The position numbers were made by a program, and so were the translations under genes. Below the pieces are notes generated by a model. That model saw only the letters and a program-made list of their open reading frames with translations, was not told the DNA's origin and made no database searches. Below are positions 1 through 64,000 of a DNA stretch of 64,000 nucleotides, in pieces. Origin of the DNA: an uncultured Traorella sp. (GTDB lineage Bacteria > Bacillota_I > Bacilli_A > Erysipelotrichales > Erysipelotrichaceae); NCBI GenBank assembly GCA_944324265.1, contig CALUVS010000004.1, positions 1-64,000 on the forward strand, given 5' to 3'. The stretch's first letter is position 1. The number at the start of each line of letters is the position of its first letter.

Positions 1-7
1 ATAAATC

Positions 8-58
8 AACCCTCCAAAATACCGCTATTCATGCGGATATGGAGGGTTCTATTCTTTT
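8..58 (+). terminator. Rho-independent terminator of a gene left of the window
   Basis: The arms CCCTCC and GGAGGG (10-15 and 41-46) enclose an inner CCGC/GCGG pairing, followed by a T-rich tail (TTCTATTCTTTT). The T-tract lies on the plus strand, so it should end a rightward transcript starting outside the window. The 60 bases between this and the rnpB terminator hold nothing I recognise. Confidence 0.6.
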
Positions 59-121
59 CAAACTGTAAAAGACAGGTTATAGCATAGTTTATTCTTTTAA
101 TTCAATAAACATTGATTTAAT

Positions 122-147
122 AAAAAAACCTCATCAAAGAGGTTTTA
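122..147 (-). terminator. Terminator of rnpB
   Basis: Read leftward, AAACCTC and GAGGTTT form a short stem followed by a run of seven T. It sits directly after the conserved 3' end of the RNase P RNA. Confidence 0.75.
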
Positions 148-149
148 AG

Positions 150-484
150 ACGACATTATATAAGCCATGTTCTGTCCTTCATAAGAAGTGGCAACCATTT
201 ATCTACATCAATGATGTCCCGGACGCCTTTCATTTCATTTGTCCGGATTCCCCTACCAAATTTGGGTTTCTCGCTTGTGGGGTTTACCCGTTCCACCTGA
301 CAGTTTCCTGCCAGCTCGTCTCTGTGGCACCTTCGCGCACGCCGCCATAGTTTCCCTTAGGCATTGTACGGCCGTCAGATCGCTCTGCCTGGATTTATGA
401 CTTCATCCAGCATAAACACTACATTCATCGCAGAATGTGCGAGCATGGACTTTCCTCTAGTTTGCACCAGCGATTGCCCTAATG
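150..484 (-). ncRNA. rnpB: RNase P RNA (B-type)
   Basis: This is the catalytic RNA of RNase P, which matures tRNA 5' ends. On the minus strand the universal core GAGGAAAGTCCATGC is present near the 5' end, and the complementary 3' element ACAGAACATGGCTTATA closes the molecule. Between them are other conserved blocks such as GGTAAACCCC and AAGGGAAACTATGG. The length of about 335 nt and the order of blocks resemble the Bacillus-type RNA, and rnpB follows gpsB as it does in Bacillus. The exact 5' end is uncertain by several bases because it abuts the gpsB stop codon. Confidence 0.95.
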
Positions 485-796
485 TCATCTGTTTTTAAAT
501 ACTTCTGCTTCCAAACGAGATAAACGCTTCAGGATATCTACGTTTGTCGGTTGAGGAGTTACGTTTACAGGCTGATTTTCTTCATACTGACGAATTGTTT
601 CTTTCAGCATTTCGATCGTATTTTCATATTTGCGCATCGTTTCGGTTGTTTCCTTCATTTTTACATGAAATGTCTGATAATCTTTGATGACCAGATCCAA
701 AAACTCATCTACTTCAAGTGTATTATAGCCTTTCAGATCAGCATGAAACTGCTTATTTAAAATATCTTCAATGCTTAATTCAAACAATTTATTCAT
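485..796 (-). CDS. gpsB: Cell-division protein GpsB (DivIVA-like)
   Basis: This small cytoplasmic coiled-coil protein of 103 residues couples penicillin-binding proteins to the division and elongation machinery in Firmicutes. The N-terminal DivIVA-type lipid/partner-binding domain is clear: the first 35 residues include the hallmark stretch GYNTLEVDEFLDLVIKDY. A heptad-like helix follows, then a proline linker and a short C-terminal oligomerisation helix ending LSRLEAEVFKNR. The start ATG has a GAGGTG ribosome site. It is divergent from recU-pbp1, the gene of its likely partner, and immediately upstream of rnpB, an arrangement also seen in Bacillus. The length fits GpsB rather than full DivIVA. 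Confidence 0.9.
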   Translation of the reverse strand: MNKLFELSIEDILNKQFHADLKGYNTLEVDEFLDLVIKDYQTFHVKMKETTETMRKYENTIEMLKETIRQYEENQPVNVTPQPTNVDILKRLSRLEAEVFKNR

Positions 797-894
797 ATTT
801 TAACACCTCACTTAGTTATTTTCTCAAATAAGCTGCAAAAATGCAAGCCTTATTAAATGAAAAGTCAACTCTAGCATTCTTTTCTATAATTCGG

Positions 895-900
895 TATAAT
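895..900 (+). promoter_or_regulatory. Possible -10 box for recU-pbp1
   Basis: A perfect TATAAT lies 16 bases before the recU start codon. No convincing -35 hexamer is seen, so this is tentative. If used, the leader would be under ten bases plus the ribosome site. Confidence 0.35.
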
Positions 901-915
901 AAGATAGGTGATGAA

Positions 916-1509
916 ATGATTGGTTATCCTACAAAAAAAGGTTTGCCTAAAATTAACGGCAGTGCACGCAGTGCCAATGCTTCGCTGAATCAAAGCAGAG
1001 GCATGGGGCTGGAAGATGATATCAATGAAAGCAATGAATATTATCTGGAAACAAATCGAGCATGTATTCATAAAAAGCCTACTCCGATTCAGGTCGTCAG
1101 AGTGGATTATCCCAATCGAGCACATGCTAAGATCGTTGAAGCCTATTACAAGGTACCTTCTACTACAGATTATAATGGTGTTTACCGAGGCAAAGCCATT
1201 GATTTTGAAGCAAAGGAAACAAGAAACAAAACCTTATTTCATTTCAAAAACATTCACCCTCACCAAATTGAGCATCTCAAACGAGTGCTTTATCAAGGTG
1301 GGATCGGTTTTCTGATTATTCGTTTTACTGCATTGAATGAGACTTATCTTGTCGATGCAGCTTATATTATAGAAAATTATGAAAACCCAAGCCTAAAATC
1401 ATTAAGTTATGCAAAGATAAAAGAGCATGGCTCTTTGATACGCGAAGGACTAACACCGCGCCTACATTATCTAGATAACGTTGATGAAATGTATTTCAAG
1501 GAGGAATAA
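916..1509 (+). CDS. recU: Holliday junction resolvase RecU
   Basis: RecU is a Mg-dependent endonuclease that cuts four-way DNA junctions during recombination and chromosome segregation. The 197-residue protein opens MIGYPTKKGL and contains the catalytic region GVYRGKAIDFEAKETRN, with the Asp and E-x-K residues of the PD-(D/E)XK fold, followed by HQIEHLKRV and the G-G-I-G-F-L-I-I-RF strand. The frame is open further upstream, but ATG at 916 is chosen because AGGTGAT precedes it at correct spacing and it gives the family N-terminus. It lies directly before pbp1, as in Bacillus, and the two are probably cotranscribed. Confidence 0.93.
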   Translation: MIGYPTKKGLPKINGSARSANASLNQSRGMGLEDDINESNEYYLETNRACIHKKPTPIQVVRVDYPNRAHAKIVEAYYKVPSTTDYNGVYRGKAIDFEAKETRNKTLFHFKNIHPHQIEHLKRVLYQGGIGFLIIRFTALNETYLVDAAYIIENYENPSLKSLSYAKIKEHGSLIREGLTPRLHYLDNVDEMYFKEE

Positions 1510-1510
1510 C

Positions 1511-4141
1511 ATGGCTAAAAATAAACAGAAGATAAATAAACTAGATTCATTCTTCATTATAATCCTCTCTTTTGTTTTAGTTGGTTCATTAGGAGCTTTC
1601 TTGCTTCTGAACAATATTCTGGCTAATTCAGAGGATTTCAATCAGAGTGAACTGGAAGGTATTGAACCAACTATTCTTTTAGACAGCAACGGCGAAGTTT
1701 TTAAGGAGTTATCCCCTGGCGATGGTGTCCGCGAAAATGTCAGCTATGAGGATGTACCTCAAACCGTTATTGATGCTTTCTTAGCTATTGAAGATTCCCG
1801 TTTCTTCAAACACAATGGCTTTGACTTGCCTCGTTTCATAAAATCAGCTTATGAAAATGTATTGGCAGGAAATTTTGCTCAAGGTGGTTCTACCTTGACC
1901 ATGCAGATGATTGATGTTACGCACGGTACAACCAGTGAAGAACAATCCAGTCTGCAGAAAGTTTTCGCAAAGATCCAAGAAATATTCTTGGCCATGGATG
2001 CGGAAAGTCAGATTTCCAAAAAGGAAATTATGATGAATTATCTGAATTACATCAATTTCGGCGGACCAGCCAGAGGAATTCAGAAAGGTGCCCAGTATTA
2101 TTTTGGCAAAGATGTTTCTGAATTAAATCTTTCAGAATCAGCCTTTTTAGCAGGTGTCATCAATTCACCAAATCTCTATAATCCTTATTACAATTATGAA
2201 TATGCCGTGGAAAGACGAAATGAAACATTGAATCTGATGTTATATCACGGATATATCACAGAAACTGAATATGAACTTGCAGTCAATACGGAATTGGTTT
2301 TCCAGTTAAGCGGCGAAACGAATTTTGAAACAGCCCCATATTTGAGCTTTATCGATTATGTTGCTGAAGAAGTAGAAGAACTGACAGGATTGAACATTTA
2401 CAACGGTAATCTGATCATACATACAACAATGGATCGCGGTGCACAGGAGCTGGCCGATTCAATGCTGAATGGTGATACGATCAATTATCCGGAAAATGAT
2501 GCTTTATTCCAGACAGGATTTGCACTTGTCGACAATGAAACCTTAGGTATTGTGGCCTTGGGCGGCGGACGCGGATATGACGGCAATGATCGAATTGCCC
2601 GCTCTTATGCTCAGCAGAAACAGACAGGTTCTGCTATCAAGCCAATCATGGAATACTGTCTGACATTTGACTATTTGGGATGGGCAACAAGTCATGTGAT
2701 TGCCGATGTTCCGATGAACTATCGAGGTACTTCTATTCCTTTGAATAATGCCAATGGTATTTTCCAAGGGGATGTTACTTATGAATATGCCGTTGCTGAA
2801 TCATTGAATACAACTGCTATCCAAGCCTTGGAAGATGTTGTGGATACCATCGGTGTTTCTCGTGTTATTGAACATATGCGTTCCTTAGGATTCTCTAAAT
2901 TTGAAAATATGGATGAAAGTGAATTCCAGCACACAATGGGTATCGGAGGCGGCGAAATGACCTCTACTCCATTGGAAATGGCTAGTGCTTATGCGATGTT
3001 TGCCAATGGCGGTGAATATACAAAACCTCACGCTGTTGTCAGAATTGAATTCAGAGATGGTTCACAGGAAGATATCGTACCTGTTTACGATACAACTTCT
3101 GTCATTTCTCCTCAGGCAGCTTATTTAATGAGTTATCTGCTTGAAAAATCTGTCAGCGGTTCTTATGCAAACCTCCAGCAGATCATGCGTTCAAATTATC
3201 CGGTCTATGCGAAAACAGGTACAAGTGACTGGGCAAGTGATGGTCTGCAGTATGGTATTCCTGAAACAGCTATGAAAGATAAATGGATGGTTGCCTATAC
3301 TTCTGAATATACAGCAGCTGCATGGGCAGGCTATGATTATCCGATTGCAGGAATGAACACCTATATTGATACTGCGAAGATGCTGTTAAACGTTCCGGGT
3401 CAAGTCTGCCGAGGATTGTTTGATTATGTTCATGACAGTCCGGAAAATTATCCGGCTGCTTTGGAACAGCCAAGCGGCATCGTCTCTATCACACACTTAA
3501 AAGGTGCTTATGACGGCGGTTACTATGATGTTCCGGAAGGAACACCAAGTGATATGATCACGACTGGCTTGATCAAGAGTGAATATGCTACATTAAACAC
3601 ATTGGAACCAGATGAAATCAGTCCGCTTGAATCATTTACCGCAGAAGTAAATGAAAGCACAGGAATGATTGATTTCAGCTTCACACCTTACCCTGATGCA
3701 GATGCCTTGACTGAATTTGACGGACTCTATCATGGTGTTGAAGGCTATCCAAATTATTCCGGAACTAAGATATTCGATAAGAAAGTTGTCTTCGGACCTA
3801 TTGTTTATCGAATTGATGTATCCATCAACGGAATCAGCATGGGTCACTTTGACTTTACAAGTGAAAGCGGCAGTGACCTGTTCAATGCCCCAAGCGGTGC
3901 AGAAGTTGAACTTTGCGGAAGCTATGCATATCGAAATAACGACATTTCCAGCAATCAAGTCTGTGTCGTATTGGATGAAAGAGATACAGAGGATTTAGGC
4001 GGAGGCAGCGGACCTATTGGTCCAGGCAGACCGGGCGATAATGAAGAACCGACAGATCCGGAAGATCCTACCGAAGAAGGACCGAGCCGTCCGGAAAACC
4101 CTGAAAGTCCATCAGAACCTACAGATCCAACAGAAGATTAA
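1511..4141 (+). CDS. Class A penicillin-binding protein (PBP1-like)
   Basis: This is a bifunctional peptidoglycan glycosyltransferase/transpeptidase anchored in the membrane, 876 residues. A short basic N-terminus is followed by a membrane helix (about 14-36), then the GT51 domain with catalytic EDSRFFKHNGFD (Glu94) and the GGSTLTMQ motif. The transpeptidase domain has TGSAIKP (Ser374, Lys377), SLN at about 431 and KTGTS at 568. The last 45 residues are a low-complexity Gly/Pro/Glu tail. ATG at 1511 is preferred over an earlier in-frame ATG because AAGGAGG sits just upstream, overlapping the recU stop. It resembles PonA/PBP1A by context; the exact paralogue is not certain. Confidence 0.93.
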   Translation: MAKNKQKINKLDSFFIIILSFVLVGSLGAFLLLNNILANSEDFNQSELEGIEPTILLDSNGEVFKELSPGDGVRENVSYEDVPQTVIDAFLAIEDSRFFKHNGFDLPRFIKSAYENVLAGNFAQGGSTLTMQMIDVTHGTTSEEQSSLQKVFAKIQEIFLAMDAESQISKKEIMMNYLNYINFGGPARGIQKGAQYYFGKDVSELNLSESAFLAGVINSPNLYNPYYNYEYAVERRNETLNLMLYHGYITETEYELAVNTELVFQLSGETNFETAPYLSFIDYVAEEVEELTGLNIYNGNLIIHTTMDRGAQELADSMLNGDTINYPENDALFQTGFALVDNETLGIVALGGGRGYDGNDRIARSYAQQKQTGSAIKPIMEYCLTFDYLGWATSHVIADVPMNYRGTSIPLNNANGIFQGDVTYEYAVAESLNTTAIQALEDVVDTIGVSRVIEHMRSLGFSKFENMDESEFQHTMGIGGGEMTSTPLEMASAYAMFANGGEYTKPHAVVRIEFRDGSQEDIVPVYDTTSVISPQAAYLMSYLLEKSVSGSYANLQQIMRSNYPVYAKTGTSDWASDGLQYGIPETAMKDKWMVAYTSEYTAAAWAGYDYPIAGMNTYIDTAKMLLNVPGQVCRGLFDYVHDSPENYPAALEQPSGIVSITHLKGAYDGGYYDVPEGTPSDMITTGLIKSEYATLNTLEPDEISPLESFTAEVNESTGMIDFSFTPYPDADALTEFDGLYHGVEGYPNYSGTKIFDKKVVFGPIVYRIDVSINGISMGHFDFTSESGSDLFNAPSGAEVELCGSYAYRNNDISSNQVCVVLDERDTEDLGGGSGPIGPGRPGDNEEPTDPEDPTEEGPSRPENPESPSEPTDPTED

Positions 4142-4167
4142 ACCGAGTCAATCAACTCGGTTTTTTT
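4142..4167 (+). terminator. Terminator of recU-pbp1
   Basis: ACCGAGT and ACTCGGT form a stem around a short loop and are followed by seven T. It begins at the pbp1 stop codon. Confidence 0.9.
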
Positions 4168-4547
4168 CATATAAAAACGAAGCACTTATTTGCGCTTCGA
4201 TAATATTTATTACTTTTTATTACACAGTTTTTCGGATTTTTCTTATCATAATAGATTTGAATCCTATCGTTTACTTCAGGTAATTTCTGACGATACCAAA
4301 TTATTTTTTTGGATGTATATTCAATTTCATCAACAACATATCTGATCTTGATAATATGATGAAATTCTCGCCCTTTATTTTCAGACGGAACCAATTTAAT
4401 CGGCTTATCTGCTGTTATCCACCAACAGATTTTTACTGATTCCACAAGAGCATCTGTCTGATTGCCTTGTCCAATAATCTTTTTATCATCAATCCCATAA
4501 TTGAAGAAATTTTTTATCCCATCAAAAAATTCTTTAAATCTAATCAT
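4167..4547 (-). CDS. Small DUF3592-like protein
   Basis: A 126-residue protein of unknown role. The core alternates beta-strand-like segments, with a variable middle (HHIIKIRYVVDEIEYTSKK) and a late IQIYYDKKNPKNCVI that resembles the 'vyYdP.nP' signature of DUF3592 proteins. Unlike most of those it has no clear membrane helix, only a Phe-rich amphipathic start. The ribosome site is weak (GGGAAT). It converges on the pbp1 terminator and is separated from nth by about 160 bases of AT-rich DNA in which I see no further gene. The family assignment is by eye only. Confidence 0.55.
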   Translation of the reverse strand: MIRFKEFFDGIKNFFNYGIDDKKIIGQGNQTDALVESVKICWWITADKPIKLVPSENKGREFHHIIKIRYVVDEIEYTSKKIIWYRQKLPEVNDRIQIYYDKKNPKNCVIKSNKYYRSANKCFVFI

Positions 4548-4707
4548 TTTCTTCTATTCCCTAACCTTTTTTATTTAATCATTCCAAAATAAGAAAATCA
4601 ATTCTTTCTCAGATATAAACTATAAGTATTATTTTCATATCCATGACTCTTTATTTAAAAAGGATATTAATTTCTCTATCAACATCCCTAATTTTTAATA
4701 GAATCTA

Positions 4708-5358
4708 TTACTCTTTTTTCATGCGGTCCAATTTATCTTTCTTGCATATTGCCTTAAATGGACACTGCTCACATTTTGGATTTCTGGCAGTACAGAAATA
4801 GCGTCCGAAGAAAATAAATAAATGATGCGCCTTGTTCCATCTGTCTTTCGGCAATTTGCGTTTCAGCTTCTGTTCAACCGCTAACACACTGTCCTCCGGT
4901 TTCGCTAATCCCAAACGCTTGCTGACACGTTCAACATGGGTATCTACTGCAATTGCCGGTATATCAAAAGCTACACTCATCACTACATTGGCGCTTTTTC
5001 TTCCCACTCCGCTCAGCATGGTCAATTCTTTCATTGTATGCGGCACTTCGCCGTCAAAAAGCTCAACGATTTGTTTCGCACATTGCTGAATATTTTTCGC
5101 CTTATTGCGATATAAACCAATGTTATGAATCAGTTGTTCGATTTCTTCAATCGGAGCCTGTGCCAAGGCATAAGCATCCGGATAGCGCTCAAAAAGAGCG
5201 GGAGTTACTTTATTAACAGCCGCATCTGTTGTCTGCGCAGACAAAGCTACTGCAATCACCAACTGAAAAGGTGTCTCATGAATTAACTCACAATGAGCAT
5301 CCGGAAACATTTCTTCTAAGATATCTAATATTTCATTGCTGTTCATACTGTTTGCCAT
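4708..5358 (-). CDS. nth: Endonuclease III (base-excision repair)
   Basis: Nth removes oxidised pyrimidines and cleaves the resulting abasic site. The helix-hairpin-helix LSGVGRKSANVV carries the catalytic Lys, and the essential Asp lies in AVDTHVERVSKRLG. The [4Fe-4S] loop reads C-x6-C-x2-C-x5-C (CTARNPKCEQCPFKAIC). At 216 residues the length is typical. ATG at 5358 is chosen because GAGG lies upstream inside the end of dnaD; a TTG two codons earlier is the alternative. It overlaps dnaD by 26 bases, the dnaD-nth arrangement found in Bacillus. Confidence 0.95.
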   Translation of the reverse strand: MANSMNSNEILDILEEMFPDAHCELIHETPFQLVIAVALSAQTTDAAVNKVTPALFERYPDAYALAQAPIEEIEQLIHNIGLYRNKAKNIQQCAKQIVELFDGEVPHTMKELTMLSGVGRKSANVVMSVAFDIPAIAVDTHVERVSKRLGLAKPEDSVLAVEQKLKRKLPKDRWNKAHHLFIFFGRYFCTARNPKCEQCPFKAICKKDKLDRMKKE

Positions 5359-5875
5359 TTTCAATATCCTCTACACTAAATCCTCTTTGGTACCAATCTG
5401 TCAAGATACGGTCAATATAATCAAAACTATATTTGCTGCGGATAATGGCTTCACGCAAAGCATATAAGATCAATTGATTATCATAGATCTGAAGCCAATC
5501 GCTCATTTTCTGAAGTTCAACACGTGTTAAGGGACGTTTAAATTCTGTTTCAAATGTATCGAATAGATCTTCTTCAAATTGAAAAGCTGGTTTTGCCTCA
5601 AATACACCATCCGTATCAAAGACAATTCCTTTAGCTTGTATATTGATTTTCAGATATCCTTTCTGCTGCAATGCCTGCAGCAAAGCATCAATCTGTTCTA
5701 CATTCATGTTCATCTTTTTCTGCAGCAAAGCATAATCAATCATCACATGATATTTTTTATGATATTCAAGCATCAAAAGCAATAATCCTTCATCACTGCT
5801 CAAATGCAGAGATTCATAGTTTTCTAACAGCCAAGCCAGTCTGTCAAAATAACGTTCTTTATATAACTCACTCAT
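5333..5875 (-). CDS. dnaD: Replication initiation protein DnaD
   Basis: DnaD helps load the replicative helicase at origins and restart sites in low-GC Gram-positives. The N-terminal winged-helix region spans about residues 15-95 (LSSDEGLLLLMLEYH onward), and the C-terminal DDBH2 domain about 105-170 contains the signature YIDRILTDWYQRGF. At 180 residues it is slightly shorter than the Bacillus protein. It overlaps nth downstream and the tseB-like gene upstream, so the three genes are probably one transcript. Confidence 0.9.
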   Translation of the reverse strand: MSELYKERYFDRLAWLLENYESLHLSSDEGLLLLMLEYHKKYHVMIDYALLQKKMNMNVEQIDALLQALQQKGYLKINIQAKGIVFDTDGVFEAKPAFQFEEDLFDTFETEFKRPLTRVELQKMSDWLQIYDNQLILYALREAIIRSKYSFDYIDRILTDWYQRGFSVEDIENGKQYEQQ

Positions 5876-6320
5876 TTTCTGTTCCTTTCATATAAAACAC
5901 TTCTTCATATGTATCATAATCAAGCAATAAGATATCTTCTCCATTTTCAAATACATAAACCGGATTATCAATGCCATAGCCCAGCATCGGTTCTGCTTCT
6001 AACCCATATTGATTTCTGGCAATATTGGCTGCCATCGTAACATTGCTCTGAGAATAATCTTTTGTGACAATCTCACTGCCCTCATTATCAAAAAAATATG
6101 CCTGATCATCTGCAATGCAGGAATAAGTGACATAACGATAGGCATGTCGGCTGACTTCACAGGTTTCCCCCACCTGCTCAATAATTTTCTGTTCCATCTC
6201 ATTCTGAGTCATGACATATAGATTGTTCGGTCCGCTGACATGCAGACCAATGTTGACATAAATCAGAAAAATCAAAGTCACGATCAAAAGTAAGTTCACA
6301 AAAATACGATTCAGTTTCAT
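5868..6320 (-). CDS. YpmB/TseB-like membrane-anchored protein
   Basis: A single N-terminal membrane helix (LLLIVTLIFLIYVNIGL) is followed by an extracytoplasmic domain of about 115 residues. The layout and the position directly upstream of dnaD-nth match YpmB/TseB (DUF5590) of Bacillus, which has been linked to wall elongation and PBP activity. The paired cystatin-like halves are suggested by repeated tyrosine- and acidic-rich strands (YRYVTYSC, VYVFENGEDILLLDYDTYEEVFYM). The start is taken at 6320 because GGTGAT lies six bases upstream; a nearby earlier ATG lacks a site. The family call rests largely on context. Confidence 0.6.
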   Translation of the reverse strand: MKLNRIFVNLLLIVTLIFLIYVNIGLHVSGPNNLYVMTQNEMEQKIIEQVGETCEVSRHAYRYVTYSCIADDQAYFFDNEGSEIVTKDYSQSNVTMAANIARNQYGLEAEPMLGYGIDNPVYVFENGEDILLLDYDTYEEVFYMKGTENE

Positions 6321-6411
6321 TTTTCTCATCACCAACTTTCTATATTTTACCACATAACTATTTTAATTTGTCATAAACTTCTGATTATGTTAAAATTATG
6401 TTGGTGATTTT

Positions 6412-6909
6412 ATGAAGCGTGTTATTAAAGTGCTTGTACTGATACTCATCATCCTGATAGCTTTGATCTGTGCTTCTCTGGCACTCTCCAGCTATCGCAG
6501 AAATCAAGTACAGTTAAGCGTAGTTAATCCTGTTACTTACGTACAGGCAGATATTCCTTCTTTGTTTGATGAGATGAATACCGACACACTGCATCTGATG
6601 ATCTACGATTCTGAAAATGATGACTGTATTTACTTGGATGAAGTGATGTTAAAAGAAATCAGTTTTGATTATGACGGCACAGAATTAGACAGTATTTATA
6701 AAATTGTGTATGAGGATTCTTCCAGAACCTATACAAATCAGACTATCAAAAATACCTATCAGATACAAGCAATTCCGGCCATTGTCACCATCGAACAAAC
6801 TGAATCCGGCTTTACAAAAACAGATTCATTTGAATGGAGCGGCAATACAGAAGAAGACAAGCAGGCATTAACAGATTATTTGCTTCGCAATGGTCTTATT
6901 CAAGCATAA
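6412..6909 (+). CDS. Membrane-anchored protein, thioredoxin-fold-like, no CxxC
   Basis: A 165-residue protein with one strongly hydrophobic N-terminal helix (about 5-26) and an outside domain. I do not recognise a named family. The segment DTLHLMIYDSENDDC followed much later by NTYQIQAIPAIVTIEQTESG resembles the first strand and cis-proline region of thioredoxin-like folds, but the redox CxxC is absent and only one Cys is near that place. The gene is monocistronic, divergent from the tseB-like gene, with GGTGAT before the start and a shared terminator after it. The function is unknown. Confidence 0.6.
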   Translation: MKRVIKVLVLILIILIALICASLALSSYRRNQVQLSVVNPVTYVQADIPSLFDEMNTDTLHLMIYDSENDDCIYLDEVMLKEISFDYDGTELDSIYKIVYEDSSRTYTNQTIKNTYQIQAIPAIVTIEQTESGFTKTDSFEWSGNTEEDKQALTDYLLRNGLIQA

Positions 6910-6936
6910 AGAGCATATCGAATGCTCTTTTTTTAT
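6908..6936. terminator. Bidirectional terminator
   Basis: AGAGCAT and ATGCTCT pair around a five-base loop, with T-tracts on the plus side and A-tracts preceding. It separates the convergent 6412 gene and dedA-like gene and may serve both. Confidence 0.75.
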
Positions 6937-7517
6937 TTCTCAATTTGTTCAAATCCGGTATGTTTTTTGATCAGGCGGGATAAAACAATCAGTCCTGCCA
7001 AGATGGCCACAGCCAATAATAAAAACAATGGATTTTCTAATGATTCTGTAACACTTGTTCCGAATACAGCCAATACCAAGGTCATAACAAATTTACTGAT
7101 CATCAAAGTAAGTACAAAATCCTTTTCATTGAAATCACTTAATCCATAAGCAAGATTGATCAGAGAACTTGGTGTAAAGGCTACACAAGTCAAAAGAAAC
7201 AATTCACTTTTTCCGGAACGAGAGATCCATTTGAGAATGCGCAGATTTTTATTCATGAAAATATGCATGAACCAACGTTTGAAAATTTTTCGCGAGACAT
7301 AAAAAACCACAATGGAACCGATAGTTGTACCGATCCATGATGTGATAAATCCCCATACAGGGCCAAAAGCACCGACATTGATCAAAACAATGCCGACCAA
7401 GGGCAATGCAGGAACAAGTGATTCAAACATTGTTAAAAGAATTGGTGCCAATAAACCAAAACCTTGATATTGTTCCAATAAACTTAAATAAAATTCAATG
7501 CTTGTCCACTTCTCCAT
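6933..7517 (-). CDS. DedA/VTT-family membrane protein
   Basis: A polytopic inner-membrane protein of 194 residues in the DedA/TVP38 (VTT, SNARE-associated) family, whose members are implicated in lipid carrier flipping and membrane homeostasis. The typical re-entrant segment is visible as FESLVPALPLVGIVLINVGAFG, followed by FITSWIGTTIGSIVVFYVSRK and the second motif CVAFTPSSLINLAYGLSDF. It is the last gene of the yqeG-mtnN operon, two bases after mtnN, with its ribosome site inside the mtnN end. The exact substrate is unknown. Confidence 0.85.
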   Translation of the reverse strand: MEKWTSIEFYLSLLEQYQGFGLLAPILLTMFESLVPALPLVGIVLINVGAFGPVWGFITSWIGTTIGSIVVFYVSRKIFKRWFMHIFMNKNLRILKWISRSGKSELFLLTCVAFTPSSLINLAYGLSDFNEKDFVLTLMISKFVMTLVLAVFGTSVTESLENPLFLLLAVAILAGLIVLSRLIKKHTGFEQIEK

Positions 7518-7519
7518 AA

Positions 7520-8194
7520 CTAATATCCTTCTACAAATCGATATGTAAATTCAGCGCTTTTCTGACTGGCAATTTGAACATATTCCATAAAGTCCATTGC
7601 ACTTTTTTCTTTGACAGCCACATCACTCAATGAACGCAAGACAATGAACGGAATATGAAAGGAATCTGCTGTCTGTGCAATAGCCCCAGCTTCCATCTCA
7701 GCGCAGATGGCATCCGGAAAATCATGTAAAAGTTTCTCCAGATGCTGTTTGGTTACAAACAGATCACCGCTGGCTACACAGCCGACATGATAAGTGACAT
7801 CCATCGGCTCAAGCACTTTTATGGCTAATGCCAAAAGATCTTGATCGGCTTTTACCCAAATTCCTTTTCCCGCTTCACCATCCAAAGCAGTTGTATCATA
7901 ATCGTGCTGAACCACTTGATCAGAAATCACAAGATCCATTACATTTTCGTTTTCTTTTAATCCGCCGGCAACACCGATATTCAAGATAGCTTGAATATCA
8001 TAGTGAGCACATAAAATGGTTGTTGTGATCGCCGCATTCACTTTCGCTACACCGCATAAACCAATTACAACCTTTTTGCCCGCCAGTTCAGCTTCATAAA
8101 ATGTTCTGTTGAATAATACATTTTTCTGTATACTCGTACAATATTTCAATATTGCATCACATTCTATCTGCATTGCACAAATAATTGCTATCAT
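7520..8194 (-). CDS. mtnN: 5'-methylthioadenosine/S-adenosylhomocysteine nucleosidase
   Basis: MtnN hydrolyses MTA and SAH to adenine plus the thioribosyl or ribosyl-homocysteine product, detoxifying SAM by-products and feeding the AI-2 pathway. The protein (224 residues) shows the family N-terminus MIAIICAMQIECDAI, the glycine-rich NIGVAGGL, and the substrate-binding CAEMEAGAIAQTA, with catalytic Asp in LRSLSDVA. It overlaps the methyltransferase gene by ATGA, so its substrate-producing neighbour and it are translationally coupled. Confidence 0.95.
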   Translation of the reverse strand: MIAIICAMQIECDAILKYCTSIQKNVLFNRTFYEAELAGKKVVIGLCGVAKVNAAITTTILCAHYDIQAILNIGVAGGLKENENVMDLVISDQVVQHDYDTTALDGEAGKGIWVKADQDLLALAIKVLEPMDVTYHVGCVASGDLFVTKQHLEKLLHDFPDAICAEMEAGAIAQTADSFHIPFIVLRSLSDVAVKEKSAMDFMEYVQIASQKSAEFTYRFVEGY

Positions 8195-8898
8195 ACAGAC
8201 TCCTTTCTGGCGACATAAAAATACTTCTCGCCTTCCTGGATTCCTTCATGAATGAAATCCGTATAAATTTCTACCTGAAAACCAATCTGTTCACACCATT
8301 CTTTGATTTTCAAAGGATCATAAACTCGCTGAATATGCTGTTCATAATCCGGACGTCCATTTTCATTAAAGAAGACAAAATTCTGAACCAGATAGTCATC
8401 CTGAGCTAAAATGCTCCATTCATAACCCTTGCCGTCAATCAGTCCTTCTTCATAAAACTCTTCTTGAAATTCTTCAATACGATCCAAAGAATGTACATCA
8501 AAGATAAAAGTACCTGAACTTGTCAGATTGTTGTAAGCATTCTGAAGCACGCCTTGAAAATCTTCGTCCTCCAAAAGATAATTCATACTGTCACAAAGAC
8601 AAATAACACAATCTGCCTGAGAAGGAACAAAAGTACGCATATCTCTGACTGAAAAGCGAATTTGATCCGCAAATGGTTTTTCTTTTGCCTGCTGGATCAT
8701 TTCTGATGAAAGATCACTGGCTTCTACCTCATAGCCGCGTTTGGCCAGTTCACAGGTAATTTCTCCGCTGCCGCAGGCATATTCAATTACTTTTTGAAAA
8801 CGTGCGTGACGTTCAATAAAATCAGCCCAGTCTTTTGTAGCCTCATCATCTTTTACCAATGAATCATAAAACTGTGCTAGTTTCTGATACATGGCCAT
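8191..8898 (-). CDS. yqeM: SAM-dependent methyltransferase, YqeM-like
   Basis: A class I (Rossmann) methyltransferase of 235 residues. The SAM motif I is VIEYACGSGEITCELA at about 38-53, motif II is around VEASDLSSEMI, and ADCVICLCDSMNYL follows. It matches the gene always found between rsfS and later genes in the Firmicute yqe operon; the substrate of YqeM is not established. The start at 8898 has AGGGTGG upstream and overlaps rsfS by 35 bases. It overlaps mtnN by four bases, consistent with SAH removal downstream. Confidence 0.85.
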   Translation of the reverse strand: MAMYQKLAQFYDSLVKDDEATKDWADFIERHARFQKVIEYACGSGEITCELAKRGYEVEASDLSSEMIQQAKEKPFADQIRFSVRDMRTFVPSQADCVICLCDSMNYLLEDEDFQGVLQNAYNNLTSSGTFIFDVHSLDRIEEFQEEFYEEGLIDGKGYEWSILAQDDYLVQNFVFFNENGRPDYEQHIQRVYDPLKIKEWCEQIGFQVEIYTDFIHEGIQEGEKYFYVARKESV

Positions 8899-9226
8899 TC
8901 AGTTCCACCCTTTCAATTCCGCTATACAATTTTTCTAATGCATAGACATCTCTTTCATTTTCTTCAAAAATATGTACGATATATCTCTCACTGTCAACTA
9001 ACAGCCATTTGCTTGTTTCATCGCCTTCAATGTGAGAATAACCCAAATGGTTGTCAATCATTGCTTCTTTGACATATTCTGCCAATGCTTTGATCTGCCT
9101 TGTATTCGTTGCAGAAGTAATGACAACATAGTCAACAAAAGGGGAACGGCTTCTGAAATCAAATACAACCGTATTCATTCCCTTTGCTTTATTGATAGCA
9201 TTCAGTATGAGCTGTAAATTCTCCAT
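8864..9226 (-). CDS. rsfS: Ribosome silencing factor RsfS
   Basis: RsfS binds uL14 on the 50S subunit and blocks 30S joining when nutrients are scarce. The 120-residue protein carries the family core DFRSRSPFVDYVVITSATNTRQIKALAEYV and the C-terminal GDETSKWLLVDSERYIVHIF. It sits in the conserved yqe operon four bases after the nadD-yqeK fusion. Confidence 0.93.
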   Translation of the reverse strand: MENLQLILNAINKAKGMNTVVFDFRSRSPFVDYVVITSATNTRQIKALAEYVKEAMIDNHLGYSHIEGDETSKWLLVDSERYIVHIFEENERDVYALEKLYSGIERVELNGHVSETSTVL

Positions 9227-9230
9227 TCAT

Positions 9231-10256
9231 TCAATTCCTTTCTTTCAAATAATTCTTTTGTTCTTCACTGACAACCTCTCTTGCTTTCTTCAAATTGCTT
9301 TTGGCAAGAGACAGCTGCCTGGAAATATCATAATTTCTTAAAGGATTACATTTATCTGCAATAAAAACAATCATCGCATAAGCATTTTTTGATTCACCGG
9401 CAACATGATGATGCACTGCACAAAGCAAATCTTTATCCCGAATCACAAATTTTCTTTTCAGCATGTGATCAACGATATAGCCATGCCAAATCGCCTTCGG
9501 TTCATGCAGATGCATCGGCTCCTTTAATTTCATCCATGCCTCCATTGCCTCTTGAGGCATTTGTTTGCATAGATCATGAAGCAATCCGGCACGATAAGCT
9601 TTCTTTTCATCCAGATGATGTGCTGAAGCAATTTCTTTGGAAGTCTGAGCTACACTGAGACTATGAAGATATCTTTTTTCACTCATGCTGGCAGCTGTCA
9701 TTTCCTCCAGATACAATCCTTTTTCCCAAATAATATGAGCAACACTTTTCGGCACATCCTGAATTCTTCCTTTACGCACCTGTGTTGATGAAATAGGAAT
9801 CAAAGGAAGATTGACTGTTTTCAGATGATAAGGGCATTGAATCTCTGCCTCATCTCTTCTGAAGATGCGAAATTCACAAAGCTTCAGACAATCTTCAATT
9901 CTGTACCATTGATCCAATTGCTTTGCCTGATCATTGCCGATATAGAAAATAAATTGAATCTGCGGCATTTTCTTCTTGAGTACCTGCAATGTATTGTAGG
10001 TATAAGAAGGCAGCGGCAGCTGCTTTTCTATCGTGCATACCTTCATCTTTTTAAATGGACGTATAGCTGCTTGGATCATCTTGACACGCAGATCAAAATT
10101 ACTTAATTTGTTCTCCTTCAAAGGTGATACAACACATGGCAGCAGCCATACTTCATCACAGCCATCTTTCAGAATAGCTTTGGCCAGCTGCAGATGTCCT
10201 TTATGTATCGGATCAAAGCTGCCGCCCAATAACCCGATTCTTTTTACAGATTGCAT
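9231..10256 (-). CDS. nadD-yqeK: Fused NadD-YqeK: nicotinate-nucleotide adenylyltransferase plus HD hydrolase
   Basis: This 341-residue protein joins two enzymes normally encoded separately. Residues 1 to about 190 are NadD, which makes deamido-NAD from NaMN and ATP: the adenylyltransferase GGSFDPIHKGH motif is at 11-21 and ISSTQVRKG near 157-165. Residues from about 195 are a YqeK-type HD domain (diadenosine tetraphosphate hydrolase family) with HSLSVA, the HD pair in LLHDLCKQMP and further His in WHGYIVDH and VHHHVAG. There is no stop or frame change at the junction. In Bacillus the same two genes are adjacent, so this is a fusion of neighbours. It overlaps yhbY by 13 bases. Confidence 0.93.
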   Translation of the reverse strand: MQSVKRIGLLGGSFDPIHKGHLQLAKAILKDGCDEVWLLPCVVSPLKENKLSNFDLRVKMIQAAIRPFKKMKVCTIEKQLPLPSYTYNTLQVLKKKMPQIQFIFYIGNDQAKQLDQWYRIEDCLKLCEFRIFRRDEAEIQCPYHLKTVNLPLIPISSTQVRKGRIQDVPKSVAHIIWEKGLYLEEMTAASMSEKRYLHSLSVAQTSKEIASAHHLDEKKAYRAGLLHDLCKQMPQEAMEAWMKLKEPMHLHEPKAIWHGYIVDHMLKRKFVIRDKDLLCAVHHHVAGESKNAYAMIVFIADKCNPLRNYDISRQLSLAKSNLKKAREVVSEEQKNYLKERN

Positions 10257-10528
10257 AAGTTCTTCTTGCTTCTGCGATATAAGATAAAAGTTCGCCCAAT
10301 GATTCCGACAATCTCACTGTGGGTAGCAGCAGCCAGTGAAATTGCCGCTTCACGCGCCTCAATAGGACAAGTTTTCAATGTGTTCAGTTTCACTAATTCA
10401 TGGGCTGTAATGGAATCTTCCAGCGTCATGATCAGATTTTCACTGATACCATCTTTGCCGATCTGAAACAAAGCTCTGCGCGTTTGAGCCAAGCCTCTTA
10501 AATAACTTTTCTGTTTTCCGCTTAACAT
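10244..10528 (-). CDS. yhbY: YhbY/YqeI RNA-binding (CRM-domain) protein
   Basis: A 94-residue single CRM-domain protein associated with pre-50S particles. The domain is complete: LSGKQKSYLRGLAQT, then QIGKDGISENLI, ALEDHELVKLNTL-like ALITAHELVK region and the GxxG-like EIVGIIGRTFILYRR. It lies between yqeH (1-base overlap) and the nadD-yqeK fusion. Bacillus has aroE before this gene; aroE is absent here. Confidence 0.92.
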   Translation of the reverse strand: MLSGKQKSYLRGLAQTRRALFQIGKDGISENLIMTLEDSITAHELVKLNTLKTCPIEAREAAISLAAATHSEIVGIIGRTFILYRRSKKNLCNL

Positions 10529-11601
10529 TATATCATCGCCTCTCTAAACGTTACCTTTACTTTTTTATTTGTAATGACCTGAGCTTGTCTGACATTGCCT
10601 TTGATGCAGACAAAGCCTACGCCTTGTATCACAATATCTTTATCAGAAATACTTCCCTGATAGGTTTCTTTTTTTAATTCCTCATAATCACCGACTGTCG
10701 GTGAAAGCAGTTCATTATAATGATTCTGCCACAATTGATCTGCATTTTCAAGCTTTGTGCGGTGCAGCTTCAATTCATTGGAGACATAGACAACTGCACT
10801 GGCATTCTCACAGCCCTTCAGATCAATACGTGCCAATCCGCCCAAGGACAAAGACTGATCTTTGCTTAACTGAAACACAGTCGGCTTGATGGTCTTCTGA
10901 GGCAAGACATTCTTCAGATAAGCACTGTCCAAATAAGTCAGTGCACTGGCTTCATTCACCAGCCCTGGTGTATCATACAGCGTATAATCACCCATCGGAA
11001 TCGGATTCAGATCCAGTGTAGTTCCTGGATGCGGTGAAGTAGTTACTGTCTGATCCTGCAGAATTGCATTGAGCAATGTACTCTTTCCGGCATTAGCCAT
11101 GCCCATCAGCACAACATCTCTGCCCTTTCGAAGCAATTCAATGGCATGCAGCACTTCCTCAACACTAAAGTTTTCATCACTGTTGGCATGAAGTGCCAAG
11201 TCAGCACAAATGACAACACCTTTGATATCAATGCCTTCTTGTTTAAATCTCCGGAAAATAAACTGGCTTATTTTTTCATTGCCAAGTGTTCTCGGCAATA
11301 AATCTCGTTTGGTTGCCACTACAACAATATCCTTATTCGGCAGATGACGATTCAATGATTTCTGAATGCCTGCTTCAAAATCAAATAAATCAACTACCCA
11401 TAAAATCAATGCATCCAATTCATTGACCTGCTTTAAGATAGCATCCGCACGGATTCCCTGTTTCATATCGATGACCACATCATTGTAATGGGTCAGACGA
11501 AAACAGCGCTGACAAACCAAAGCATCTATTTTAGGTGTATAGCCGATTTTCTTTGGATCACTGTTTTGCAGAACAGCTCCGCATCCTTTACATTTTCTCA
11601 T
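10528..11601 (-). CDS. yqeH: Circularly permuted ribosome-biogenesis GTPase YqeH
   Basis: YqeH is needed for 30S subunit assembly. The protein has 357 residues with an N-terminal zinc finger (CKGCGAVLQ and CQRCF). GTPase motifs occur in permuted order: G4 ATKRDLL at about 106-112, then G1 GMANAGKSTLLNA near 167-179 and G3 DTPGLVNE. A C-terminal domain of about 140 residues follows. It overlaps yqeG by 14 bases, in the usual yqeG-yqeH order. Confidence 0.95.
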   Translation of the reverse strand: MRKCKGCGAVLQNSDPKKIGYTPKIDALVCQRCFRLTHYNDVVIDMKQGIRADAILKQVNELDALILWVVDLFDFEAGIQKSLNRHLPNKDIVVVATKRDLLPRTLGNEKISQFIFRRFKQEGIDIKGVVICADLALHANSDENFSVEEVLHAIELLRKGRDVVLMGMANAGKSTLLNAILQDQTVTTSPHPGTTLDLNPIPMGDYTLYDTPGLVNEASALTYLDSAYLKNVLPQKTIKPTVFQLSKDQSLSLGGLARIDLKGCENASAVVYVSNELKLHRTKLENADQLWQNHYNELLSPTVGDYEELKKETYQGSISDKDIVIQGVGFVCIKGNVRQAQVITNKKVKVTFREAMI

Positions 11602-12082
11602 TCTTTTTCTCCATTCTTTTTAATATCATTCTCTCAATGCTGCGAGACAATTTTGTATAAATAATATCCTTGTTTGTCAGAGGCTCACATAAGATAGCCA
11701 TAAAGCCATGCAGATGAGCTCCTAAGACATCCGTCAGCAGCTGATCTCCGACACAGGCGACATGCTGCTTTTCAATTCCATAAAGCTTCGCCTTGCGATA
11801 GGCTCTTCTTCCGAAAGGCTTCAAAGCAAAGCTGACATATTCTCCTAATGGTTCACAGAACAGCTGAACTCTTTTCTGTTTATTATTGGAGATGAATATC
11901 AGACGGCAATGCTGCTTCATGGTCTGCGCCCATTGAATTGTCTTTTCATCAGCAATTGCCTGATCATGACTGGCCAATGTATTATCAATATCTACAAAAA
12001 GCAATTGAATCTGATATTTCTGAATCAGCTCAGGAGTTATTTCATCGATATTGGAAATACGCAAATGAGGCATCAATTTCAT
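11588..12082 (-). CDS. yqeG: YqeG-family HAD phosphatase
   Basis: A 164-residue HAD-superfamily (IIIA) hydrolase with the nucleophile motif FVDIDNTLASHD, motif II IFISNNK and motif IV CVGDQLLTDVLGA. Related to YqeG/phosphatidylglycerophosphate phosphatase-like enzymes; the substrate here is not known. It is the first gene of the operon, with AAGGAGG eight bases before its ATG and a promoter immediately upstream. Confidence 0.92.
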   Translation of the reverse strand: MKLMPHLRISNIDEITPELIQKYQIQLLFVDIDNTLASHDQAIADEKTIQWAQTMKQHCRLIFISNNKQKRVQLFCEPLGEYVSFALKPFGRRAYRKAKLYGIEKQHVACVGDQLLTDVLGAHLHGFMAILCEPLTNKDIIYTKLSRSIERMILKRMEKKNEKM

Positions 12083-12101
12083 CTTTTCGGCCCTCCTTAT
12101 T

Positions 12102-12130
12102 ATTATACTTGAAACAGTGACATTTGACCA
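12102..12130 (-). promoter_or_regulatory. Promoter of the yqeG-mtnN-dedA operon
   Basis: On the minus strand TGGTCA and a perfect TATAAT are 17 bases apart, and the -10 lies about 20 bases before the yqeG start. It follows the terminator of the upstream phosphatase operon. Confidence 0.65.
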
Positions 12131-12136
12131 GTTTCA

Positions 12137-12170
12137 AAAGAAAAGAGATAGCTCTGCTTTGGCAGAGCTA
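12137..12170 (-). terminator. Terminator of the molybdenum-hydroxylase operon
   Basis: AGCTCTGC and GCAGAGCT form an eight-pair stem around CAAA, followed by ATCTCTTTTCTTTT on the minus strand just after the phosphatase stop codon. Confidence 0.85.
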
Positions 12171-12173
12171 AGA

Positions 12174-12914
12174 TTATTCTAAATAATATTTTCTTAATAA
12201 CGAAATCTTTTCAGATGTCAGCTGATATTCTGACAAAAGATAATCTTCAAAACATGGATATTTTTCCTGAACTGCATTCATTGCCGCCATCAAATATTCC
12301 GGCTGCACTTCCATCAGAACACGGAAGGAATCATCTTTCATCATAGCCACAGCTTTGTCATTTTCTTCTTTACGATAAACATTGCTCAAAAGATAATCTT
12401 CCATAATGAGCTTATCTTCAACACCCAGCGTTTTTAAGATCAGATAGGCTGCCACTCCGGTACGATCTTTCCCGGCTGAGCAATGGAAGATCATCGGTAC
12501 CTGCTGATTTAGCATCAAATCAAACATTTTCTGATAAGCAGGATTATGAAACGGCAATTGAGCATACATCTGCACCATATAACTCATTAAGACTTCCTTC
12601 GAATTCTCTTTCATCAATGCACTCATATCCAAATTGCCTTGAAATTCAAATTGTTCATTGATAGCACTGATGGGATAATAATCACAGCCCTCACTCATAT
12701 CCGGTGCACTTTCTCTTTCCATTTGACTTCTTAAATCAAGAATGGCTTTGATATGCAGTTCATCAAAAGCTTTTTTGGCTTTATCATGAGCAAAAGCTAT
12801 GACAGCTGATCGATAAAAACAGCCCTCTTTTACTTTCTTTCCTTCTGTATTCACAATTCCGCCCAAATCACGTAAATTCACAATTTCTGTTTCTTTTAAT
12901 AAATCCTGATTCAT
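12174..12914 (-). CDS. Tyrosine-protein phosphatase, IphP-like
   Basis: A 246-residue cysteine phosphatase with the P-loop HCSAGKDRTGVAAYL (Cys nucleophile, Arg in CX5R) and the N-terminal LRDLGGIVNTEGK that marks the Y_phosphatase3 family. Such proteins act on phosphotyrosine or phosphoinositides, often as secreted effectors, but there is no signal peptide here. It overlaps the MobA-like gene by ATGA, making it the fifth gene of the Mo-hydroxylase operon, followed by a strong terminator. Its tie to that enzyme is unexplained. Confidence 0.88.
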   Translation of the reverse strand: MNQDLLKETEIVNLRDLGGIVNTEGKKVKEGCFYRSAVIAFAHDKAKKAFDELHIKAILDLRSQMERESAPDMSEGCDYYPISAINEQFEFQGNLDMSALMKENSKEVLMSYMVQMYAQLPFHNPAYQKMFDLMLNQQVPMIFHCSAGKDRTGVAAYLILKTLGVEDKLIMEDYLLSNVYRKEENDKAVAMMKDDSFRVLMEVQPEYLMAAMNAVQEKYPCFEDYLLSEYQLTSEKISLLRKYYLE

Positions 12915-13462
12915 GAATATTCCTCCAAATCGAATTGTGTATCAATATCTTTTAATTCTTTTTCACTGACAGCGATAGCCATATGCGGATTTTGCAGAGC
13001 AATCTGTTTTGCTCCTTTATCTCCGTTTAATTTCTTTAAGCTGTCAAAATACCGTGATGGAAAACGCATAGGATTCTGCAGACAGCCATTGACAGAACAG
13101 CTGATAATTTCCTCATGATCATCTTGAAACAGCTTAGATAAAGTATCCAAAGAAAGATAAGGCTGATCTGCCGCTATAAAGACAATAGCATCTGAATTCT
13201 GCAAAGCCTTCACAGCCAGAAAGATCGAATAAGATAGACCTTTTTGCGGAAAGCTATTGATGATGCAGCGATAATGATAGGCTTCTGCCAATTTTTCAAT
13301 GGCTTCATACTGTGTCACGATCACAACATCCTCTGCTCCTAACTGCTTTAATTTATCCAAGAGATGACAGATCAAAGGTTTTCCCTGAACCAAAGTCATT
13401 AATTTATTGCTTCCGAAACGCGAAGCATTTCCTGCTGCCAAAACGGCTGCACTAATCTTCAT
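12911..13462 (-). CDS. MobA/MocA-like molybdenum-cofactor nucleotidyltransferase
   Basis: A 183-residue nucleotidyltransferase with the signature AAVLAAGNASRFGSNKL, a following GKPLICHLLDKL and the Asp-containing FIAADQPYLS. Proteins of this kind next to xanthine-dehydrogenase-like genes add CMP to molybdopterin (MocA). The frame is open far upstream into xdhA, but the ATG at 13462 gives the family N-terminus, leaving an 11-base overlap with the Mo subunit gene. No other Mo-cofactor biosynthesis genes are in the window. Confidence 0.85.
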   Translation of the reverse strand: MKISAAVLAAGNASRFGSNKLMTLVQGKPLICHLLDKLKQLGAEDVVIVTQYEAIEKLAEAYHYRCIINSFPQKGLSYSIFLAVKALQNSDAIVFIAADQPYLSLDTLSKLFQDDHEEIISCSVNGCLQNPMRFPSRYFDSLKKLNGDKGAKQIALQNPHMAIAVSEKELKDIDTQFDLEEYS

Positions 13463-15725
13463 GTTTGAATCCCAATACTTTTTCCGGTGTAATCGGCAAC
13501 GTACGTACATACTGTCCGCTTGCATGAGCAACAGCACTGGCAATAGCCGGAGATGGTGTATTAATGACAACTTCACCGATAGATTTGGCACCGAAAGGAC
13601 CGGTCGGTTCATAGCTTGGCATGAAATCCACACGAATCTCTCCGACATCTTTTCGGGTCGGCAGCTTGTACTGCATAAATGAATTCGCAATCATACGTCC
13701 ATTTTTATCATAAACAATGTCCTCCAATAAAGCCATGCCGATGCCTTGAGCAATGCCGCCTTCAACCTGAACACGAGCTAAATTGGTATTGATAACTGTA
13801 CCGCAGTCCACGACGGCGACATAGTCATGCATGGTAATCTCACCGGTAAGTTTATCGACATCTACTTCGGCAATACCGGCCATAAACGGCGGAGGAGAAA
13901 CCATCGAAGAATGAGAATCATCAGCCATCAGCATTTTTCCTTTGCCGCCTGCCGCACATAAATAAGCAAATTCATTCAAGGACATTGCTTTATTTTCATC
14001 CAATGTCCGGATCATCTTGCCGTCAAAGACAAGCTCTTCTTCTTTTGTCTGCATCAGCAAGGCTGCTTCTTTGACAATCTTTTCTTTCAGCTGCTCACAG
14101 GCTTTAACAACGGCCATCCCGGTGACATACGTTGTGCTTGAAGCATAAGAGCCTGTATCATAAGGAGAAGAATCTGTATCTACTCCCTGTACAACAATCT
14201 GATCAACTTCACAATCCAGACACTCTGCCGCCATCTGCGCCAAAATCGTATCACAGCCTGTTCCCATATCTGTAGCACCGATAGATAATGTATAGAAGCC
14301 ATCATCTTCCAGCTTGATGCGGACACTGCCGACATCCACATTGGCAATACCGCTTCCCTGCATAGCCAAAGCCACACCTAAGCCTCTTACCTTATCTCCT
14401 AAATCTGTTTTCAGCGATTTGTTTTTCCAATCAATGAGCTCCATTGCTTTCAAAAGACAATCTTTCAGCGTACAGCTATTGGCAGTTTCGTTGTAGTATT
14501 GAGGCATGATATCCCCTTCTTCAACCATATTTTTCAAACGCAGTTCACATGGATCCATCTTCAATGCATCCGCCAGCTCATTGATTGCGGATTCAACTGC
14601 AAAAATACCTTGAGTAGCACCATATCCGCGATAAGCTCCGGCACGCATCGTATTGGTATAAACAACCTCATAGCTGAAGCAAGAAGCATTCAGCTTATAC
14701 AAAGGCAATGATTTATGACCGCTCAGACCAACCGTCGTCGGACCATGTTCGCCATACGCTCCGGTATTGGATAAAGTATGCAGATCAATCGCACAGATCG
14801 TTCCATCCTTCATAGCTCCTACCCGCACATGCATCTTCATTTCATGACGGGAATTGCTGGCCATAAACGTTTCTTCACGCGTATAGACAATCTTGCTTGG
14901 CTTTTTCAGCTTCCATGTGACAAAGGCTGAGAAAATCTCACAGCAAGCTGTCTGCTTGGCACCGAACCCACCGCCGATGCGCGGTTTGATCACACGAATC
15001 TTGCTTTTCGGCAGCTCCAAAGCATTCGCTACAATACGGCGTACATGAAAAGGTATCTGAGTCGAGCTGACAATATTCAGACGATTATACGCATCCAAAT
15101 AAGCATAAGAACGGAAGGTTTCCATCATTGCCTGCGCATTGGCCTTGGTATGATAATCTCTTTCAATGACCACATCACACAATGATAATTCCTTTTCAAC
15201 ATCCCCTGCTTCATCCCTGCCCTGACTGACAATATTGCGTTTGACTTCGTTGCCGATATCAACCAAATATTTATAATCGTCTTCCGGATGCACCACAATT
15301 TTATTATCAATGGCTTTTGTAAAATCCAGCAAAGGTTCATATACTTCATATTCTACTTGAATCAGTTTTTTGGCTTGTTCACAGCACATCTCATCTTTTC
15401 CGACAATAATGGCCACCTCATCTCCGACATAACGCACAATATTTTCCAAGATCTTGCCGTCATAGGGTGATAATTCCGGATAAGTCTGACCGGCCAAAGT
15501 AAAGCGTGTATTCGGTACATCTTCATAAGTAAAAATAGCTTCAATGCCCGGAATACGCAAAGCCTTAGAAGTATCAATCTTTTTGATTTTGGCAAAAGCA
15601 TGAGGAGAACGCAGCAATTTGATGATCAGACAATCCTTCATAGCCAAATCATCCGTATAAACCGGTTTACCGCTCAAAAGAGCTGCCGCATCTTTTTTTA
15701 CGACTGGCTGACTGATCTGTTTCAT
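13452..15725 (-). CDS. Molybdenum hydroxylase, Mo-binding large subunit (xanthine dehydrogenase-like)
   Basis: The catalytic subunit (757 residues) of a xanthine-dehydrogenase-family enzyme that hydroxylates heterocycles or aldehydes with water-derived oxygen. The aldehyde-oxidase a/b hammerhead domain covers about residues 15-125 (LLSGKPVYTDDL). The Mo-pterin domain shows RIGGGFGAKQ near 250, MRAGAYRGYGATQG, and near the C-terminus GAKSIGEVVINTP, which supplies the catalytic Glu. It is coupled to the 2Fe-2S subunit by a 4-base ATGA overlap. The substrate cannot be assigned; purines are plausible. No XdhC-type sulfuration chaperone is seen. Confidence 0.9.
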   Translation of the reverse strand: MKQISQPVVKKDAAALLSGKPVYTDDLAMKDCLIIKLLRSPHAFAKIKKIDTSKALRIPGIEAIFTYEDVPNTRFTLAGQTYPELSPYDGKILENIVRYVGDEVAIIVGKDEMCCEQAKKLIQVEYEVYEPLLDFTKAIDNKIVVHPEDDYKYLVDIGNEVKRNIVSQGRDEAGDVEKELSLCDVVIERDYHTKANAQAMMETFRSYAYLDAYNRLNIVSSTQIPFHVRRIVANALELPKSKIRVIKPRIGGGFGAKQTACCEIFSAFVTWKLKKPSKIVYTREETFMASNSRHEMKMHVRVGAMKDGTICAIDLHTLSNTGAYGEHGPTTVGLSGHKSLPLYKLNASCFSYEVVYTNTMRAGAYRGYGATQGIFAVESAINELADALKMDPCELRLKNMVEEGDIMPQYYNETANSCTLKDCLLKAMELIDWKNKSLKTDLGDKVRGLGVALAMQGSGIANVDVGSVRIKLEDDGFYTLSIGATDMGTGCDTILAQMAAECLDCEVDQIVVQGVDTDSSPYDTGSYASSTTYVTGMAVVKACEQLKEKIVKEAALLMQTKEEELVFDGKMIRTLDENKAMSLNEFAYLCAAGGKGKMLMADDSHSSMVSPPPFMAGIAEVDVDKLTGEITMHDYVAVVDCGTVINTNLARVQVEGGIAQGIGMALLEDIVYDKNGRMIANSFMQYKLPTRKDVGEIRVDFMPSYEPTGPFGAKSIGEVVINTPSPAIASAVAHASGQYVRTLPITPEKVLGFKHED

Positions 15726-16177
15726 ACACTTTCCTCCTGCAAATATTTCTCAATGGCACGCATCTGACTCATATAGCCGCTGCAGCGACATAAATTACCG
15801 GATAAATACTGTTTGATTTCTTCTTTTGTCGGATTTTTCAATTCTTTCTTCATAGCAATGACATTCATAATTAATCCAGGAGAACAAAATCCGCATTGTT
15901 CTGCTCCTTCTTTCGCCATAAACTCAGCAAAAGCTTCTGCTTCTTTTCCTGCACCTTCCAATGTCACAATGCTGTGTCCATCTGCTCTTGCGGCAAGCAT
16001 GCTGCAGGATAAGATCGGATGATCATCCATTAAGACCGTACATAATCCGCAATTGCTGGTTTCACAGCCTCTTTTGACACTGGTATAGCCATGACTTCTC
16101 AAAAAATCAATCAAAAGCATGCTTTCCTGAATATCTTCCTGAATTTTTCTGCCATTGACAGTCAAACTTATCTTCAT
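15722..16177 (-). CDS. Molybdenum hydroxylase, 2Fe-2S subunit
   Basis: This 151-residue electron-transfer subunit holds two [2Fe-2S] clusters. The plant-ferredoxin-like N-terminal cluster uses GCETSNCGLCTVLMDD and a later Cys in ILSC; the second cluster uses CGFCSPG and LCRCSGY. All eight expected cysteines are present. It overlaps both neighbours by ATGA, giving the order FAD subunit, Fe-S subunit, Mo subunit. Confidence 0.95.
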   Translation of the reverse strand: MKISLTVNGRKIQEDIQESMLLIDFLRSHGYTSVKRGCETSNCGLCTVLMDDHPILSCSMLAARADGHSIVTLEGAGKEAEAFAEFMAKEGAEQCGFCSPGLIMNVIAMKKELKNPTKEEIKQYLSGNLCRCSGYMSQMRAIEKYLQEESV

Positions 16178-16947
16178 GCTTTTTCTCCTTTCAATTCATT
16201 GACAACTTTTTCAACTAAAACATCGCGCAAATGCTCACGATATTCTTTGCTTGCACGCATATTGCTTTCACAAGGCATTGCTTCATGTACTTGTTTCAAA
16301 ATATCCTGAAGATCACATTGTTCTTCTATTTCAATCATTTCTGCTTTATGCGGACGTGCTCCGACACAAATGCGCAATTGATGATCAATCAAAGCTCCTG
16401 CCGCATTTAAAACAGAGAAATCCGTTGAAGATCTGCGCACACATTCAAAAGCAGCCTTCATTTTTCTTTTATGAATGATGACATGTGTCAATATATCTTT
16501 TTCATAGGGTTCATGAATATACTCTTTTAATGCAATCTGCCCCTTTTTGTAACAAACCACATCACAATCCAGACACAGCAATGCAGTCAAAATGTCAGAA
16601 AAGCCAAAGCGAGAATAAATAGATCCTCCGATTGTTGCCATATTCTTAAATTGTACACCTACAATATCTCTGACACTTTTGGCAATCATCCCCTGACACA
16701 TCTGATTCAAAGCCTCATGTGTCTCTAATTGATAAAATGTACACATAGCCCCTATCTTAAATTCATTTTCATTTTCTTCGATGCTATCCAGCTGGCATTT
16801 TGATAAATCAATCGCACTGGGAATCACGCGATCTTCCATTTTCAGCCAAAGCATACCGCCGATAATCTGATTATTGCGATTTTTTATCAATTCCTGATAA
16901 GCTTCCTCCAAAGATTCCGCACGGACATATTTTTGTATTTTCAGCAT
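16174..16947 (-). CDS. Molybdenum hydroxylase, FAD-binding subunit
   Basis: A 257-residue subunit passing electrons to NAD or another acceptor through FAD. The FAD-binding domain has IIGGMLWLKM near the N-terminus and the pyrophosphate loop NMATIGGSIYSRFGFSD; the CO-dehydrogenase flavoprotein C-terminal domain follows from about 165. The ATG at 16947 is chosen for AGGAGG seven bases upstream. It is the first gene of the operon, close behind a good promoter. Confidence 0.9.
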   Translation of the reverse strand: MLKIQKYVRAESLEEAYQELIKNRNNQIIGGMLWLKMEDRVIPSAIDLSKCQLDSIEENENEFKIGAMCTFYQLETHEALNQMCQGMIAKSVRDIVGVQFKNMATIGGSIYSRFGFSDILTALLCLDCDVVCYKKGQIALKEYIHEPYEKDILTHVIIHKRKMKAAFECVRRSSTDFSVLNAAGALIDHQLRICVGARPHKAEMIEIEEQCDLQDILKQVHEAMPCESNMRASKEYREHLRDVLVEKVVNELKGEKA

Positions 16948-16973
16948 CCTTATCCTCCTATTCAAACAATACA

Positions 16974-17002
16974 ATTATACAATGAGAACCCTGTTTTTTG
17001 AA
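16974..17002 (-). promoter_or_regulatory. Promoter of the molybdenum-hydroxylase operon
   Basis: TTCAAA and TATAAT are 17 bases apart on the minus strand, about 30 bases before the first start codon. No operator palindrome is apparent nearby. Confidence 0.65.
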
Positions 17003-17013
17003 TATTTTATCCA

Positions 17014-17040
17014 TGAAAAAACCGCCGATTTCTCAGCGGT
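17014..17040 (-). terminator. Terminator of the DUF349 gene
   Basis: ACCGCTGAGAAATCGGCGGT folds into a stem and is followed by six T on the minus strand, just after the DUF349 stop. Confidence 0.8.
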
Positions 17041-17046
17041 AATGAT

Positions 17047-18198
17047 TTATTTTTCCAAAGACTTTTCAATATCAGCAATCTGATCTTCCAATTCCTTGAT
17101 AAATTCTTCTTTATCTTTGATTCTGGCATCAATTTCATCCAATTCAGCTTGTCCCAAAGCACCGACCTTATCTTTTTCTAGGCGAGCCAGCTGACGTTTC
17201 TGATTGGCAACTAATTCCATTTTTCTGTTCTTTGCATCATTCATTCTGCCGATCCATTGCTGATGACGCATTTCATTGAACTGCTTTAATCCATTAAAGT
17301 ATTCATCCATGATGCTGCGGAATTCATTCCAGATCTCATCTTCTTTTTCCTTGCGGCAAGAACCGGCTTCTTTCCAGTCAACACCCAATTGCTTCATCGC
17401 TTCTGTATTGTCTTTTGTATATTCTTTCGCAGCTTCGATTTCACGAGCTTTTTCTACTAAGGCTTTCTTCTTTTCTAAGTTGGCATCCTGTTTTGCATGC
17501 AATTCTTCATAATAAGCATTTCTGCGAGTGAAGAATGCCTGACGGCTTTCATTAAAAGCATCCCATAAACGATCTTCATGTTCTCTTCCGGCACTTCCGG
17601 CTGCCTTCCACTGTTCCATCATCGTTTTCATTTTTTCATTGGTTTTCTGCCATTCCACTGAATCTGCCAAAGCAGCTGCCTGAGCTACCAATTCTTCTTT
17701 TGCTTTTAACGCATTGTCAAAGCGTGCCTGTGCATTGGCCCAGTATTCGTGCTTGCGGTCAAAGAAGATCTGACGAGCTTTTGAGAAAGATTCCCATAAC
17801 TTATCATCCATTTCTTTGCCGGCACTGCCGACAGCTTTCCATTGTTCCATCAAGTCAGCCATTGCTTTTGTCGTAGCATTCCATTCTGTGGAATTAGAAA
17901 GCTTGCGAGCCTGTTCGATCAATTCTTCCTTTGCAGTCTGATTGACCTTCCATCCTTCTCTTCTTTTGCCGTAAATAGCATCAATATATCCTTCAAATTC
18001 TTCTGTTAAAGTATCTTCATAAACACTTTCCCAGTAATAGATGCGGCGCCATCTTCTCTGCAAATTAGAAATCTGACGAGAAAGCGCATTCCATTCAGCA
18101 TCTGGATCCAAAGCTTTTGCTTCTTCGATCAGTGCTCTCCTTTCTTTCACATCATCATCAAAATCCCTAACATCATACATTTCATTATCGTTATACAT
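17047..18198 (-). CDS. DUF349 repeat protein
   Basis: A 383-residue, highly charged helical protein made of about four repeats of roughly 75 residues. Each carries a W-x-A-x-G-S-A-G-type block (for example WKAVGSAGKEMDDKLWESF and WKAAGSAGREHEDRLWDAF) followed by an aromatic-rich helix such as RRNAYYEEL. The final 60 residues form a coiled coil. This is the DUF349 family, of uncertain cellular role. ATG at 18198 follows GGAGGT. The gene appears to stand alone between the Mo-hydroxylase operon and polC. Confidence 0.85.
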   Translation of the reverse strand: MYNDNEMYDVRDFDDDVKERRALIEEAKALDPDAEWNALSRQISNLQRRWRRIYYWESVYEDTLTEEFEGYIDAIYGKRREGWKVNQTAKEELIEQARKLSNSTEWNATTKAMADLMEQWKAVGSAGKEMDDKLWESFSKARQIFFDRKHEYWANAQARFDNALKAKEELVAQAAALADSVEWQKTNEKMKTMMEQWKAAGSAGREHEDRLWDAFNESRQAFFTRRNAYYEELHAKQDANLEKKKALVEKAREIEAAKEYTKDNTEAMKQLGVDWKEAGSCRKEKEDEIWNEFRSIMDEYFNGLKQFNEMRHQQWIGRMNDAKNRKMELVANQKRQLARLEKDKVGALGQAELDEIDARIKDKEEFIKELEDQIADIEKSLEK

Positions 18199-18335
18199 AT
18201 TAGACCTCCGTAAATAACTTACCATTCTATTTTACCTCATAAATGAAAAGAAAGCACCACAAATTTGTATTTTATGCGAAAAGTCCTCTTTTTTTTTACA
18301 AAATAGCAGGTAAAATAACACTTCTTTTGTCTTAT

Positions 18336-21300
18336 TTAAAACAATGACATTTGATTTTCATCCTGCAGATCATCCAATACACCCATAGCCTCCAGACGTT
18401 TGATCAGCGTATCACTCAAGGAAGTTCTTTCTCTTAAATCTTGTTTGGATAAGAACGGACGTTTTTCTCTTTCTTCCACGACACTGTTGCCGACGCTTTC
18501 CCCCAATCCATCAATGCTTGTAAATGGCGGTATGATCGTATTCTTTTGATCCTTATCGACAATAAATGTCTTGGACTGTGATTTCATCAATGAAATATTG
18601 GAGAAGCGATAACCGCGAAGCACCATTTCCAAAGCCAATTCCAAGGTAGAATAAATGTCTTTGTCTTTTTTGGATACCTCATTTTTGGCATCTGAATTCA
18701 AACGTGAAGAAATGTCATTCATTCGTTCACGAATGGCATTTTCTCCGGCAATCATCGTATCGATATCATAAGCATCACAGCGTATTGAAAAGAACATACA
18801 GTAATAATAAAGCGGATGATGTACTTTAAACCATGCAATACGCACGGCCATCATGACATAGGCCACCGCATGTGCCTTCGGGAACATATACTTGATTTTC
18901 TTGCAGCTGTCGGCATACCATGGATCAAGATCATATTTTGCCATTTCTTCTTCCCATTCCGGCTTCAGCCCTTTTCCTTTACGGACGCTTTCCATGATCG
19001 TAAAGCTGAGCTTCGCCGGCAGCCCTTTATGCATCAGATAAACCATGATATCATCACGACATCCGATAACATTTTTCAGCGTACATTTTCCGGCATCAAT
19101 CAGATCCTTAGCATTGTTCAGCCAAACATCTGTCCCGTGAGACAGCCCAGAAATACGTACTAATTCATCAAAGGTTGTCGGGCGTGTCAATTCCAAAATA
19201 CCGCGGACAAACGGAGTTCCGAATTCCGGAATACCGGCAGCTCCGGTTACCTCTGTATTTTTCGTTGTATCAATATGCAGGCTCTCCACACTGGAGAAGA
19301 TCTTCATCGTCTCCGGATCATTCATCGGAATTGTTCTCGGATCAATACCGCTCATTTCTTCCAATAGCTTCATAGCTGTCGGATCGACATGTCCCAAAAT
19401 ATCAAATTTCAATAAGTTATCATGAATATCATGGAATTCAAAATGCGTTGTCTTCCAATCTGCAAAAGGGTTATTGGCCGGATATTGAACCGGTGTAAAA
19501 TCATGCACATTGAACTCATTCGGCACAACCAGAATTCCTCCCGGATGCTGACCGGTAGATCGTTTGACACCGTCACAAGCCTTTGCCAGACGCAATACCT
19601 GTGCCTGACGCATCTTGCCTTCCAATCCCATTTCTTCCTGATAGCCGCGAACATAACCAAAGGCTGTTTTTTCCGCTACGGTCGCAATCGTACCGGCACG
19701 GAAGACATGATCCTCTCCAAATACTTCTTTTAGATAATTGTGGGCGTTGGCCTGATAATCCCCGGAGAAATTCAAGTCAATATCCGGTACCTTATCTCCT
19801 TCAAAGCCTAAAAAGGTTTCAAATGGAATATCCTGCCCATCCCCGCGGATGATCTCACCGCAGACAGGACATGGCTTATCCGGCAAATCAAAGCCGCTGG
19901 CCACCGAACCATCGGTAATAAATTCATGATAGTGACATTTCGGACAGACATAATGCGGAGCCAATGGATTTACTTCCGTAATATTGGCCATTGTCGCAAC
20001 AAAGCTGCTTCCTACAGATCCTCGGCTTCCTACCATATAACCATCTTCCAAGCTTTTCTTCACCAGCAAGTGAGAAATATAATAGACGACATAAAAGCCA
20101 TGGCCGATAATACTGTCCAATTCTCTTTTTAAACGTGCTTCCACGATTTCAGGCAATGGATCCCCATATTTTTTGCGGGCATTTTCATAGCACAATGCTG
20201 CCAATTTCTTATCAGAATCTTCAATATCCGGCGGAAATAATTCATCATAGACCGGTTTGAGATCATCAATGCTGTCCGCAATCTTTTTCGTATTCGTAAC
20301 TACAATTTCATAAGCCAAGTCCTGATCCAAAAAATCAAAGCACTTTAACATTTCATCCGTACTTCTGAAATGCTGATCCGGTGCAGTTCGCTTTCTTCTT
20401 TCTTCCGGATCACGAATATACAGCGGATGACGTTTGCCGCCGATGGCCTGTGAATTAATGAATATATCACGGATCAGCTTCTGTTTCGGTTCAACATAAT
20501 GAGCATCCCCGGTTGCCACAACGATCTTGCCTCTTTCTTTGCCAATCCGAATAATGGTCTGAATAATTTCATATAAATTCTCCCAGTTTGGAATGGCACT
20601 GCGTTCCCCTTCCAGCAGGAAGCGATAATTTTCCGGCGGCTGAACTTCAATAAAATCATAGAAATCAATGATTTCAGCTAGTGCATCATCACCGACCGTT
20701 TTCGCTTTATCAAAAACTTCGCCGTTGGCACAAGCGCTGCCTAAAAGCAGATTCTCTCTTCTTTCTTCTATTTCTCGGCGGAAAATACGCGGTTCCGCTA
20801 CAACGTTATTCGTATTTTTGCCATTGTAGGCTAAATGCTGTGTATGAGAAATCGTAATCAATTCAAACAACGATTTCAGACCTGCTTTATTTTTGGCAAA
20901 AACCGTAATATGTGACGGACGCACATTAACAAAGCAAGATTCATCATAAAAATTCGCCAATTCTTTAAAGGTCGTGATCTGTTTGATGTCATTCATCATC
21001 TTCATGTATACTTCAGCCAGCACCGCAGCATCATAATCAGCACGGTGTGCTCCGACTTCATCATACTTGATGTTATAGAAGCGTGCTTCTGAACCTAAGT
21101 TATGACTCTTACGATCCGAATGAAGCTTTCTGGCCAGTTCCAATGTATCGACAATGACATTTTTCAATGGTTCACGGCCATTTTTCTTCAATACCTCATT
21201 CAAGAAGCCGACGTCAAATGTCGCATTATGCGCTACCAGCACACGATCGCCGATAAAGTCTAAGATTTCATCCAGACATTCTTCAATCGGTCGGGCTGAA

Positions 21301-22601
21301 GCGACCATCGCTTCACTGATTCCGGTCAAATTGGTAATCTTAGCAGGAATCGGATGTTTTGGCTTCACAAACATCTGCAGGCGTTTTTTGATATCACGGT
21401 CCTCCATGATGACCCCGCCGAATTCAATAATTTCATTATATTTCGCAGAAAGACCTGTCGTTTCCAAGTCGAAGATACAATAGCTGACTTTTTCAATTTC
21501 TTCATCCGTGGCATTTTTTACGATATTCAATTGCGGATCCACCATCATCATTTCCACACCGTAAAGCATTTTGAATGGTTTTTCCAGTTTCTTATTGATC
21601 TTTTCAACATAACGCTGTGCTTTCGGGAAATCCTGCACAACTAAATGATCGGTAATGGCGATGGCCTCATGCCCCCAAGCCACCGCCTGATCGACATATT
21701 CGGCAATACTGGAGACACCATCCATTTCTGACAATTTGGTATGCACATGCAGTTCCACACGCTTCTCAGGCGCATTATCCGCTCTTTTTGGTTTCGTAAT
21801 CACTTCGATTCGGCGCGCAATGATGACCAGATCACGCAGGAAGGCATCATTTTCAACATCCCCATAGACATTGATCGTATCGCCTACTTTCAGGTTATTC
21901 AATTCCTCAACACTTAATTTGGCGCTGGAGAAACGCTTCATGATAATGGCATCCGTTTCATCCGCAATATATACGGTCTGCAATGTACTGTTTTTCAGCT
22001 GACGCATCTCAATTTCAAACACTTCACCGCTGATCATGACACCATGACAAGCTTCCTTGATCTCATTCAATTTAAAAGGCACAAACTGTACTTTATTTTT
22101 TGGCACATATGTTTTTTTTGCATCTTCAAATGTTTTTTCAACTTTTTCACTGGCCGGCAGCACCACATTTTTTACTTCCTGTTCAACCAATTGTGCGCTT
22201 TTCTGTATCTTGGATGTCTCAATGACAACCCCCCACTGCGCACAATTTTTAATTGCTTTTCTGATTCCTTCATTCTCTTCCTCAATCAGCCATCTGCCAT
22301 TTTCATCCAGCTGTATATCTTCATGAAAAAAATGCTGAAGATATGTCATCCTTACTTCATTGCTTATCTGCTGATCCTCCGGTTTTACTGTCAGAAGTAC
22401 CTTGGCCTGGATTGTTTTGGTCAAGCGATGATGAAAACGCAAAAGCACTTCCAGCGGAAGTGTTTTTTCTGTTTCAATAGCCAATGAAAGCAATTTTGAG
22501 TCACTATGATAGACAGGCTTTTCAAGAATGGAGCCATGATCAAAATAATCAATTTCATCCATTAATTTTATTTTTTCACAAAGTAATTTTAAGTCATTCA
22601 T
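18336..22601 (-). CDS. polC: DNA polymerase III alpha subunit, Gram-positive type
   Basis: PolC is the main replicative polymerase of low-GC Gram-positives, here about 1421 residues. An N-terminal domain and OB region lead to the PHP domain (VELHVHTKLSEMDGVSS), interrupted in the usual place by the DEDDh proofreading exonuclease (FDLETTGLSAKYNEIIEFGG). The zinc-finger cysteines lie in CPKCHYHEF and CPVCGE, and the polymerase acidic residues in PDIDLNFSGDYQ. C-terminal helix-hairpin-helix and tail ending EDDLQDENQMSLF-like beta-clamp motif (QMSLF) are intact. Start at 22601 is preferred over one four codons earlier because of GGTG spacing. It sits next to rnc rather than proS. Confidence 0.95.
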   Translation of the reverse strand: MNDLKLLCEKIKLMDEIDYFDHGSILEKPVYHSDSKLLSLAIETEKTLPLEVLLRFHHRLTKTIQAKVLLTVKPEDQQISNEVRMTYLQHFFHEDIQLDENGRWLIEEENEGIRKAIKNCAQWGVVIETSKIQKSAQLVEQEVKNVVLPASEKVEKTFEDAKKTYVPKNKVQFVPFKLNEIKEACHGVMISGEVFEIEMRQLKNSTLQTVYIADETDAIIMKRFSSAKLSVEELNNLKVGDTINVYGDVENDAFLRDLVIIARRIEVITKPKRADNAPEKRVELHVHTKLSEMDGVSSIAEYVDQAVAWGHEAIAITDHLVVQDFPKAQRYVEKINKKLEKPFKMLYGVEMMMVDPQLNIVKNATDEEIEKVSYCIFDLETTGLSAKYNEIIEFGGVIMEDRDIKKRLQMFVKPKHPIPAKITNLTGISEAMVASARPIEECLDEILDFIGDRVLVAHNATFDVGFLNEVLKKNGREPLKNVIVDTLELARKLHSDRKSHNLGSEARFYNIKYDEVGAHRADYDAAVLAEVYMKMMNDIKQITTFKELANFYDESCFVNVRPSHITVFAKNKAGLKSLFELITISHTQHLAYNGKNTNNVVAEPRIFRREIEERRENLLLGSACANGEVFDKAKTVGDDALAEIIDFYDFIEVQPPENYRFLLEGERSAIPNWENLYEIIQTIIRIGKERGKIVVATGDAHYVEPKQKLIRDIFINSQAIGGKRHPLYIRDPEERRKRTAPDQHFRSTDEMLKCFDFLDQDLAYEIVVTNTKKIADSIDDLKPVYDELFPPDIEDSDKKLAALCYENARKKYGDPLPEIVEARLKRELDSIIGHGFYVVYYISHLLVKKSLEDGYMVGSRGSVGSSFVATMANITEVNPLAPHYVCPKCHYHEFITDGSVASGFDLPDKPCPVCGEIIRGDGQDIPFETFLGFEGDKVPDIDLNFSGDYQANAHNYLKEVFGEDHVFRAGTIATVAEKTAFGYVRGYQEEMGLEGKMRQAQVLRLAKACDGVKRSTGQHPGGILVVPNEFNVHDFTPVQYPANNPFADWKTTHFEFHDIHDNLLKFDILGHVDPTAMKLLEEMSGIDPRTIPMNDPETMKIFSSVESLHIDTTKNTEVTGAAGIPEFGTPFVRGILELTRPTTFDELVRISGLSHGTDVWLNNAKDLIDAGKCTLKNVIGCRDDIMVYLMHKGLPAKLSFTIMESVRKGKGLKPEWEEEMAKYDLDPWYADSCKKIKYMFPKAHAVAYVMMAVRIAWFKVHHPLYYYCMFFSIRCDAYDIDTMIAGENAIRERMNDISSRLNSDAKNEVSKKDKDIYSTLELALEMVLRGYRFSNISLMKSQSKTFIVDKDQKNTIIPPFTSIDGLGESVGNSVVEEREKRPFLSKQDLRERTSLSDTLIKRLEAMGVLDDLQDENQMSLF

Positions 22602-22641
22602 CCTCAGCACCATCCAGTTTCTATTTAATCATTTTGTAAGA

Positions 22642-22667
22642 AAACTGAATCAGCTTTGATTCAGTTT
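22642..22667 (-). terminator. Hairpin between rnc and polC
   Basis: AAACTGAATCA and TGATTCAGTTT form an 11-pair stem. The following T-tract (TCTT) is short, so termination may be partial and polC may be read through from rnc. Confidence 0.55.
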
Positions 22668-22670
22668 GTT

Positions 22671-23351
22671 TTATTTCACCATTTTTTCAAAAGCATCTTT
22701 GGCCGCAGCCTGTTCTGCTTTCTTCTTGCTTGCTCCCTTTCCTCTTCCTAAAGTGATGTCATCCATCATGACAATGACCTCAAATTCAGGCTTATTGCTT
22801 GGCCCGCTCATATGCACAAGCTCATAATGAACGGTCTTGCGTGAATCAGACTGCACATATTCCTGCAACTTCGTCTTATAATCAATCAATACTTCTGGCT
22901 TTGGCGCAGAAATTGTAGGTGTGATCACTTCTTCTAAGATCTTATCGATCACATCATAGCCGCTGTCCAAATATAAGGCCCCAATAAAGGCTTCAAACAT
23001 ATCTGCCATGATGGATTCCCTTTCACGTCCGCCTGTTTTCTCTTCTCCCACACCCAGAAGTAAAAATTGATTCAGTTTCAATTTCAGCGTGTATTGAGCT
23101 AATGCCTGTTCACAAACCAGCTGAGCACGCAAGGTCGTCATCTGACCTTCATTGAGGGGCGGTTCAATCAAAAACAATTTTTTGGCAGTCCAAACCTGCA
23201 AAACAGCATCCCCCATATACTCAAGACGCTCATTGTCATGTTCAAAGTTTTTGTTTTCATTCACATACGAGGAGTGAACAAAAGCATTTAAAATTAATTT
23301 TGGCTGTTTGACCTCAATATCTCTTTCCTTCAGCCAATCGAATATATCCAT
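22671..23351 (-). CDS. rnc: Ribonuclease III
   Basis: RNase III cuts double-stranded RNA in rRNA maturation and mRNA turnover. In 226 residues, the catalytic signature NERLEYMGDAVLQ lies near 40-52 and the second acidic site in MADMFEAFIGALYLDSG near 110-126. A double-stranded RNA-binding domain fills the last 70 residues, ending KGASKKKAEQAAAKDAF. In Bacillus fatty-acid synthesis genes and acpP separate recG from rnc; here rnc follows recG directly after about 30 bases. Confidence 0.95.
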   Translation of the reverse strand: MDIFDWLKERDIEVKQPKLILNAFVHSSYVNENKNFEHDNERLEYMGDAVLQVWTAKKLFLIEPPLNEGQMTTLRAQLVCEQALAQYTLKLKLNQFLLLGVGEEKTGGRERESIMADMFEAFIGALYLDSGYDVIDKILEEVITPTISAPKPEVLIDYKTKLQEYVQSDSRKTVHYELVHMSGPSNKPEFEVIVMMDDITLGRGKGASKKKAEQAAAKDAFEKMVK

Positions 23352-23382
23352 GTTTTCCCCTCCAGTCTTATTTATTATAACA

Positions 23383-25380
23383 TCAATCCAGATATTTTGT
23401 ACTCTTGGAAATCAATTCTAACTGTTTTTTTATGCTCGGATAATTTTCCAGATGGTCAACAATTTCTTTGCCGTCCTGTTTGGCAATGCTCAACACATTT
23501 CCATCCTTGATGCAGTCACCCAAAATAAAGCTTGGAATACCGCTTTGTCTTTTCCCTAAGATATCGCCCGGACCTCTGAGCAATAAATCTTCTTTAGCGA
23601 TTTCAAAACCATCTCTTGTTTTTTCCAATAATTTGAGCCGTTTGATGCTGTCTTCCTCTTTGCTGGATGAAAGCAGATAACAATATCCCTTTTGTGTCCC
23701 TCTGCCGACTCTGCCGCGCAGCTGATGCAATTGACTCAAACCAAAACGATGAGCATCATAGATGACCATGATATTGGCACTGGCAACATCAACCCCGACT
23801 TCAATGACCGTTGTAGATACTAAAATCTGAATTTCATGAGCCAAAAATCGCTCCATGACTGCATCCTTTTCTTCTGTGCTCATCTGCCCATGCAATAAAT
23901 CAATCGTATAATTGTGCAGTGTTTTTTTCATCCCCGCATAAATTTCTGATACTGAACGCATGGAAGCATCTCCTTCTGCATCAATCGCCGGACAAACAAC
24001 ATAGCATTGATTGCCTTCATCAATCAAAGCCAATACTTCTTTTAAGATAGGTTTCATGGAAGTTGTCGCAACATATCGCGTGATCACTTCGGCACGGCCC
24101 TTCGGCAATTGGGCAATTGTTGAAACATCCAGATCGCCATATAGACTTGTTGCTAAAGTGCGCGGAATCGGAGTAGCACTCATCAAAAGAAAATCAACCT
24201 TTTCACCTTTTGAAATCAAGGCACGGCGCTGTTCTACCCCAAAACGATGCTGTTCATCCGCAATGACCAATCCCAGATCATGATAATGCACATCTTCCTG
24301 ATACAACGCATGTGTTCCGACCAAAATATCAATTTTATGCGCTTGAAGATCACTCAGTATCCTCTTTTTCTCACTGGTCTTCAGTGAAGAACAATACAAT
24401 TCCACCGTCACATCAAAATCCAAAAACAGCTTTTTTAGCGAAGCGGCATGCTGCTTCGCCAAAATTTCCGTCGGTGCCAGAAAAGCCGCTTGCTTATGCG
24501 CCAATACACAGCCATAAGCACCAAAAGCAGCAACCAGTGTCTTCCCGCAGCCAACATCTCCCTGCACCAATCGCATCATCGTTTTTGTACTTTTCAGATC
24601 GTTTAAAATTTCTTCAATGGCCTGCTGCTGATCATCAGTCAAATCAAAGCTCAGCGCTCTTTTCAGTTCAAATACTTCACTGAACTCAAAATGCTTAGCA
24701 ATGCCGACATTTTGTCCCATTTCACTTTTCCGCTGTGCCATACAGCATTGAAACACTAAAAATTCTTCATATTTCAAAGTTCTCAAAGCCTGCGTCAATG
24801 CATTTTTAGAAATCGGATGATGAATAAAATACAGTGCTTCTCTTCTTTTCAGCAGTTTATATTTCAAACGATATTCTTCCGGAATAATATCCTCTGTTAC
24901 CGGCAGCAATGCTTCAATAGCCTTATTCACAAACTTCTTCCAATCATTCTGGCTCAATCCGGATACTGTGGAATACACCGGCTGAATACCTTCTTGTTCC
25001 TGAATCGGCAGTGAATTGGTATTCATCAATGTAATTTTATTGCCTCCTTGATAAACACCAAAACAAGTCAATTTCTTATTGAAAGGAAAAGCATTGGTCC
25101 AAGGACGATTAAAGATCGTACATTCAAACTCCTCTTCCTCCACCAGCATCTTAAAGCGTGTCATGCTTTTATTTTTGCCGAAACGCAGCACCTTGGCCGC
25201 CGAAATAATAATTCCTTCAAAAAATATCTTTTCACCAGCTTCCCACTGTGATACCTCTTTTCGGATATTCTCATCATAGCGGAAAGGATAATGCTTCAGA
25301 ATATCTTCGGCTTCATAAATATCCATGCCATTCAGCAGCGCTATTTTTTTAGGAGTAATCTTCAGCTGACTTAATTGCAT
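23383..25380 (-). CDS. recG: ATP-dependent DNA helicase RecG
   Basis: RecG reverses stalled forks and processes branched DNA. The 665-residue protein has an N-terminal wedge/OB region (about 60-150), the Walker A RLVQGDVGCGKTLVA near 268-282, DEQH box IADEQHRFGV near 370, motif III LMSATPIPRTLA and the C-terminal helicase domain with STTVIEVGVDV and QLRGRVGRG. The length is normal. It overlaps the upstream ParB-like gene by ten bases, an unusual neighbour. Confidence 0.96.
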   Translation of the reverse strand: MQLSQLKITPKKIALLNGMDIYEAEDILKHYPFRYDENIRKEVSQWEAGEKIFFEGIIISAAKVLRFGKNKSMTRFKMLVEEEEFECTIFNRPWTNAFPFNKKLTCFGVYQGGNKITLMNTNSLPIQEQEGIQPVYSTVSGLSQNDWKKFVNKAIEALLPVTEDIIPEEYRLKYKLLKRREALYFIHHPISKNALTQALRTLKYEEFLVFQCCMAQRKSEMGQNVGIAKHFEFSEVFELKRALSFDLTDDQQQAIEEILNDLKSTKTMMRLVQGDVGCGKTLVAAFGAYGCVLAHKQAAFLAPTEILAKQHAASLKKLFLDFDVTVELYCSSLKTSEKKRILSDLQAHKIDILVGTHALYQEDVHYHDLGLVIADEQHRFGVEQRRALISKGEKVDFLLMSATPIPRTLATSLYGDLDVSTIAQLPKGRAEVITRYVATTSMKPILKEVLALIDEGNQCYVVCPAIDAEGDASMRSVSEIYAGMKKTLHNYTIDLLHGQMSTEEKDAVMERFLAHEIQILVSTTVIEVGVDVASANIMVIYDAHRFGLSQLHQLRGRVGRGTQKGYCYLLSSSKEEDSIKRLKLLEKTRDGFEIAKEDLLLRGPGDILGKRQSGIPSFILGDCIKDGNVLSIAKQDGKEIVDHLENYPSIKKQLELISKSTKYLD

Positions 25381-25985
25381 AAAGCTTCCTCCTTTTGGAA
25401 AAACTCATCACAAAAAGCATTCCATTTCTTCTCATACTCGATAGGATCAAGAATTGCACAATCTGCAATACAAGTAATGCCTCTGCTTTGTGCTTCTAAG
25501 ACAAATTTTTCTATATACTTCGGCAGTTCTTCTTCATAAACTGTTGCTTGTTTTATATTCAATTGTTCCAAATATTTCAGACGTGTATGACCATCCAAAG
25601 AAACCCATTGATTGTTCAATTTCGCAACCGGAATGCAAATATCAGAGATCTTCATATTTTCTTTGATTCGCTGCAGCTTTTGTCCAGAAACATAAAACTG
25701 TGATGGCTGAATACTAGCAATATCCAAAAGAAAGAACAAAGACTTCGGATAACTCTTATATACATTCCCTTTTTCATCTAAAATAACAGAAATATGACCG
25801 GCATAAAAACGCAGTTCCTCAATCGCCTCATCCAATCCATGATCATTCATTGCATGAATAACTGCTGTATCTCGATCAATAAGTTCAAATTCTATACAAT
25901 TATCATCAACACAAAAAGCCATATGACATTCTATGGCTTTTGATGAAAAACGCGGATCATTTTGTTCAATACGTTGAATTTTCAT
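25371..25985 (-). CDS. ParB/Srx-fold-like protein of unknown function
   Basis: A 204-residue cytoplasmic protein. The only recognisable block is IPVAKLNNQWVSLDGHTRL (about 120-138), which resembles the ParB/sulfiredoxin nuclease-fold signature where a conserved G-H-x-R binds nucleotide, preceded by QPSQFYVSGQKLQRI. The N-terminal half, with paired acidic strands, is unassigned. The C-terminal part carries GITCIAD, a heptapeptide also found in the neighbouring nuclease-like protein and encoded by the same 18 bases. It is cotranscribed with recG (10-base overlap). There is no ribosome site before the ATG. Confidence 0.65.
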   Translation of the reverse strand: MKIQRIEQNDPRFSSKAIECHMAFCVDDNCIEFELIDRDTAVIHAMNDHGLDEAIEELRFYAGHISVILDEKGNVYKSYPKSLFFLLDIASIQPSQFYVSGQKLQRIKENMKISDICIPVAKLNNQWVSLDGHTRLKYLEQLNIKQATVYEEELPKYIEKFVLEAQSRGITCIADCAILDPIEYEKKWNAFCDEFFQKEEALCN

Positions 25986-25991
25986 AAAATC

Positions 25992-26020
25992 AGTATAGCG
26001 AATTTTTGACTTAAAAACAA
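25992..26020 (-). promoter_or_regulatory. Promoter giving an apparently leaderless transcript
   Basis: TTGTTT and TATACT are 17 bases apart on the minus strand. The -10 hexamer ends six bases before the ATG at 25985, so transcription would be expected to begin at or next to the A of the start codon. There is no Shine-Dalgarno sequence. Confidence 0.55.
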
Positions 26021-26027
26021 GGATTTA

Positions 26028-26099
26028 TCAATTGAGTTTTGACTGGCAATATTTAAGCAAAGCTTCACACTCTTCCTCAATATCCTCATAAAGAATACC
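26028..26099 (-). pseudogene. C-terminal remnant of an LMW protein tyrosine phosphatase
   Basis: This short frame reads GILYEDIEEECEALLKYCQS and a few more residues to a TGA. It aligns with the end of the intact phosphatase at 27520 (FDITYEDVKEGCEALLAYC): 11 of 15 residues match in the core, and the DNA shares a 15-base block TGTGAAGCTTTGCTT. A stop codon lies immediately upstream in frame and no catalytic loop survives, so it is a relic. It suggests that this locus once held a second phosphatase. Confidence 0.7.
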
Positions 26100-26172
26100 T
26101 TAATCATCGATGGAAATACAATTTCAAGTCAAACAAATATAATTCCATTAAATTTTTTTGGTTATATCATAA

Positions 26173-27156
26173 TCATTTATTCCATAAATCATCCAAAGAT
26201 TTTGCTTTCAAGATTCGTTCATAAGATGAATATCGCGGTGCTTGCGGTGCACAGCCCTTTTTATTGCCTAAAGGAATCTTATTTATTTTTCTCAAACTTC
26301 CGTTCTTAAAAAACACAATATACTTATTTGTATCTTGATATTTTTCAATATGTTCAATATCTGCAATACAAGTAATTCCCGAAATCGGTGCAACCTGATA
26401 AGCTGCGATATGTTTCAGTTTATCAATCATTGCACTTGAAATCCGAATAGCATACCACTGATTATTTTGTATAAATATTTCATTAAAGGCCTCTTCTCGT
26501 GCTGAAATAACAACTGTATCTAATTCATCTGGATTTTCATCTTCCGGCAAATCAACAAATAAATCATCCTTAAATGGTGTAAATCGATGCAGTTTTTTTT
26601 CTTGACAGCAATAAGTTTGAGCTTCAATAACCTCTGTATTCATTGTAAGCTGACCTAAAACTCTATATAATTCCTCTGTTGCTTCATCAATAATAATTAT
26701 TGCAGCTGGCTTATTATCAAAAATAACCTTATCAAGTAACTCGTTAATATTATTATATTTGGAATTCAAAAAATATTTTTCCAGTTTTTCTCTTTTCCTT
26801 GAATCAGCAGCAATATCTTCAAGTAAATGATTTTTGATGCGATATTTATCTGTTTCTGAAGAAATGCCAAATCTCAATATTTGTTCTCCGATATGACCAT
26901 AAACATCATGGCTGTTCAATTCTACCTCAACTAAATAAAGACAAGGTGAATTATGAAAAGTCAAATCCAAATAATATCCATCTGGGATTGCTGCACCTTT
27001 TTTATTGATCCCTATTTTCTTCTTAATATCAAAATAAATACCCTCTTTGCCAAAAATATGTTCAGCATTTGCTACAACCATACGTTCAAACTCTGCTTCC
27101 TTTGTATATACGTATTGTGAATATACCTTATTATTTTCATCTATGATTTTATACAT
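26173..27156 (-). CDS. PD-(D/E)XK nuclease-like protein with PUA/EVE-like C-terminus
   Basis: A 327-residue protein in two parts. The first part contains IPDGYYLDLTFHNSPCLYL followed by VEVELNSHDVYGHIGEQIL: a P-D, a later E-x-E and a downstream H-I-x-x-Q, the layout of PD-(D/E)XK endonuclease-like folds, though the final Lys is replaced. The last 110 residues (NNQWYAIRISSAMIDKLK, AAYQVAPISGITCIADI, then KYIVFF and a closing LKAKSLDDLW) resemble EVE/PUA-like barrels that read modified bases. Start ATG has GGGTGA. It is monocistronic. No methylase or toxin partner is adjacent. Nuclease activity is unproven. Confidence 0.6.
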   Translation of the reverse strand: MYKIIDENNKVYSQYVYTKEAEFERMVVANAEHIFGKEGIYFDIKKKIGINKKGAAIPDGYYLDLTFHNSPCLYLVEVELNSHDVYGHIGEQILRFGISSETDKYRIKNHLLEDIAADSRKREKLEKYFLNSKYNNINELLDKVIFDNKPAAIIIIDEATEELYRVLGQLTMNTEVIEAQTYCCQEKKLHRFTPFKDDLFVDLPEDENPDELDTVVISAREEAFNEIFIQNNQWYAIRISSAMIDKLKHIAAYQVAPISGITCIADIEHIEKYQDTNKYIVFFKNGSLRKINKIPLGNKKGCAPQAPRYSSYERILKAKSLDDLWNK

Positions 27157-27448
27157 TTATCTCACCCATTGTTATTTTAGCATATTATCATCGATATGTA
27201 ATCATACTCTCATATTGATGTCTATGCCCATTTCAAATGAATAAGTTTTATTCAAAAAATAGATGCAGAACATTTTTCACTTATTTAGAAATAATATGCA
27301 GATTCACGTATAATCATATGTTTTGCAGCTTTTGATATTCTAATATGAATAGAATAAATGATTATGTTATTTATAAGCAATTATTTTTTCTGTTTCTCGA
27401 TGGTCAGAAGTTATGGATGTGATCACAAACGAACTGTGTCATAAAATC
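27157..27448. other. AT-rich intergenic region between divergent genes
   Basis: About 290 bases separate the nuclease-like gene and the phosphatase gene. I see AT-rich DNA that could hold the nuclease-gene promoter (TAAAAT and TAATAT boxes near its start), but no convincing -35, no RNA fold and no open frame that looks like a gene. Confidence 0.5.
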
Positions 27449-27477
27449 TTGCATTGCGTCATGGCACAAGATACAAT
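27449..27477 (+). promoter_or_regulatory. Promoter of the LMW phosphatase gene
   Basis: TTGCAT and TACAAT are exactly 17 bases apart. A second GATACAATG lies 12 bases downstream as a direct repeat. The start codon is about 40 bases further on. Confidence 0.6.
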
Positions 27478-27519
27478 GTTGATACAATGAAAACCAATTA
27501 TAACAAGGAGGATATGAAC

Positions 27520-27981
27520 ATGATAAAAATATTATTTGTCTGCCATGGAAATATTTGCCGCAGCACCATGAGTCAGTTTGTATTCATGGATCTAGTGAAT
27601 AAACAAGGCTTATCTGATGAATTCTATGTGGATTCGGCAGCTACCAGCCGAGAAGAAATAGGCAATGATATTCATTACGGCACAAAACAGAAATTGCGTG
27701 AAATGAATATTCCTTTTACTTTTCATGCAGCTCGGCAAGTAACAAAACAGGATCTGGAAAAATTTGATTATTTGATTGGTATGGATCAAAACAATGTCAA
27801 TCAAATGAAAAGAATGCTGGGCAATAGTCCAAAATTCATGCGCTTGCTTGACCTGAGTTCACATCCTCGTGATATTGCTGATCCATGGTATACCGGTAAT
27901 TTTGATATTACTTATGAGGATGTCAAAGAAGGCTGTGAAGCTTTGCTTGCCTATTGTCTGCAGCATATCAATAATATTTAA
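27520..27981 (+). CDS. Low-molecular-weight protein tyrosine phosphatase
   Basis: A 153-residue cytoplasmic cysteine phosphatase. The P-loop VCHGNICRSTMSQ lies at the N-terminus and the general acid in DIADPWYTGNFD near the end, both as in the family. The ATG at 27520 is chosen for AAGGAGG at good spacing; the frame is open further upstream. Downstream a GNAT-like gene follows after 48 bases. Substrates are unknown; LMW-PTPs in Firmicutes can act on phosphotyrosine or phosphoarginine, and Thr in the P-loop slot (CRSTMS) is noted without firm inference. Confidence 0.93.
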   Translation: MIKILFVCHGNICRSTMSQFVFMDLVNKQGLSDEFYVDSAATSREEIGNDIHYGTKQKLREMNIPFTFHAARQVTKQDLEKFDYLIGMDQNNVNQMKRMLGNSPKFMRLLDLSSHPRDIADPWYTGNFDITYEDVKEGCEALLAYCLQHINNI

Positions 27982-28029
27982 TCACTGATCTTTTCAAAAG
28001 ATCCAAACAGATCATATAGGAGAATTATT

Positions 28030-28887
28030 ATGCTTAGAAGCTGCACAGAACAAGAATTTAAACAATACGCTGATTTTGTCTATGAACTGGCTCTCGATCC
28101 ATCAAGATCAAGCTATCCTACTTATACGGATGGAATCAAGACAAAAGAAATGTTTTTAGAAAGAGCGCAAAGTGCTTTTTCAAAAGCAACAGAAGAAATA
28201 CTTCTTTTTGAATATGAAGAAACTGTTGAGGGGTGGATCCATTATTATTTTATTCCCGAAGATCATTACCTATCTGCCGTCACTTTTAACATTCAGACAC
28301 ATATGAAGCAGGCTCTGCAAGAGTTTCTTAAATTCGTGCAGATAAGATTTAAGGGATATGAATTATACTTAGGATTTCCAACAGACAATAAAAATGCTGT
28401 GGATTTTTTATCCAATCATGAATTTGAATGCATTGAAGATGACTTCAATAATACAGCCTTTTTAGAAAAATATGAACCTATCCCAATCAGTGACAGTGTG
28501 ATTCTTATTACCAAAGAAAATTTCAATTATTTCCGCACACTGCATCGCACTTTCGAACAAGACATGTATTGGAATTCAGATCGCATTTATGCAGCCTTAG
28601 ACAAATGGATCATCTTTGTTAAACTGCGTCAGGATGAAGTCCTCGGAAGTGTTTATCTCATCGATTGTGATGATGATTGGTTTGAGATATTCGGAATCGA
28701 TATGAAAGATGAAATATTTGATTCTGAAGTTTTCTATGAGCTTTTAGGAAAAGCATTGAATACCGCTAAAGAAAGAAACGGAAAATATATGACCTTTTTC
28801 TGTGAAAAAGAACAATTAGAGATTGTAAAAAAACTTGGTTTTCAGTGTATCGGTGAATATGTTTGCTACAAAAAACTGATTGAATAA
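28030..28887 (+). CDS. Tandem GNAT-like acetyltransferase
   Basis: A 285-residue protein whose two halves each look like a degenerate acetyltransferase domain. The first has LLFEYEETVEGWIHYYFI followed by a long helix and GFPTDNKNAVDFLSNHEF; the second has the strand VLGSVYLIDCDDDWFEIFGID and ends EQLEIVKKLGFQCIGEYVC, the typical closing beta strands. The acetyl-CoA loop is weak in both, so activity is uncertain. Start has AGGAGA. It lies behind the LMW phosphatase and before a bidirectional terminator. Confidence 0.65.
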   Translation: MLRSCTEQEFKQYADFVYELALDPSRSSYPTYTDGIKTKEMFLERAQSAFSKATEEILLFEYEETVEGWIHYYFIPEDHYLSAVTFNIQTHMKQALQEFLKFVQIRFKGYELYLGFPTDNKNAVDFLSNHEFECIEDDFNNTAFLEKYEPIPISDSVILITKENFNYFRTLHRTFEQDMYWNSDRIYAALDKWIIFVKLRQDEVLGSVYLIDCDDDWFEIFGIDMKDEIFDSEVFYELLGKALNTAKERNGKYMTFFCEKEQLEIVKKLGFQCIGEYVCYKKLIE

Positions 28888-28921
28888 AAAATGTTAAGTC
28901 GAATAGGACTTAACATTTTTT
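28888..28921. terminator. Bidirectional terminator
   Basis: AATGTTAAGTC and GACTTAACATT form an 11-pair stem with A-tract on the left and T-tract on the right, between two convergent genes. Confidence 0.9.
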
Positions 28922-29768
28922 ACTTCTTTATGAAATGAATCCCGCAGGCAAAGCCAAACAAGTCAGGGTGACTGATTCGAAGCTTCTGCAGTGAAGTCAG
29001 CGGTTTGTGACAATTCTTTATTCCATTTTCAAATAGGTTTTTATCAGGCTCCTCCAGATCATTGCATGTACCGATAATTGTAAAGAACGAAGCGAATTGC
29101 CGAATGTTTGAATCCTCTTTTAAGCAGTGGCACATCGGCGGGTAAAGCAGCCAGCTATAACATAAAAAGGCTTGAAAGCTGACTTGCGGATAGTGTCTTT
29201 TGAAAAAATCTTCGGCATCAGAAAAAGACTGATGAACTAAGTCACTAGAAAGATCTGCTCCTCTTTGAATATGACAATTGATAACAGGTGTACCGCTTGG
29301 CAGCTGCTGTTTGATACCGTCATCAAATGTCATAAAAGGTTCGCCAAGCAATTTCTCATCGAGATAAGTCATTTCAAACTTCTGAAATTGCAGAACACCG
29401 ATCTTAAAAATCATTCCATTCATGAGATGACGAAACCAAATAACATCCTCTTTGGCAAGACCTATTTTTCCGGTTTTCTTCCAATATAAATGAGAGCGCA
29501 GCGAAACATCCTTGAAGGTTTCAAATATTATTTTATCATCTACATTGAAATTTTTATAATCTTCATATTTGGATGTAAGAAGATATACTACTGTTGTCAA
29601 ACGAGTCAAAGGATGACATCGATTTAACGGAAAATTCCATTCTTCATGATAATAAGCATTGTCGGCAATCTCGCTTATTTTCTTTTTATTTTGATGATAT
29701 TGCTTGAGAACTGCTTCAGCTGTTTCCTTTTCAAAATCTAATAAATTTACCATTTCTTCAAATGTCAT
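28920..29768 (-). CDS. Acyltransferase-like protein (GNAT-like C-terminal domain)
   Basis: A 282-residue cytoplasmic protein. The C-terminal half matches by eye the 'GNAT-like C-terminal' acyltransferase family: LQFQKFEMTYLDEKLLGEP, INCHIQRGADLS, FSDAEDFFKRHYPQ, AFLCYSWLLYPPM. The N-terminal half, with CHPLTRLTTVVYLLTSKYEDYK, fits the helical domain usually attached. The biological substrate is unknown. It converges on the tandem GNAT gene across a shared terminator and is followed on the same strand by nothing before the ABC genes. Confidence 0.7.
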   Translation of the reverse strand: MTFEEMVNLLDFEKETAEAVLKQYHQNKKKISEIADNAYYHEEWNFPLNRCHPLTRLTTVVYLLTSKYEDYKNFNVDDKIIFETFKDVSLRSHLYWKKTGKIGLAKEDVIWFRHLMNGMIFKIGVLQFQKFEMTYLDEKLLGEPFMTFDDGIKQQLPSGTPVINCHIQRGADLSSDLVHQSFSDAEDFFKRHYPQVSFQAFLCYSWLLYPPMCHCLKEDSNIRQFASFFTIIGTCNDLEEPDKNLFENGIKNCHKPLTSLQKLRISHPDLFGFACGIHFIKK

Positions 29769-29823
29769 CCTAGGTCTCCTATTGCATGTACAATAAGATT
29801 ATATCATATTCAATTCATTATCT

Positions 29824-31554
29824 TTATGATAATGTCCAATTTTGTGCCGTATTCTGCAGCTGCACCATATGTGCATAAATTCCGTTCTGGTTCATCAATT
29901 CTTCAGGGGAGCCTTGTTCTGCCACCAATCCATCCTTTAAGACAACAATCTTATCGGCACCGGCAACAGTCCGCATACGATGAGCAATGACCAGCACTGT
30001 CTTGTCCTGAATCAAACGAGACAAGGCCATCTGAATCAATGTTTCATTCTCGACATCCAGGGAGGCGGTAGCCTCATCCAAAAGAATGATCGGTGCATTT
30101 TTCAAGAAAGCACGAGCAATGGAAATACGCTGCCTTTCTCCTCCGGATAATTCACAGCCATTTTCACCGATATTCGTATGCCATTTTTCCGGCAGTTTTT
30201 CCGCAAATTCTTCACAATTAGCCAAGCGGGCAGCGGCAATTACTTCTTCATCAGAAGCATCCTGTCGGCCGATACGAATATTTTCTAAAATGGTATTATC
30301 AAACAATGTAACATCCTGAAAAACAATGGAATACAAAGACAGTAGTTTTTCTGGATCTGTCTGAGAAATATCCATTCCTCCGACAGTGATTTTTCCTGAA
30401 TCTGCATCCCAAAAACGTGCGGCCAAACGAGAAACAGTTGTCTTACCGCCACCGCTGGGGCCTACCAATGCCGTAACTTCTCCTTGTTTTGCAGTGAAAG
30501 TTACATCTTTCAAAACTGTTTCATTTTGATTATAAGCAAAGCCCACATGATCAAAAACAATATCGTATCCTTGATTGGTCAATTGATTGTTTCCTTGCTG
30601 GATCGGATGATCCAGTATTTCACTCATTCGATTAATGTTTGTACGTGTACTGATGACTGCTGCCAAATTCTGCAGAGCTCCCTGCAGCGGATCATACAAT
30701 CGAGAAACTACCAGCAAAAACAGAAAGAAAGTCAGCATATCCAAGGAACCTTGTATTAATAAGATTGATCCTACCAATGCTGCACTGGCAATTCCAAATT
30801 TCAAGATCAAAGAAGCACTGACGACAAAAGCAGCCAAACCAAATTCATTGATGATGGATCTTTTCTCAACAGCTCTTATTTTTTCTTCCAATCCTTTTAA
30901 ATAAGCAATTTCTGCATTATTGGCTTTCAGGTCACGGATTGTTTCAATACATTCCTGAATGCCATCTGCGCATGCCATCTTGGCATCCATTGCTTTCTGA
31001 TTCAAACGTTCCTGTACTTTAGAAGAACATCCGACAATGGCAAAAGAAAGCGGCATGACCCATAAACTGGCAATTGCCATACGCCAGTCAAAAAACAAAA
31101 GACTGATGGAAATCAAGATCGTAGATACAATGGATCCGGCCAATTCAGGAATAAAGTGAGAAAAACTTTGTTCCAAGAAAGTACAGTCAGCCATGATCGT
31201 ACTAGTCAAATCAGCTAAATCTTTTTTTCCGAAAAAAGAAAGCGGTATTTTGCGCAGTCTTTCTGCCAATGTGATGCGGCGCACACCGCTTTCTACATAA
31301 GTCGCAAAATAAGTTGCGTTATACTGAAAATAAGTTGTGATAATTATAAATATTATGCATACAGCACAGCCAATCAGATACAAAAAACCATGTTCTTGGA
31401 CTGTATTGTTCATAAGATCTCTTACCAAAAAATATAAAAGACTTGTCGGAAACATAAAGGAAATATTCTGAAAGACACAAGCGATGCATCCCTTGATCAA
31501 ATCCTTCGCTCCTTGTTCTGATAAAGCATATTTTTTCTGCAATTTCTCAATCAT
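29824..31554 (-). CDS. ABC exporter, half-transporter (downstream partner)
   Basis: A 576-residue fused permease-ATPase. Six membrane helices span about residues 20-310, then an ABC domain with Walker A ALVGPSGGGKTTVSRL, signature LSGGERQR, Walker B IILLDEATASLD (catalytic Glu present) and His switch IAHRM. It overlaps its partner by eight bases, so the two probably form a heterodimer. The fold resembles IrtAB/YbtPQ-like or multidrug exporters; substrate cannot be inferred. It ends at a region with no clear terminator. Confidence 0.9.
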   Translation of the reverse strand: MIEKLQKKYALSEQGAKDLIKGCIACVFQNISFMFPTSLLYFLVRDLMNNTVQEHGFLYLIGCAVCIIFIIITTYFQYNATYFATYVESGVRRITLAERLRKIPLSFFGKKDLADLTSTIMADCTFLEQSFSHFIPELAGSIVSTILISISLLFFDWRMAIASLWVMPLSFAIVGCSSKVQERLNQKAMDAKMACADGIQECIETIRDLKANNAEIAYLKGLEEKIRAVEKRSIINEFGLAAFVVSASLILKFGIASAALVGSILLIQGSLDMLTFFLFLLVVSRLYDPLQGALQNLAAVISTRTNINRMSEILDHPIQQGNNQLTNQGYDIVFDHVGFAYNQNETVLKDVTFTAKQGEVTALVGPSGGGKTTVSRLAARFWDADSGKITVGGMDISQTDPEKLLSLYSIVFQDVTLFDNTILENIRIGRQDASDEEVIAAARLANCEEFAEKLPEKWHTNIGENGCELSGGERQRISIARAFLKNAPIILLDEATASLDVENETLIQMALSRLIQDKTVLVIAHRMRTVAGADKIVVLKDGLVAEQGSPEELMNQNGIYAHMVQLQNTAQNWTLS

Positions 31555-33328
31555 TCTGCGTTCCCTCCTTAGCTACTTTCCACTGCACACTTTCCTGATA
31601 GTTTTTCCACATCTTTGCATACAGATCTTCCTGCTTCAATAATTGCTGGCTGGTGCCGCTTTCCGCAATCTTACCATCAGAAATAACATAAATCATATCT
31701 ACATCGGCAACAGTAGATAATCGATGCGCAATCATGATCACGGTTTTATTCTGAGCCAAAGCTGAAAATGCTTGGAGCACTTTTGCTTCATTGTCAGGAT
31801 CTGCAAAGGCACTGGCTTCATCCAATATAACAATAGGAGCATCTTTCAGCATAACTCGAGCCATTGCAATACGCTGCTGTTCACCGCCGGAAAGATAGAT
31901 TCCTTTTGTACCGATCACGGTATCGATTCCATTCGGCAGTTTCTCAATGATATCCATACATTGGGCATTTTTTAATGCCTCCATGACTTCTTCTCTTGTT
32001 GCATCGTTTTTGCCTAAGCGTACATTTTCAAAAATAGAGGCTTTGATCAAATGACTGTTTTGAAAAACAAAAGAAATATGATTCATCAATTCTTCTTTGG
32101 CAATATTCTTGACATCTTGATTGCCAATTTTTACAATCCCGATTTGAGGATCAAAAAAGCGAGATATCAAATGAGCCAAGGTTGTCTTGCCGCCGCCGCT
32201 TGGCCCTACGAAAGCAACCTTCCGGTAGGCAGGAATCATTAGAGAAACATTTTTGATCACATCCTTTTGGCCATCATAACTGAAGGTAACATTGCTCAGT
32301 TCCACTGAACTGTCATTCGGATGCAATGGTGCTGCAGTTTCTGTCAATGGAGTTAAATTCAATATGCTGTCAATCCTAGATAATGCATCATCTACAATCA
32401 TTGCATTTTCACTTTGAAACATGATCTTGGTCAATGTCAGTGAAATAATAGGAGTAATAATAATATAGAAAATCAGATTCAGAAGAAATTGTGAAGGAAT
32501 GCCATTTTGTGTAATGTAAAGAGTACCGACAATCAAAAAAACAAAAACTCCATTGATAGCTGCGGTATAGAACATCATCGGCGTACGTAGCTGCTTAGTA
32601 TAAGCAATGACCCATTTCTGATAACGATCAATAGAATTCTTAAACTTCTTGAAAGAATAAATCGTTTGTCCAAAAGTTTTTACGATCGGAATTCCTCTTA
32701 CATATTCCACGGCTTCATTGGACATATCATCCAGAGCATTTTGATATTCCCTCATTTTTTCCTGCATGCTCTTCCCTGTCATTGTTATCATGATCAGAAA
32801 TCCAAGCGCTACAGGAATTAAGCTCAATAGTCCCAAACGCCAATCAAAGACCAGCAGCAACACAAGCAAACCGCAGGGGGTCGTCACAGCGACAGCACGG
32901 TCAGGCAGCTGATGAGCCAGATAAGTTTCTGTAGACCCACTGGATTCATTGACAATCTTACGCAGTTTCCCGCTGCCAAAATCATCACAAGCACCTAACG
33001 GCAGCAATACCAAGTGATTCAATGTTTTGATGCGCAGATTGGTGGCTACACGAAATGCTCCGCAATGAGAACACATCAGCGCTGCAATATAAACAAGCAC
33101 TGCAATAATGGCAGAAAGTACTGCTGACCATCCATAATGAATCAAATTATGAGCTTGTGAAAAATCAGGATAAGCATTCAAAACATCGCTCATGATCAGC
33201 CAAATATACCCATAAGGAACTAATGCAAGCAATGCACTGATGCAGGCAAGTATCCAAGAAGCATAAATCAAATACTTATGATTGCCTGCAATTTCTAACA
33301 GACGTGACAAATTGGACTTTTTCTTCAA
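31547..33328 (-). CDS. ABC exporter, half-transporter (upstream partner)
   Basis: A 593-residue permease-ATPase fusion. Membrane helices run from about 20-320; ATPase motifs are FVGPSGGGKTTLAHL, LSGGEQQRIAMARV, IVILDEASAFADPD and MIAHRLSTV. Both halves of the pair therefore keep consensus catalytic residues, unlike many heterodimeric exporters with one degenerate site. The start codon is TTG at 33328 with AAGGAGGG in front. A palindrome lies just upstream and tetR before that. Confidence 0.9.
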   Translation of the reverse strand: MKKKSNLSRLLEIAGNHKYLIYASWILACISALLALVPYGYIWLIMSDVLNAYPDFSQAHNLIHYGWSAVLSAIIAVLVYIAALMCSHCGAFRVATNLRIKTLNHLVLLPLGACDDFGSGKLRKIVNESSGSTETYLAHQLPDRAVAVTTPCGLLVLLLVFDWRLGLLSLIPVALGFLIMITMTGKSMQEKMREYQNALDDMSNEAVEYVRGIPIVKTFGQTIYSFKKFKNSIDRYQKWVIAYTKQLRTPMMFYTAAINGVFVFLIVGTLYITQNGIPSQFLLNLIFYIIITPIISLTLTKIMFQSENAMIVDDALSRIDSILNLTPLTETAAPLHPNDSSVELSNVTFSYDGQKDVIKNVSLMIPAYRKVAFVGPSGGGKTTLAHLISRFFDPQIGIVKIGNQDVKNIAKEELMNHISFVFQNSHLIKASIFENVRLGKNDATREEVMEALKNAQCMDIIEKLPNGIDTVIGTKGIYLSGGEQQRIAMARVMLKDAPIVILDEASAFADPDNEAKVLQAFSALAQNKTVIMIAHRLSTVADVDMIYVISDGKIAESGTSQQLLKQEDLYAKMWKNYQESVQWKVAKEGTQND

Positions 33329-33356
33329 AATAATCCCTCCTTAAAATATATCATAT

Positions 33357-33376
33357 AAGTTAGTTCAATCTAACTT
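33357..33376. promoter_or_regulatory. Putative TetR operator upstream of the ABC genes
   Basis: AAGTTAG and CTAACTT are perfect inverted repeats separated by six bases, 29 bases before the ABC start codon. The position overlaps the likely promoter (TATGAT lies a few bases downstream on the minus strand), where repressor binding would block transcription. Confidence 0.65.
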
Positions 33377-33397
33377 AAGGGATAAAAATTATTGAGG

Positions 33398-34015
33398 CTA
33401 TTGCCCCATAATTTCTTTCCATCCGGCAGTATAGAAAGAGCGCATCTGTGTGACATATTTCTTTGCATCACCTAATGGCATTTCATGAATGATCAATTCA
33501 AAAAAAGTATGAAACATTCCGGTAATTAATATATGTTCCAGCTGCGGATCAATCTCCAATGAAGGACAGCCAAGTTTTTGCAGAACATCTTGATAACGAT
33601 GAGTGGCCTCAATTTCAATTTCTACCATTTCATCAATCATATTCTCAAATTTCGTTCCTTTGGAACTGCATAAAAGCAATTTACATTCCAATAAATGATC
33701 ATAAGCATAATGCAGTATTTCAAACATACACTGTCCGGAAAAGTCACTCATGCATTCTTTTTGTTCAGCATAAGGCAGTGCCTCAAAATCCTGCTGAGCT
33801 TTTTTAAAACAATTCATGATTGTATCATACTGCTTGCCGACCAAGGCTTCAAACAATTCCTCTTTGCTTTTATAATAGCCGTAAAATGCCCCGGTCGTCA
33901 TGCCTACTGATCTTACAATGCTGCGCAAAGATGCTTGCTGGTACCCTTTTTCCAGAAATTCTTTTTTTGCTGCCTGATGGATACACTCAAGTGTCAATGA
34001 GCTTTCTTGATTCAT
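33398..34015 (-). CDS. TetR-family transcriptional regulator
   Basis: A 205-residue repressor-like protein. The helix-turn-helix lies in ASLRSIVRSVGMTTGAFYGYYKSKEELF (about 26-53), the standard TetR N-terminus, with a helical ligand-binding domain after it. It is upstream of the ABC exporter genes in the same direction with a 69-base gap containing a palindrome, consistent with control of those genes by an exporter substrate. Start follows AAAGGAG. Confidence 0.9.
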   Translation of the reverse strand: MNQESSLTLECIHQAAKKEFLEKGYQQASLRSIVRSVGMTTGAFYGYYKSKEELFEALVGKQYDTIMNCFKKAQQDFEALPYAEQKECMSDFSGQCMFEILHYAYDHLLECKLLLCSSKGTKFENMIDEMVEIEIEATHRYQDVLQKLGCPSLEIDPQLEHILITGMFHTFFELIIHEMPLGDAKKYVTQMRSFYTAGWKEIMGQ

Positions 34016-34029
34016 TCCTTCACTCCTTT

Positions 34030-34042
34030 ATAACACTGTTAT
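34030..34042. promoter_or_regulatory. Palindrome upstream of tetR
   Basis: ATAACA-C-TGTTAT is a perfect inverted repeat lying between the tetR promoter and start codon. It differs in sequence from the palindrome in front of the ABC genes, so whether the same protein binds both is unclear. Confidence 0.45.
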
Positions 34043-34055
34043 ATATCCCTGTTAT

Positions 34056-34085
34056 ATTATAATTCTGTCAATCTGTTTCTGTCAA
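34056..34085 (-). promoter_or_regulatory. Strong consensus promoter of tetR
   Basis: A perfect TTGACA and a perfect TATAAT are 18 bases apart on the minus strand. A second TTGACAGAA copy lies between them as a direct repeat. Confidence 0.75.
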
Positions 34086-34095
34086 TAAGCCAATA

Positions 34096-34115
34096 AAAAA
34101 TAGTCGAAGCTATTT
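34096..34115 (-). terminator. Terminator of the DUF2200 gene
   Basis: AAATAG and CTATTT form a short stem closed by a UUCG-like loop, followed by TTTATT on the minus strand. Confidence 0.6.
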
Positions 34116-34126
34116 CTCTGTCTATT

Positions 34127-34477
34127 TTATTGACGCAGAATCTTCTCCATCGGTTTGCCTTTGGCTAATTCATCTACCAATTTATCCAGATAACGTATTT
34201 CCTGCATCAAAGGCTCTTCAATATCCTCAACGCGTATACCGCAGATCACTCCTTTGATCAATCTGCGATTAGGATTTAATTGGGGTGCCTGTTCAAAAAA
34301 TTTCTGATAGGTCACAGAAGATTGGGCTAATTCTGCTATCTTTTCTTCGGAATAACCGCATAGCCACATGATGATCGTATCAACTTCCTTTTGACTTCTT
34401 CCCTTTCTTACTGCTTTATTGACCAAAAGCGGATAAATCTTTGCAAATTGCATCGCATACACTTTATCATTGTTCAT
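34127..34477 (-). CDS. DUF2200-family protein
   Basis: A 116-residue soluble protein. The middle motif [19 protein letters not shown] and the following [11 protein letters not shown]-like region ([26 protein letters not shown]) mark the DUF2200 family, of unknown function. The start at 34477 is chosen because AGGAGA is six bases upstream; an ATG two codons earlier is too close. It stands alone. Confidence 0.85.
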
Positions 34478-34518
34478 AAACATTCTCCTATTATTAAATC
34501 CATTATAACATAGAGTGC

Positions 34519-35181
34519 TTATTGAATCTTCGTTTTTATTTTTAATGTCAATGCTTTTGAACCATAATAAGCCAAAAAGATAAACAATCCCATAATAGCT
34601 GCATATTCAAGGAAGAAAAGAACAATCGGTTTTTCAAAATCATAATATACAAAGGAAGAAGTTAAAAACAAATAAGAGGATAATTCATTTACAATGATGG
34701 CATATACACCATACACGGCAATAAGAGAAGCCATTGTCCGCAGTACATAGGTCATCTTCTTTGAGCATTGAATCCCTGTTGTTTGTTTGATCATTTGAAG
34801 GATCATATGCCAGTGCAGTCCTAAATGCAATGACATCAGCGTAAAGCACCAGAACGCACAGAATACATGCAGCGGACGAGCAATCGAAATACCTCCGCTG
34901 ATCGGCAGAAATGCAAAGACTTCCTGTGACAGTACGATGGCTGCAGCCATCAGACAAAGCATGCAGATCAATAAAGCCAGATTGATGATCGTCTGCAAAG
35001 TACGCATTAATGTATATTTTCCTTTGAATAAATGAAGATACCATCGACGATTCAAAATATGATGAATGATCCATAAAATAAACATAGCTGCTCCTATCCA
35101 TTCATGGACACTTTCACCAATCAATTGACGAGCCATCAACCCGAATAAAAGAAGTGTCATCAATAGATCATAAGAATACAC
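34519..35181 (-). CDS. DUF4405-like membrane protein (cytochrome b-like)
   Basis: A 220-residue polytopic membrane protein with about six helices. Histidines in adjacent helices ([15 protein letters not shown] and [20 protein letters not shown]) are placed as in DUF4405, a family related to membrane cytochrome b domains, so haem binding is possible. The start is a GTG seven bases after trmH with a weak purine run; an ATG seven codons later is the alternative. It is cotranscribed with trmH. Confidence 0.75.
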
Positions 35182-35188
35182 TTTTCTT

Positions 35189-35995
35189 TTACGCTTTTCT
35201 TGTCAGCTGATAAAAAGCCACTGCACTGGCAGCTGCCACATTAAGTGAATCCACCCCATGAGCCATCGGAATACGCACAGTATAATCACAGCCGGCAATT
35301 GTAGACGAGGCTAAGCCATCACCCTCTGTTCCCAGCACTACGGCTAATTTTTCTTCCTGAAGCAATCTCTTATCATCAATGGGAATCGATTGATCACTTA
35401 AAGCCATTGCGGCATTTTTAAAACCAAAAGCATGCAGATCCTCTACACTCATTTCATTCATAAAAGTCCATGGAATCTGAAAGACAGTTCCCATGCTTAC
35501 ACGAATGGAACGGCGATACAGCGGATTGGAACAGGCATTGGTCAAAAGGATCGCATCCATGTTCAAAGCTGCAGCACTGCGGAAAATTGCACCGATATTG
35601 GTAGGATTCATCACATCCTCCAACACAGCAATTCTTTTCGCATCCTTGATGACTTCCTGAACACTTGGCAATTTTTTGCGTTTCATCGCACAAAGCATCC
35701 CGCGTGTTAATTTAAAACCGGTCAATTCACATAATATATCCAAACTAGCACAATAAACGGGAATATTCGGGCATTGATCAATGATAACTTTGCCCTGCGT
35801 CATGACATGCTTGGTTTCCATCAACATCGAAACAGGCTCATATCCGGCATCTAATGCCACTTGTATGACCTTAGGACTTTCCGCAATAAACAATCCCTTC
35901 TGAGGTTCATGACGATTGAGCAGTTCATTTTCACTCATACGGGCATACACATCCAATTGAGGATCCATAAAATCAGTAATTTCAATCACATTCAT
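35189..35995 (-). CDS. TrmH/SpoU-family RNA 2'-O-methyltransferase
   Basis: A 268-residue SPOUT methyltransferase for tRNA or rRNA ribose methylation. Motif 1 is NPTNIGAIFRSAAAL (about 130-144), motif 2 VLGTEGDGL and motif 3 IPMAHGVDSLNVAAASAVAF forming the trefoil knot. An N-terminal substrate-binding domain precedes (ENELLNRHEPQKGLFIAESPKV). It starts four bases after pdxY without a separate ribosome site, so it is probably coupled to pdxY. Confidence 0.9.
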   Translation of the reverse strand: MNVIEITDFMDPQLDVYARMSENELLNRHEPQKGLFIAESPKVIQVALDAGYEPVSMLMETKHVMTQGKVIIDQCPNIPVYCASLDILCELTGFKLTRGMLCAMKRKKLPSVQEVIKDAKRIAVLEDVMNPTNIGAIFRSAAALNMDAILLTNACSNPLYRRSIRVSMGTVFQIPWTFMNEMSVEDLHAFGFKNAAMALSDQSIPIDDKRLLQEEKLAVVLGTEGDGLASSTIAGCDYTVRIPMAHGVDSLNVAAASAVAFYQLTRKA

Positions 35996-35999
35996 ACTT

Positions 36000-36830
36000 T
36001 TACTGAACCATCTGAATCAGATCACCAAGAGCTAATTCAAAGGCAGCTCCATACCAATGATTGTCAAGCTCTGCAGTCAGCTTGATGCATTTGACAACAT
36101 AATCAGCAGCAATGCGGGCAGCTTCATAAGCACTCTTGCCTTTCATCAAAGCTCCTGTAAAGGCAGAAGCATAAATATCCCCTGTACCATGACAGCTGTT
36201 GCTTAATTTGATATGTTCATAATAGCGATATTCATTGTTTTCAAAGACAACAACTCCGGTTGTCTCTGAATGGTATGACACACCTGTCAAAATAACATTT
36301 CTGCAGCCCAAGGCCAACAATCTTTCAATCAATTCATCAATATAAGCACGATCATATTCCGTTTTATATTCCATCTGAGTCAGAAAGCAAGCTTCTGTGA
36401 TATTCGGCAAAATATAATCAGCCTGAGCACAAAGCTTTTTCATTTCTTCTACAAAAGCTTCATCAAATCCTACATACAGTCTGCCGTTATCTGCCATTGC
36501 CGGATCCACGATCACAAGTGCATTTTCTCTGCAGACCGTTTCAATCAAATGCGTAACATATTCAATTTGTTTGGCACTGCCCAAATATCCGGTATAAAGC
36601 GCATCAAACAGCAATCCTTCCTTTTGCCAATGTGCATTGATCTTCGGCATTTCTTCGCTCAAATCACAAAATGTAAAACCTTTGAAGCCGCCGGTATGTG
36701 TCGATAATACTGCAGAAGGCAAAATACATGTTTCAACACCGCAGGCAGAAATCACCGGCAATGCTACAGTCAATGAACACTGTCCGACACAGGAAATATC
36801 CTGCACTGTCAATACTCTTGGATAATTCAT
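36000..36830 (-). CDS. pdxY: Pyridoxal/pyridoxamine kinase
   Basis: A ribokinase-family enzyme (276 residues) that phosphorylates vitamin B6 vitamers. Conserved parts are VLTVQDISCVGQCSLTVALP at the N-terminus, PSAVLSTHTGGF and the anion-hole NSCHGTGDIYASAFTGAL near the C-terminus. The start at 36830 is taken because GAGGTG lies at the right distance; a GTG three codons upstream is open. Leads the pdxY-trmH-DUF4405 operon. Confidence 0.88.
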   Translation of the reverse strand: MNYPRVLTVQDISCVGQCSLTVALPVISACGVETCILPSAVLSTHTGGFKGFTFCDLSEEMPKINAHWQKEGLLFDALYTGYLGSAKQIEYVTHLIETVCRENALVIVDPAMADNGRLYVGFDEAFVEEMKKLCAQADYILPNITEACFLTQMEYKTEYDRAYIDELIERLLALGCRNVILTGVSYHSETTGVVVFENNEYRYYEHIKLSNSCHGTGDIYASAFTGALMKGKSAYEAARIAADYVVKCIKLTAELDNHWYGAAFELALGDLIQMVQ

Positions 36831-36949
36831 TTCTAACACCTCTTTTTCTTTTCAGCAAATTCAGTTTATGATGTTCTTTCAAATTTTTTGAAAAACATCC
36901 TGCAAATTCTTCATACTCGTAAATCATACCACAACTGCCTTATTTTATA

Positions 36950-36975
36950 AATAAAACCATGAAAACTCATGGCTT
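36950..36975 (-). terminator. Terminator of the GrpB-nitroreductase gene
   Basis: GCCATGAG and CTCATGGT-type arms (GCCATGAGTTTTCATGGT) form a stem followed by TTTATTTAT on the minus strand. Confidence 0.75.
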
Positions 36976-36981
36976 ATTTTT

Positions 36982-38007
36982 TTATTCAACAATATACACA
37001 CGATTTTCTTTTCGCGGTGCTGCGTAAGGAATCAGATCCGGGAAACCTATAATGCAATTGGCAATTCCTTCCACTTCTTCTTCAATGCCCCACTGCTTCA
37101 ATAACTGTTTTCCTTCCTCTGTTTCAAACACTTCCTTGGCACGGTGGATCCAGCAGCTGCCTAGACCTAAATCTGCAGCCGCCTGCATCATATTCGCCAT
37201 CACTAATGAACCGTCATTGACACGGCAAGGATTATTCTTATCCGCAAGTACGATCAATACGGCAGGTGCACCATAGAAAGGATCAATTTTAGCCTTCATC
37301 ACGGCCGCATTCATTTGGGCAACCTGATCTCTCATCTCTTTGTTTGTCAATGCGACTATGATTGCGGATTGCCGATTCATAGAACTTGGAGCATATAAAC
37401 CTGCCTGAATGATCTTATCAATCATTTCCTTCGGTACAGGTTCATTGCGGTATTTTTTCACACTTCTTCGATTGAAGATATGACTCAGTTTCTTGTCTTG
37501 ATACCAATCCAAAGCTGTTTTTTCCAATTCTTTGACAAAATCATTTTTCAGATCACAATAAACATCATTGTCATTGTGACATTTTTCAGCCGCCTTCATC
37601 TTCACCTCTGCATATTGATCACAGGCTTCTTGATGACAGCGAAGATAATCTCTTACGGCCAAATGACGGTCAATATCCAATTGATGGGTATGATCAAACA
37701 AATGAATGTGATGAGTTCGCTGATCGCCGCCTTTCATATAAAAACGGCGTCCCGGAATGCCATATTCATTTTTGACCTCATATCCCAGCTCTTCGAAAAC
37801 AGCGGCTTGTGCATCGGCATCTTTGACACGATTTACTTCAATGAGTATATCAATGATTGGCTTGGCTTTCAGTCCTCTGACAGAAGTAGAGCCAATGTGG
37901 TGAATCTGAAGTCCTTCCAGATTCAAATGATCTTCCAAAAGCTTTTTCTCCTTTAAAAACAAATCATTCCATTCATCTCGATAATCGACAACTTCTATAA
38001 TTCTCAT
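36982..38007 (-). CDS. GrpB-like nucleotidyltransferase fused to a nitroreductase
   Basis: The 341-residue protein joins two families rarely seen together. Residues 1 to about 165 are GrpB/UPF0157: YRDEWNDLFLKEKKLL, HHIGSTSVRGLKAKPIIDI (the nucleotidyltransferase-like GST..D.D core) and FYMKGGDQRTHHIHLF. Residues from about 180 are a flavin nitroreductase: FNRRSVKKYRNEPVP, GLYAPSSMNRQSAI, LGSCWIHRAKEVF and ANCIIGFPDLIPYA. The reading frame is uninterrupted across the junction. Start at 38007 has AAAGGAG five bases upstream. The joint activity is unknown. Confidence 0.88.
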   Translation of the reverse strand: MRIIEVVDYRDEWNDLFLKEKKLLEDHLNLEGLQIHHIGSTSVRGLKAKPIIDILIEVNRVKDADAQAAVFEELGYEVKNEYGIPGRRFYMKGGDQRTHHIHLFDHTHQLDIDRHLAVRDYLRCHQEACDQYAEVKMKAAEKCHNDNDVYCDLKNDFVKELEKTALDWYQDKKLSHIFNRRSVKKYRNEPVPKEMIDKIIQAGLYAPSSMNRQSAIIVALTNKEMRDQVAQMNAAVMKAKIDPFYGAPAVLIVLADKNNPCRVNDGSLVMANMMQAAADLGLGSCWIHRAKEVFETEEGKQLLKQWGIEEEVEGIANCIIGFPDLIPYAAPRKENRVYIVE

Positions 38008-38026
38008 ACTTGCTCCTTTCACCTAT

Positions 38027-38048
38027 GAAAAAAGATGGATGCCTCCAT
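38027..38048 (-). terminator. Terminator of yneF
   Basis: AAGATGGAGGCATCCATCTT is a near-perfect hairpin followed by TTTTCAT on the minus strand, just before the GrpB fusion gene. Confidence 0.8.
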
Positions 38049-38049
38049 C

Positions 38050-38259
38050 TTATTTGTATTGGTTCATTGATTTCATTATTTGTCTGATCTGCGCTTCAGA
38101 TGGTTTTCTTCCCATTTGTGAATACATAGCACGAATCATCTTTTCATTGATAGGAGGATTTTCTTTTAATTGTTTCTTGAACATTCTTCTTGATAAGAAA
38201 AAACCCAGGATACCGCCAATAATTATTCCTAATATAGTATATCCGATTGATGACCACAT
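38050..38259 (-). CDS. yneF: YneF-family (UPF0154) small membrane protein
   Basis: A 69-residue protein with one membrane helix (TILGIIIGGILGFFLSRRMF) and the family C-terminus NEKMIRAMYSQMGRKPSEAQIRQIMKSMNQ. Function unknown. ATG at 38259 follows GGGGGTG; the frame is open upstream. It stands alone with its own terminator. Confidence 0.9.
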   Translation of the reverse strand: MWSSIGYTILGIIIGGILGFFLSRRMFKKQLKENPPINEKMIRAMYSQMGRKPSEAQIRQIMKSMNQYK

Positions 38260-38325
38260 ATTTTCACCCCCATTTTCCAATAGCAATTATATTTTATAAT
38301 ATTTTTTCATAGTTTACAAGTAGAT

Positions 38326-38694
38326 TCACATTTTGAGAGATGGACTCTTCCATGAAAAAATCTCATCGTGAAACAAACACCAATTTTGATGAAAGCGCAT
38401 CAGATATTCATCAAATCCTTTTTCTTCATCATCAATTTCCAAATAAAAGGGAAATACATTCATAATTGATTTTGTTTTGAATAAATGATTGACTAAAATA
38501 ATCTGATGCTCATCCCAGCATATATTTTCTTCACCAAAATAAGAAATACAGCTTTTTAAAATACTTTCAAAATCAAATGAGACAAGCAATGCTTCTTGCT
38601 GACTAAGTGAACAGTTCAGCACATAAAGCAATGCTTTTTCATTTCCGATAAAAATCTGTGTATTTCTTTTACAGGCAAACCACTTGATCAGCAT
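38326..38694 (-). CDS. Hypothetical protein after a terminator hairpin
   Basis: A 122-residue cytoplasmic protein I cannot assign. It has a hydrophobic middle (ALLVSFDFESILKSCISYF), Trp- and Phe-rich end and several Cys with no motif. Its start ATG lies six bases after the T-tract of the SpoIIE-gene terminator, and GGGTGAT in the 3' arm of that hairpin is at ribosome-site distance. So expression would need read-through or a promoter not seen. The gene could be poorly expressed or misannotated. Confidence 0.5.
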   Translation of the reverse strand: MLIKWFACKRNTQIFIGNEKALLYVLNCSLSQQEALLVSFDFESILKSCISYFGEENICWDEHQIILVNHLFKTKSIMNVFPFYLEIDDEEKGFDEYLMRFHQNWCLFHDEIFSWKSPSLKM

Positions 38695-38695
38695 A

Positions 38696-38737
38696 AAAAA
38701 TCACCCTGCTTTATTGTAAAAGACAGAGTGATGTTTT
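38696..38737 (-). terminator. Terminator hairpin whose 3' arm holds a ribosome site
   Basis: ATCACTCTG and CAGGGTGAT pair around an AT-rich loop and are followed by six T, then ATG of the downstream hypothetical gene. The stem contains GGGTGAT, the only plausible Shine-Dalgarno for that ATG. Confidence 0.75.
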
Positions 38738-38748
38738 TTTGTCGAAAA

Positions 38749-39927
38749 TCAGAATTTTTCATATGAAACAATTTTGCCGAGTTTCACTAATTCATCCCCA
38801 ATGCGTTCCACTGTGCGGATTTTTTTGCCCAATGAGATCGGTGAATAGTTAATGGAGGCATGGGCGATGTTGTCAGCAGTTCCCTGAAGGAAACGGACAG
38901 CTGTGCAGTCACAGATCAGCATATGAGCCAATAAGAAGGCTCCATCCCCTTTTTTGCCATCCATGAAATTATCCAAGTATTCCTTGGAATTATTGCATTC
39001 CCGCAGATATTCCAATACTTTTTTCAGTGTAATGGCCCCTTCTGTAACAAGATCAATTCCATTGATCTTCGCAATCGGCGGTACATCGCCGCGGAAACTT
39101 AATAAATCATCCATGATGATTGGTTCTCCGATGATACGGCTGACTACTTGAGAAGTAGAGCCTCCGCAGACAATCTTCTTGCCTGTCGCACGCATCAGTT
39201 TCATGACAACTCTCTCATCATCTTCCATATTTCCCGGCGGACCGACCATAACAACCGCTTCCTTCGGCGGAAGAATATTGACAACCGCCACAGTTGAATC
39301 ATCTCCCGGCAAACCTTGATACAAATCATTGACTGCCCATAAAAGATTATGGCAAGTCGTACGGGCATTGTCATTCGGCTTGTACATCGTCGTGACATGC
39401 TGGATAATTTCCTTTTGATCCCATCCGAAATTTAAGATAGAGCCAATTCCGGCATGAACAATACCATCTGAAAAGAAAATAATCTGATCTTTTGGTTCTA
39501 CTGTAAAATTAGACAGACGCACCTTCTTGCCAGACATGACAATTTCCTCACGTGTGATCGGAATGACTCTTCCCTGACGCATGAAGATTGCTTCAGGGCC
39601 ATCATATTCCGCCATGGATACTCTGCCGTCATAAAAGACTTGTACAATGGTAAACGTAGAATAAGCGACACCACGTTCACTGCACACAGGCAAAGTAGAA
39701 GTAATAGTTTCCAGCGCATCACTGAGGTCGGCTCCTTCATTGATCATCGTTGCAATGATTTCACTGGTCAGTGTTGCCAATACATTGGCTTTGACGCCGC
39801 TTCCCAGACCATCGCTCAAAACAACCGTACAGGATTCTTCATTGCGAAGCACCTTGACCTTATCGCCGCACAATTCTTCATATTTTTTCTTGAGTGAATC
39901 ATAATAAGTTTCTACATGAATCTTCAT
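38749..39927 (-). CDS. SpoIIE/PP2C-type serine phosphatase of the hydrogenase operon
   Basis: A 392-residue phosphatase-like protein. The N-terminal half is a PP2C/SpoIIE fold: VVLSDGLGSGVKAN, IIFFSDGIVHAG and GLPGDDSTVAVVNI carry the metal-binding aspartates. The second half (from about 225) is unassigned, with an early KKIVCGGSTSQVVSR block and a Cys-containing stretch before a helical tail. It is encoded directly after the PAS-hydrogenase gene, overlapping by one base (TAATG), as seen next to sensory [FeFe]-hydrogenases. It may dephosphorylate a regulator in response to H2 or redox; that is inference. Confidence 0.85.
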   Translation of the reverse strand: MKIHVETYYDSLKKKYEELCGDKVKVLRNEESCTVVLSDGLGSGVKANVLATLTSEIIATMINEGADLSDALETITSTLPVCSERGVAYSTFTIVQVFYDGRVSMAEYDGPEAIFMRQGRVIPITREEIVMSGKKVRLSNFTVEPKDQIIFFSDGIVHAGIGSILNFGWDQKEIIQHVTTMYKPNDNARTTCHNLLWAVNDLYQGLPGDDSTVAVVNILPPKEAVVMVGPPGNMEDDERVVMKLMRATGKKIVCGGSTSQVVSRIIGEPIIMDDLLSFRGDVPPIAKINGIDLVTEGAITLKKVLEYLRECNNSKEYLDNFMDGKKGDGAFLLAHMLICDCTAVRFLQGTADNIAHASINYSPISLGKKIRTVERIGDELVKLGKIVSYEKF

Positions 39928-41603
39928 TATTCAATTCCCTCATTTTCAATTGCTTTATTCAGTTTTGTCAAAACGACCTTCGTTTCAGCGGTTGTTTCTC
40001 CCAGCAAAGAAGCAATTTCCTGTACCACACGCATTTGCTTATCAATGACCTTTTGTGTTGATTCAATTGTTTCTCTGCGCAGTTCACGCATTTTTTCTTC
40101 CTGCATTTTTTTCTGTGTCAGATCCATCAAGATAATGACATAGGCATTTTCTTCTTTGACCGGCACAACAGCGTGTTCATAAACCCTTTTGCCGTCAAAG
40201 TATTCTTCAACAAAATATTTGACCTCTTCTACACCTTCCGCCAGTATTTCTTTGAGCTGAACAGATGGCAGGATTGCTTCAATTTCAAATCCTTTGACAC
40301 TGTAATTCTGCAAAGAAAGCATACGCAGTGCACTTGGATTGATTTCTTTGACCTTACGGTTACTGTCAAGCACAATAATACCGTTAGGTGAATGCTTGAT
40401 AATCAGATTGGAAATGGATTCTGCATTTTCCAAGGCATATGGCAAACAATGCTTTGGATCACTTTTGCCCATCAAGACAGCAATGGCTTTTGCTCGGCAT
40501 GTATCATACCCGCAAGCCCCGCAGTCCAAACGCTTGGAACGATCGGCCTTGCCCATGCTGGCCAATACTTCATAAATCTGCATTTCTGTGAATTTCGGCT
40601 GTTCTTTGGAAAAGTCCCTATATTCTGCCTCCGTTTCTACTTCTGCAGGCGAATAGGTAATCTTTGGACTTGTTTCATTTTCAAAGATGCGGCTCTGAGC
40701 CAGCCACTCATTGTTGTTATAAGCATAGAGATATGGACCGCCCAAACAGCCTCCCTGACAATTATTCATTTCAAAGAAATAGCCTTTCATATGACCATTG
40801 CGGATAGAATCCAATAAAGCTTCACATCTTTTCAAGCCTTCGACAGCCAATGTTTTATAATTCTGCTGCTTTGCAAGCGTTTTGATGATTCCGCCGCTGA
40901 TTGGATAAATGCGAGCAATATTTTCTTCTGATTCATCCTCTTCGATAACATCAAAACCATCCGTATCCAAAATCCAAGCATCCATATCCGGCATCGAAAT
41001 AACTGCATCTACTGCATCATGAAAACGTTCATCCTCCACCTCATGCTGCTTGGCAATACAAGGTGATAAGAAGACAATTTTCGCATTCGGATATTTCTTT
41101 CTTAACATACGGCCATGAACGATCATCGGTGAAGCCACCGGTGAAAGCTGCGGAATCAAGTCCGGATATTTTGTTTCAATCAAACGAACAATGACCGGAC
41201 AGCATGTTTCAATGATGTTCGTCATTTTCTTTTCTTCCATCAGCCGCATATATTCACTGGATACGACTGCTGCCCCTTGGGCTGTTTCTTCAACCGCTGC
41301 AAAGCCCAATTCCAGTAAGCCCTGCTTCAGCTTTGAAAAGTGCGGCCAGATGACCTGATAGCTCGGCGCTACCGATACAACAACTTCTTCTTTATTTTTC
41401 AGCCATGTTTTTACATCATTCAGATCATTTTTAATTTCTTTGGCTGACTGCGGACAGCATAAATAACAGTTGCCGCAATGAATACATTCTTCTTCTATGA
41501 TGTAGGGATGATTATGTTCAAAACGAATTGATTTAGTCGGACAATTGCGAACACATTTCAAACAACTTTTGCAGTTGTATTCAACTAAAGTTATTAAGCT
41601 CAT
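39927..41603 (-). CDS. Sensory-type [FeFe]-hydrogenase-like protein with PAS domain
   Basis: The 558-residue protein has two [4Fe-4S] ferredoxin motifs (C-x2-C-x2-C at 11-17 and 40-50), a hydrogenase H-domain (about 70-320), a separate Fe-S module CGACGYDTC with a later Cys (361, 364, 369, 386), a PAS domain (about 395-495) and a C-terminal coiled coil. Putative H-cluster Cys are at 135, 182, 282 and 286; a second Cys at 134 is also kept. Around them residues differ from canonical enzymes: SPC replaces MPC at 180-182 and NNC replaces the MAC-type sequence at 280-282. There is no kinase domain. It fits HydS-type sensors; it could also be a subunit. ATGA overlap with the upstream gene. Confidence 0.85.
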   Translation of the reverse strand: MSLITLVEYNCKSCLKCVRNCPTKSIRFEHNHPYIIEEECIHCGNCYLCCPQSAKEIKNDLNDVKTWLKNKEEVVVSVAPSYQVIWPHFSKLKQGLLELGFAAVEETAQGAAVVSSEYMRLMEEKKMTNIIETCCPVIVRLIETKYPDLIPQLSPVASPMIVHGRMLRKKYPNAKIVFLSPCIAKQHEVEDERFHDAVDAVISMPDMDAWILDTDGFDVIEEDESEENIARIYPISGGIIKTLAKQQNYKTLAVEGLKRCEALLDSIRNGHMKGYFFEMNNCQGGCLGGPYLYAYNNNEWLAQSRIFENETSPKITYSPAEVETEAEYRDFSKEQPKFTEMQIYEVLASMGKADRSKRLDCGACGYDTCRAKAIAVLMGKSDPKHCLPYALENAESISNLIIKHSPNGIIVLDSNRKVKEINPSALRMLSLQNYSVKGFEIEAILPSVQLKEILAEGVEEVKYFVEEYFDGKRVYEHAVVPVKEENAYVIILMDLTQKKMQEEKMRELRRETIESTQKVIDKQMRVVQEIASLLGETTAETKVVLTKLNKAIENEGIE

Positions 41604-41848
41604 ATGATCATATTCAATTCATTTTCAATTTTTTCAATTGCGTTCATCAATGTCACACCTTCCAAAAGTTTGCCATCTACGCGAACACCTAATCCTTTTG
41701 AACATTGTCCCATACAGAAAGCACCTTTCATCTGTACTTTATCTTCCAGATCATGTTCCTCCAGATACTTTTTCAAAAGTTCCACAAGCTCATTGCTTCC
41801 CTTTACAAAACAGCTACTTCCTACGCAGATTTCAATTGTGTGCATCAT
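41600..41848 (-). CDS. Thioredoxin-like [2Fe-2S] ferredoxin
   Basis: This 82-residue protein belongs to the NuoE/thioredoxin-like ferredoxin family. The four cluster cysteines are CVGSSC near residues 8-13 and CMGQC near 45-49 (the first pair separated by four residues, the second by three). Such proteins pass electrons to [FeFe]-hydrogenase subunits. It follows the hydrogenase gene by 14 bases and overlaps the PAS protein by four. Confidence 0.9.
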   Translation of the reverse strand: MMHTIEICVGSSCFVKGSNELVELLKKYLEEHDLEDKVQMKGAFCMGQCSKGLGVRVDGKLLEGVTLMNAIEKIENELNMII

Positions 41849-41862
41849 CCATTCCTCCTTTG

Positions 41863-43323
41863 TTAACGATGTAAGTTGATATCTGAGAAATCAAACTCTT
41901 TCAGAGTTGACTGTATCGTCTTATCTTTGATCAAGGCATTTTCCTGTGCCATACGTTTTTTAACAACTATTGGAGATTCAATGGTTGCAGGTCCGCATAC
42001 ACATCCTCCAGTACATGCCATACCTTCTAATACATCTTCATTATATTTGCCTAATTTCATCAATAATAATTGTACTTTGCATTCAGCTGCCCCATCAGCA
42101 TATTTTGCTGTAATCGGTTCGGCATTGCCGTCTTCTTTTGCCGCCTCCTGCACAGCCTTTGAAACACCGCCGCCGATGGCAAAGCCGCGTCCATAAGTAC
42201 TTGCTGTATCACCTTCTTTTGGCTCTACAGCCATTGGATAAATACCTTTGGCAACCATCATGGCCGCAATTTCTTCAAAGGTCAATACATAATCGACAAC
42301 AGAGAAATCCTGCATTGCTTCTTGTTTTTTAGCAACACATGGTCCGATGAAAACAACCTTGCCTCCGGTGTGTTTTTTCAAATAACGAGCAATAGCTTCC
42401 ATCGGAGATACTACCTTGCTGACATTCTTTTCAAATACTTCAGGGAAATGAATTCTGGCCATATTCACAAATGCCGGACAGCAAGAAGTTGTCACTTTGA
42501 CTCCTTCTTCCTTATGTTTCAAGATGACATCTTTTTCATAGGAAGCGACAGCATCCGCCCCGATAGCAACTTCAAATACATCTTCAAAGCCTAATAAACG
42601 AATCGACTGTTTGATCTGCGGTAAAGTAGCTGTATCCATCTGTCCCTGAATCGCAGGAGCCACAATCGCAAATACTCTTTCCTTGGCATTCAAGGTATCA
42701 ATGACCGGTACCATCTGACTGATATCTTCAATGGCTCCGAATGGACATCCTGCCTGGCAAGCACCGCAGTTGATGCATTTTGATTCATCAATCACCGCTA
42801 ATCCATCCTGATCCATGCTTAAAGCATTGACTGGACAAGAACGGATACATGGACGTTCTGACTGAACGATTGCAGAATATGGACAAGCCTTGACACAAGC
42901 CCCGCATTCCTTGCACTTGCTGTAATCAATATAAGCTCTTTCGCTGCCCATGTGCATAGCATCAAATTTACAGGAAGCCATACAAGCCTTCGCCATACAC
43001 TTACGGCAATTATCTGTTACAGTAATTTTATGAATTGAACAGCCATCGCATGCAGCTTCCAATACATGAACAATCTGATGAGCTGAATTGCTGTCCTTGC
43101 GTATAATGTTTGGCTTCATTCCCAATGCCATGCGGCATCTTTCGCGAATAATTTCTCTTTCTTTATAAACGCAGCAGCGGAAATTCGCATGATTTGTCGG
43201 AATCAATGTAACTGCTACTTCATCCACACAGGAAGTATCCAGTTTGCCGCTAAATCCTCTTCTCGCCACTTCTCTTAAAACGTCAAATTTCAACTGACGT
43301 GCTTCATGTGAAAATAAACTCAT
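41863..43323 (-). CDS. [FeFe]-hydrogenase, catalytic-type
   Basis: A 486-residue iron hydrogenase that reduces protons to H2 or oxidises it, cytoplasmic. The N-terminal 200 residues carry Cys-rich Fe-S motifs: C92/C95 and C106/C109/C114/C118, then two complete [4Fe-4S] sites (C137-C147 and C183-C193). The H-cluster signatures are TTSCCPAFVNMAR (C281, C282), IGPCVAKKQEA (C329) and GMACTGGCVC (C437, C441). The Gly-Pro-Cys second motif and Cys-rich N-terminus fit group B enzymes. Start has AAGGAGAT. Leads the four-gene operon; no HydE/F/G maturases are in the window. Confidence 0.93.
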   Translation of the reverse strand: MSLFSHEARQLKFDVLREVARRGFSGKLDTSCVDEVAVTLIPTNHANFRCCVYKEREIIRERCRMALGMKPNIIRKDSNSAHQIVHVLEAACDGCSIHKITVTDNCRKCMAKACMASCKFDAMHMGSERAYIDYSKCKECGACVKACPYSAIVQSERPCIRSCPVNALSMDQDGLAVIDESKCINCGACQAGCPFGAIEDISQMVPVIDTLNAKERVFAIVAPAIQGQMDTATLPQIKQSIRLLGFEDVFEVAIGADAVASYEKDVILKHKEEGVKVTTSCCPAFVNMARIHFPEVFEKNVSKVVSPMEAIARYLKKHTGGKVVFIGPCVAKKQEAMQDFSVVDYVLTFEEIAAMMVAKGIYPMAVEPKEGDTASTYGRGFAIGGGVSKAVQEAAKEDGNAEPITAKYADGAAECKVQLLLMKLGKYNEDVLEGMACTGGCVCGPATIESPIVVKKRMAQENALIKDKTIQSTLKEFDFSDINLHR

Positions 43324-43354
43324 CTTTATCTATCTCCTTATATTTTACTAGTTA

Positions 43355-43384
43355 ATTATATCACAGCTAACTGAAGCTTGTCTT
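43355..43384 (-). promoter_or_regulatory. Promoter of the hydrogenase operon
   Basis: On the minus strand a perfect TATAAT with an extended TG element is 18 bases from AAGACA. The arms AGTTA and TAACT flank the -10 region, possibly an operator. It does not match the Rex consensus known to control fermentative genes. Confidence 0.5.
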
Positions 43385-43414
43385 GATAATATGGAAAGAA
43401 AATGCAAATCTATA

Positions 43415-43446
43415 TAAAAAAAGACAGCACTTGTGAAAGCGCTGTC
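43415..43446 (-). terminator. Terminator of the 5'-nucleotidase gene
   Basis: GACAGC and GCTGTC close a 24-base hairpin (inner GCTTTCACAAGTGC pairs partly) followed by seven T. Confidence 0.85.
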
Positions 43447-43454
43447 GAGTTTCA

Positions 43455-45404
43455 TTATCCAATAATTAATTCCTGACCTGGGAAAATCAGATATGGAGCT
43501 TCAATACCATTTAATTCAGCAATTCTCTGATAAGTAGTATTATAAGCTAAAGCAATGTTCCACAAGCAATCACCGGATACAACCGTATAGGTCTGTGTTC
43601 CAGGTTCACTAGGTTCTGTTGGTTCCACAGGTTCTTCTACTTCAGGGCGATCCAAGTGAGGAATCTTGCCTTGATCAGAAAGATCATACATATTCAAAGC
43701 AACAGTACGATCGGTAATTTCAATTTCACCATTGCGAACCATGTCATGGATCATCACGGCTGTTTCACTAGTTGTGTCAATGCCCGTGATCTTCCAGTTG
43801 TTGTCGCATTCAGGAGAAATGACACCCTGATTCTTAACATAATCCAAAGCCATATCACGAATAGCACTTGGCATTGTAGAATTAGAATCAAAGACGATAT
43901 CCTCTTTGCTGACAAGTCCTGCAGTCTGCAGATTACCGAAACGATAGTTATTTACAGCTAATACAAGTTCCTGATCATCCTGCAAAGGTTCTCCCTTATA
44001 CATAACGTTTTCAATTCTCTGTCCTTCTGGTTTAGAAATATTGATTTCATATTCTACACCGGCAAAGGAATCAAACATATAAGTTGGCATATCTGGATTG
44101 AAGCTAGGAGTAACATCGCCTACTTCAGCTTGATTAAAGAAGCTTCCGGCTTGTTTTTCCATGATTGCTTTCAAAGTTGCCCCGTCAATCTTAACACCAT
44201 ACAGTGTATTGTCATATTTGTAGATCTTAACGGCATCTTTTACTTTGAATTCACCGGCTTCAAGATTCAGATAATCACCGAATGTTGCTGCCATAGAAAC
44301 ATCAGCACCAGAATATAATAATTGAACTTTATTGATCAGATCGATCAATGCATTATCTTCTACATAAACACGAGGAATTCCTGGCAGATAAGAAGTATCT
44401 TCAAAGAAATCTTCGGCAATTTCACCGGCTTTTTCATTTGCCATAGCCTTTGCTTTTTCATCATAATCAGCCATTGCATTCATAATTTCTTCATCAGCTT
44501 CTACATCTTTTGTAGGAATCAAGCTGACAGATTTATCAACAACTTCCCATTCTCCATTATTCTGAGTCAATTCAAAAGTCATCTTGCTGGCATTGCTGCC
44601 GTTGTTGCCTGGTTCTGCCATCAAAGTACCATAAGCTTCTTCCGCAAATGTTTCATGAGCATGTCCGGCAAAAATACCATCAATCTGGCTGCCGTATTGT
44701 TCTGCAATCGCATTCACACCTAATGTACCTTTTTCACCCTCACGGCCATAGTGAATGTTTGCAATGATCAAATCCGCTTTACCTTCCAATTCTTCCAAAA
44801 CTTTGCCAGTTTCAGTTAATGGATCAGTAAATGTCATATCATCATAGCGGCTGGAATCACTTGCTTCCCATTCAGGAACATGCGGTGCCACTAAACCAAA
44901 AATTGCAACCTTAACCCCATTCACATCATAAATCTGATAAGGATCCAGCCATCTTGTGCCATCTTCTTTGTAGATATTCGCAATTGCCATATCACCCTCA
45001 AAGTCCTCAATGGCATTAGTTGTATCTTCAAAGTCATAGTTAAATTCATGGTTTCCTAATGTCCATAAATTATAACCAATCAAATTCATAGCTTCAACCA
45101 TCGGATGAATGTCTTCATCTCTGAACGAATCGACCATATTTCCCTGTAAGGTATCTCCCGTATCGATAACCAAAACATTCTCATCCTTAGCTCTTTCCTC
45201 TTTCACAATCGTTGCGATCTTGGCTAAACCTCCAGTCGCAGGTGCATCAGATGCATAATCATAAGGGGTCACAAACCCATGCAAGTCGCTGCTTTGCAAT
45301 ATGGTTACAGTTGTGGTATCTTCTGCATGAACATGAACGGGAACCAGAAGACTTGCTGCCATAAACATACTTAAAAACAGCTTACTACTTTTAGCGCGTA
45401 TCAT
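43455..45404 (-). CDS. Secreted 5'-nucleotidase with LysM wall anchor
   Basis: A 649-residue exported metallophosphoesterase that removes phosphate from extracellular nucleotides. A signal peptide (residues 1-27, cleaved after VHA) precedes the metal-site motifs LQSSDLHGF, DTGDTLQGN, LGNHEFNYD and GIFAGHAHE. The 5'-nucleotidase C-terminal domain spans about 330-520. A Pro/Glu linker joins a single LysM domain (YTVVSGDCLWNIALAYNTTY and LIFPGQELIIG) that should bind peptidoglycan. Presumably it salvages phosphate or nucleosides at the surface. Monocistronic. Confidence 0.93.
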   Translation of the reverse strand: MIRAKSSKLFLSMFMAASLLVPVHVHAEDTTTVTILQSSDLHGFVTPYDYASDAPATGGLAKIATIVKEERAKDENVLVIDTGDTLQGNMVDSFRDEDIHPMVEAMNLIGYNLWTLGNHEFNYDFEDTTNAIEDFEGDMAIANIYKEDGTRWLDPYQIYDVNGVKVAIFGLVAPHVPEWEASDSSRYDDMTFTDPLTETGKVLEELEGKADLIIANIHYGREGEKGTLGVNAIAEQYGSQIDGIFAGHAHETFAEEAYGTLMAEPGNNGSNASKMTFELTQNNGEWEVVDKSVSLIPTKDVEADEEIMNAMADYDEKAKAMANEKAGEIAEDFFEDTSYLPGIPRVYVEDNALIDLINKVQLLYSGADVSMAATFGDYLNLEAGEFKVKDAVKIYKYDNTLYGVKIDGATLKAIMEKQAGSFFNQAEVGDVTPSFNPDMPTYMFDSFAGVEYEINISKPEGQRIENVMYKGEPLQDDQELVLAVNNYRFGNLQTAGLVSKEDIVFDSNSTMPSAIRDMALDYVKNQGVISPECDNNWKITGIDTTSETAVMIHDMVRNGEIEITDRTVALNMYDLSDQGKIPHLDRPEVEEPVEPTEPSEPGTQTYTVVSGDCLWNIALAYNTTYQRIAELNGIEAPYLIFPGQELIIG

Positions 45405-45582
45405 AATATCTCCTTTCCTACTTGCTTAACCTTATCATAGCACTTTTTGAAAGCGGTTACAATAACTGAAACTATCTCTTTAAAAGACGTGTTTTTGAAA
45501 CAGCCAAATTCCATATGTCTTCACTATACAAACAAATATGTAAACCAGTATTTTAAAAAAGGACAATATTGCATTATACATC

Positions 45583-45613
45583 AAAAAAACCTCCCAGCAT
45601 TCTGCCAAGAGGT
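45583..45613 (-). terminator. Terminator of the nfeD-SPFH operon
   Basis: ACCTCTTGGCAG and CTGGGAGGT pair with some G-U pairs and are followed by seven T on the minus strand. The 45405-45580 stretch to its left holds only AT-rich DNA with no recognisable gene. Confidence 0.8.
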
Positions 45614-45624
45614 CATCCTATCAA

Positions 45625-46509
45625 TTATTTGCTTGCTTCTTTTGCGCTGGCAATCAAAGAAACTAAATTTTGTATTTCACTTGGAATGATCAGCTTCGTA
45701 GATTGTCCATCAGCTACTTTTTCTAATGCTTCTAAGCTCTTAAGTTTAATTACTTCATCATTGATCTTCGCATTGCTTAAGACAGTCAATGAATCAGCAT
45801 AAGCCTTCTGTACCAAAGCAATGGCTTCAGCTTCCCCTTGAGCTTCACGAATCTTCTGTTCTTTTACAGCATCCGCACGCAGGATCGCAGATTCTTTTTC
45901 ACCTTCTGCAATCAAGATTTCAGAACGCTTGCGTCCTTCTGCCTGCAGAATTGATTCACGGCGTTCACGTTCAGCTTTCATCTGTTTTTCCATTGCTTCC
46001 TGAATTTCTCTTGGCGGCAGAATATTCTTCAATTCAACACGATTGACCTTAATTCCCCATTTATCTGTTGCTTCATCCAAAATCGCTCTCATTTGGGTAT
46101 TGATCAAATCACGAGAAGTCAATGTACCATCCAGATCCAGATCTCCGATAATATTACGCAATGTCGTAGCAGTTAAATTTTCAACCGCCATCATCGGATT
46201 ATTGACACCATATGTATACAGTTTTGAATCTGTTACCTGAAAATAAACAACGGTATCAATTTGCATAGTAACATTATCTTTCGTAATTACTGGCTGAGGA
46301 TCAAAATCAACCACATGTTCTTTTAATGAAATCTGCTGGGCTACACGGTCAATAAATGGCACTAGGAAATGTACTCCTGTTCCCCATGTTTCATAATAAG
46401 AACCTAATCTTTCAATAACAACGCTTTTGCTTTGTTCAACAATACGAACATGAAATGCAACAAATAATACTAAGAATAGTATCAAAACTCCAAAAATAAT
46501 CCACTTCAT
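45625..46509 (-). CDS. SPFH/Band-7 membrane protein
   Basis: A 294-residue stomatin-like protein. One N-terminal membrane helix is followed by the Band-7 domain (VVIERLGSYYETWGTGVHFLVPFIDRVA, VEQISLKEHVVDFDPQPV and TTLRNIIGDLDLDGTLTSRD) and a long charged coiled coil with ILQAEGRKRSEILIAEGEKESA. These proteins scaffold membrane microdomains. It is coupled to NfeD, the usual partner, 15 bases upstream. Confidence 0.92.
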   Translation of the reverse strand: MKWIIFGVLILFLVLFVAFHVRIVEQSKSVVIERLGSYYETWGTGVHFLVPFIDRVAQQISLKEHVVDFDPQPVITKDNVTMQIDTVVYFQVTDSKLYTYGVNNPMMAVENLTATTLRNIIGDLDLDGTLTSRDLINTQMRAILDEATDKWGIKVNRVELKNILPPREIQEAMEKQMKAERERRESILQAEGRKRSEILIAEGEKESAILRADAVKEQKIREAQGEAEAIALVQKAYADSLTVLSNAKINDEVIKLKSLEALEKVADGQSTKLIIPSEIQNLVSLIASAKEASK

Positions 46510-46524
46510 TTATCATTCTCCCTT

Positions 46525-46956
46525 CTAAATTTTTTTGACCAAACAAGTAACACCTTCAATTTTTTCTATTATTACACGATCTCCCTTCTGAAAACAGATG
46601 CCGTCAATTGATCTGGCAGCCCAGTCCATGTTATTCACCAGAATTCTTCCTTCATGAGTAGAGGCATCAAAGCTTTTTGTAACAATGGCCATCTCATGCA
46701 CATTTCTGTCAGAGTTTGTATACTCAATTTTTCCCTGCATAGCTTTTTTCAATATGGGTCTTAAAACAAACAAGGTAATCAAGGATACAAAAACAAAGAC
46801 TAAAAACTGTGCTTCGTTGGAGACATTCAGCACCGAAGCAAGCAGTGCCGCTAAGCTTCCTACCAAAAACCATAAGGAAACAAATTGCTGGGTGACTGCT
46901 TCAATCAATGTAAAGATGATGCAGGCAACTACCCAAAAGATGAGATTTTCAATCAT
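46525..46956 (-). CDS. NfeD-like membrane protein
   Basis: A 143-residue protein with two or three membrane helices (LIFWVVACIIFTLIEAV, LWFLVGSLAALLASVL, FLVFVFVSLITLFVL) and a C-terminal OB-fold NfeD domain (HEMAIVTKSFDASTHEGRILV onwards to EGVTCLVKK). NfeD proteins partner SPFH proteins in membrane organisation. It precedes the Band-7 gene in one operon. Confidence 0.9.
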   Translation of the reverse strand: MIENLIFWVVACIIFTLIEAVTQQFVSLWFLVGSLAALLASVLNVSNEAQFLVFVFVSLITLFVLRPILKKAMQGKIEYTNSDRNVHEMAIVTKSFDASTHEGRILVNNMDWAARSIDGICFQKGDRVIIEKIEGVTCLVKKI

Positions 46957-46979
46957 AATGAGTACCTCCTTACATACAC

Positions 46980-47008
46980 ATTATAGCGTATTTCTATTTT
47001 TTTGAAAC
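46980..47008 (-). promoter_or_regulatory. Likely promoter of nfeD-SPFH
   Basis: A perfect TATAAT on the minus strand lies about 25 bases before the nfeD start; the -35 is a weak TTTCAA-like hexamer at 16 bases. Confidence 0.45.
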
Positions 47009-47090
47009 TTCTATGACAAATCTGTAAGTAATCTCTTTCCTTTTAACATTTTATTCATTATAATTGAAAAAGCAAAGGGGAATTATTATT

Positions 47091-48029
47091 ATGCAGCACA
47101 TTTTTATTGTTAATCCAACTGCCGGCAAAACAGATGCCACAAAGCATATTGCCAAAGCAGTGAATCAATTATTTATGAATCACGAAATCGAAGGAACTTA
47201 TCGCATTGAAGCAACACAGAGTCCTGGACATGCCACTTCAATTGCCAAAAAATATGCACAGAGCAATCAGCCGGTAACTCTATATGCCTGCGGAGGCGAC
47301 GGTACGCTCAATGAAGTACTTCACGGCATTATCGGATATGAGAATGTGACTTTGGCTCACATACCCTGCGGCAGCGGCAATGATTTCATCAAAGCCTTCG
47401 GAGAACCGGCCAAAGAAGACTTCAACAATATCGCTTCTTTAATTAAGGGAAAAACGGTCCGCATCGATGTTATTCAGGTCAATGATCATTATTCCATCAA
47501 TGTAGCCAATGTCGGATTGGATGCTACTATTGCTTTTAATGTTGTCAATTACAAAAAACTGCCATTAATCAACGGAAAAAGAGCTTATCAATTGTCTTTA
47601 GCAACTAGCTTTTTTACTTCTACCAAACATGATATCGAAGTATTGGTGGATGGGAAAAAAGAAAAAGAAGATTGTTTTACCTTTGTTGTTGCAGCCAATG
47701 GCAAATACTATGGCGGCAGTTATTGTGTCGCTCCTTTATCTGATATGCAGGATGGATTATTGGATATTATTTTAGTGCCGAAGATCAGCCGCATCAAGAT
47801 TCTGCAGTTTATGAATATCTATCAGAAAGGCGAACATCTGGCTGATAAATACAGTGACATGATTCACTTCAAACGCGCAAAAAAAATAGAGCTGATCAGC
47901 TCTCATCCTTTAAAAGTATGCATTGACGGAGAAGCAGTAGAATATACAAATCCTGTCATTCAAGTTCTGCCTTCTGCCATCAAGTTTCTGGTTCCTGCAA
48001 AATACTGCAATCAAGACAAACTCATTTAA
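47091..48029 (+). CDS. Diacylglycerol/lipid kinase (DagK/YegS family)
   Basis: A 312-residue lipid kinase that phosphorylates diacylglycerol or a related lipid. Motifs are IFIVNPTAGK at the start, the nucleotide-binding CGGDGTLNEVLHG near 64-76 and PCGSGNDFIKAFG near 92, with the C-terminal CIDGEAVE. The ATG at 47091 is chosen for AAAGGGG upstream. It faces left-running neighbours and ends at a shared terminator. Confidence 0.92.
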   Translation: MQHIFIVNPTAGKTDATKHIAKAVNQLFMNHEIEGTYRIEATQSPGHATSIAKKYAQSNQPVTLYACGGDGTLNEVLHGIIGYENVTLAHIPCGSGNDFIKAFGEPAKEDFNNIASLIKGKTVRIDVIQVNDHYSINVANVGLDATIAFNVVNYKKLPLINGKRAYQLSLATSFFTSTKHDIEVLVDGKKEKEDCFTFVVAANGKYYGGSYCVAPLSDMQDGLLDIILVPKISRIKILQFMNIYQKGEHLADKYSDMIHFKRAKKIELISSHPLKVCIDGEAVEYTNPVIQVLPSAIKFLVPAKYCNQDKLI

Positions 48030-48053
48030 GATGGATTTTCCATCTTTTTTTAT
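48027..48053. terminator. Terminator between convergent genes
   Basis: GATGGA and TCCATC pair around three T and are followed by a seven-T run. It ends the lipid kinase gene and overlaps the end of the glutaredoxin-like gene. Confidence 0.8.
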
Positions 48054-48310
48054 CGAATAGCTTCTTCTAATACCGACTGCATCTTCTCAATAGTAGGAAT
48101 GCCTTCATGAATTTTATATTCATTCACATAAAAAGCTGGAACATACCAATAGTCATAATAGTTAGCAATTTCAGGATGTTCCTTTTCATCAATCACTTCA
48201 ATTTCAACAGTAGTATATCGTAAGTTTTCTTTTTTTAATTGTTCAATCAGCTGCAATGCTTTTCTGCAGTGAGGACAATTCTTTAAGCTCATCATTTTTA
48301 CATGTTTCAT
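48050..48310 (-). CDS. Glutaredoxin/thioredoxin-like protein
   Basis: An 86-residue thiol-redox protein. The active site is NCPHCRKA near residues 11-18, followed by a long helix, a parallel strand and the cis-Pro-containing DYWYVPAFYVNEY. The start at 48310 is taken for GGTGAT immediately upstream. Small stand-alone thioredoxin-fold proteins often act as disulfide reductants; the partner is unknown. Confidence 0.85.
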   Translation of the reverse strand: MKHVKMMSLKNCPHCRKALQLIEQLKKENLRYTTVEIEVIDEKEHPEIANYYDYWYVPAFYVNEYKIHEGIPTIEKMQSVLEEAIR

Positions 48311-48366
48311 TTTATCACCAAGCTCATCATAATTCATTTATCTTTTGAATACTATTCATATGCCCA

Positions 48367-48745
48367 AAAAAAGCTGGAATATTTCATCCCAGCTTTAACA
48401 ATTTCGTATTTATCAATAATCACAACCTTTTATATGTTCTCAATCATCTGATTGTTAAGACTCAATATGTATTTTGCATCTTTTACAATGCGTTTGATTT
48501 TTTAGGAAGTTTTCTCTTCCGCTTTTGTTACTAAAGAGTTTTTTGTCTACTAGGCAGATTGTTTACATATAACATTCGTTGCTTTCTTTTTTGTCCATGG
48601 GTCTGTCCTCCTATAGACAATACACTTGTGTGGCTTTCAGTTTCCTCATATGGTCGTGTCAGCCATACAGGAAACGAACTAAATTTCTTTTAAAACCTCT
48701 TTCATGGAATTTCCTCCGTTTCCAAGAACCTATGTTCTTTTTACA
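48367..48745 (-). ncRNA. Candidate structured noncoding RNA
   Basis: A 380-base left-reading region without a sizeable open frame has several strong pairings: GTTTCCT/AGGAAAC enclosing ATGG/CCAT (48640-48675), GTCTA-TAGG...CAGA paired with TCTG-CCTAGTAGAC (48545-48618), GGAAG/CTTCC (48505-48520), and a terminator AAAGCTGG/CCAGCTTT followed by seven T (48370-48396). A TATTAT box lies near 48751. Two tiny frames with GGAGG before ATG (8 and 11 codons) occur inside. I recognise no known RNA family. RNA identity and boundaries are inference from folding. Confidence 0.4.
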
Positions 48746-48781
48746 CTTATATAATACCGCATCTTTTCTTTAAAAATAGTC

Positions 48782-48838
48782 TTATAATTCATTTTTTTTC
48801 GTGCTATAATAAATTTGTTGAGGGTGTAAGCGTTTACA
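48782..48838 (+). promoter_or_regulatory. Promoter with perfect CcpA cre palindrome
   Basis: TTATAA and TATAAT are 17 bases apart with a TG extension to the -10. About 15 bases after the -10 comes TGTAAGCGTTTACA (48825-48838), which fits the cre consensus recognised by CcpA and is perfectly palindromic apart from the centre. A cre just after a start site is a repressing position. The rightward transcript would run into a hairpin and antisense to the next gene, so its target is unclear. Confidence 0.6.
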
Positions 48839-48853
48839 CCTCATTTTCATATA

Positions 48854-48878
48854 TGAAAAAAACGCAGAATTGCGTTTT
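48854..48878 (-). terminator. Terminator of the peptidoglycan-binding gene
   Basis: AAAACGCA and TGCGTTTT pair with the T-tract on the minus strand, immediately after the stop codon. Confidence 0.85.
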
Positions 48879-48879
48879 C

Positions 48880-49386
48880 TTATACTCCATTTCTTTCGTT
48901 GACAATCGTATCCCATGTGGCTTTGCCGATAATTCCGTCAATCGTCAGATCATACAAATACTGCAATTGCTGAACAGCGATGCGCATAGCATTGCCGTAT
49001 TCCCCATCCACTGTAATTGTTTTCAAGCATGGATTGTCCTGGGCAATCTCATTCAAATATTCCTGCATCTTAAATACTTCAATGCCATAATCTCCTAATC
49101 CCAGAAAATACGCTGCAGAAGCCAATGGAACATTGGTTACTACCTGCATTCTTTTCAATGTGTCAAAAATCGCATCCCATGTCAAGGAACCGATAATGCC
49201 GTCAGGATTCAAACGTGCATATGTCTGAAATTCTCTGACTGCGGCCTGTGTTCGAGGGCCAAAATAACCATCCGGAGTTAAAGTGGTACGAATATAGCCT
49301 GCCTGCTGAAATAAATTCAAATAAGCTTGAATTTTGTTGACACCAATTCCTGTATCTCCTAAACGTAAAACGTATCTTGTATACAT
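48880..49386 (-). CDS. Protein with two peptidoglycan-binding domains
   Basis: A 168-residue protein consisting almost wholly of two PG_binding_1 domains. The first spans about residues 5-75 (LRLGDTGIGVNKIQAYLN, LTPDGYFGPRTQAAVREFQ, GIIGSLTWDAI), the second about 92-165 with the same LGDYGIEVFKMQEYLN, VDGEYGNAMRIAVQQLQ, GIIGKATWDTI order. There is no signal peptide or catalytic domain, so it may be a wall-binding cofactor released by another route. The start follows AAAGGATG. Confidence 0.88.
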   Translation of the reverse strand: MYTRYVLRLGDTGIGVNKIQAYLNLFQQAGYIRTTLTPDGYFGPRTQAAVREFQTYARLNPDGIIGSLTWDAIFDTLKRMQVVTNVPLASAAYFLGLGDYGIEVFKMQEYLNEIAQDNPCLKTITVDGEYGNAMRIAVQQLQYLYDLTIDGIIGKATWDTIVNERNGV

Positions 49387-49445
49387 ATCTCATCATCCTT
49401 TCATACCAAGGTATGTGAATGTACCTGATACGTCTGGGCATCCGC

Positions 49446-49973
49446 CTAACATTTCCATTCCAAGATTACCGATTCATCATTTGGCAGAAGCTGAATATGA
49501 TCCAGCTGTTCCATGGATACTCCTTTGATTTCATCATCTACATTAAAAAATACATAGCCTGATTCACATCCATCATAATGAATTTGTGATACCGGCTGTT
49601 TCTTTTCACAGTATTGTTTCAATCTTCTTTTCAATATCAAAACTTTTCGATCATCCAAACCATCTTCATAAATACGAATCAATTCTTTGAAATCATCCAC
49701 ACTGCTGACATATCTTTGATGATATCCTTTAGCTTCTGCCGCAGTCTTTTCTTTCAGATAAATGATCAGTTTTTTCTGTGCATCCTTATAAATACAAGGA
49801 TACAATGATTTGACAACCTGATGACATTGAGGACAGATTTCATAAAAATATTCATCATTTAAGATACGCTTTTTTAATGTCTTATCGACATTCGGATTCA
49901 GATAAGTTTCTTTGACCTTAATAATTTCTGTCTGACAATTCAAACAGGTAATCTTGCTCCAAACTTGTTTCAT
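49446..49973 (-). CDS. CpXC-domain protein
   Basis: A 175-residue protein with the Cys4 metal-binding pattern CLNCQTE and CPQCHQ (about 10-45), typical of the CpXC domain. The remainder is helical with basic patches and a C-terminal beta segment (GYVFFNVDDEIKGVSMEQLD). Function unknown. The ATG at 49973 has no ribosome site: TACAAT ends six bases before it, so a leaderless transcript is possible. An upstream TTG in frame is a weaker alternative. Confidence 0.7.
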   Translation of the reverse strand: MKQVWSKITCLNCQTEIIKVKETYLNPNVDKTLKKRILNDEYFYEICPQCHQVVKSLYPCIYKDAQKKLIIYLKEKTAAEAKGYHQRYVSSVDDFKELIRIYEDGLDDRKVLILKRRLKQYCEKKQPVSQIHYDGCESGYVFFNVDDEIKGVSMEQLDHIQLLPNDESVILEWKC

Positions 49974-50034
49974 GACACTATTGTAAAACAAAACAAAAGA
50001 AAAATCATCTTAAAATATATTTGATCAATTCATG

Positions 50035-50068
50035 AAAAAACTGCTGCAAGTCTTATTCCTGCAGCAGT
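50035..50068 (-). terminator. Terminator of the permease-domain fragment
   Basis: ACTGCTGCA and TGCAGCAGT form a nine-pair stem and are followed by six T on the minus strand. Confidence 0.9.
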
Positions 50069-50078
50069 GCTCAATCAT

Positions 50079-50771
50079 TTATTCTGGTATTACTGTCATT
50101 GATAATATTTCACTTTGATGATCTTCCGCTGCCAGCACCAGCTGATTGTTTTCTAACGGCAGATATTCCTTCATTTCAGCTATTACTTCTTCATAATCAC
50201 TGTTTGGATCAATTAAGAAATCGACAGCTGTGTAATATACATCACTGCCCTCATTGATTCTATCTTTGAGCAATGTAGCCTTAATGCCGCCCATCGGAAA
50301 ATAAATACGCTTTTCTTCATCTTCCAGCGGTGTAATGCCAGTAATGACAAAATCAGTGAAACTGATCAATGAATCATCTGTTCCGCTGTACTGAAGCATC
50401 TGTGTCGGCACTGCAATTTCAATCTTTTTGCCGATCATCTCTTCCATAGAAGAATACCCATAGCGCAAAGCAATTGTTTCTGTTGTATTATATCCTACCA
50501 CAGCTTCATTTTCCTTCTCAGGTATTGTACCATAAACCAGCGGCAATTCATGTCCATTGACAATTTCATATGGCTTGATGCTATAGTCTTCAATGAATTG
50601 TTCATCATGGAACATACTGATCACATAACTTGCCTTAAGATAAGAACTGGCTTGCTCATAATTAGCTGGATTAAGAGTAAACACTTCCCCATTTTCATCA
50701 ATGAATTCTTTAAAAGAATAATTATTGTTTTCTTTCAAATCTATGAATTCATAAATATCATTTATTCTCAT
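50079..50771 (-). CDS. Soluble fragment resembling an ABC-permease periplasmic core domain
   Basis: A 230-residue protein with no membrane helix or signal peptide. The stretch EKENEAVVGYNTTETIALRYG with ISFTDFVITGITP resembles the extracytoplasmic (MacB/FtsX-type PCD) domain of ABC permeases, which is normally flanked by membrane helices. Here helices are missing at both ends and no strong ribosome site precedes the ATG. Ten codons upstream a short MNRKKVSQK frame ends in a stop, possibly a lost N-terminus. I regard it as a decayed or domain-only relic of a larger permease. Confidence 0.45.
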   Translation of the reverse strand: MRINDIYEFIDLKENNNYSFKEFIDENGEVFTLNPANYEQASSYLKASYVISMFHDEQFIEDYSIKPYEIVNGHELPLVYGTIPEKENEAVVGYNTTETIALRYGYSSMEEMIGKKIEIAVPTQMLQYSGTDDSLISFTDFVITGITPLEDEEKRIYFPMGGIKATLLKDRINEGSDVYYTAVDFLIDPNSDYEEVIAEMKEYLPLENNQLVLAAEDHQSEILSMTVIPE

Positions 50772-50806
50772 CTTATTTCTGAGATACTTTCTTTCTGTTC
50801 ATGGGT

Positions 50807-50849
50807 AAAAGAAAAGAGCAGCCGCTTTCGTCAGTGAAAATAACTGCTC
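50807..50849 (-). terminator. Terminator of the 50888 gene
   Basis: GAGCAG and CTGCTC close a stem with inner pairing TTTC/GAAA, followed by TTTTCTTTT on the minus strand. Confidence 0.7.
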
Positions 50850-50887
50850 CTGGTTCATATATTTAATTGCTTGCGGTATTTATGGCA

Positions 50888-51175
50888 CTACTGAAACGGG
50901 ACAACAGTTCCTACGACACGGCCAATAAAATACACTAGAGCAATGTGAGTCACAAAACAGATAATTATAAGAATTCCAGCAAAAATTTTATTCTTGACTA
51001 TATCGCTGACTTTGCGCCAATAATTTCCCATTAACCATATCTCGGACGCAAAAAATAAGATAAACAGCGGATTGCTTTGAAACAGCATTGCCATATTCGA
51101 TAATGCGTAATTGATAATGATATAGTTTATAGACTCAATTATAATCTCAAGATATTTTGATGCTTTTGTTCTCAT
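50888..51175 (-). CDS. Small hypothetical membrane protein
   Basis: A 95-residue protein with a basic amphipathic start and two or three hydrophobic segments (LSNMAMLFQSNPLFILFFAS, IFAGILIIICFVTHIALVYF). Ribosome site AAAGGAG is clear, so it is probably expressed. No family is recognised. It lies among other small membrane genes between 50.9 and 52.6 kb. Confidence 0.7.
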   Translation of the reverse strand: MRTKASKYLEIIIESINYIIINYALSNMAMLFQSNPLFILFFASEIWLMGNYWRKVSDIVKNKIFAGILIIICFVTHIALVYFIGRVVGTVVPFQ

Positions 51176-51312
51176 CTTGCCACTCCTTTATCAGTTCTTG
51201 TTCAAATACTTTATAATATATCAATTTTTAAAAATGACGGTCTTATCACAGGCAGCAAAAAAAGAACGGTCGACTCTTCAGTCACTTATGAATGTGAATT
51301 CTTTTTGTACTG

Positions 51313-51945
51313 TTATAATTGTCTAAAATGTTTTATTTTTCCAGAAATCATATCGGAAAAATCTTTGCAATTGTCAGTTATCAAATCTTGTTTCTGCAAT
51401 ACCATAGCATTTTCACGGTAAACGAAAAGAAAAATATCTGCCGTTTCAACAGCACATTCAAAGTCATTGAATGGAACATATACAGTATTGTCATCATCGG
51501 CGGAAACTGTCATACCATCATTAGAAAAAGAGATGGTTATTTTTGTTCCTTCTGAAATGGTATCCTTGCCTGCTAATAGCAATTTGGCAGATCTATCAAA
51601 AGGATTTTTCTTATTTTTTCTGCTGTGCCATAAACCAAATATCCCTATAATTAAAGCAGTCAAACCTGCCAACAAGGGTATTAATAATTCTTGCGGTTCC
51701 ATAAGACCTGGAACAAGCAGAAAAATGCCCGCTGCTATACAAACAATGCTAAATAGTTTTGTGCGAAGTCTGCTGCGATTCTTTCTGTGCGTTGAATGAT
51801 TCAATCGATCGATGAACAGCCACATGCTAGGATAACGTTCCCGAGAAATAATCTCATGTCTTTTTTCAAGCGCCTTACTCACCTGCGGCAAAAGGTGATC
51901 TATGTCATATGAGCTAATTAAGAAAATATAGTTTTCATTTTTCAT
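51313..51945 (-). CDS. YcxB-like membrane protein
   Basis: A 210-residue protein with two adjacent membrane helices (about 67-105) and a C-terminal domain with TKITISFSNDGMTV, NTVYVPFNDFECAVE and IFLFVYRENAMVLQKQDL, which matches the YcxB-like C-terminal domain pattern. The N-terminal cytoplasmic part is unassigned. Start follows GAGGAGA. It lies just after the decayed winged-helix gene and could share its old promoter. Confidence 0.75.
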   Translation of the reverse strand: MKNENYIFLISSYDIDHLLPQVSKALEKRHEIISRERYPSMWLFIDRLNHSTHRKNRSRLRTKLFSIVCIAAGIFLLVPGLMEPQELLIPLLAGLTALIIGIFGLWHSRKNKKNPFDRSAKLLLAGKDTISEGTKITISFSNDGMTVSADDDNTVYVPFNDFECAVETADIFLFVYRENAMVLQKQDLITDNCKDFSDMISGKIKHFRQL

Positions 51946-51982
51946 ATAGTTCTCCTCTTTTTTTCATTAAAATTAGATTCTC

Positions 51983-52845
51983 TTACTCTGTGATAGGCAT
52001 AGGAGGACTTGTTGGCTGATTTCCTCCTGCAGCAATCGTAATCCAAATGATAAAAGCAAAATATATAATAAGCAATATCAGTAAAAGAATGAGAACTTGA
52101 TTCGTATTTTTGGGCAGCGATTTCCTTTTTACACACAATACAGCAATGATTATCACAAATGCAGCAATCGCAAATGCTAATGTAATGTAATTTAGCAAAA
52201 AGTTCAATATAATTCCCATAATATAACTCCCATTATATTCTGATGCTGATTTCATGAGTCTAGTTTCAATTATATACATTCCGTACTTTGACTGATTCGT
52301 CTCATTAACATTGAATATATTATCATTATATCTTGTTTCATACATCCGGACAATAGCTATTAATATGCCAAAATAATAATTCCTTTTTATCTCGTTAAAT
52401 CTTATATTCCGTATCACATTATAAAAAGAACTAATCACTGCATATGAATCTTTAATAAAGTATCCGCCTGTTTTCTTTAATTCTTTATATCCGATATATA
52501 CATGTATTTTTCTTTTTATTGAATTTCTTATTTGATTTTCATTTACCTGGACATCGTTATTCGTCAAGTTCCGCAGAATTTCTGAAACTTTAATCCGGGA
52601 TTATTATAAATAGCCTTTAATATTCTTAAATCCAATTCATTTATTTGGTCATTTATTTAGTCATTTATTTAGTCATTTATTTGGTCATCTTCAAAATAAT
52701 TTAGATTCGATAAAGGTACATAGAAAAAAATCCTTTGCAGCTTCAAATACTGGCTGTTTTTCCTCATTTTATAAGCATCAAACGTTATAGGTATTCTTGT
52801 GCCAAATTTTTCAATCAACCGACAGACAATGCAAAATAATATTCT
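51983..52845 (-). pseudogene. Decayed winged-helix membrane protein gene with repeat-borne stops
   Basis: Three frame pieces form one ancestral gene. From 52845 the frame reads RLIEKFGTRIPITFDAY, then FEDDQIND and a repeat of the tetrapeptide I-N-D-Q where two of four copies carry TAA in place of CAA. It continues INELDLRILKAIYNNPG; a single missing base near 52600 then shifts to the frame KVSEILRNLTNND, a winged-helix end (KRKIHVYIGYKELKKTGGYF). The remainder, about 190 residues to 51983, has two membrane helices. The open 194-residue part alone may still be translated from TTG at 52567. Inferred from frame reconstruction. Confidence 0.7.
52637..52688 (-). repeat. 12-bp tandem repeat encoding a tetrapeptide
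   Basis: Four copies of TCATTTATTTRG occur in tandem, followed by a partial fifth. On the coding strand each unit gives I-N-D-Q or, after a C-to-T change, I-N-D-stop. The repeats sit in the linker between the two halves of the decayed winged-helix gene. Confidence 0.9.
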
Positions 52846-52863
52846 TCACAAGAGTAGCAGAAT

Positions 52864-52899
52864 ATATCAAAATGACATATTTCAATATCAAAATGATAT
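52864..52899. promoter_or_regulatory. Paired palindromic operators before the zinc-ribbon gene
   Basis: ATATCAAAATGACAT and ATATCAAAATGATAT repeat at 52864 and 52885, exactly 21 bases apart (two helical turns). The second is a perfect dyad (ATATCA-AAA-TGATAT). It overlaps the expected -35 of the promoter that follows. Confidence 0.6.
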
Positions 52900-52915
52900 T
52901 AGATAGATATATAAT
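52887..52915 (+). promoter_or_regulatory. Promoter of the zinc-ribbon gene
   Basis: TATAAT at 52910-52915 lies about 35 bases before the start codon. The -35 region (ATCAAA) is poor and is covered by the operator repeat. Confidence 0.5.
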
Positions 52916-52950
52916 AGATTTATAAAGTGCGATTACGGAGGTGTTTGTAT

Positions 52951-53148
52951 ATGCGTAAATGTATTCGCTGCGGCAGTGAAATGAAAGAAAACTGTGCTAT
53001 TAAAGTTGAGGGAGCTGGTTATGGTATTGTATTATCATCGGATGAAAACAAATTATTCAGCGGAAGAATAGGAAAGCCTAAAGTAGCTATCTGCTCTAAA
53101 TGTGGTGAAGTATCTATCTACATTGAAGATGTAGAAAAACTCAAATAA
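52951..53148 (+). CDS. Small zinc-ribbon protein
   Basis: A 65-residue protein with two CxxC pairs, CIRCGSEM near the N-terminus and CSKCGEVSIYIED near the C-terminus, making one zinc ribbon. Between them is a Gly-rich strand (KVEGAGYGIVLSS). Start ATG has CGGAGGTG. The closely spaced dyads upstream suggest repression by a dimeric protein. Function unknown. Confidence 0.8.
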   Translation: MRKCIRCGSEMKENCAIKVEGAGYGIVLSSDENKLFSGRIGKPKVAICSKCGEVSIYIEDVEKLK

Positions 53149-53246
53149 CTTTTTGATTCAAGTGTTTTCATAATACCTAATTCTATATATGTCCTATTTT
53201 AGGGCATTTTTATTACAGTTCATCAAAATGAAATTTTCTGCACAAC

Positions 53247-53275
53247 AAAAAAGGCGAAATCATTCTTTCGCCTTC
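53247..53275. terminator. Terminator
   Basis: AAGGCGAAA and TTTCGCCTT pair as a stem, with the T-tract on the minus strand after the lipoprotein stop. It could also stop read-through from the zinc-ribbon gene. Confidence 0.8.
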
Positions 53276-53280
53276 ATTCA

Positions 53281-54012
53281 TTACTCATACAGATAAACTG
53301 TTTTTCCTGCATAATTATTATCTGAATCATAATATTGAATCTCTGTTACTCGTTGTTCATCATCGTAACTGAACTTCTCGATTGATTTTTCATTTTCATT
53401 ATATGTTGTTCTTTGGATCAATTGATCGTTCTCATATTCTGATTCTATTTTTCTTACTTCTTCATTCTCTTCCATGAATACAACTTCAATCTCATGACCT
53501 TTTTCATCATAACTGAACAATTGTATCATATCTTCATTTTCAGCTGAAACTAACTGATTAGATGCATTATAATAAGTAAATTCACTTTTTAATGTAATTG
53601 ATACTAACTGATTGGATGAATTATAAGTATACTTGCTTTCAAATGTCTTTCCATCCTGCATCACTGTTGTAGTTGCTCGATTGCCATTCTCATCATATTC
53701 AGCTCTCATTTCTTCCACTGCTTCTCCATTTTCCAAAGTAACAGCACCGATTAACTGTCCTGATTCATTGTAAGTATATTCATGAGTCAGGTCACCGCTT
53801 GTCATCTTGATCAATGAGTCTCCTTCATATTCATACTCCGTGACATCCTCGCCATTTTCTGTTTTGATCAGCTGATCTTTAGAATTATAAGTTTCTACTG
53901 TTCGTGATACTTCTTGATCAGTTTCATTATAATAGATTTCTGTCACTGTCTGATTGGAAGAACATGCGGTTAAAACAAATGCGGTAAGAATCAATAACAG
54001 TGTTTTTTTCAT
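53281..54012 (-). CDS. Lipoprotein with YD-type repeats
   Basis: A 243-residue exported lipoprotein with a clear lipobox (LTACSS) at residue 17. The rest consists of about ten tandem beta-hairpin units of 18-25 residues of the form E-Y-x-Y-x-G/N-x-x-x-L-I (for example YEYEGDSLIKMTSG, YTYNESGQLIGAV, YTYNSSNQLVSITL), as in RHS/YD-repeat proteins. There is no toxin C-terminus, so a surface-exposed, possibly adhesive or sugar-binding role is more likely. Monocistronic. Confidence 0.8.
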   Translation of the reverse strand: MKKTLLLILTAFVLTACSSNQTVTEIYYNETDQEVSRTVETYNSKDQLIKTENGEDVTEYEYEGDSLIKMTSGDLTHEYTYNESGQLIGAVTLENGEAVEEMRAEYDENGNRATTTVMQDGKTFESKYTYNSSNQLVSITLKSEFTYYNASNQLVSAENEDMIQLFSYDEKGHEIEVVFMEENEEVRKIESEYENDQLIQRTTYNENEKSIEKFSYDDEQRVTEIQYYDSDNNYAGKTVYLYE

Positions 54013-54125
54013 TTTTCTCCACCTTCTCTCTGATTGATTCCAATAAGAATAAACATGATTCTATTCTTTGTCAATTTCATTATATCACATTCATAAACGA
54101 AATCAAAAAATCAGTAATATATCAA

Positions 54126-54152
54126 TAAAAAAGGAAAGACTTGCTTTCCTTG
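54126..54152 (-). terminator. Terminator of the rimP-infB-rbfA operon
   Basis: AAGGAAAG and CTTTCCTT form a stem with six T on the minus strand, directly after the stop of the last gene. Confidence 0.85.
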
Positions 54153-54154
54153 GT

Positions 54155-54673
54155 TTAGTATTTATCGCCAAATTTCTTATCTTCTTCATCTAAGAAATCA
54201 TAACAAGCAGCTAGCTGTCTGGCTTTGAATTTGGCATTAGTTCTTTTCACTGCCATTGTATAAAAGGCTACTGAAAAGATATTCATAAATATAAAACTTA
54301 AAACAAATGATTGGTGCAGAAAGGCCCACATGGAAATCATAGTGAATACACCCAGTGTAATGGCAATCGCAAAAATACGATTGTTCAATGTCATCAGTTT
54401 GCCATGCATAAAATCTGTCTTGTCAGAAATAAACTGAGACATACGTAAATCCATGTCCATTTTGTTGTTTTCAAGTATATCTTTTGCTTTTAGGCAGCAA
54501 TATACAGAAGCATCCTCTCGATGACGCAGATCATAATACTTGCCCATCAGATAGTAGACGGCAACACAGTCCTGTGCACTGTCCACCAATTTCTGCAGTT
54601 CATACAATTCCTCACGGCTGACTTTTTGTGTTGATAAAGCCGTATTCAGTGCCTTTTGAATTGATTCATTCAT
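54155..54673 (-). CDS. Conserved-context membrane protein downstream of rbfA
   Basis: A 172-residue protein not recognised as a family. The N-terminal part is helical with a TPR-like run (CVAVYYLMGKYYDLRHREDASVYCC), the C-terminal part has two membrane helices (ITLGVFTMISMWAFL, FVLSFIFMNIFSVAFYTMAV). It starts eight bases after rbfA with AGGTGG in front, so it is the last gene of the translation operon. A role linked to translation is not shown. Confidence 0.65.
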   Translation of the reverse strand: MNESIQKALNTALSTQKVSREELYELQKLVDSAQDCVAVYYLMGKYYDLRHREDASVYCCLKAKDILENNKMDMDLRMSQFISDKTDFMHGKLMTLNNRIFAIAITLGVFTMISMWAFLHQSFVLSFIFMNIFSVAFYTMAVKRTNAKFKARQLAACYDFLDEEDKKFGDKY

Positions 54674-54680
54674 AGGCCAC

Positions 54681-55022
54681 CTATTTTACGATATCTTTTA
54701 AGATTTCTTCAATCTTATTTCCTTGTTCCAAAGATTTATCCAGCAAGAAAATCAGATCAGGTGTTTTGCGGATAGATAAACGTTTTGCCAATTCTGAGCG
54801 GATGAAGCCTTTGGATTGATTCAAGATCTTCAAACCGGCTTCATTGCGCTGTTCTTTGCCTAAAAAGGATACATATACTTTGGCATAAGAATTATCATTG
54901 GTTACTTGAACATCTGTAATCGTCACAAAGCCTAATTTAGGATTTTTCATTTCAAACTGAATGATTTCACTGATGGCTTTCTGTACGATATTATTCATTT
55001 TTTCATTCTTTGTGGATGCCAT
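54681..55022 (-). CDS. rbfA: Ribosome-binding factor A
   Basis: RbfA matures the 30S subunit, with a KH-like fold. In 113 residues the pattern FVTITDVQVTNDNSYAKVYVSFLG and RKTPDLIFLLDKSLEQGNKIEEIL is typical. It starts immediately at the infB stop (TAAATG), so translation is coupled. Follows infB in the standard order. Confidence 0.95.
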   Translation of the reverse strand: MASTKNEKMNNIVQKAISEIIQFEMKNPKLGFVTITDVQVTNDNSYAKVYVSFLGKEQRNEAGLKILNQSKGFIRSELAKRLSIRKTPDLIFLLDKSLEQGNKIEEILKDIVK

Positions 55023-56855
55023 TTACGCCACCTCTACCTGCTGATCTTCATAGGCTTCAATTGTGTCATTTTCTTTGATATCATTGAAGTTTTCAATCGT
55101 AATACCGCATTCATAACCGCTTGTAACTTCTTTGGCATCATTCTGGAATCGTTTCAATGAACCTAATTTACCCGTGTAGATAACAATACCATCACGGATC
55201 AAGCGAACTTTGCACTCGCGGCGGATAACACCGTCAGTAACCATACATCCGGCAATTGTACCCACCTTAGATACTTTGAATGTCTGACGTACTTCTGCAT
55301 TACCGATAATAACTTCTTCGTATACAGGAGCCAGCATCCCTTTCATCGCCAATTCCATTTCTTCCAATACTTTGTAAATGATATTGTGCAGACGAATTTC
55401 AACTTTGCTTTCTTCTGCTTTCTTACGTACATTGGCACTTGGTCTTACGTTGAATCCGATAACCAAGGCATTGGATGCACTTGCTAAGTCAATATCACTT
55501 TCAGTGATTGCACCGGCAGTAGAACGGATTACTGAAATACGTACTCCCTTGACATCCAGTTTTTCCAAAGAAGCTTTGACTGCTTCTGCAGAACCCTGTA
55601 CATCGGCTTTGATAATAACATTGATGGACTGGATATTTCCTTCTTCAATCTGACGAGATAAATCATCCAATGTCAATGCACTTGTAGCATTTCTTTCTGC
55701 ATCGACACGCTGCTGCAGACGAGCTTCAGCAATGTGACGAGCTTTCTTTTCATTTTCAAATACCTTGAATACATCTCCGGCTTCCGGCACATCATTCAGA
55801 CCAATGATTTCCACTGGTGAAGATGGTGTAGCGGATTTAATTTCACGTCCGTGGTCATCCACCATTTTACGTACACGTCCATAAGAACTTCCGACAACAA
55901 TGATATCACCGGAGTGCAGTGTCCCTTTCTGTACCAGCAAAGTACATACAGGACCTCTTCCTTTATCCAATTTAGCTTCGATAACCGTACCGATTGCCAA
56001 ACGATTTGGATTTGCACGATAGTCTTCCACTTCGGCCAAGATCAAAATAGATTCCAGCAATTCATTGACACCTGTACCATATTTCGCAGAAATCTTGCAG
56101 AACATCGTATCTCCGCCCCATTCTTCCGGCATCAATCCATTGTCTGCCATCTCGCCATAGATGCGGTCGAAGTTTACATCTGGTTTATCAATCTTGTTGA
56201 CGGCAACAATAACAGGTGCTCCGGCAGCCTTGGCATGGTCAATTGCTTCCTTTGTCTGAGGCATGACACCATCATCTGCCGCAACGACAATAACAACGAT
56301 ATCGGTAATCTGCGCCCCGCGAGCACGCATCGCTGTAAAGGCTTCATGTCCCGGAGTATCCAAGAATGTAATTTTCTTTCCTTTGACATTGACCTGATAA
56401 GCACCGATATGCTGTGTGATGCCCCCAAATTCTCCTTCTGTTACATGAGATTTACGAATGGTATCCAACAGTGTTGTCTTTCCATGGTCAACATGTCCCA
56501 TGATCGTAACAACCGGCGGACGAGGAATTAAAGAGGCCTCATCGTCATCCTTTTCTTTCAGTTCTTCTTCCAGGTCGCTTTCTTCGACAACGACTTCTTT
56601 TGTAACATCGACATTAAATTCCATACAGAGAAGCTGGATTGTTTCATCATCCAAATTGGAGTTAATTGTCACCATATTTCCCAGCATGAACAATACTTTG
56701 ATCAATTCAGAAGCATTGCGGTTCAGCTTTTCAGCCAATTCGCCTACTGTCAAAGTTCCTGAATAAGTGATTGCAGTCACTGTATTCTTTTCTTTACGAG
56801 GCACATAATTCTGCGAATGTGCATTTTTCTTATTCTTGTTGTTTGTTTTTGCCAT
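55023..56855 (-). CDS. infB: Translation initiation factor IF-2
   Basis: IF-2 is the GTPase that places initiator tRNA on the ribosome. The protein (610 residues) is the short form: one N-terminal IF2N domain (about 30-85) and a small linker, then the G domain with [20 protein letters not shown] and NKIDKP, and C-terminal domains II-IV. It begins in the family-like [10 protein letters not shown] with GGTGG in front. Bacillus IF-2 has a longer N-terminus. Its start overlaps the ylxQ end region. Confidence 0.95.
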
Positions 56856-56863
56856 AAAACCAC

Positions 56864-57163
56864 CTACCCTTTCAGACAATCACTCAAGCTTTTTGCAAAG
56901 CCTTCGTCAACAATGCCTACCGCCATGCGGTTAGCTGTCCCCATGGCATGATTCAGCTCTGCAGATGAATCTACTATGATGACTTCTCTTTCATAAAAAG
57001 AGCATTTATCACAAATCTTTTTTTTCGTATTTTCACTGGCATCACCGGCGACAAGCACAAGCTTGGCTGACTTATTTTGAATTGCCGGAATCAATTGATC
57101 TCCGCTGACAACTTTTCTTGCCCGTTTTGCCAATCCCAGCAAGTTCAATGCTTTACTGTTCAT
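56864..57163 (-). CDS. ylxQ: L7Ae-like RNA-binding protein YlxQ
   Basis: A 99-residue L7Ae/L30e-fold protein found between ylxR and infB in Firmicutes. Typical blocks are [32 protein letters not shown] and [14 protein letters not shown]. The ATG at 57163 follows GGAAGG within the end of rnpM. Kink-turn RNA binding is expected from family knowledge. Confidence 0.9.
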
Positions 57164-57416
57164 GTGCAATCATTCCTTCCAATTCTTCATACAAAGAATC
57201 AGGAATCTCACATTCCAGTGCACGAGCCAAAGCTTTTTTCTTCTTCGCCAATTCAATGACTGCCAAGTCTTTTTTCAAATAAGCGCCGTGACCATTGGTA
57301 CGTCCGCTTTTATCAATCACTACTTCTCCTTCTGGTGTTCTCACAACACGAATCAATTCCTTTTTAGGAAACTGTTCTTGTGTTACAACACATTTACGCA
57401 TAGGAATTTTCTTCAT
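57153..57416 (-). CDS. rnpM: RNase P modulator RnpM (YlxR)
   Basis: A small basic protein of 87 residues with the signature RKCVVTQEQFPKKELIRVVR, DKSGRTNGHGAYLKKD. It was long a hypothetical between nusA and ylxQ and was recently described as binding RNase P RNA and modulating the enzyme. The rnpB gene lies in this same window. It overlaps ylxQ by 11 bases. Confidence 0.9.
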   Translation of the reverse strand: MKKIPMRKCVVTQEQFPKKELIRVVRTPEGEVVIDKSGRTNGHGAYLKKDLAVIELAKKKKALARALECEIPDSLYEELEGMIAHEQ

Positions 57417-57430
57417 GTCATTTCCCCCTT

Positions 57431-59074
57431 TTATTTTTCGTAGTATTCGTCAAATTCATCAAAATCGATATCATCGTGAATCCAATCATTTTCACGTTCT
57501 TCAGCTTCACGTTTTTCAATTTCAGCTAACTCTTCTTCTGAATAAATAGGCTTCATTTCATAATCCTTCTTCAAATCAAAAGTAGGTCTTCTGCGTTCTT
57601 CTTCCTCTTCTTTGACATAAGATTTCTTTTTAGATTTTACCGGCTGTTTTGGTGCAGATGAGCTGGCATCCGCAATCGTTTCAAACTTAGAAACATAAGC
57701 CTGGCTTTCTTTAATTTCACTCAAGGCTTTCTTCTTTTCTTTGGCAATACGTGCTGCAATTTCAAATTCAGATTCTGTTTTCACCGGCTCTTCTTCTTTT
57801 TCTTCCTCCGCAGCTTCTTCTTGAGGTTTTTCTTCGGCAATTTCTTCTGCAGGTTCAATTTCATCATCGACATCATAGCCGATTTCTTCAAAGAATTCTT
57901 CATCAAAGCCTTCTACACTCTGTGCTTTGCGTTCTTCAAAGGCCTGTTTCTGAGCCAATGCTTTGGCTTCAGCCTGTTTGATTGCCAATTCTTCCTGCTG
58001 CTGCGCATAGATTGTCTGCCAGTCGATGCCTAAAGCTTCTACTTCACTGACACTCTTGATATCAATCTTAGAATTTGTCAGTTTTACTGCCAAGCGGGCA
58101 TTCTTTCCTTTCTTACCGATAGCTAAAGAAAGCTGAGAATCATGCACGATAACTAATAAGCCGCGTTTTTCCGGATTTGGAATTACTGCTAAGATTTCTG
58201 CCGGAGCCAAAGCATTTTTGATCAATTCACTGACATCTTCGCTCCATTCAAAAATATCAATTTTTTCACCATTTAATTCATCGATGACAACCTGTACACG
58301 CTGTCCGCGAGGACCGATACATGCTCCGATCGGATCCACATTTTCGTTTTTAGAATAAACAGCCATCTTGCATCTTTCACCAGGTTCACGGGCAATTTCT
58401 TTGATTTCCACAACGCCCTGGTAAATTTCAGGCACTTCTTTTTCAAACAAACGGCGCACCAGATTTGGATCAGCACGAGAAACCAATACCTGAGCTCCTT
58501 TTGTTTCTTTGTTTACTTCACTGACCACGACACGGATTCTTTGTCCTTCATGATAAGTTTCACCCGGAATCTGAGCTGTTTTCGGCATCAATGCCAATGT
58601 TTTGCCGATATTGACCAGGCAGAATTTTTCTTCGACTGTTTCTACAGTCCCTACTACCATATCTTCCAGCTTATCGATATATTCATCATAAATAGCCTGT
58701 TTTCCGGCTTCTTTGATTTTCTGACGCAATACGTTTTTACATAAGATAACCGCTGCACGTCCGAAGTTTTCAATGCTGACTTCATTGGATACCAAATCAC
58801 CCAATTCAAAATCAGGATTGATTGCTTTCGCATCCTTCAATGAAATCTCAAATTCATCATCTTCTACATTTTCCACAACAGTTCTTTGGCGCAAGACACG
58901 AATTTCTCCGGTTTTTTCATTGATTTCTACATCTACTAAGGCATCCGGCATTTCTAAATGCTTGCGGTATGCTTTTGTCAAAGCTTCTTTTAAAGCATCC
59001 ACAACGATTTCCTGAGATAATGAACGGTCTTCCTCGATGGCCTGCATAGCTTTCAATAAATCATTCAGTTTCAT
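57431..59074 (-). CDS. nusA: Transcription factor NusA with long acidic tail
   Basis: NusA controls pausing, termination and antitermination. In 547 residues the N-terminal RNAP-binding domain is followed by S1 (VETVEEKFCLVNIGKTLALM), KH1 (GPRGQRVQVVIDELNGEKID) and KH2 (AIGKKGKNARLAVKLTNSK), ending near 350. The extra 190 residues are low-complexity, Glu/Lys-rich and end DDIDFDEFDEYYEK. Bacillus NusA stops soon after KH2, so this tail is an addition. It sits between rimP and rnpM. Confidence 0.95.
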   Translation of the reverse strand: MKLNDLLKAMQAIEEDRSLSQEIVVDALKEALTKAYRKHLEMPDALVDVEINEKTGEIRVLRQRTVVENVEDDEFEISLKDAKAINPDFELGDLVSNEVSIENFGRAAVILCKNVLRQKIKEAGKQAIYDEYIDKLEDMVVGTVETVEEKFCLVNIGKTLALMPKTAQIPGETYHEGQRIRVVVSEVNKETKGAQVLVSRADPNLVRRLFEKEVPEIYQGVVEIKEIAREPGERCKMAVYSKNENVDPIGACIGPRGQRVQVVIDELNGEKIDIFEWSEDVSELIKNALAPAEILAVIPNPEKRGLLVIVHDSQLSLAIGKKGKNARLAVKLTNSKIDIKSVSEVEALGIDWQTIYAQQQEELAIKQAEAKALAQKQAFEERKAQSVEGFDEEFFEEIGYDVDDEIEPAEEIAEEKPQEEAAEEEKEEEPVKTESEFEIAARIAKEKKKALSEIKESQAYVSKFETIADASSSAPKQPVKSKKKSYVKEEEEERRRPTFDLKKDYEMKPIYSEEELAEIEKREAEERENDWIHDDIDFDEFDEYYEK

Positions 59075-59094
59075 ACTTCATTTTGTTCCTTTCA

Positions 59095-59562
59095 CTAAAT
59101 TTTCACTGACAGACGAATCAGTTTGATATTGTCATAGCTGACTCTGCATTTTTTCTTCACTGCTTTATCCATATAGTCAAAGCATAATTCATTTTCTTCC
59201 ACAGCATTCAAAGTTCCCTTTACTTCAGTCAGTTTGCCGACAGGTTCTTTGAATTGGGCATATAAATATTTGCCGACTTCATTTTTCACCTCATCCAAGT
59301 TTCTTAAAACTCTTTCAGCACCCGGTGAACAAACTTCAAGCATATATTCATGTTCAATGACATCCATTTCATCCAGTTTCGCTGAAATCAACTCCGCCAT
59401 TTCGGCACAAACATCAATGTCCATAGAACCATCCGGATGCATAATAGAAATCTGCAGGATCTTATGCTTTCCTTCATGAGTCCAAACAATGTCATAAAGT
59501 TCAATTCCATGATTTTCAAGTATTGGGAGGATTCCCACTTTGATTTTTTCTAGCTGATTCAT
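59095..59562 (-). CDS. rimP: Ribosome maturation factor RimP
   Basis: RimP assists late 30S assembly. The 155-residue protein has the N-terminal alpha/beta domain (HGIELYDIVWTHEGKHKILQI), the acidic DVCAEMAELISAKLDE and EVCSPGAERVLRNLDEV, with the C-terminal SH3-like domain. Leads the rimP-nusA-rnpM-ylxQ-infB-rbfA operon with AAAGGAG before its start. Confidence 0.95.
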   Translation of the reverse strand: MNQLEKIKVGILPILENHGIELYDIVWTHEGKHKILQISIMHPDGSMDIDVCAEMAELISAKLDEMDVIEHEYMLEVCSPGAERVLRNLDEVKNEVGKYLYAQFKEPVGKLTEVKGTLNAVEENELCFDYMDKAVKKKCRVSYDNIKLIRLSVKI

Positions 59563-59585
59563 ATTTCTCCTTTAACTAAAATTAA

Positions 59586-59605
59586 GAGTGGACTTTCGTC
59601 CACTC
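59586..59605 (-). promoter_or_regulatory. Stable hairpin in the rimP leader
   Basis: GAGTGGAC and GTCCACTC form an eight-pair stem closed by GAAA, about ten bases into the predicted rimP transcript, followed by TTAATTTTAG and the ribosome site. It may also stop transcripts arriving from the SBP gene, or cap the mRNA 5' end. Confidence 0.6.
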
Positions 59606-59621
59606 GTTTTTATGCATATTT

Positions 59622-59650
59622 ATATTATCACAGGTCAAACAAACAATCAA
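59622..59650 (-). promoter_or_regulatory. Promoter of the rimP-infB operon
   Basis: TTGATT and TAATAT are exactly 17 bases apart on the minus strand, with a TG extension to the -10. It lies between the SBP stop and the leader hairpin. Confidence 0.6.
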
Positions 59651-59690
59651 CAAAAACATTTATTTTTCGGTCTTTTTTAACAAATAATGC

Positions 59691-60608
59691 CTATTTGACC
59701 AGCATCTCTTCGCTAAAAGTAATATTCATCATTCCCAGCAATGTCGTCAAGTCTTCTGTTACCTCTGCTGCATCGACATAATGAATGTTTTGTCTCTCCC
59801 AAGTCGCCTTCGCAATCGCTGCACTTGGAACACCTAAGACATCGGCACCGATTTCTTCTACGCGCGTTTCAATTTCATTCGGCGTATTTACAGCTGTTTC
59901 ATTGACAAATGCTTCAATGGCATTTAATGTATCAGCCGCTTTTTCTTCACTGCCTTGTTTGACAAAAATAGCTGCCTGAGGGAAACCCTTTTCTTCAGTG
60001 TTCATATTGATCTGATAAATTTCCTGCAGATCCATCAGAATGCTTAATTCAATGCCCTGTTCTTTGGCTTTATTGATAGTAGCCGTTACAGCCGGTTCTG
60101 CCAGCATTCCCACTGAAGCATTTCCGCTCAAGAAAGCTCCCTGAACATCCGATGCACTGGAATAATAATGAACTGTCGGTGTCATAGTTTCTATAGCTAA
60201 TGCATTTTTCAAAACATAATCAACAACCGTTCCTTCACCGAAAGTCGCAAATTCACCTTCTGTTGTCAAAGCACTTTCATCTGTTCCTACCACATACAGA
60301 TTGCCCCATGTAATGACAGCCTGCAGGCGATAAACACTTTTGCCGTTGGCAATCATCTGAGCTCCTAAATTCACCGGTGCCAAGATAATATCATATTCAG
60401 AATCTTCTTTGACCAATTCTGCAGATAAAACCTCGCTGCCGTTGACATAAGTAACATTTTCCTGATCCACATCCAACAAAGATAAGGCAGGTGCTCCTGT
60501 AGGTGCTAATACTTTAGCATTTTCGACAGTTTCAGGTTCACTGGCAGGAGCACTGGTACAGCCGCTCAGCAGCAGTCCGAATACCAAAAGACTTTTTAAA
60601 AATTTCAT
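59691..60608 (-). CDS. Solute-binding lipoprotein coupled to thrS
   Basis: A 305-residue exported lipoprotein with the lipobox LLSGCTS at residues 13-19 and a two-lobe binding-protein fold of the NMT1/SsuA type: ILAPVNLGAQMIANGKSVY, VGTDESALTTEGEF and AFLSGNASVGMLAEPAV. It begins one base after the thrS stop, and its ribosome site is in the thrS end. No permease or ATPase lies nearby, so its transporter must be elsewhere. Being downstream of a threonyl T-box suggests it serves threonine-limited cells, perhaps uptake of an amino acid or related compound. The ligand is unknown. Confidence 0.75.
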   Translation of the reverse strand: MKFLKSLLVFGLLLSGCTSAPASEPETVENAKVLAPTGAPALSLLDVDQENVTYVNGSEVLSAELVKEDSEYDIILAPVNLGAQMIANGKSVYRLQAVITWGNLYVVGTDESALTTEGEFATFGEGTVVDYVLKNALAIETMTPTVHYYSSASDVQGAFLSGNASVGMLAEPAVTATINKAKEQGIELSILMDLQEIYQINMNTEEKGFPQAAIFVKQGSEEKAADTLNAIEAFVNETAVNTPNEIETRVEEIGADVLGVPSAAIAKATWERQNIHYVDAAEVTEDLTTLLGMMNITFSEEMLVK

Positions 60609-60609
60609 G

Positions 60610-62340
60610 TTATCTCTTTTCCTCAACTTCCTGGCTCAGCATCTTCACAAATTCATCCATTGGCAGAGTGACAGATTCATTGTGTCCCTGACGTCTGACA
60701 GTCACAGTACCATTTTCCTTTTCACCATCACCCACAACCAGCTGAATCGGAATTTTCTTCATCTGAGCTTCTCTTATACGATAACCTAATTTTTCATTTC
60801 TTGCATCACATTTGCTTCTGAATCCCAATGCATTCAGCTGTGCATTGACTTTTTCTGCATATTCTGCATGATATTCATGATGAACCGGAATAACTTCTAC
60901 CTGCACTGGTGCTAACCAAGTTGGGAATTTTCCGGCATAGTGTTCAATCAAGATACCGATGAAACGTTCAATAGAACCGAAGATGACACGGTGCAGCATG
61001 ACCGGACGCTGTTTTTCACCATTGGCATCCACATAAGTCAGATCAAATCTTTCCGGTAAGTTCATATCCAATTGGATTGTACCGCATTGCCATACGCGTC
61101 CCAAAGAATCTTTGATATGAAAGTCCAGTTTTGGTCCATAGAATGCACCATCTCCCGGATTGATCTTATAAGTCTTGCCGGCTGCTTCACAGGCATGAGC
61201 CAAGGCCGCTTCACTTCTTTCCCATACATCCAAGCTTCCGATATATTTTTCTTCAGGACGAGTAGATAATTCAATATCATAGCTTAAGCCAAATACAGCA
61301 TAGAAGCGATCAATGAATTTGATCAGATCAATAACTTCACTTTCAATCTGATCTGGGCGCATAAAGATATGAGCATCATCCTGAGTAAATGTACGGACAC
61401 GGAATAAACCGTTCAATGCTCCGCTGGCTTCATGACGGTGTACTTGACCCAATTCACCCATACGGATCGGCAAGTCTTTGTAAGAATGCAATGAATTCTT
61501 ATAAACCAGCATTGCTCCTGGACAGTTCATTGGTTTGATAGCAAATTCACGGTCATCTACCAAAGAAGTATACATATTTTCTTTATAGTTGAACCAGTGT
61601 CCGCTGACTTCCCACAATTCACGAGACATCATGATTGGTGTTTTGATAAATACATAGTTTTCCTTTGTATGTTCATCATACCAATATCTTTCCAATTCAT
61701 TGCGCAGAATCATACCATTCGGCAAGAAGAATGGAGCTCCCGGAGCATATTCACTCATCATGAACAACTCCAATTCTTTTCCTAATTTTTTGTGGTCACG
61801 TTTTTTAGCTTCTTCCAATAAATTCAAGTGTTCTTCCAAAGCTTCCGGTGTATCAAAACATACCCCATAAATTCTCTGAAGCATCTTATTATTGGCATCA
61901 CCTTTCCAATAAGCCCCGGAGTGCTTTAACAATTTGAAGTTTTTCAGCAATTTTACACTTTCCACATGAGGTCCGCGGCAAAGATCCACAAAATCTCCTT
62001 GACGATAACAAGTAATGCTGCCATCTTCCAATCCGGCAATCAGATCCAATTTATATTCATCATCCTTGAACATTTCCATTGCTTCAGCTTTTGAATGTTC
62101 TTCACGAACAATACGTTTGCCGTCTTTGACAATTTTCTTCATTTCCTTTTCGATCTTAGCCAGATCTTCTTCTTTGATAACATCGTCTCCTAAATCAATA
62201 TCATAGTAAAAACCTTCGCTGATGACAGGTCCTACCCAGAATTTTGCATGAGGATAAAGATGCTTAACAGCTTGTGCCATCAAATGAGCACATGAGTGAT
62301 TCAATACGCTTAAATGTTCATTTTCTTTAATATCGATCAT
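60610..62340 (-). CDS. thrS: Threonyl-tRNA synthetase, TGS-less
   Basis: ThrRS charges tRNA-Thr. The 576-residue protein begins directly in the N2 editing domain (SVLNHSCAHLMAQAVKHLYP), followed by KHSGAYWKGDA, the class II core (NCPGAMLVYKNSLHSY, GELGQVHRHEASGALNGLFR, FTQDDAHIFM) and the anticodon-binding domain (VHHEYHAEYAEKVNAQLN, VGDGEKENGTVTVRR). The usual N-terminal TGS domain of about 60 residues is absent. ATG at 62340 has AAAGGAGAA upstream, after the T-box terminator. The gene is a T-box member. Confidence 0.93.
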   Translation of the reverse strand: MIDIKENEHLSVLNHSCAHLMAQAVKHLYPHAKFWVGPVISEGFYYDIDLGDDVIKEEDLAKIEKEMKKIVKDGKRIVREEHSKAEAMEMFKDDEYKLDLIAGLEDGSITCYRQGDFVDLCRGPHVESVKLLKNFKLLKHSGAYWKGDANNKMLQRIYGVCFDTPEALEEHLNLLEEAKKRDHKKLGKELELFMMSEYAPGAPFFLPNGMILRNELERYWYDEHTKENYVFIKTPIMMSRELWEVSGHWFNYKENMYTSLVDDREFAIKPMNCPGAMLVYKNSLHSYKDLPIRMGELGQVHRHEASGALNGLFRVRTFTQDDAHIFMRPDQIESEVIDLIKFIDRFYAVFGLSYDIELSTRPEEKYIGSLDVWERSEAALAHACEAAGKTYKINPGDGAFYGPKLDFHIKDSLGRVWQCGTIQLDMNLPERFDLTYVDANGEKQRPVMLHRVIFGSIERFIGILIEHYAGKFPTWLAPVQVEVIPVHHEYHAEYAEKVNAQLNALGFRSKCDARNEKLGYRIREAQMKKIPIQLVVGDGEKENGTVTVRRQGHNESVTLPMDEFVKMLSQEVEEKR

Positions 62341-62361
62341 ATCTATTCTCCTTTTCTCAAT

Positions 62362-62545
62362 ATAAAAAACGACTCCAATCAAAGGACGAGAGTCGTTTCG
62401 TGGTACCACCTTATTTCATGCACTTAAAAAAAGTACACCTCTTATTCTTTAACGCAGAGATACGGTCAAGTTTTCACAAGACAGCTCCTTGGTAGTAAAC
62501 ATCTCCTATCAGAATGACTTGCACCCACCGTCATCTCTCTTCACT
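62362..62545 (-). promoter_or_regulatory. T-box riboswitch (threonine)
   Basis: The leader of thrS senses uncharged tRNA-Thr. The T-box sequence AGGTGGTACCACG is at 62399-62411 on the minus strand. Stem I is closed by AGAGAT/ATCTCT (62456-62538). The terminator AACGACTC/GAGTCGTT with seven T (62365-62398) follows, and the start codon is 20 bases later. ACC in the specifier-loop region would be a threonine codon, though I could not fix the exact specifier position. Confidence 0.88.
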
Positions 62546-62587
62546 GAATCGTAAGACATTCGTGTCCAATTCATCGCTTATGTCATT

Positions 62588-62616
62588 ATTAAACCGCTAA
62601 ATTGCAGCTTTGTCAA
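62588..62616 (-). promoter_or_regulatory. Promoter of thrS
   Basis: A perfect TTGACA is 17 bases from TTTAAT on the minus strand, about 45 bases before the T-box Stem I. Confidence 0.75.
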
Positions 62617-62650
62617 GTACTCTGAATCTGAACTCAGAAGATAAAATCAT

Positions 62651-63151
62651 TTATCTGAAATAACTGATTTTCTTTTCATCAAAACGATCGGCAAGCGGCT
62701 TTGTTTCGTCCGGATAGCCAATTGCTACCACAGCTATCGGCAATAGATGCTCTTCAATGTGATAATATTCTTTGAAGTTCTGTATTCTTTCTGGGCTTGG
62801 TCCAATCGCACACCAGCAGGTGCCTAGTCCTTGATTGACTGCTTCGATGCACATATTTTCGATGGCAGCACTGCAGTCACAGTACAAATATTCATCCGGC
62901 TGTGATGCATTTCTGTCACCCAATACCATGATCGCACATGGAGCAGTTTTCATCATATTAGTATATGGCTGAAGATTGGACATACTATTGAGTGCTTCCC
63001 GATTTGTAATGACCATAAAGCGCCAGCTCTGAGCATTTCTGGCTGTAGGAGCATTCATGGCTGCTTTCAGCACTTCCTGAAGCTTTTTTGGTTCTATTTC
63101 TTTCTTCTGATATTTTCGAATACTTTGTCTCTGATGAATTTCTTTTAACAT
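62651..63151 (-). CDS. Nitroreductase-family flavoprotein
   Basis: A 166-residue FMN-dependent nitroreductase with the N-terminal RQSIRKYQKKEIEPKKL, AAMNAPTARNAQSWRF, GTCWCAIGPSPERI and the C-terminal VVAIGYPDETKP. The start at 63151 has GAGGTGAT; the frame is open upstream. Small soluble member, substrate unknown. It is separate from the nitroreductase half of the GrpB fusion. Confidence 0.9.
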   Translation of the reverse strand: MLKEIHQRQSIRKYQKKEIEPKKLQEVLKAAMNAPTARNAQSWRFMVITNREALNSMSNLQPYTNMMKTAPCAIMVLGDRNASQPDEYLYCDCSAAIENMCIEAVNQGLGTCWCAIGPSPERIQNFKEYYHIEEHLLPIAVVAIGYPDETKPLADRFDEKKISYFR

Positions 63152-63248
63152 CTGTATCACCTCGTTTTTATTATACAATTCTAGCAGGCAAACGTACATG
63201 ATTATATAATGAATGAAATAAGTTTTTTAATAAAGGATAGGTGATTAT

Positions 63249-63881
63249 ATGACAAAGACTTATGGGTATGTACGTGTTTCTACCAAGCAGCAGAATGAAG
63301 CTCGGCAGATGGATGAAATGCTGGCACAAGGGATCGAATTAAAAAACATTTACATTGACAAAGAAAGCGGCAAAGATTTTCAGCGGAAGGCTTATCAGCG
63401 TTTGATCTATCGCAAGATGAAAAGAGGCGATGTGTTAGTTGTCAAAAGTATTGATCGATTGGGCAGAAATTATCAGGAAATCTTAAATGAATGGAAAGTC
63501 ATTACCAAAGAAAAGGGTTATTATGTCAAAATATTGGATATGCCTTTATTGGATACAGCCAAGGATAAAGATTTGATTGGAACAGTAATTGCCGATATTG
63601 TCTTGCAGTTATTATCTTTTATTGCAGAAAATGAAAGAAATACAATTCGGCAGCGGCAGGCTGAGGGCATTCAGGCCGCTATGAAAAGAGGTGTACGCTT
63701 CGGCAGGCCGAAACTTCCTTATCCGGAAGAATTTGAACTGATTGTTGAAAAATGGGAAAATAAAGAACTTTCTACCAAAGAAGCTATGCGTCTGACCAAT
63801 TTTAAATATTCAACCTTCTATAAAAAAGTTGCTTTATATAAAGAAACCAAAAATTATCATAATGAAAAGCCTACCTCTTAA
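63249..63881 (+). CDS. Orphan serine recombinase (resolvase family)
   Basis: A 210-residue small serine recombinase. Catalytic Ser is in YVRVSTKQQN at the N-terminus, the conserved VVKSIDRLGRN lies near 64-76, and ENERNTIRQRQAEGI marks the long alpha-E helix. The C-terminus has an HTH-like segment (LSTKEAMRLTNFKYSTFYKK). Start has ATAGGTGAT. No terminal repeats, res-like sites or transposase genes are adjacent, so it is likely an orphan. It runs opposite to most neighbours. Confidence 0.9.
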   Translation: MTKTYGYVRVSTKQQNEARQMDEMLAQGIELKNIYIDKESGKDFQRKAYQRLIYRKMKRGDVLVVKSIDRLGRNYQEILNEWKVITKEKGYYVKILDMPLLDTAKDKDLIGTVIADIVLQLLSFIAENERNTIRQRQAEGIQAAMKRGVRFGRPKLPYPEEFELIVEKWENKELSTKEAMRLTNFKYSTFYKKVALYKETKNYHNEKPTS

Positions 63882-63893
63882 TGAGAATAGGCT
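63867..63893 (+). terminator. Terminator of the recombinase gene
   Basis: AGCCTA and TAGGCT flank a 14-base loop at the stop codon, followed by TAATTTT. The weak T-tract makes it uncertain. Confidence 0.55.
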
Positions 63894-63903
63894 CTAATTT
63901 TGA

Positions 63904-64000
63904 TTATTCGCTTTTCGACATCGGCAGCATAGCAGCTCCGACAAGTCCCGGTTCTTCCAGCTGTGCCTCTGCAAATATCGTTGAACGCATACCGACATGC
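63904..64000 (-). CDS. C-terminal end of a ROK-like protein (partial)
   Basis: Only the last 32 codons lie in the window, ending at 63904. The sequence MRSTIFAEAQLEEPGLVGAA resembles the end of ROK-family sugar kinases or repressors, where LGxxAGxxGAA is common. The rest lies beyond the window edge. Confidence 0.5.
   Translation of the reverse strand, partial: HVGMRSTIFAEAQLEEPGLVGAAMLPMSKSE

Follow-up and report, generated by a model that had tools for sequence, protein, structure and literature searches.

What is encoded on the minus strand of the window (the whole 64,000-nucleotide stretch of DNA analysed here) from 48757 to 48364? A preliminary description, made from the letters of this stretch, saw no plausible protein in the region and listed a TATTAT box, two mini-frames with GGAGG-ATG starts, long stems and a terminator; it proposed an unrecognised structured RNA, possibly a dual RNA/peptide locus, and named an Rfam search and a check of its two long stems for compensatory changes as ways to find out. 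All of the listed elements were found, on the minus strand, and no protein-length frame fits the interval. Comparison between genomes further establishes, at the level of sequence, an RNA family, selection on the peptide of the first mini-frame (ORF1), the hairpin P1, a pseudoknot, a promoter geometry and a division into stand-alone and leader copies. The locus is one copy of this multi-copy family, which comes in stand-alone and mRNA-leader versions, is uncatalogued and, as judged from the genomes compared, is common to many gut Erysipelotrichaceae. We regard it as very probable that the locus gives a structured, conserved RNA whose ORF1 is translated, the translation being predicted from sequence comparison.

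Layout of the locus

Two minus-strand frames flank the interval: a thioredoxin-like gene at 48050-48337 (Pfam Thioredoxin_3) on one side, and on the other a frame of 168 codons at 48880-49386. Its elements, and those of the promoter beside it, are listed below with the evidence for each in brackets.

48820..48848, plus strand: hairpin and T run GTTGAGGGTGTAAGCG..ACACCTCATTTT just past the divergent -10 element, putative leader terminator of the predicted divergent transcript (sequence)
48805..48810, plus strand: divergent -10 element TATAAT (distance to the AGACT box 28 nt in 39 of the 41 loci with both -10 elements)
48775..48782, minus strand: AGACTATT, the conserved AGACTGTT box between both -10 elements (homolog comparison)
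48751..48756, minus strand: -10 element TATTAT of the RNA (box start to -10 element mostly 26 nt in homologs)
48706..48723, minus strand: P0, a small hairpin GGAA-ACGGAGGAAA-TTCC enclosing the first Shine-Dalgarno (SD) site, GGAGG at 48717-48713 (sequence)
48679..48705, minus strand: ORF1, an 8-codon frame with its ATG at 48705, MKEVLKEI and stop (synonymous codon changes across genera)
48640..48675, minus strand: P1, a hairpin 3' of ORF1, GTTTCCTGTATGG..CCATATGAGGAAAC (covariation in two alignments and folds of individual loci)
48657..48660, minus strand: pseudoknot strand GACA in the P1 loop (homolog comparison)
48616..48619, minus strand: pseudoknot partner UGUC, directly 5' of the second SD site and shared with the long stem P3 (homolog comparison)
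48607..48611, minus strand: second SD site GGAGG (sequence; GAGG kept in nearly all homologs)
48563..48598, minus strand: ORF2, an 11-codon frame with its ATG at 48598, MDKKESNECYM and stop (start context ACCNATGGAC and length conserved)
48543..48620, minus strand: P3, the long stem, TTGTCTATAGG..CAGA with TCTG..CCTAGTAGACAA (one compensatory change in the genus)
48618-48602 with 48558-48545, minus strand: core pairing of P3, GTCTATAGG-AGGA-CAGA with TCTG-CCTAGTAGAC
48364..48396, minus strand: intrinsic terminator AAAGCTGGGATGAAATATTCCAGCTTTTTTT, hairpin and T run (sequence, fold, homologs)

Hairpins that contain the first SD site, like P0 and with altered stems, were recognised by eye in homologs. 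Rfam (release 15) gave no family at gathering score at the element, either in the window or in 20 loci with relatives, and at relaxed score only weak chance matches, none of them convincing, in agreement with an unrecognised RNA. Identity with 6S RNA or another Rfam family was dismissed on the lack of a covariance-model match at gathering score, and tmRNA on negative ARAGORN and Rfam results, no tRNA or tmRNA being present at the element. The fold of the 386-nt strand beats 100 of 100 dinucleotide shuffles (z -4.7); the complement strand also beats its shuffles (z -5.3), and since both strands score alike, folding energy alone proves neither an RNA nor its strand. Elsewhere on the minus strand, the same window carries a T-box leader and a class B RNase P RNA (62379-62583 and 156-485).

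Distribution, mini-frames and structure of the family

A DNA search of 60 relatives recovered the 5' part of the element in 4 genomes of the window's genus and showed that the window's own genome contains a second copy. When 295 genomes of the order were searched with a first covariance model, built from an alignment of 13 copies, 32 carried the element, every one from a single family. Matches to a DNA pattern fell almost entirely in the Erysipelotrichaceae (32 of 33), with Holdemania massiliensis, Anaerorhabdus furcosa, Lactimicrobium massiliense and MAGs labelled Solobacterium among the named hosts; a match in Stella (L095) was set aside as a chance pattern match. A second model, from 36 diverse copies, extended the distribution within the Erysipelotrichaceae to 84 of 255 genomes, spread over 14 of 60 genera, the weakest of these matches lying at noise level. 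Up to 7 copies are found per genome, and tandem and clustered copies occur. No convincing member was seen outside the Erysipelotrichaceae: other families of the class yielded six matches (E 6e-5 to 1e-3), and those inspected proved to be coding-like sequence except L133, which at 1501-1760 has a similar mini-frame string (..AGGAGAAAAGACCAATGTACA..TTTTAAAACTGAATATT) without P1, scores at noise level and is ambiguous. Plasmids gave no family match, and a viral origin was rejected, the one match on a viral contig not being a family member.

The first mini-frame carries the coding evidence. Across 55 loci, codons 2-8 of ORF1 are written in 33 distinct codon strings that translate into 13 similar peptides, mostly of the form M-K-[EKQ]-[VI]-L-[LK]-E-[YFI]. 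The pN/pS of 0.31 compares with a mean of 0.90 when alignment columns are shuffled, and a value that low came up in 1 of 500 shuffles; because related sequences are not independent, this and the other permutation figures overstate significance. Judged by these codon changes, ORF1 is under purifying selection at the peptide level, which supports the 'dual' part of the dual locus first proposed. Its peptide shows no obvious stalling motif and no run of one amino acid. All 51 stand-alone loci have an ORF1 of 8-10 codons and an ORF2 of 5-11 codons (exactly 5 in 32), whereas the two alternative frames after the ORF2 start are far more variable. In ORF2 the start context is kept and the residues are not; with context and length maintained while residues vary, it is the start and the shortness of ORF2, rather than its product, that look conserved. 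Both SD sites are conserved across homologs, and ORF1 together with its conserved SD site would provide the short frame ahead of a regulated site that characterises attenuators with an upstream ORF (uORF).

Among the structures, P1 covaries. Within the genus, 5 of 18 predicted pairs are changed on both sides, rising to 10 of 12 across genera, and folds of individual loci show the hairpin recurring with wholly different stem sequences. The long stem singled out in the preliminary description, which spans a 40-base loop, is real, but beyond the window's genus only one related genus keeps it. The covariation sought in both long stems was found in P1 across genera; P3 contributes one compensatory change (G-C to U-A) within the window's genus, and its counterparts in genus g31 are weaker. 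A more general partner for this strand of the long stem, absent from that account, is the loop of P1: its bases complement those immediately 5' of the second SD site and form a pseudoknot with them. Compensated pairs occur in at least five sequences (GCAGA/UCUGC, CCAGA/UCUGG, ACAGA/UCUGU, GUAGA/UCUAC and AACAC/GUGUU), with CGCAGA/UCUGCG beside UGCAGA/UCUGCA as further variants. In the 51 stand-alone loci the longest Watson-Crick helix between the two strands averages 5.59, against 4.57 +/- 0.12 after the partner strands are exchanged among loci, with a maximum of 4.98 in 1000 such exchanges. The window's own pseudoknot has 4 bp only, as opposed to 5-7 in most homologs. P3 and the pseudoknot use the same strand, which would make them mutually exclusive.

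A hairpin around the second SD site (P2, GTCTGC-ATGAGG-GCAGAC) is conspicuous in the Solobacterium-like genus, but was rejected as a universal structure (4.45 against 4.34 +/- 0.08 in the control; missing in several genera). A CsrA-sponge RNA was likewise discarded on reading the sequences, as some members have no GGA in their SD loops.

Promoter and genomic context

The -10 element of the RNA is part of a conserved bidirectional promoter that extends beyond the interval first described. Opposed TATAAT and TATTAT-like -10 elements around the AGACTGTT box stand upstream of nearly all stand-alone copies; both could be located in 41 of 49 loci, with the divergent spacing at 28 in 39 and the spacing on the RNA side mostly at 26. 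The predicted divergent transcript would begin TTGTTGRGGGC and run at once into the hairpin and T run, a combination present in 27 of 41 stand-alone loci and in 6 of 82 shuffles. In some g32 genomes and in L002/L003 the divergent side leads straight into the ribosome site of the neighbouring gene. The composite promoter is nearly confined to family loci (11 of 15 matches in 20 genomes), so that no wider regulon is seen, and a shared regulon acting through the AGACTGTT box was rejected on these grounds. Control by agr quorum sensing, with the element as an RNAIII-like RNA, was also rejected: AgrB does not track the element, and many carriers are without it. In the Solobacterium-like genus (L070 849-1652, L071 4169-4972) the divergent side faces a NudC-like (NADH pyrophosphatase) gene beside an amylase gene. 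Known bidirectional bacterial promoters (PMC12825309, PMC10268837) are likewise described as having two opposed -10 elements in one pseudo-symmetrical site; the arrangement here differs in its fixed spacing around a shared AGACTGTT box and in a divergent side that usually has an immediate leader terminator. With its symmetry and its one-sided terminator, this promoter is a clean example from nature for the question of how divergent transcription is managed in bacteria.

Most copies stand alone, with a terminator within a few hundred bases, and this form is both the majority and the taxonomically widest; in several Solobacterium-like genomes such copies have an amylase gene on one side and a gene for aminopeptidase P on the other. 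The conserved promoter and terminator suggest an independent transcription unit, as would be expected of a dual-function small RNA. About nine copies in the window's genus (g1) and two in Holdemania have no terminator and continue, as leaders, into genes whose products are secreted proteins, lipoproteins or membrane proteins, the gene behind L028 beginning 6 nt after the module. A downstream gene that an attenuator could regulate is found at some g1 and Holdemania copies, and not in the window or at most other copies. Pfam recognises one of nine tested downstream proteins, a C39-like peptidase, and no common function was seen when leader and neighbour genes were compared; a riboswitch, with a ligand-binding aptamer that controls an adjacent gene of a coherent pathway, finds no support, since the neighbouring genes differ and share no function.

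Several peculiarities of individual copies may be recorded here. The proteins downstream of the leader copies L077, L078, L018, L074, L075, L028 and L034 (window's genus) and L062 7656-9547 are diverse and mostly lack a Pfam match, and some look glycine-zipper or bacteriocin-like. In L139 (G074) a second copy is followed, about 40-340 nt on, by a short Gly/Ala-rich frame (MYRSKVFSARDYAYNVRMNAHVDAGAAALAGAIFGG..) of bacteriocin-like appearance. L074 3781-5433 (G004) has an IS110-type transposase gene where the downstream gene of the leader copy is expected. In L018, L074 17837-18000 and L078 a further hairpin (CCTAAAATT..AATTTTAGG), likewise conserved, lies between ORF2 and the gene start and bears a third SD in the loop.

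A putative translation-coupled switch and its rivals

We suggest a scenario in which the element is an RNA switch coupled to translation. A stand-alone RNA of about 380 nt would be transcribed from one side of the bidirectional promoter and ended by the terminator, and both mini-ORFs would be translated. Without a ribosome on ORF1, the P1 loop would pair with the strand just before the second SD site. Because ORF1 stops a few nt before P1, this hairpin should be melted, and the pseudoknot broken, by a ribosome that completes ORF1 or stalls on it; in the window's genus, the released strand could alternatively join P3, closing over ORF2. The state of ORF1 would thus set the accessibility of ORF2 or, where the copy is a leader, of the stretch ahead of the secreted-protein gene. 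Points against this mechanism are the 4-bp pseudoknot of the window, a P2 whose covariation does not exceed the swapped-partner control, and the absence of an obvious stalling motif from the ORF1 peptide. The direction of switching, as well as its signal and target, are what we infer from this arrangement, and for ribosome-dependent switching as the mechanism we see a probability just short of even. In stand-alone copies the ORF2 site switches only a peptide of 5-11 codons, so the useful output must lie elsewhere, and it may be a trans target, an effect on RNA stability, the ORF1 peptide or the 3' region. The wider proposal, in which two conserved mini-frames joined by a pseudoknot make up a ribosome-driven switch, would add a novel type of bacterial regulatory RNA: one that stands alone, senses the translation state, acts in trans and has also been copied before secreted-protein genes as a cis device. 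It is tentative, and we hold it to be on the unlikely side.

The same observations can be read differently. A dual-function small RNA would base pair in trans and yield a functional 8-residue peptide from ORF1, the pseudoknot merely folding the RNA. The predominance of stand-alone copies with terminators and the conservation of ORF1 as a peptide agree with this, and precedents exist, such as VcdRP (PMC8672173); but dual-function RNAs described so far have far longer peptides, the family showed no invariant single-stranded seed, and the leader copies argue for a cis role as well. We consider this explanation unlikely, if by no means far-fetched. It is these leader copies that speak for a cis-acting family, riboswitch-like or of the uORF-attenuator type, whose stand-alone members would be ended by attenuation or be relics that have lost their gene: about nine g1 copies and two in Holdemania enter such secreted-, lipo- or membrane-protein genes without a terminator, in one case with the gene starting 6 nt after the module. 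Against it, the stand-alone copies retain every element and their position, as beside their amylase and aminopeptidase P neighbours in the Solobacterium-like genus, they form the widest and most numerous part of the family, and the downstream genes share no function; a cis-acting leader family seems to us rather improbable.

Two further possibilities carry less weight. If the RNA were a short mRNA whose two peptides are the active products, for example as signals, and whose structure serves stability only, conservation of the ORF1 peptide and of both SD sites would follow naturally, but ORF2 is conserved in start and length and not in sequence, the covariation of P1 and the pseudoknot would be needless in a plain mRNA, and many carriers lack AgrB, so that we give this reading little credence. 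Mobile or repetitive DNA of the MITE type, with stems arising by chance, could account for several copies per genome and for their tandem and clustered arrangement. It is already contradicted by the synonymous codon changes and compensatory changes, and species of a genus share the gene neighbours, the promoter geometry is fixed, plasmids gave no match and the lone viral-contig match lies outside the family; we take it to be almost certainly wrong.

The putative switch has relatives in function, and the kind of device, be it structure coupled to a uORF or a small RNA with a peptide frame, is already known. In E. coli, toiL is an 8-codon uORF of topAI-yjhQ that acts through structure around a ribosome-binding site (PMC12121999), and with it and the erm leaders the family shares a very short upstream ORF beside an RNA structure that would govern the next ribosome-binding site. 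Unlike these, most copies are stand-alone, terminated and without a downstream gene, and the second site opens only another mini-ORF, with a conserved pseudoknot linking both. RNAIII, SgrS and VcdRP resemble the family as stand-alone RNAs with their own promoter and terminator and a small frame (its translation here predicted), whereas the family has two frames of merely 8-10 and 5-11 codons and is multi-copy with leader versions. Rfam families are likewise structured RNAs under covariation, but none reaches gathering score at the element. We found no description of the family in the literature; an unnamed prior prediction could stand in the supplements of the motif surveys PMC6429828 and PMC8040213, which lay outside the search. 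As far as tested, the family, the joining of two mini-ORFs by a pseudoknot and the promoter arrangement are new.

This adds an uncatalogued RNA family with both covariation and coding evidence to a gut-associated bacterial family from which very few small RNAs seem to have been described. If the scenario is true, a stand-alone RNA whose covarying pseudoknot joins two conserved mini-frames, one of them selected as a peptide, would amount to an unusual form of ribosome sensing, and the exact base pairs to mutate are now known.

After the stop of ORF2, many genera (e.g., L048, L050, L002) carry AAAACTGAATA, which resembles the tail of the Firmicutes rRNA boxA region; a link to antitermination or NusB is possible.
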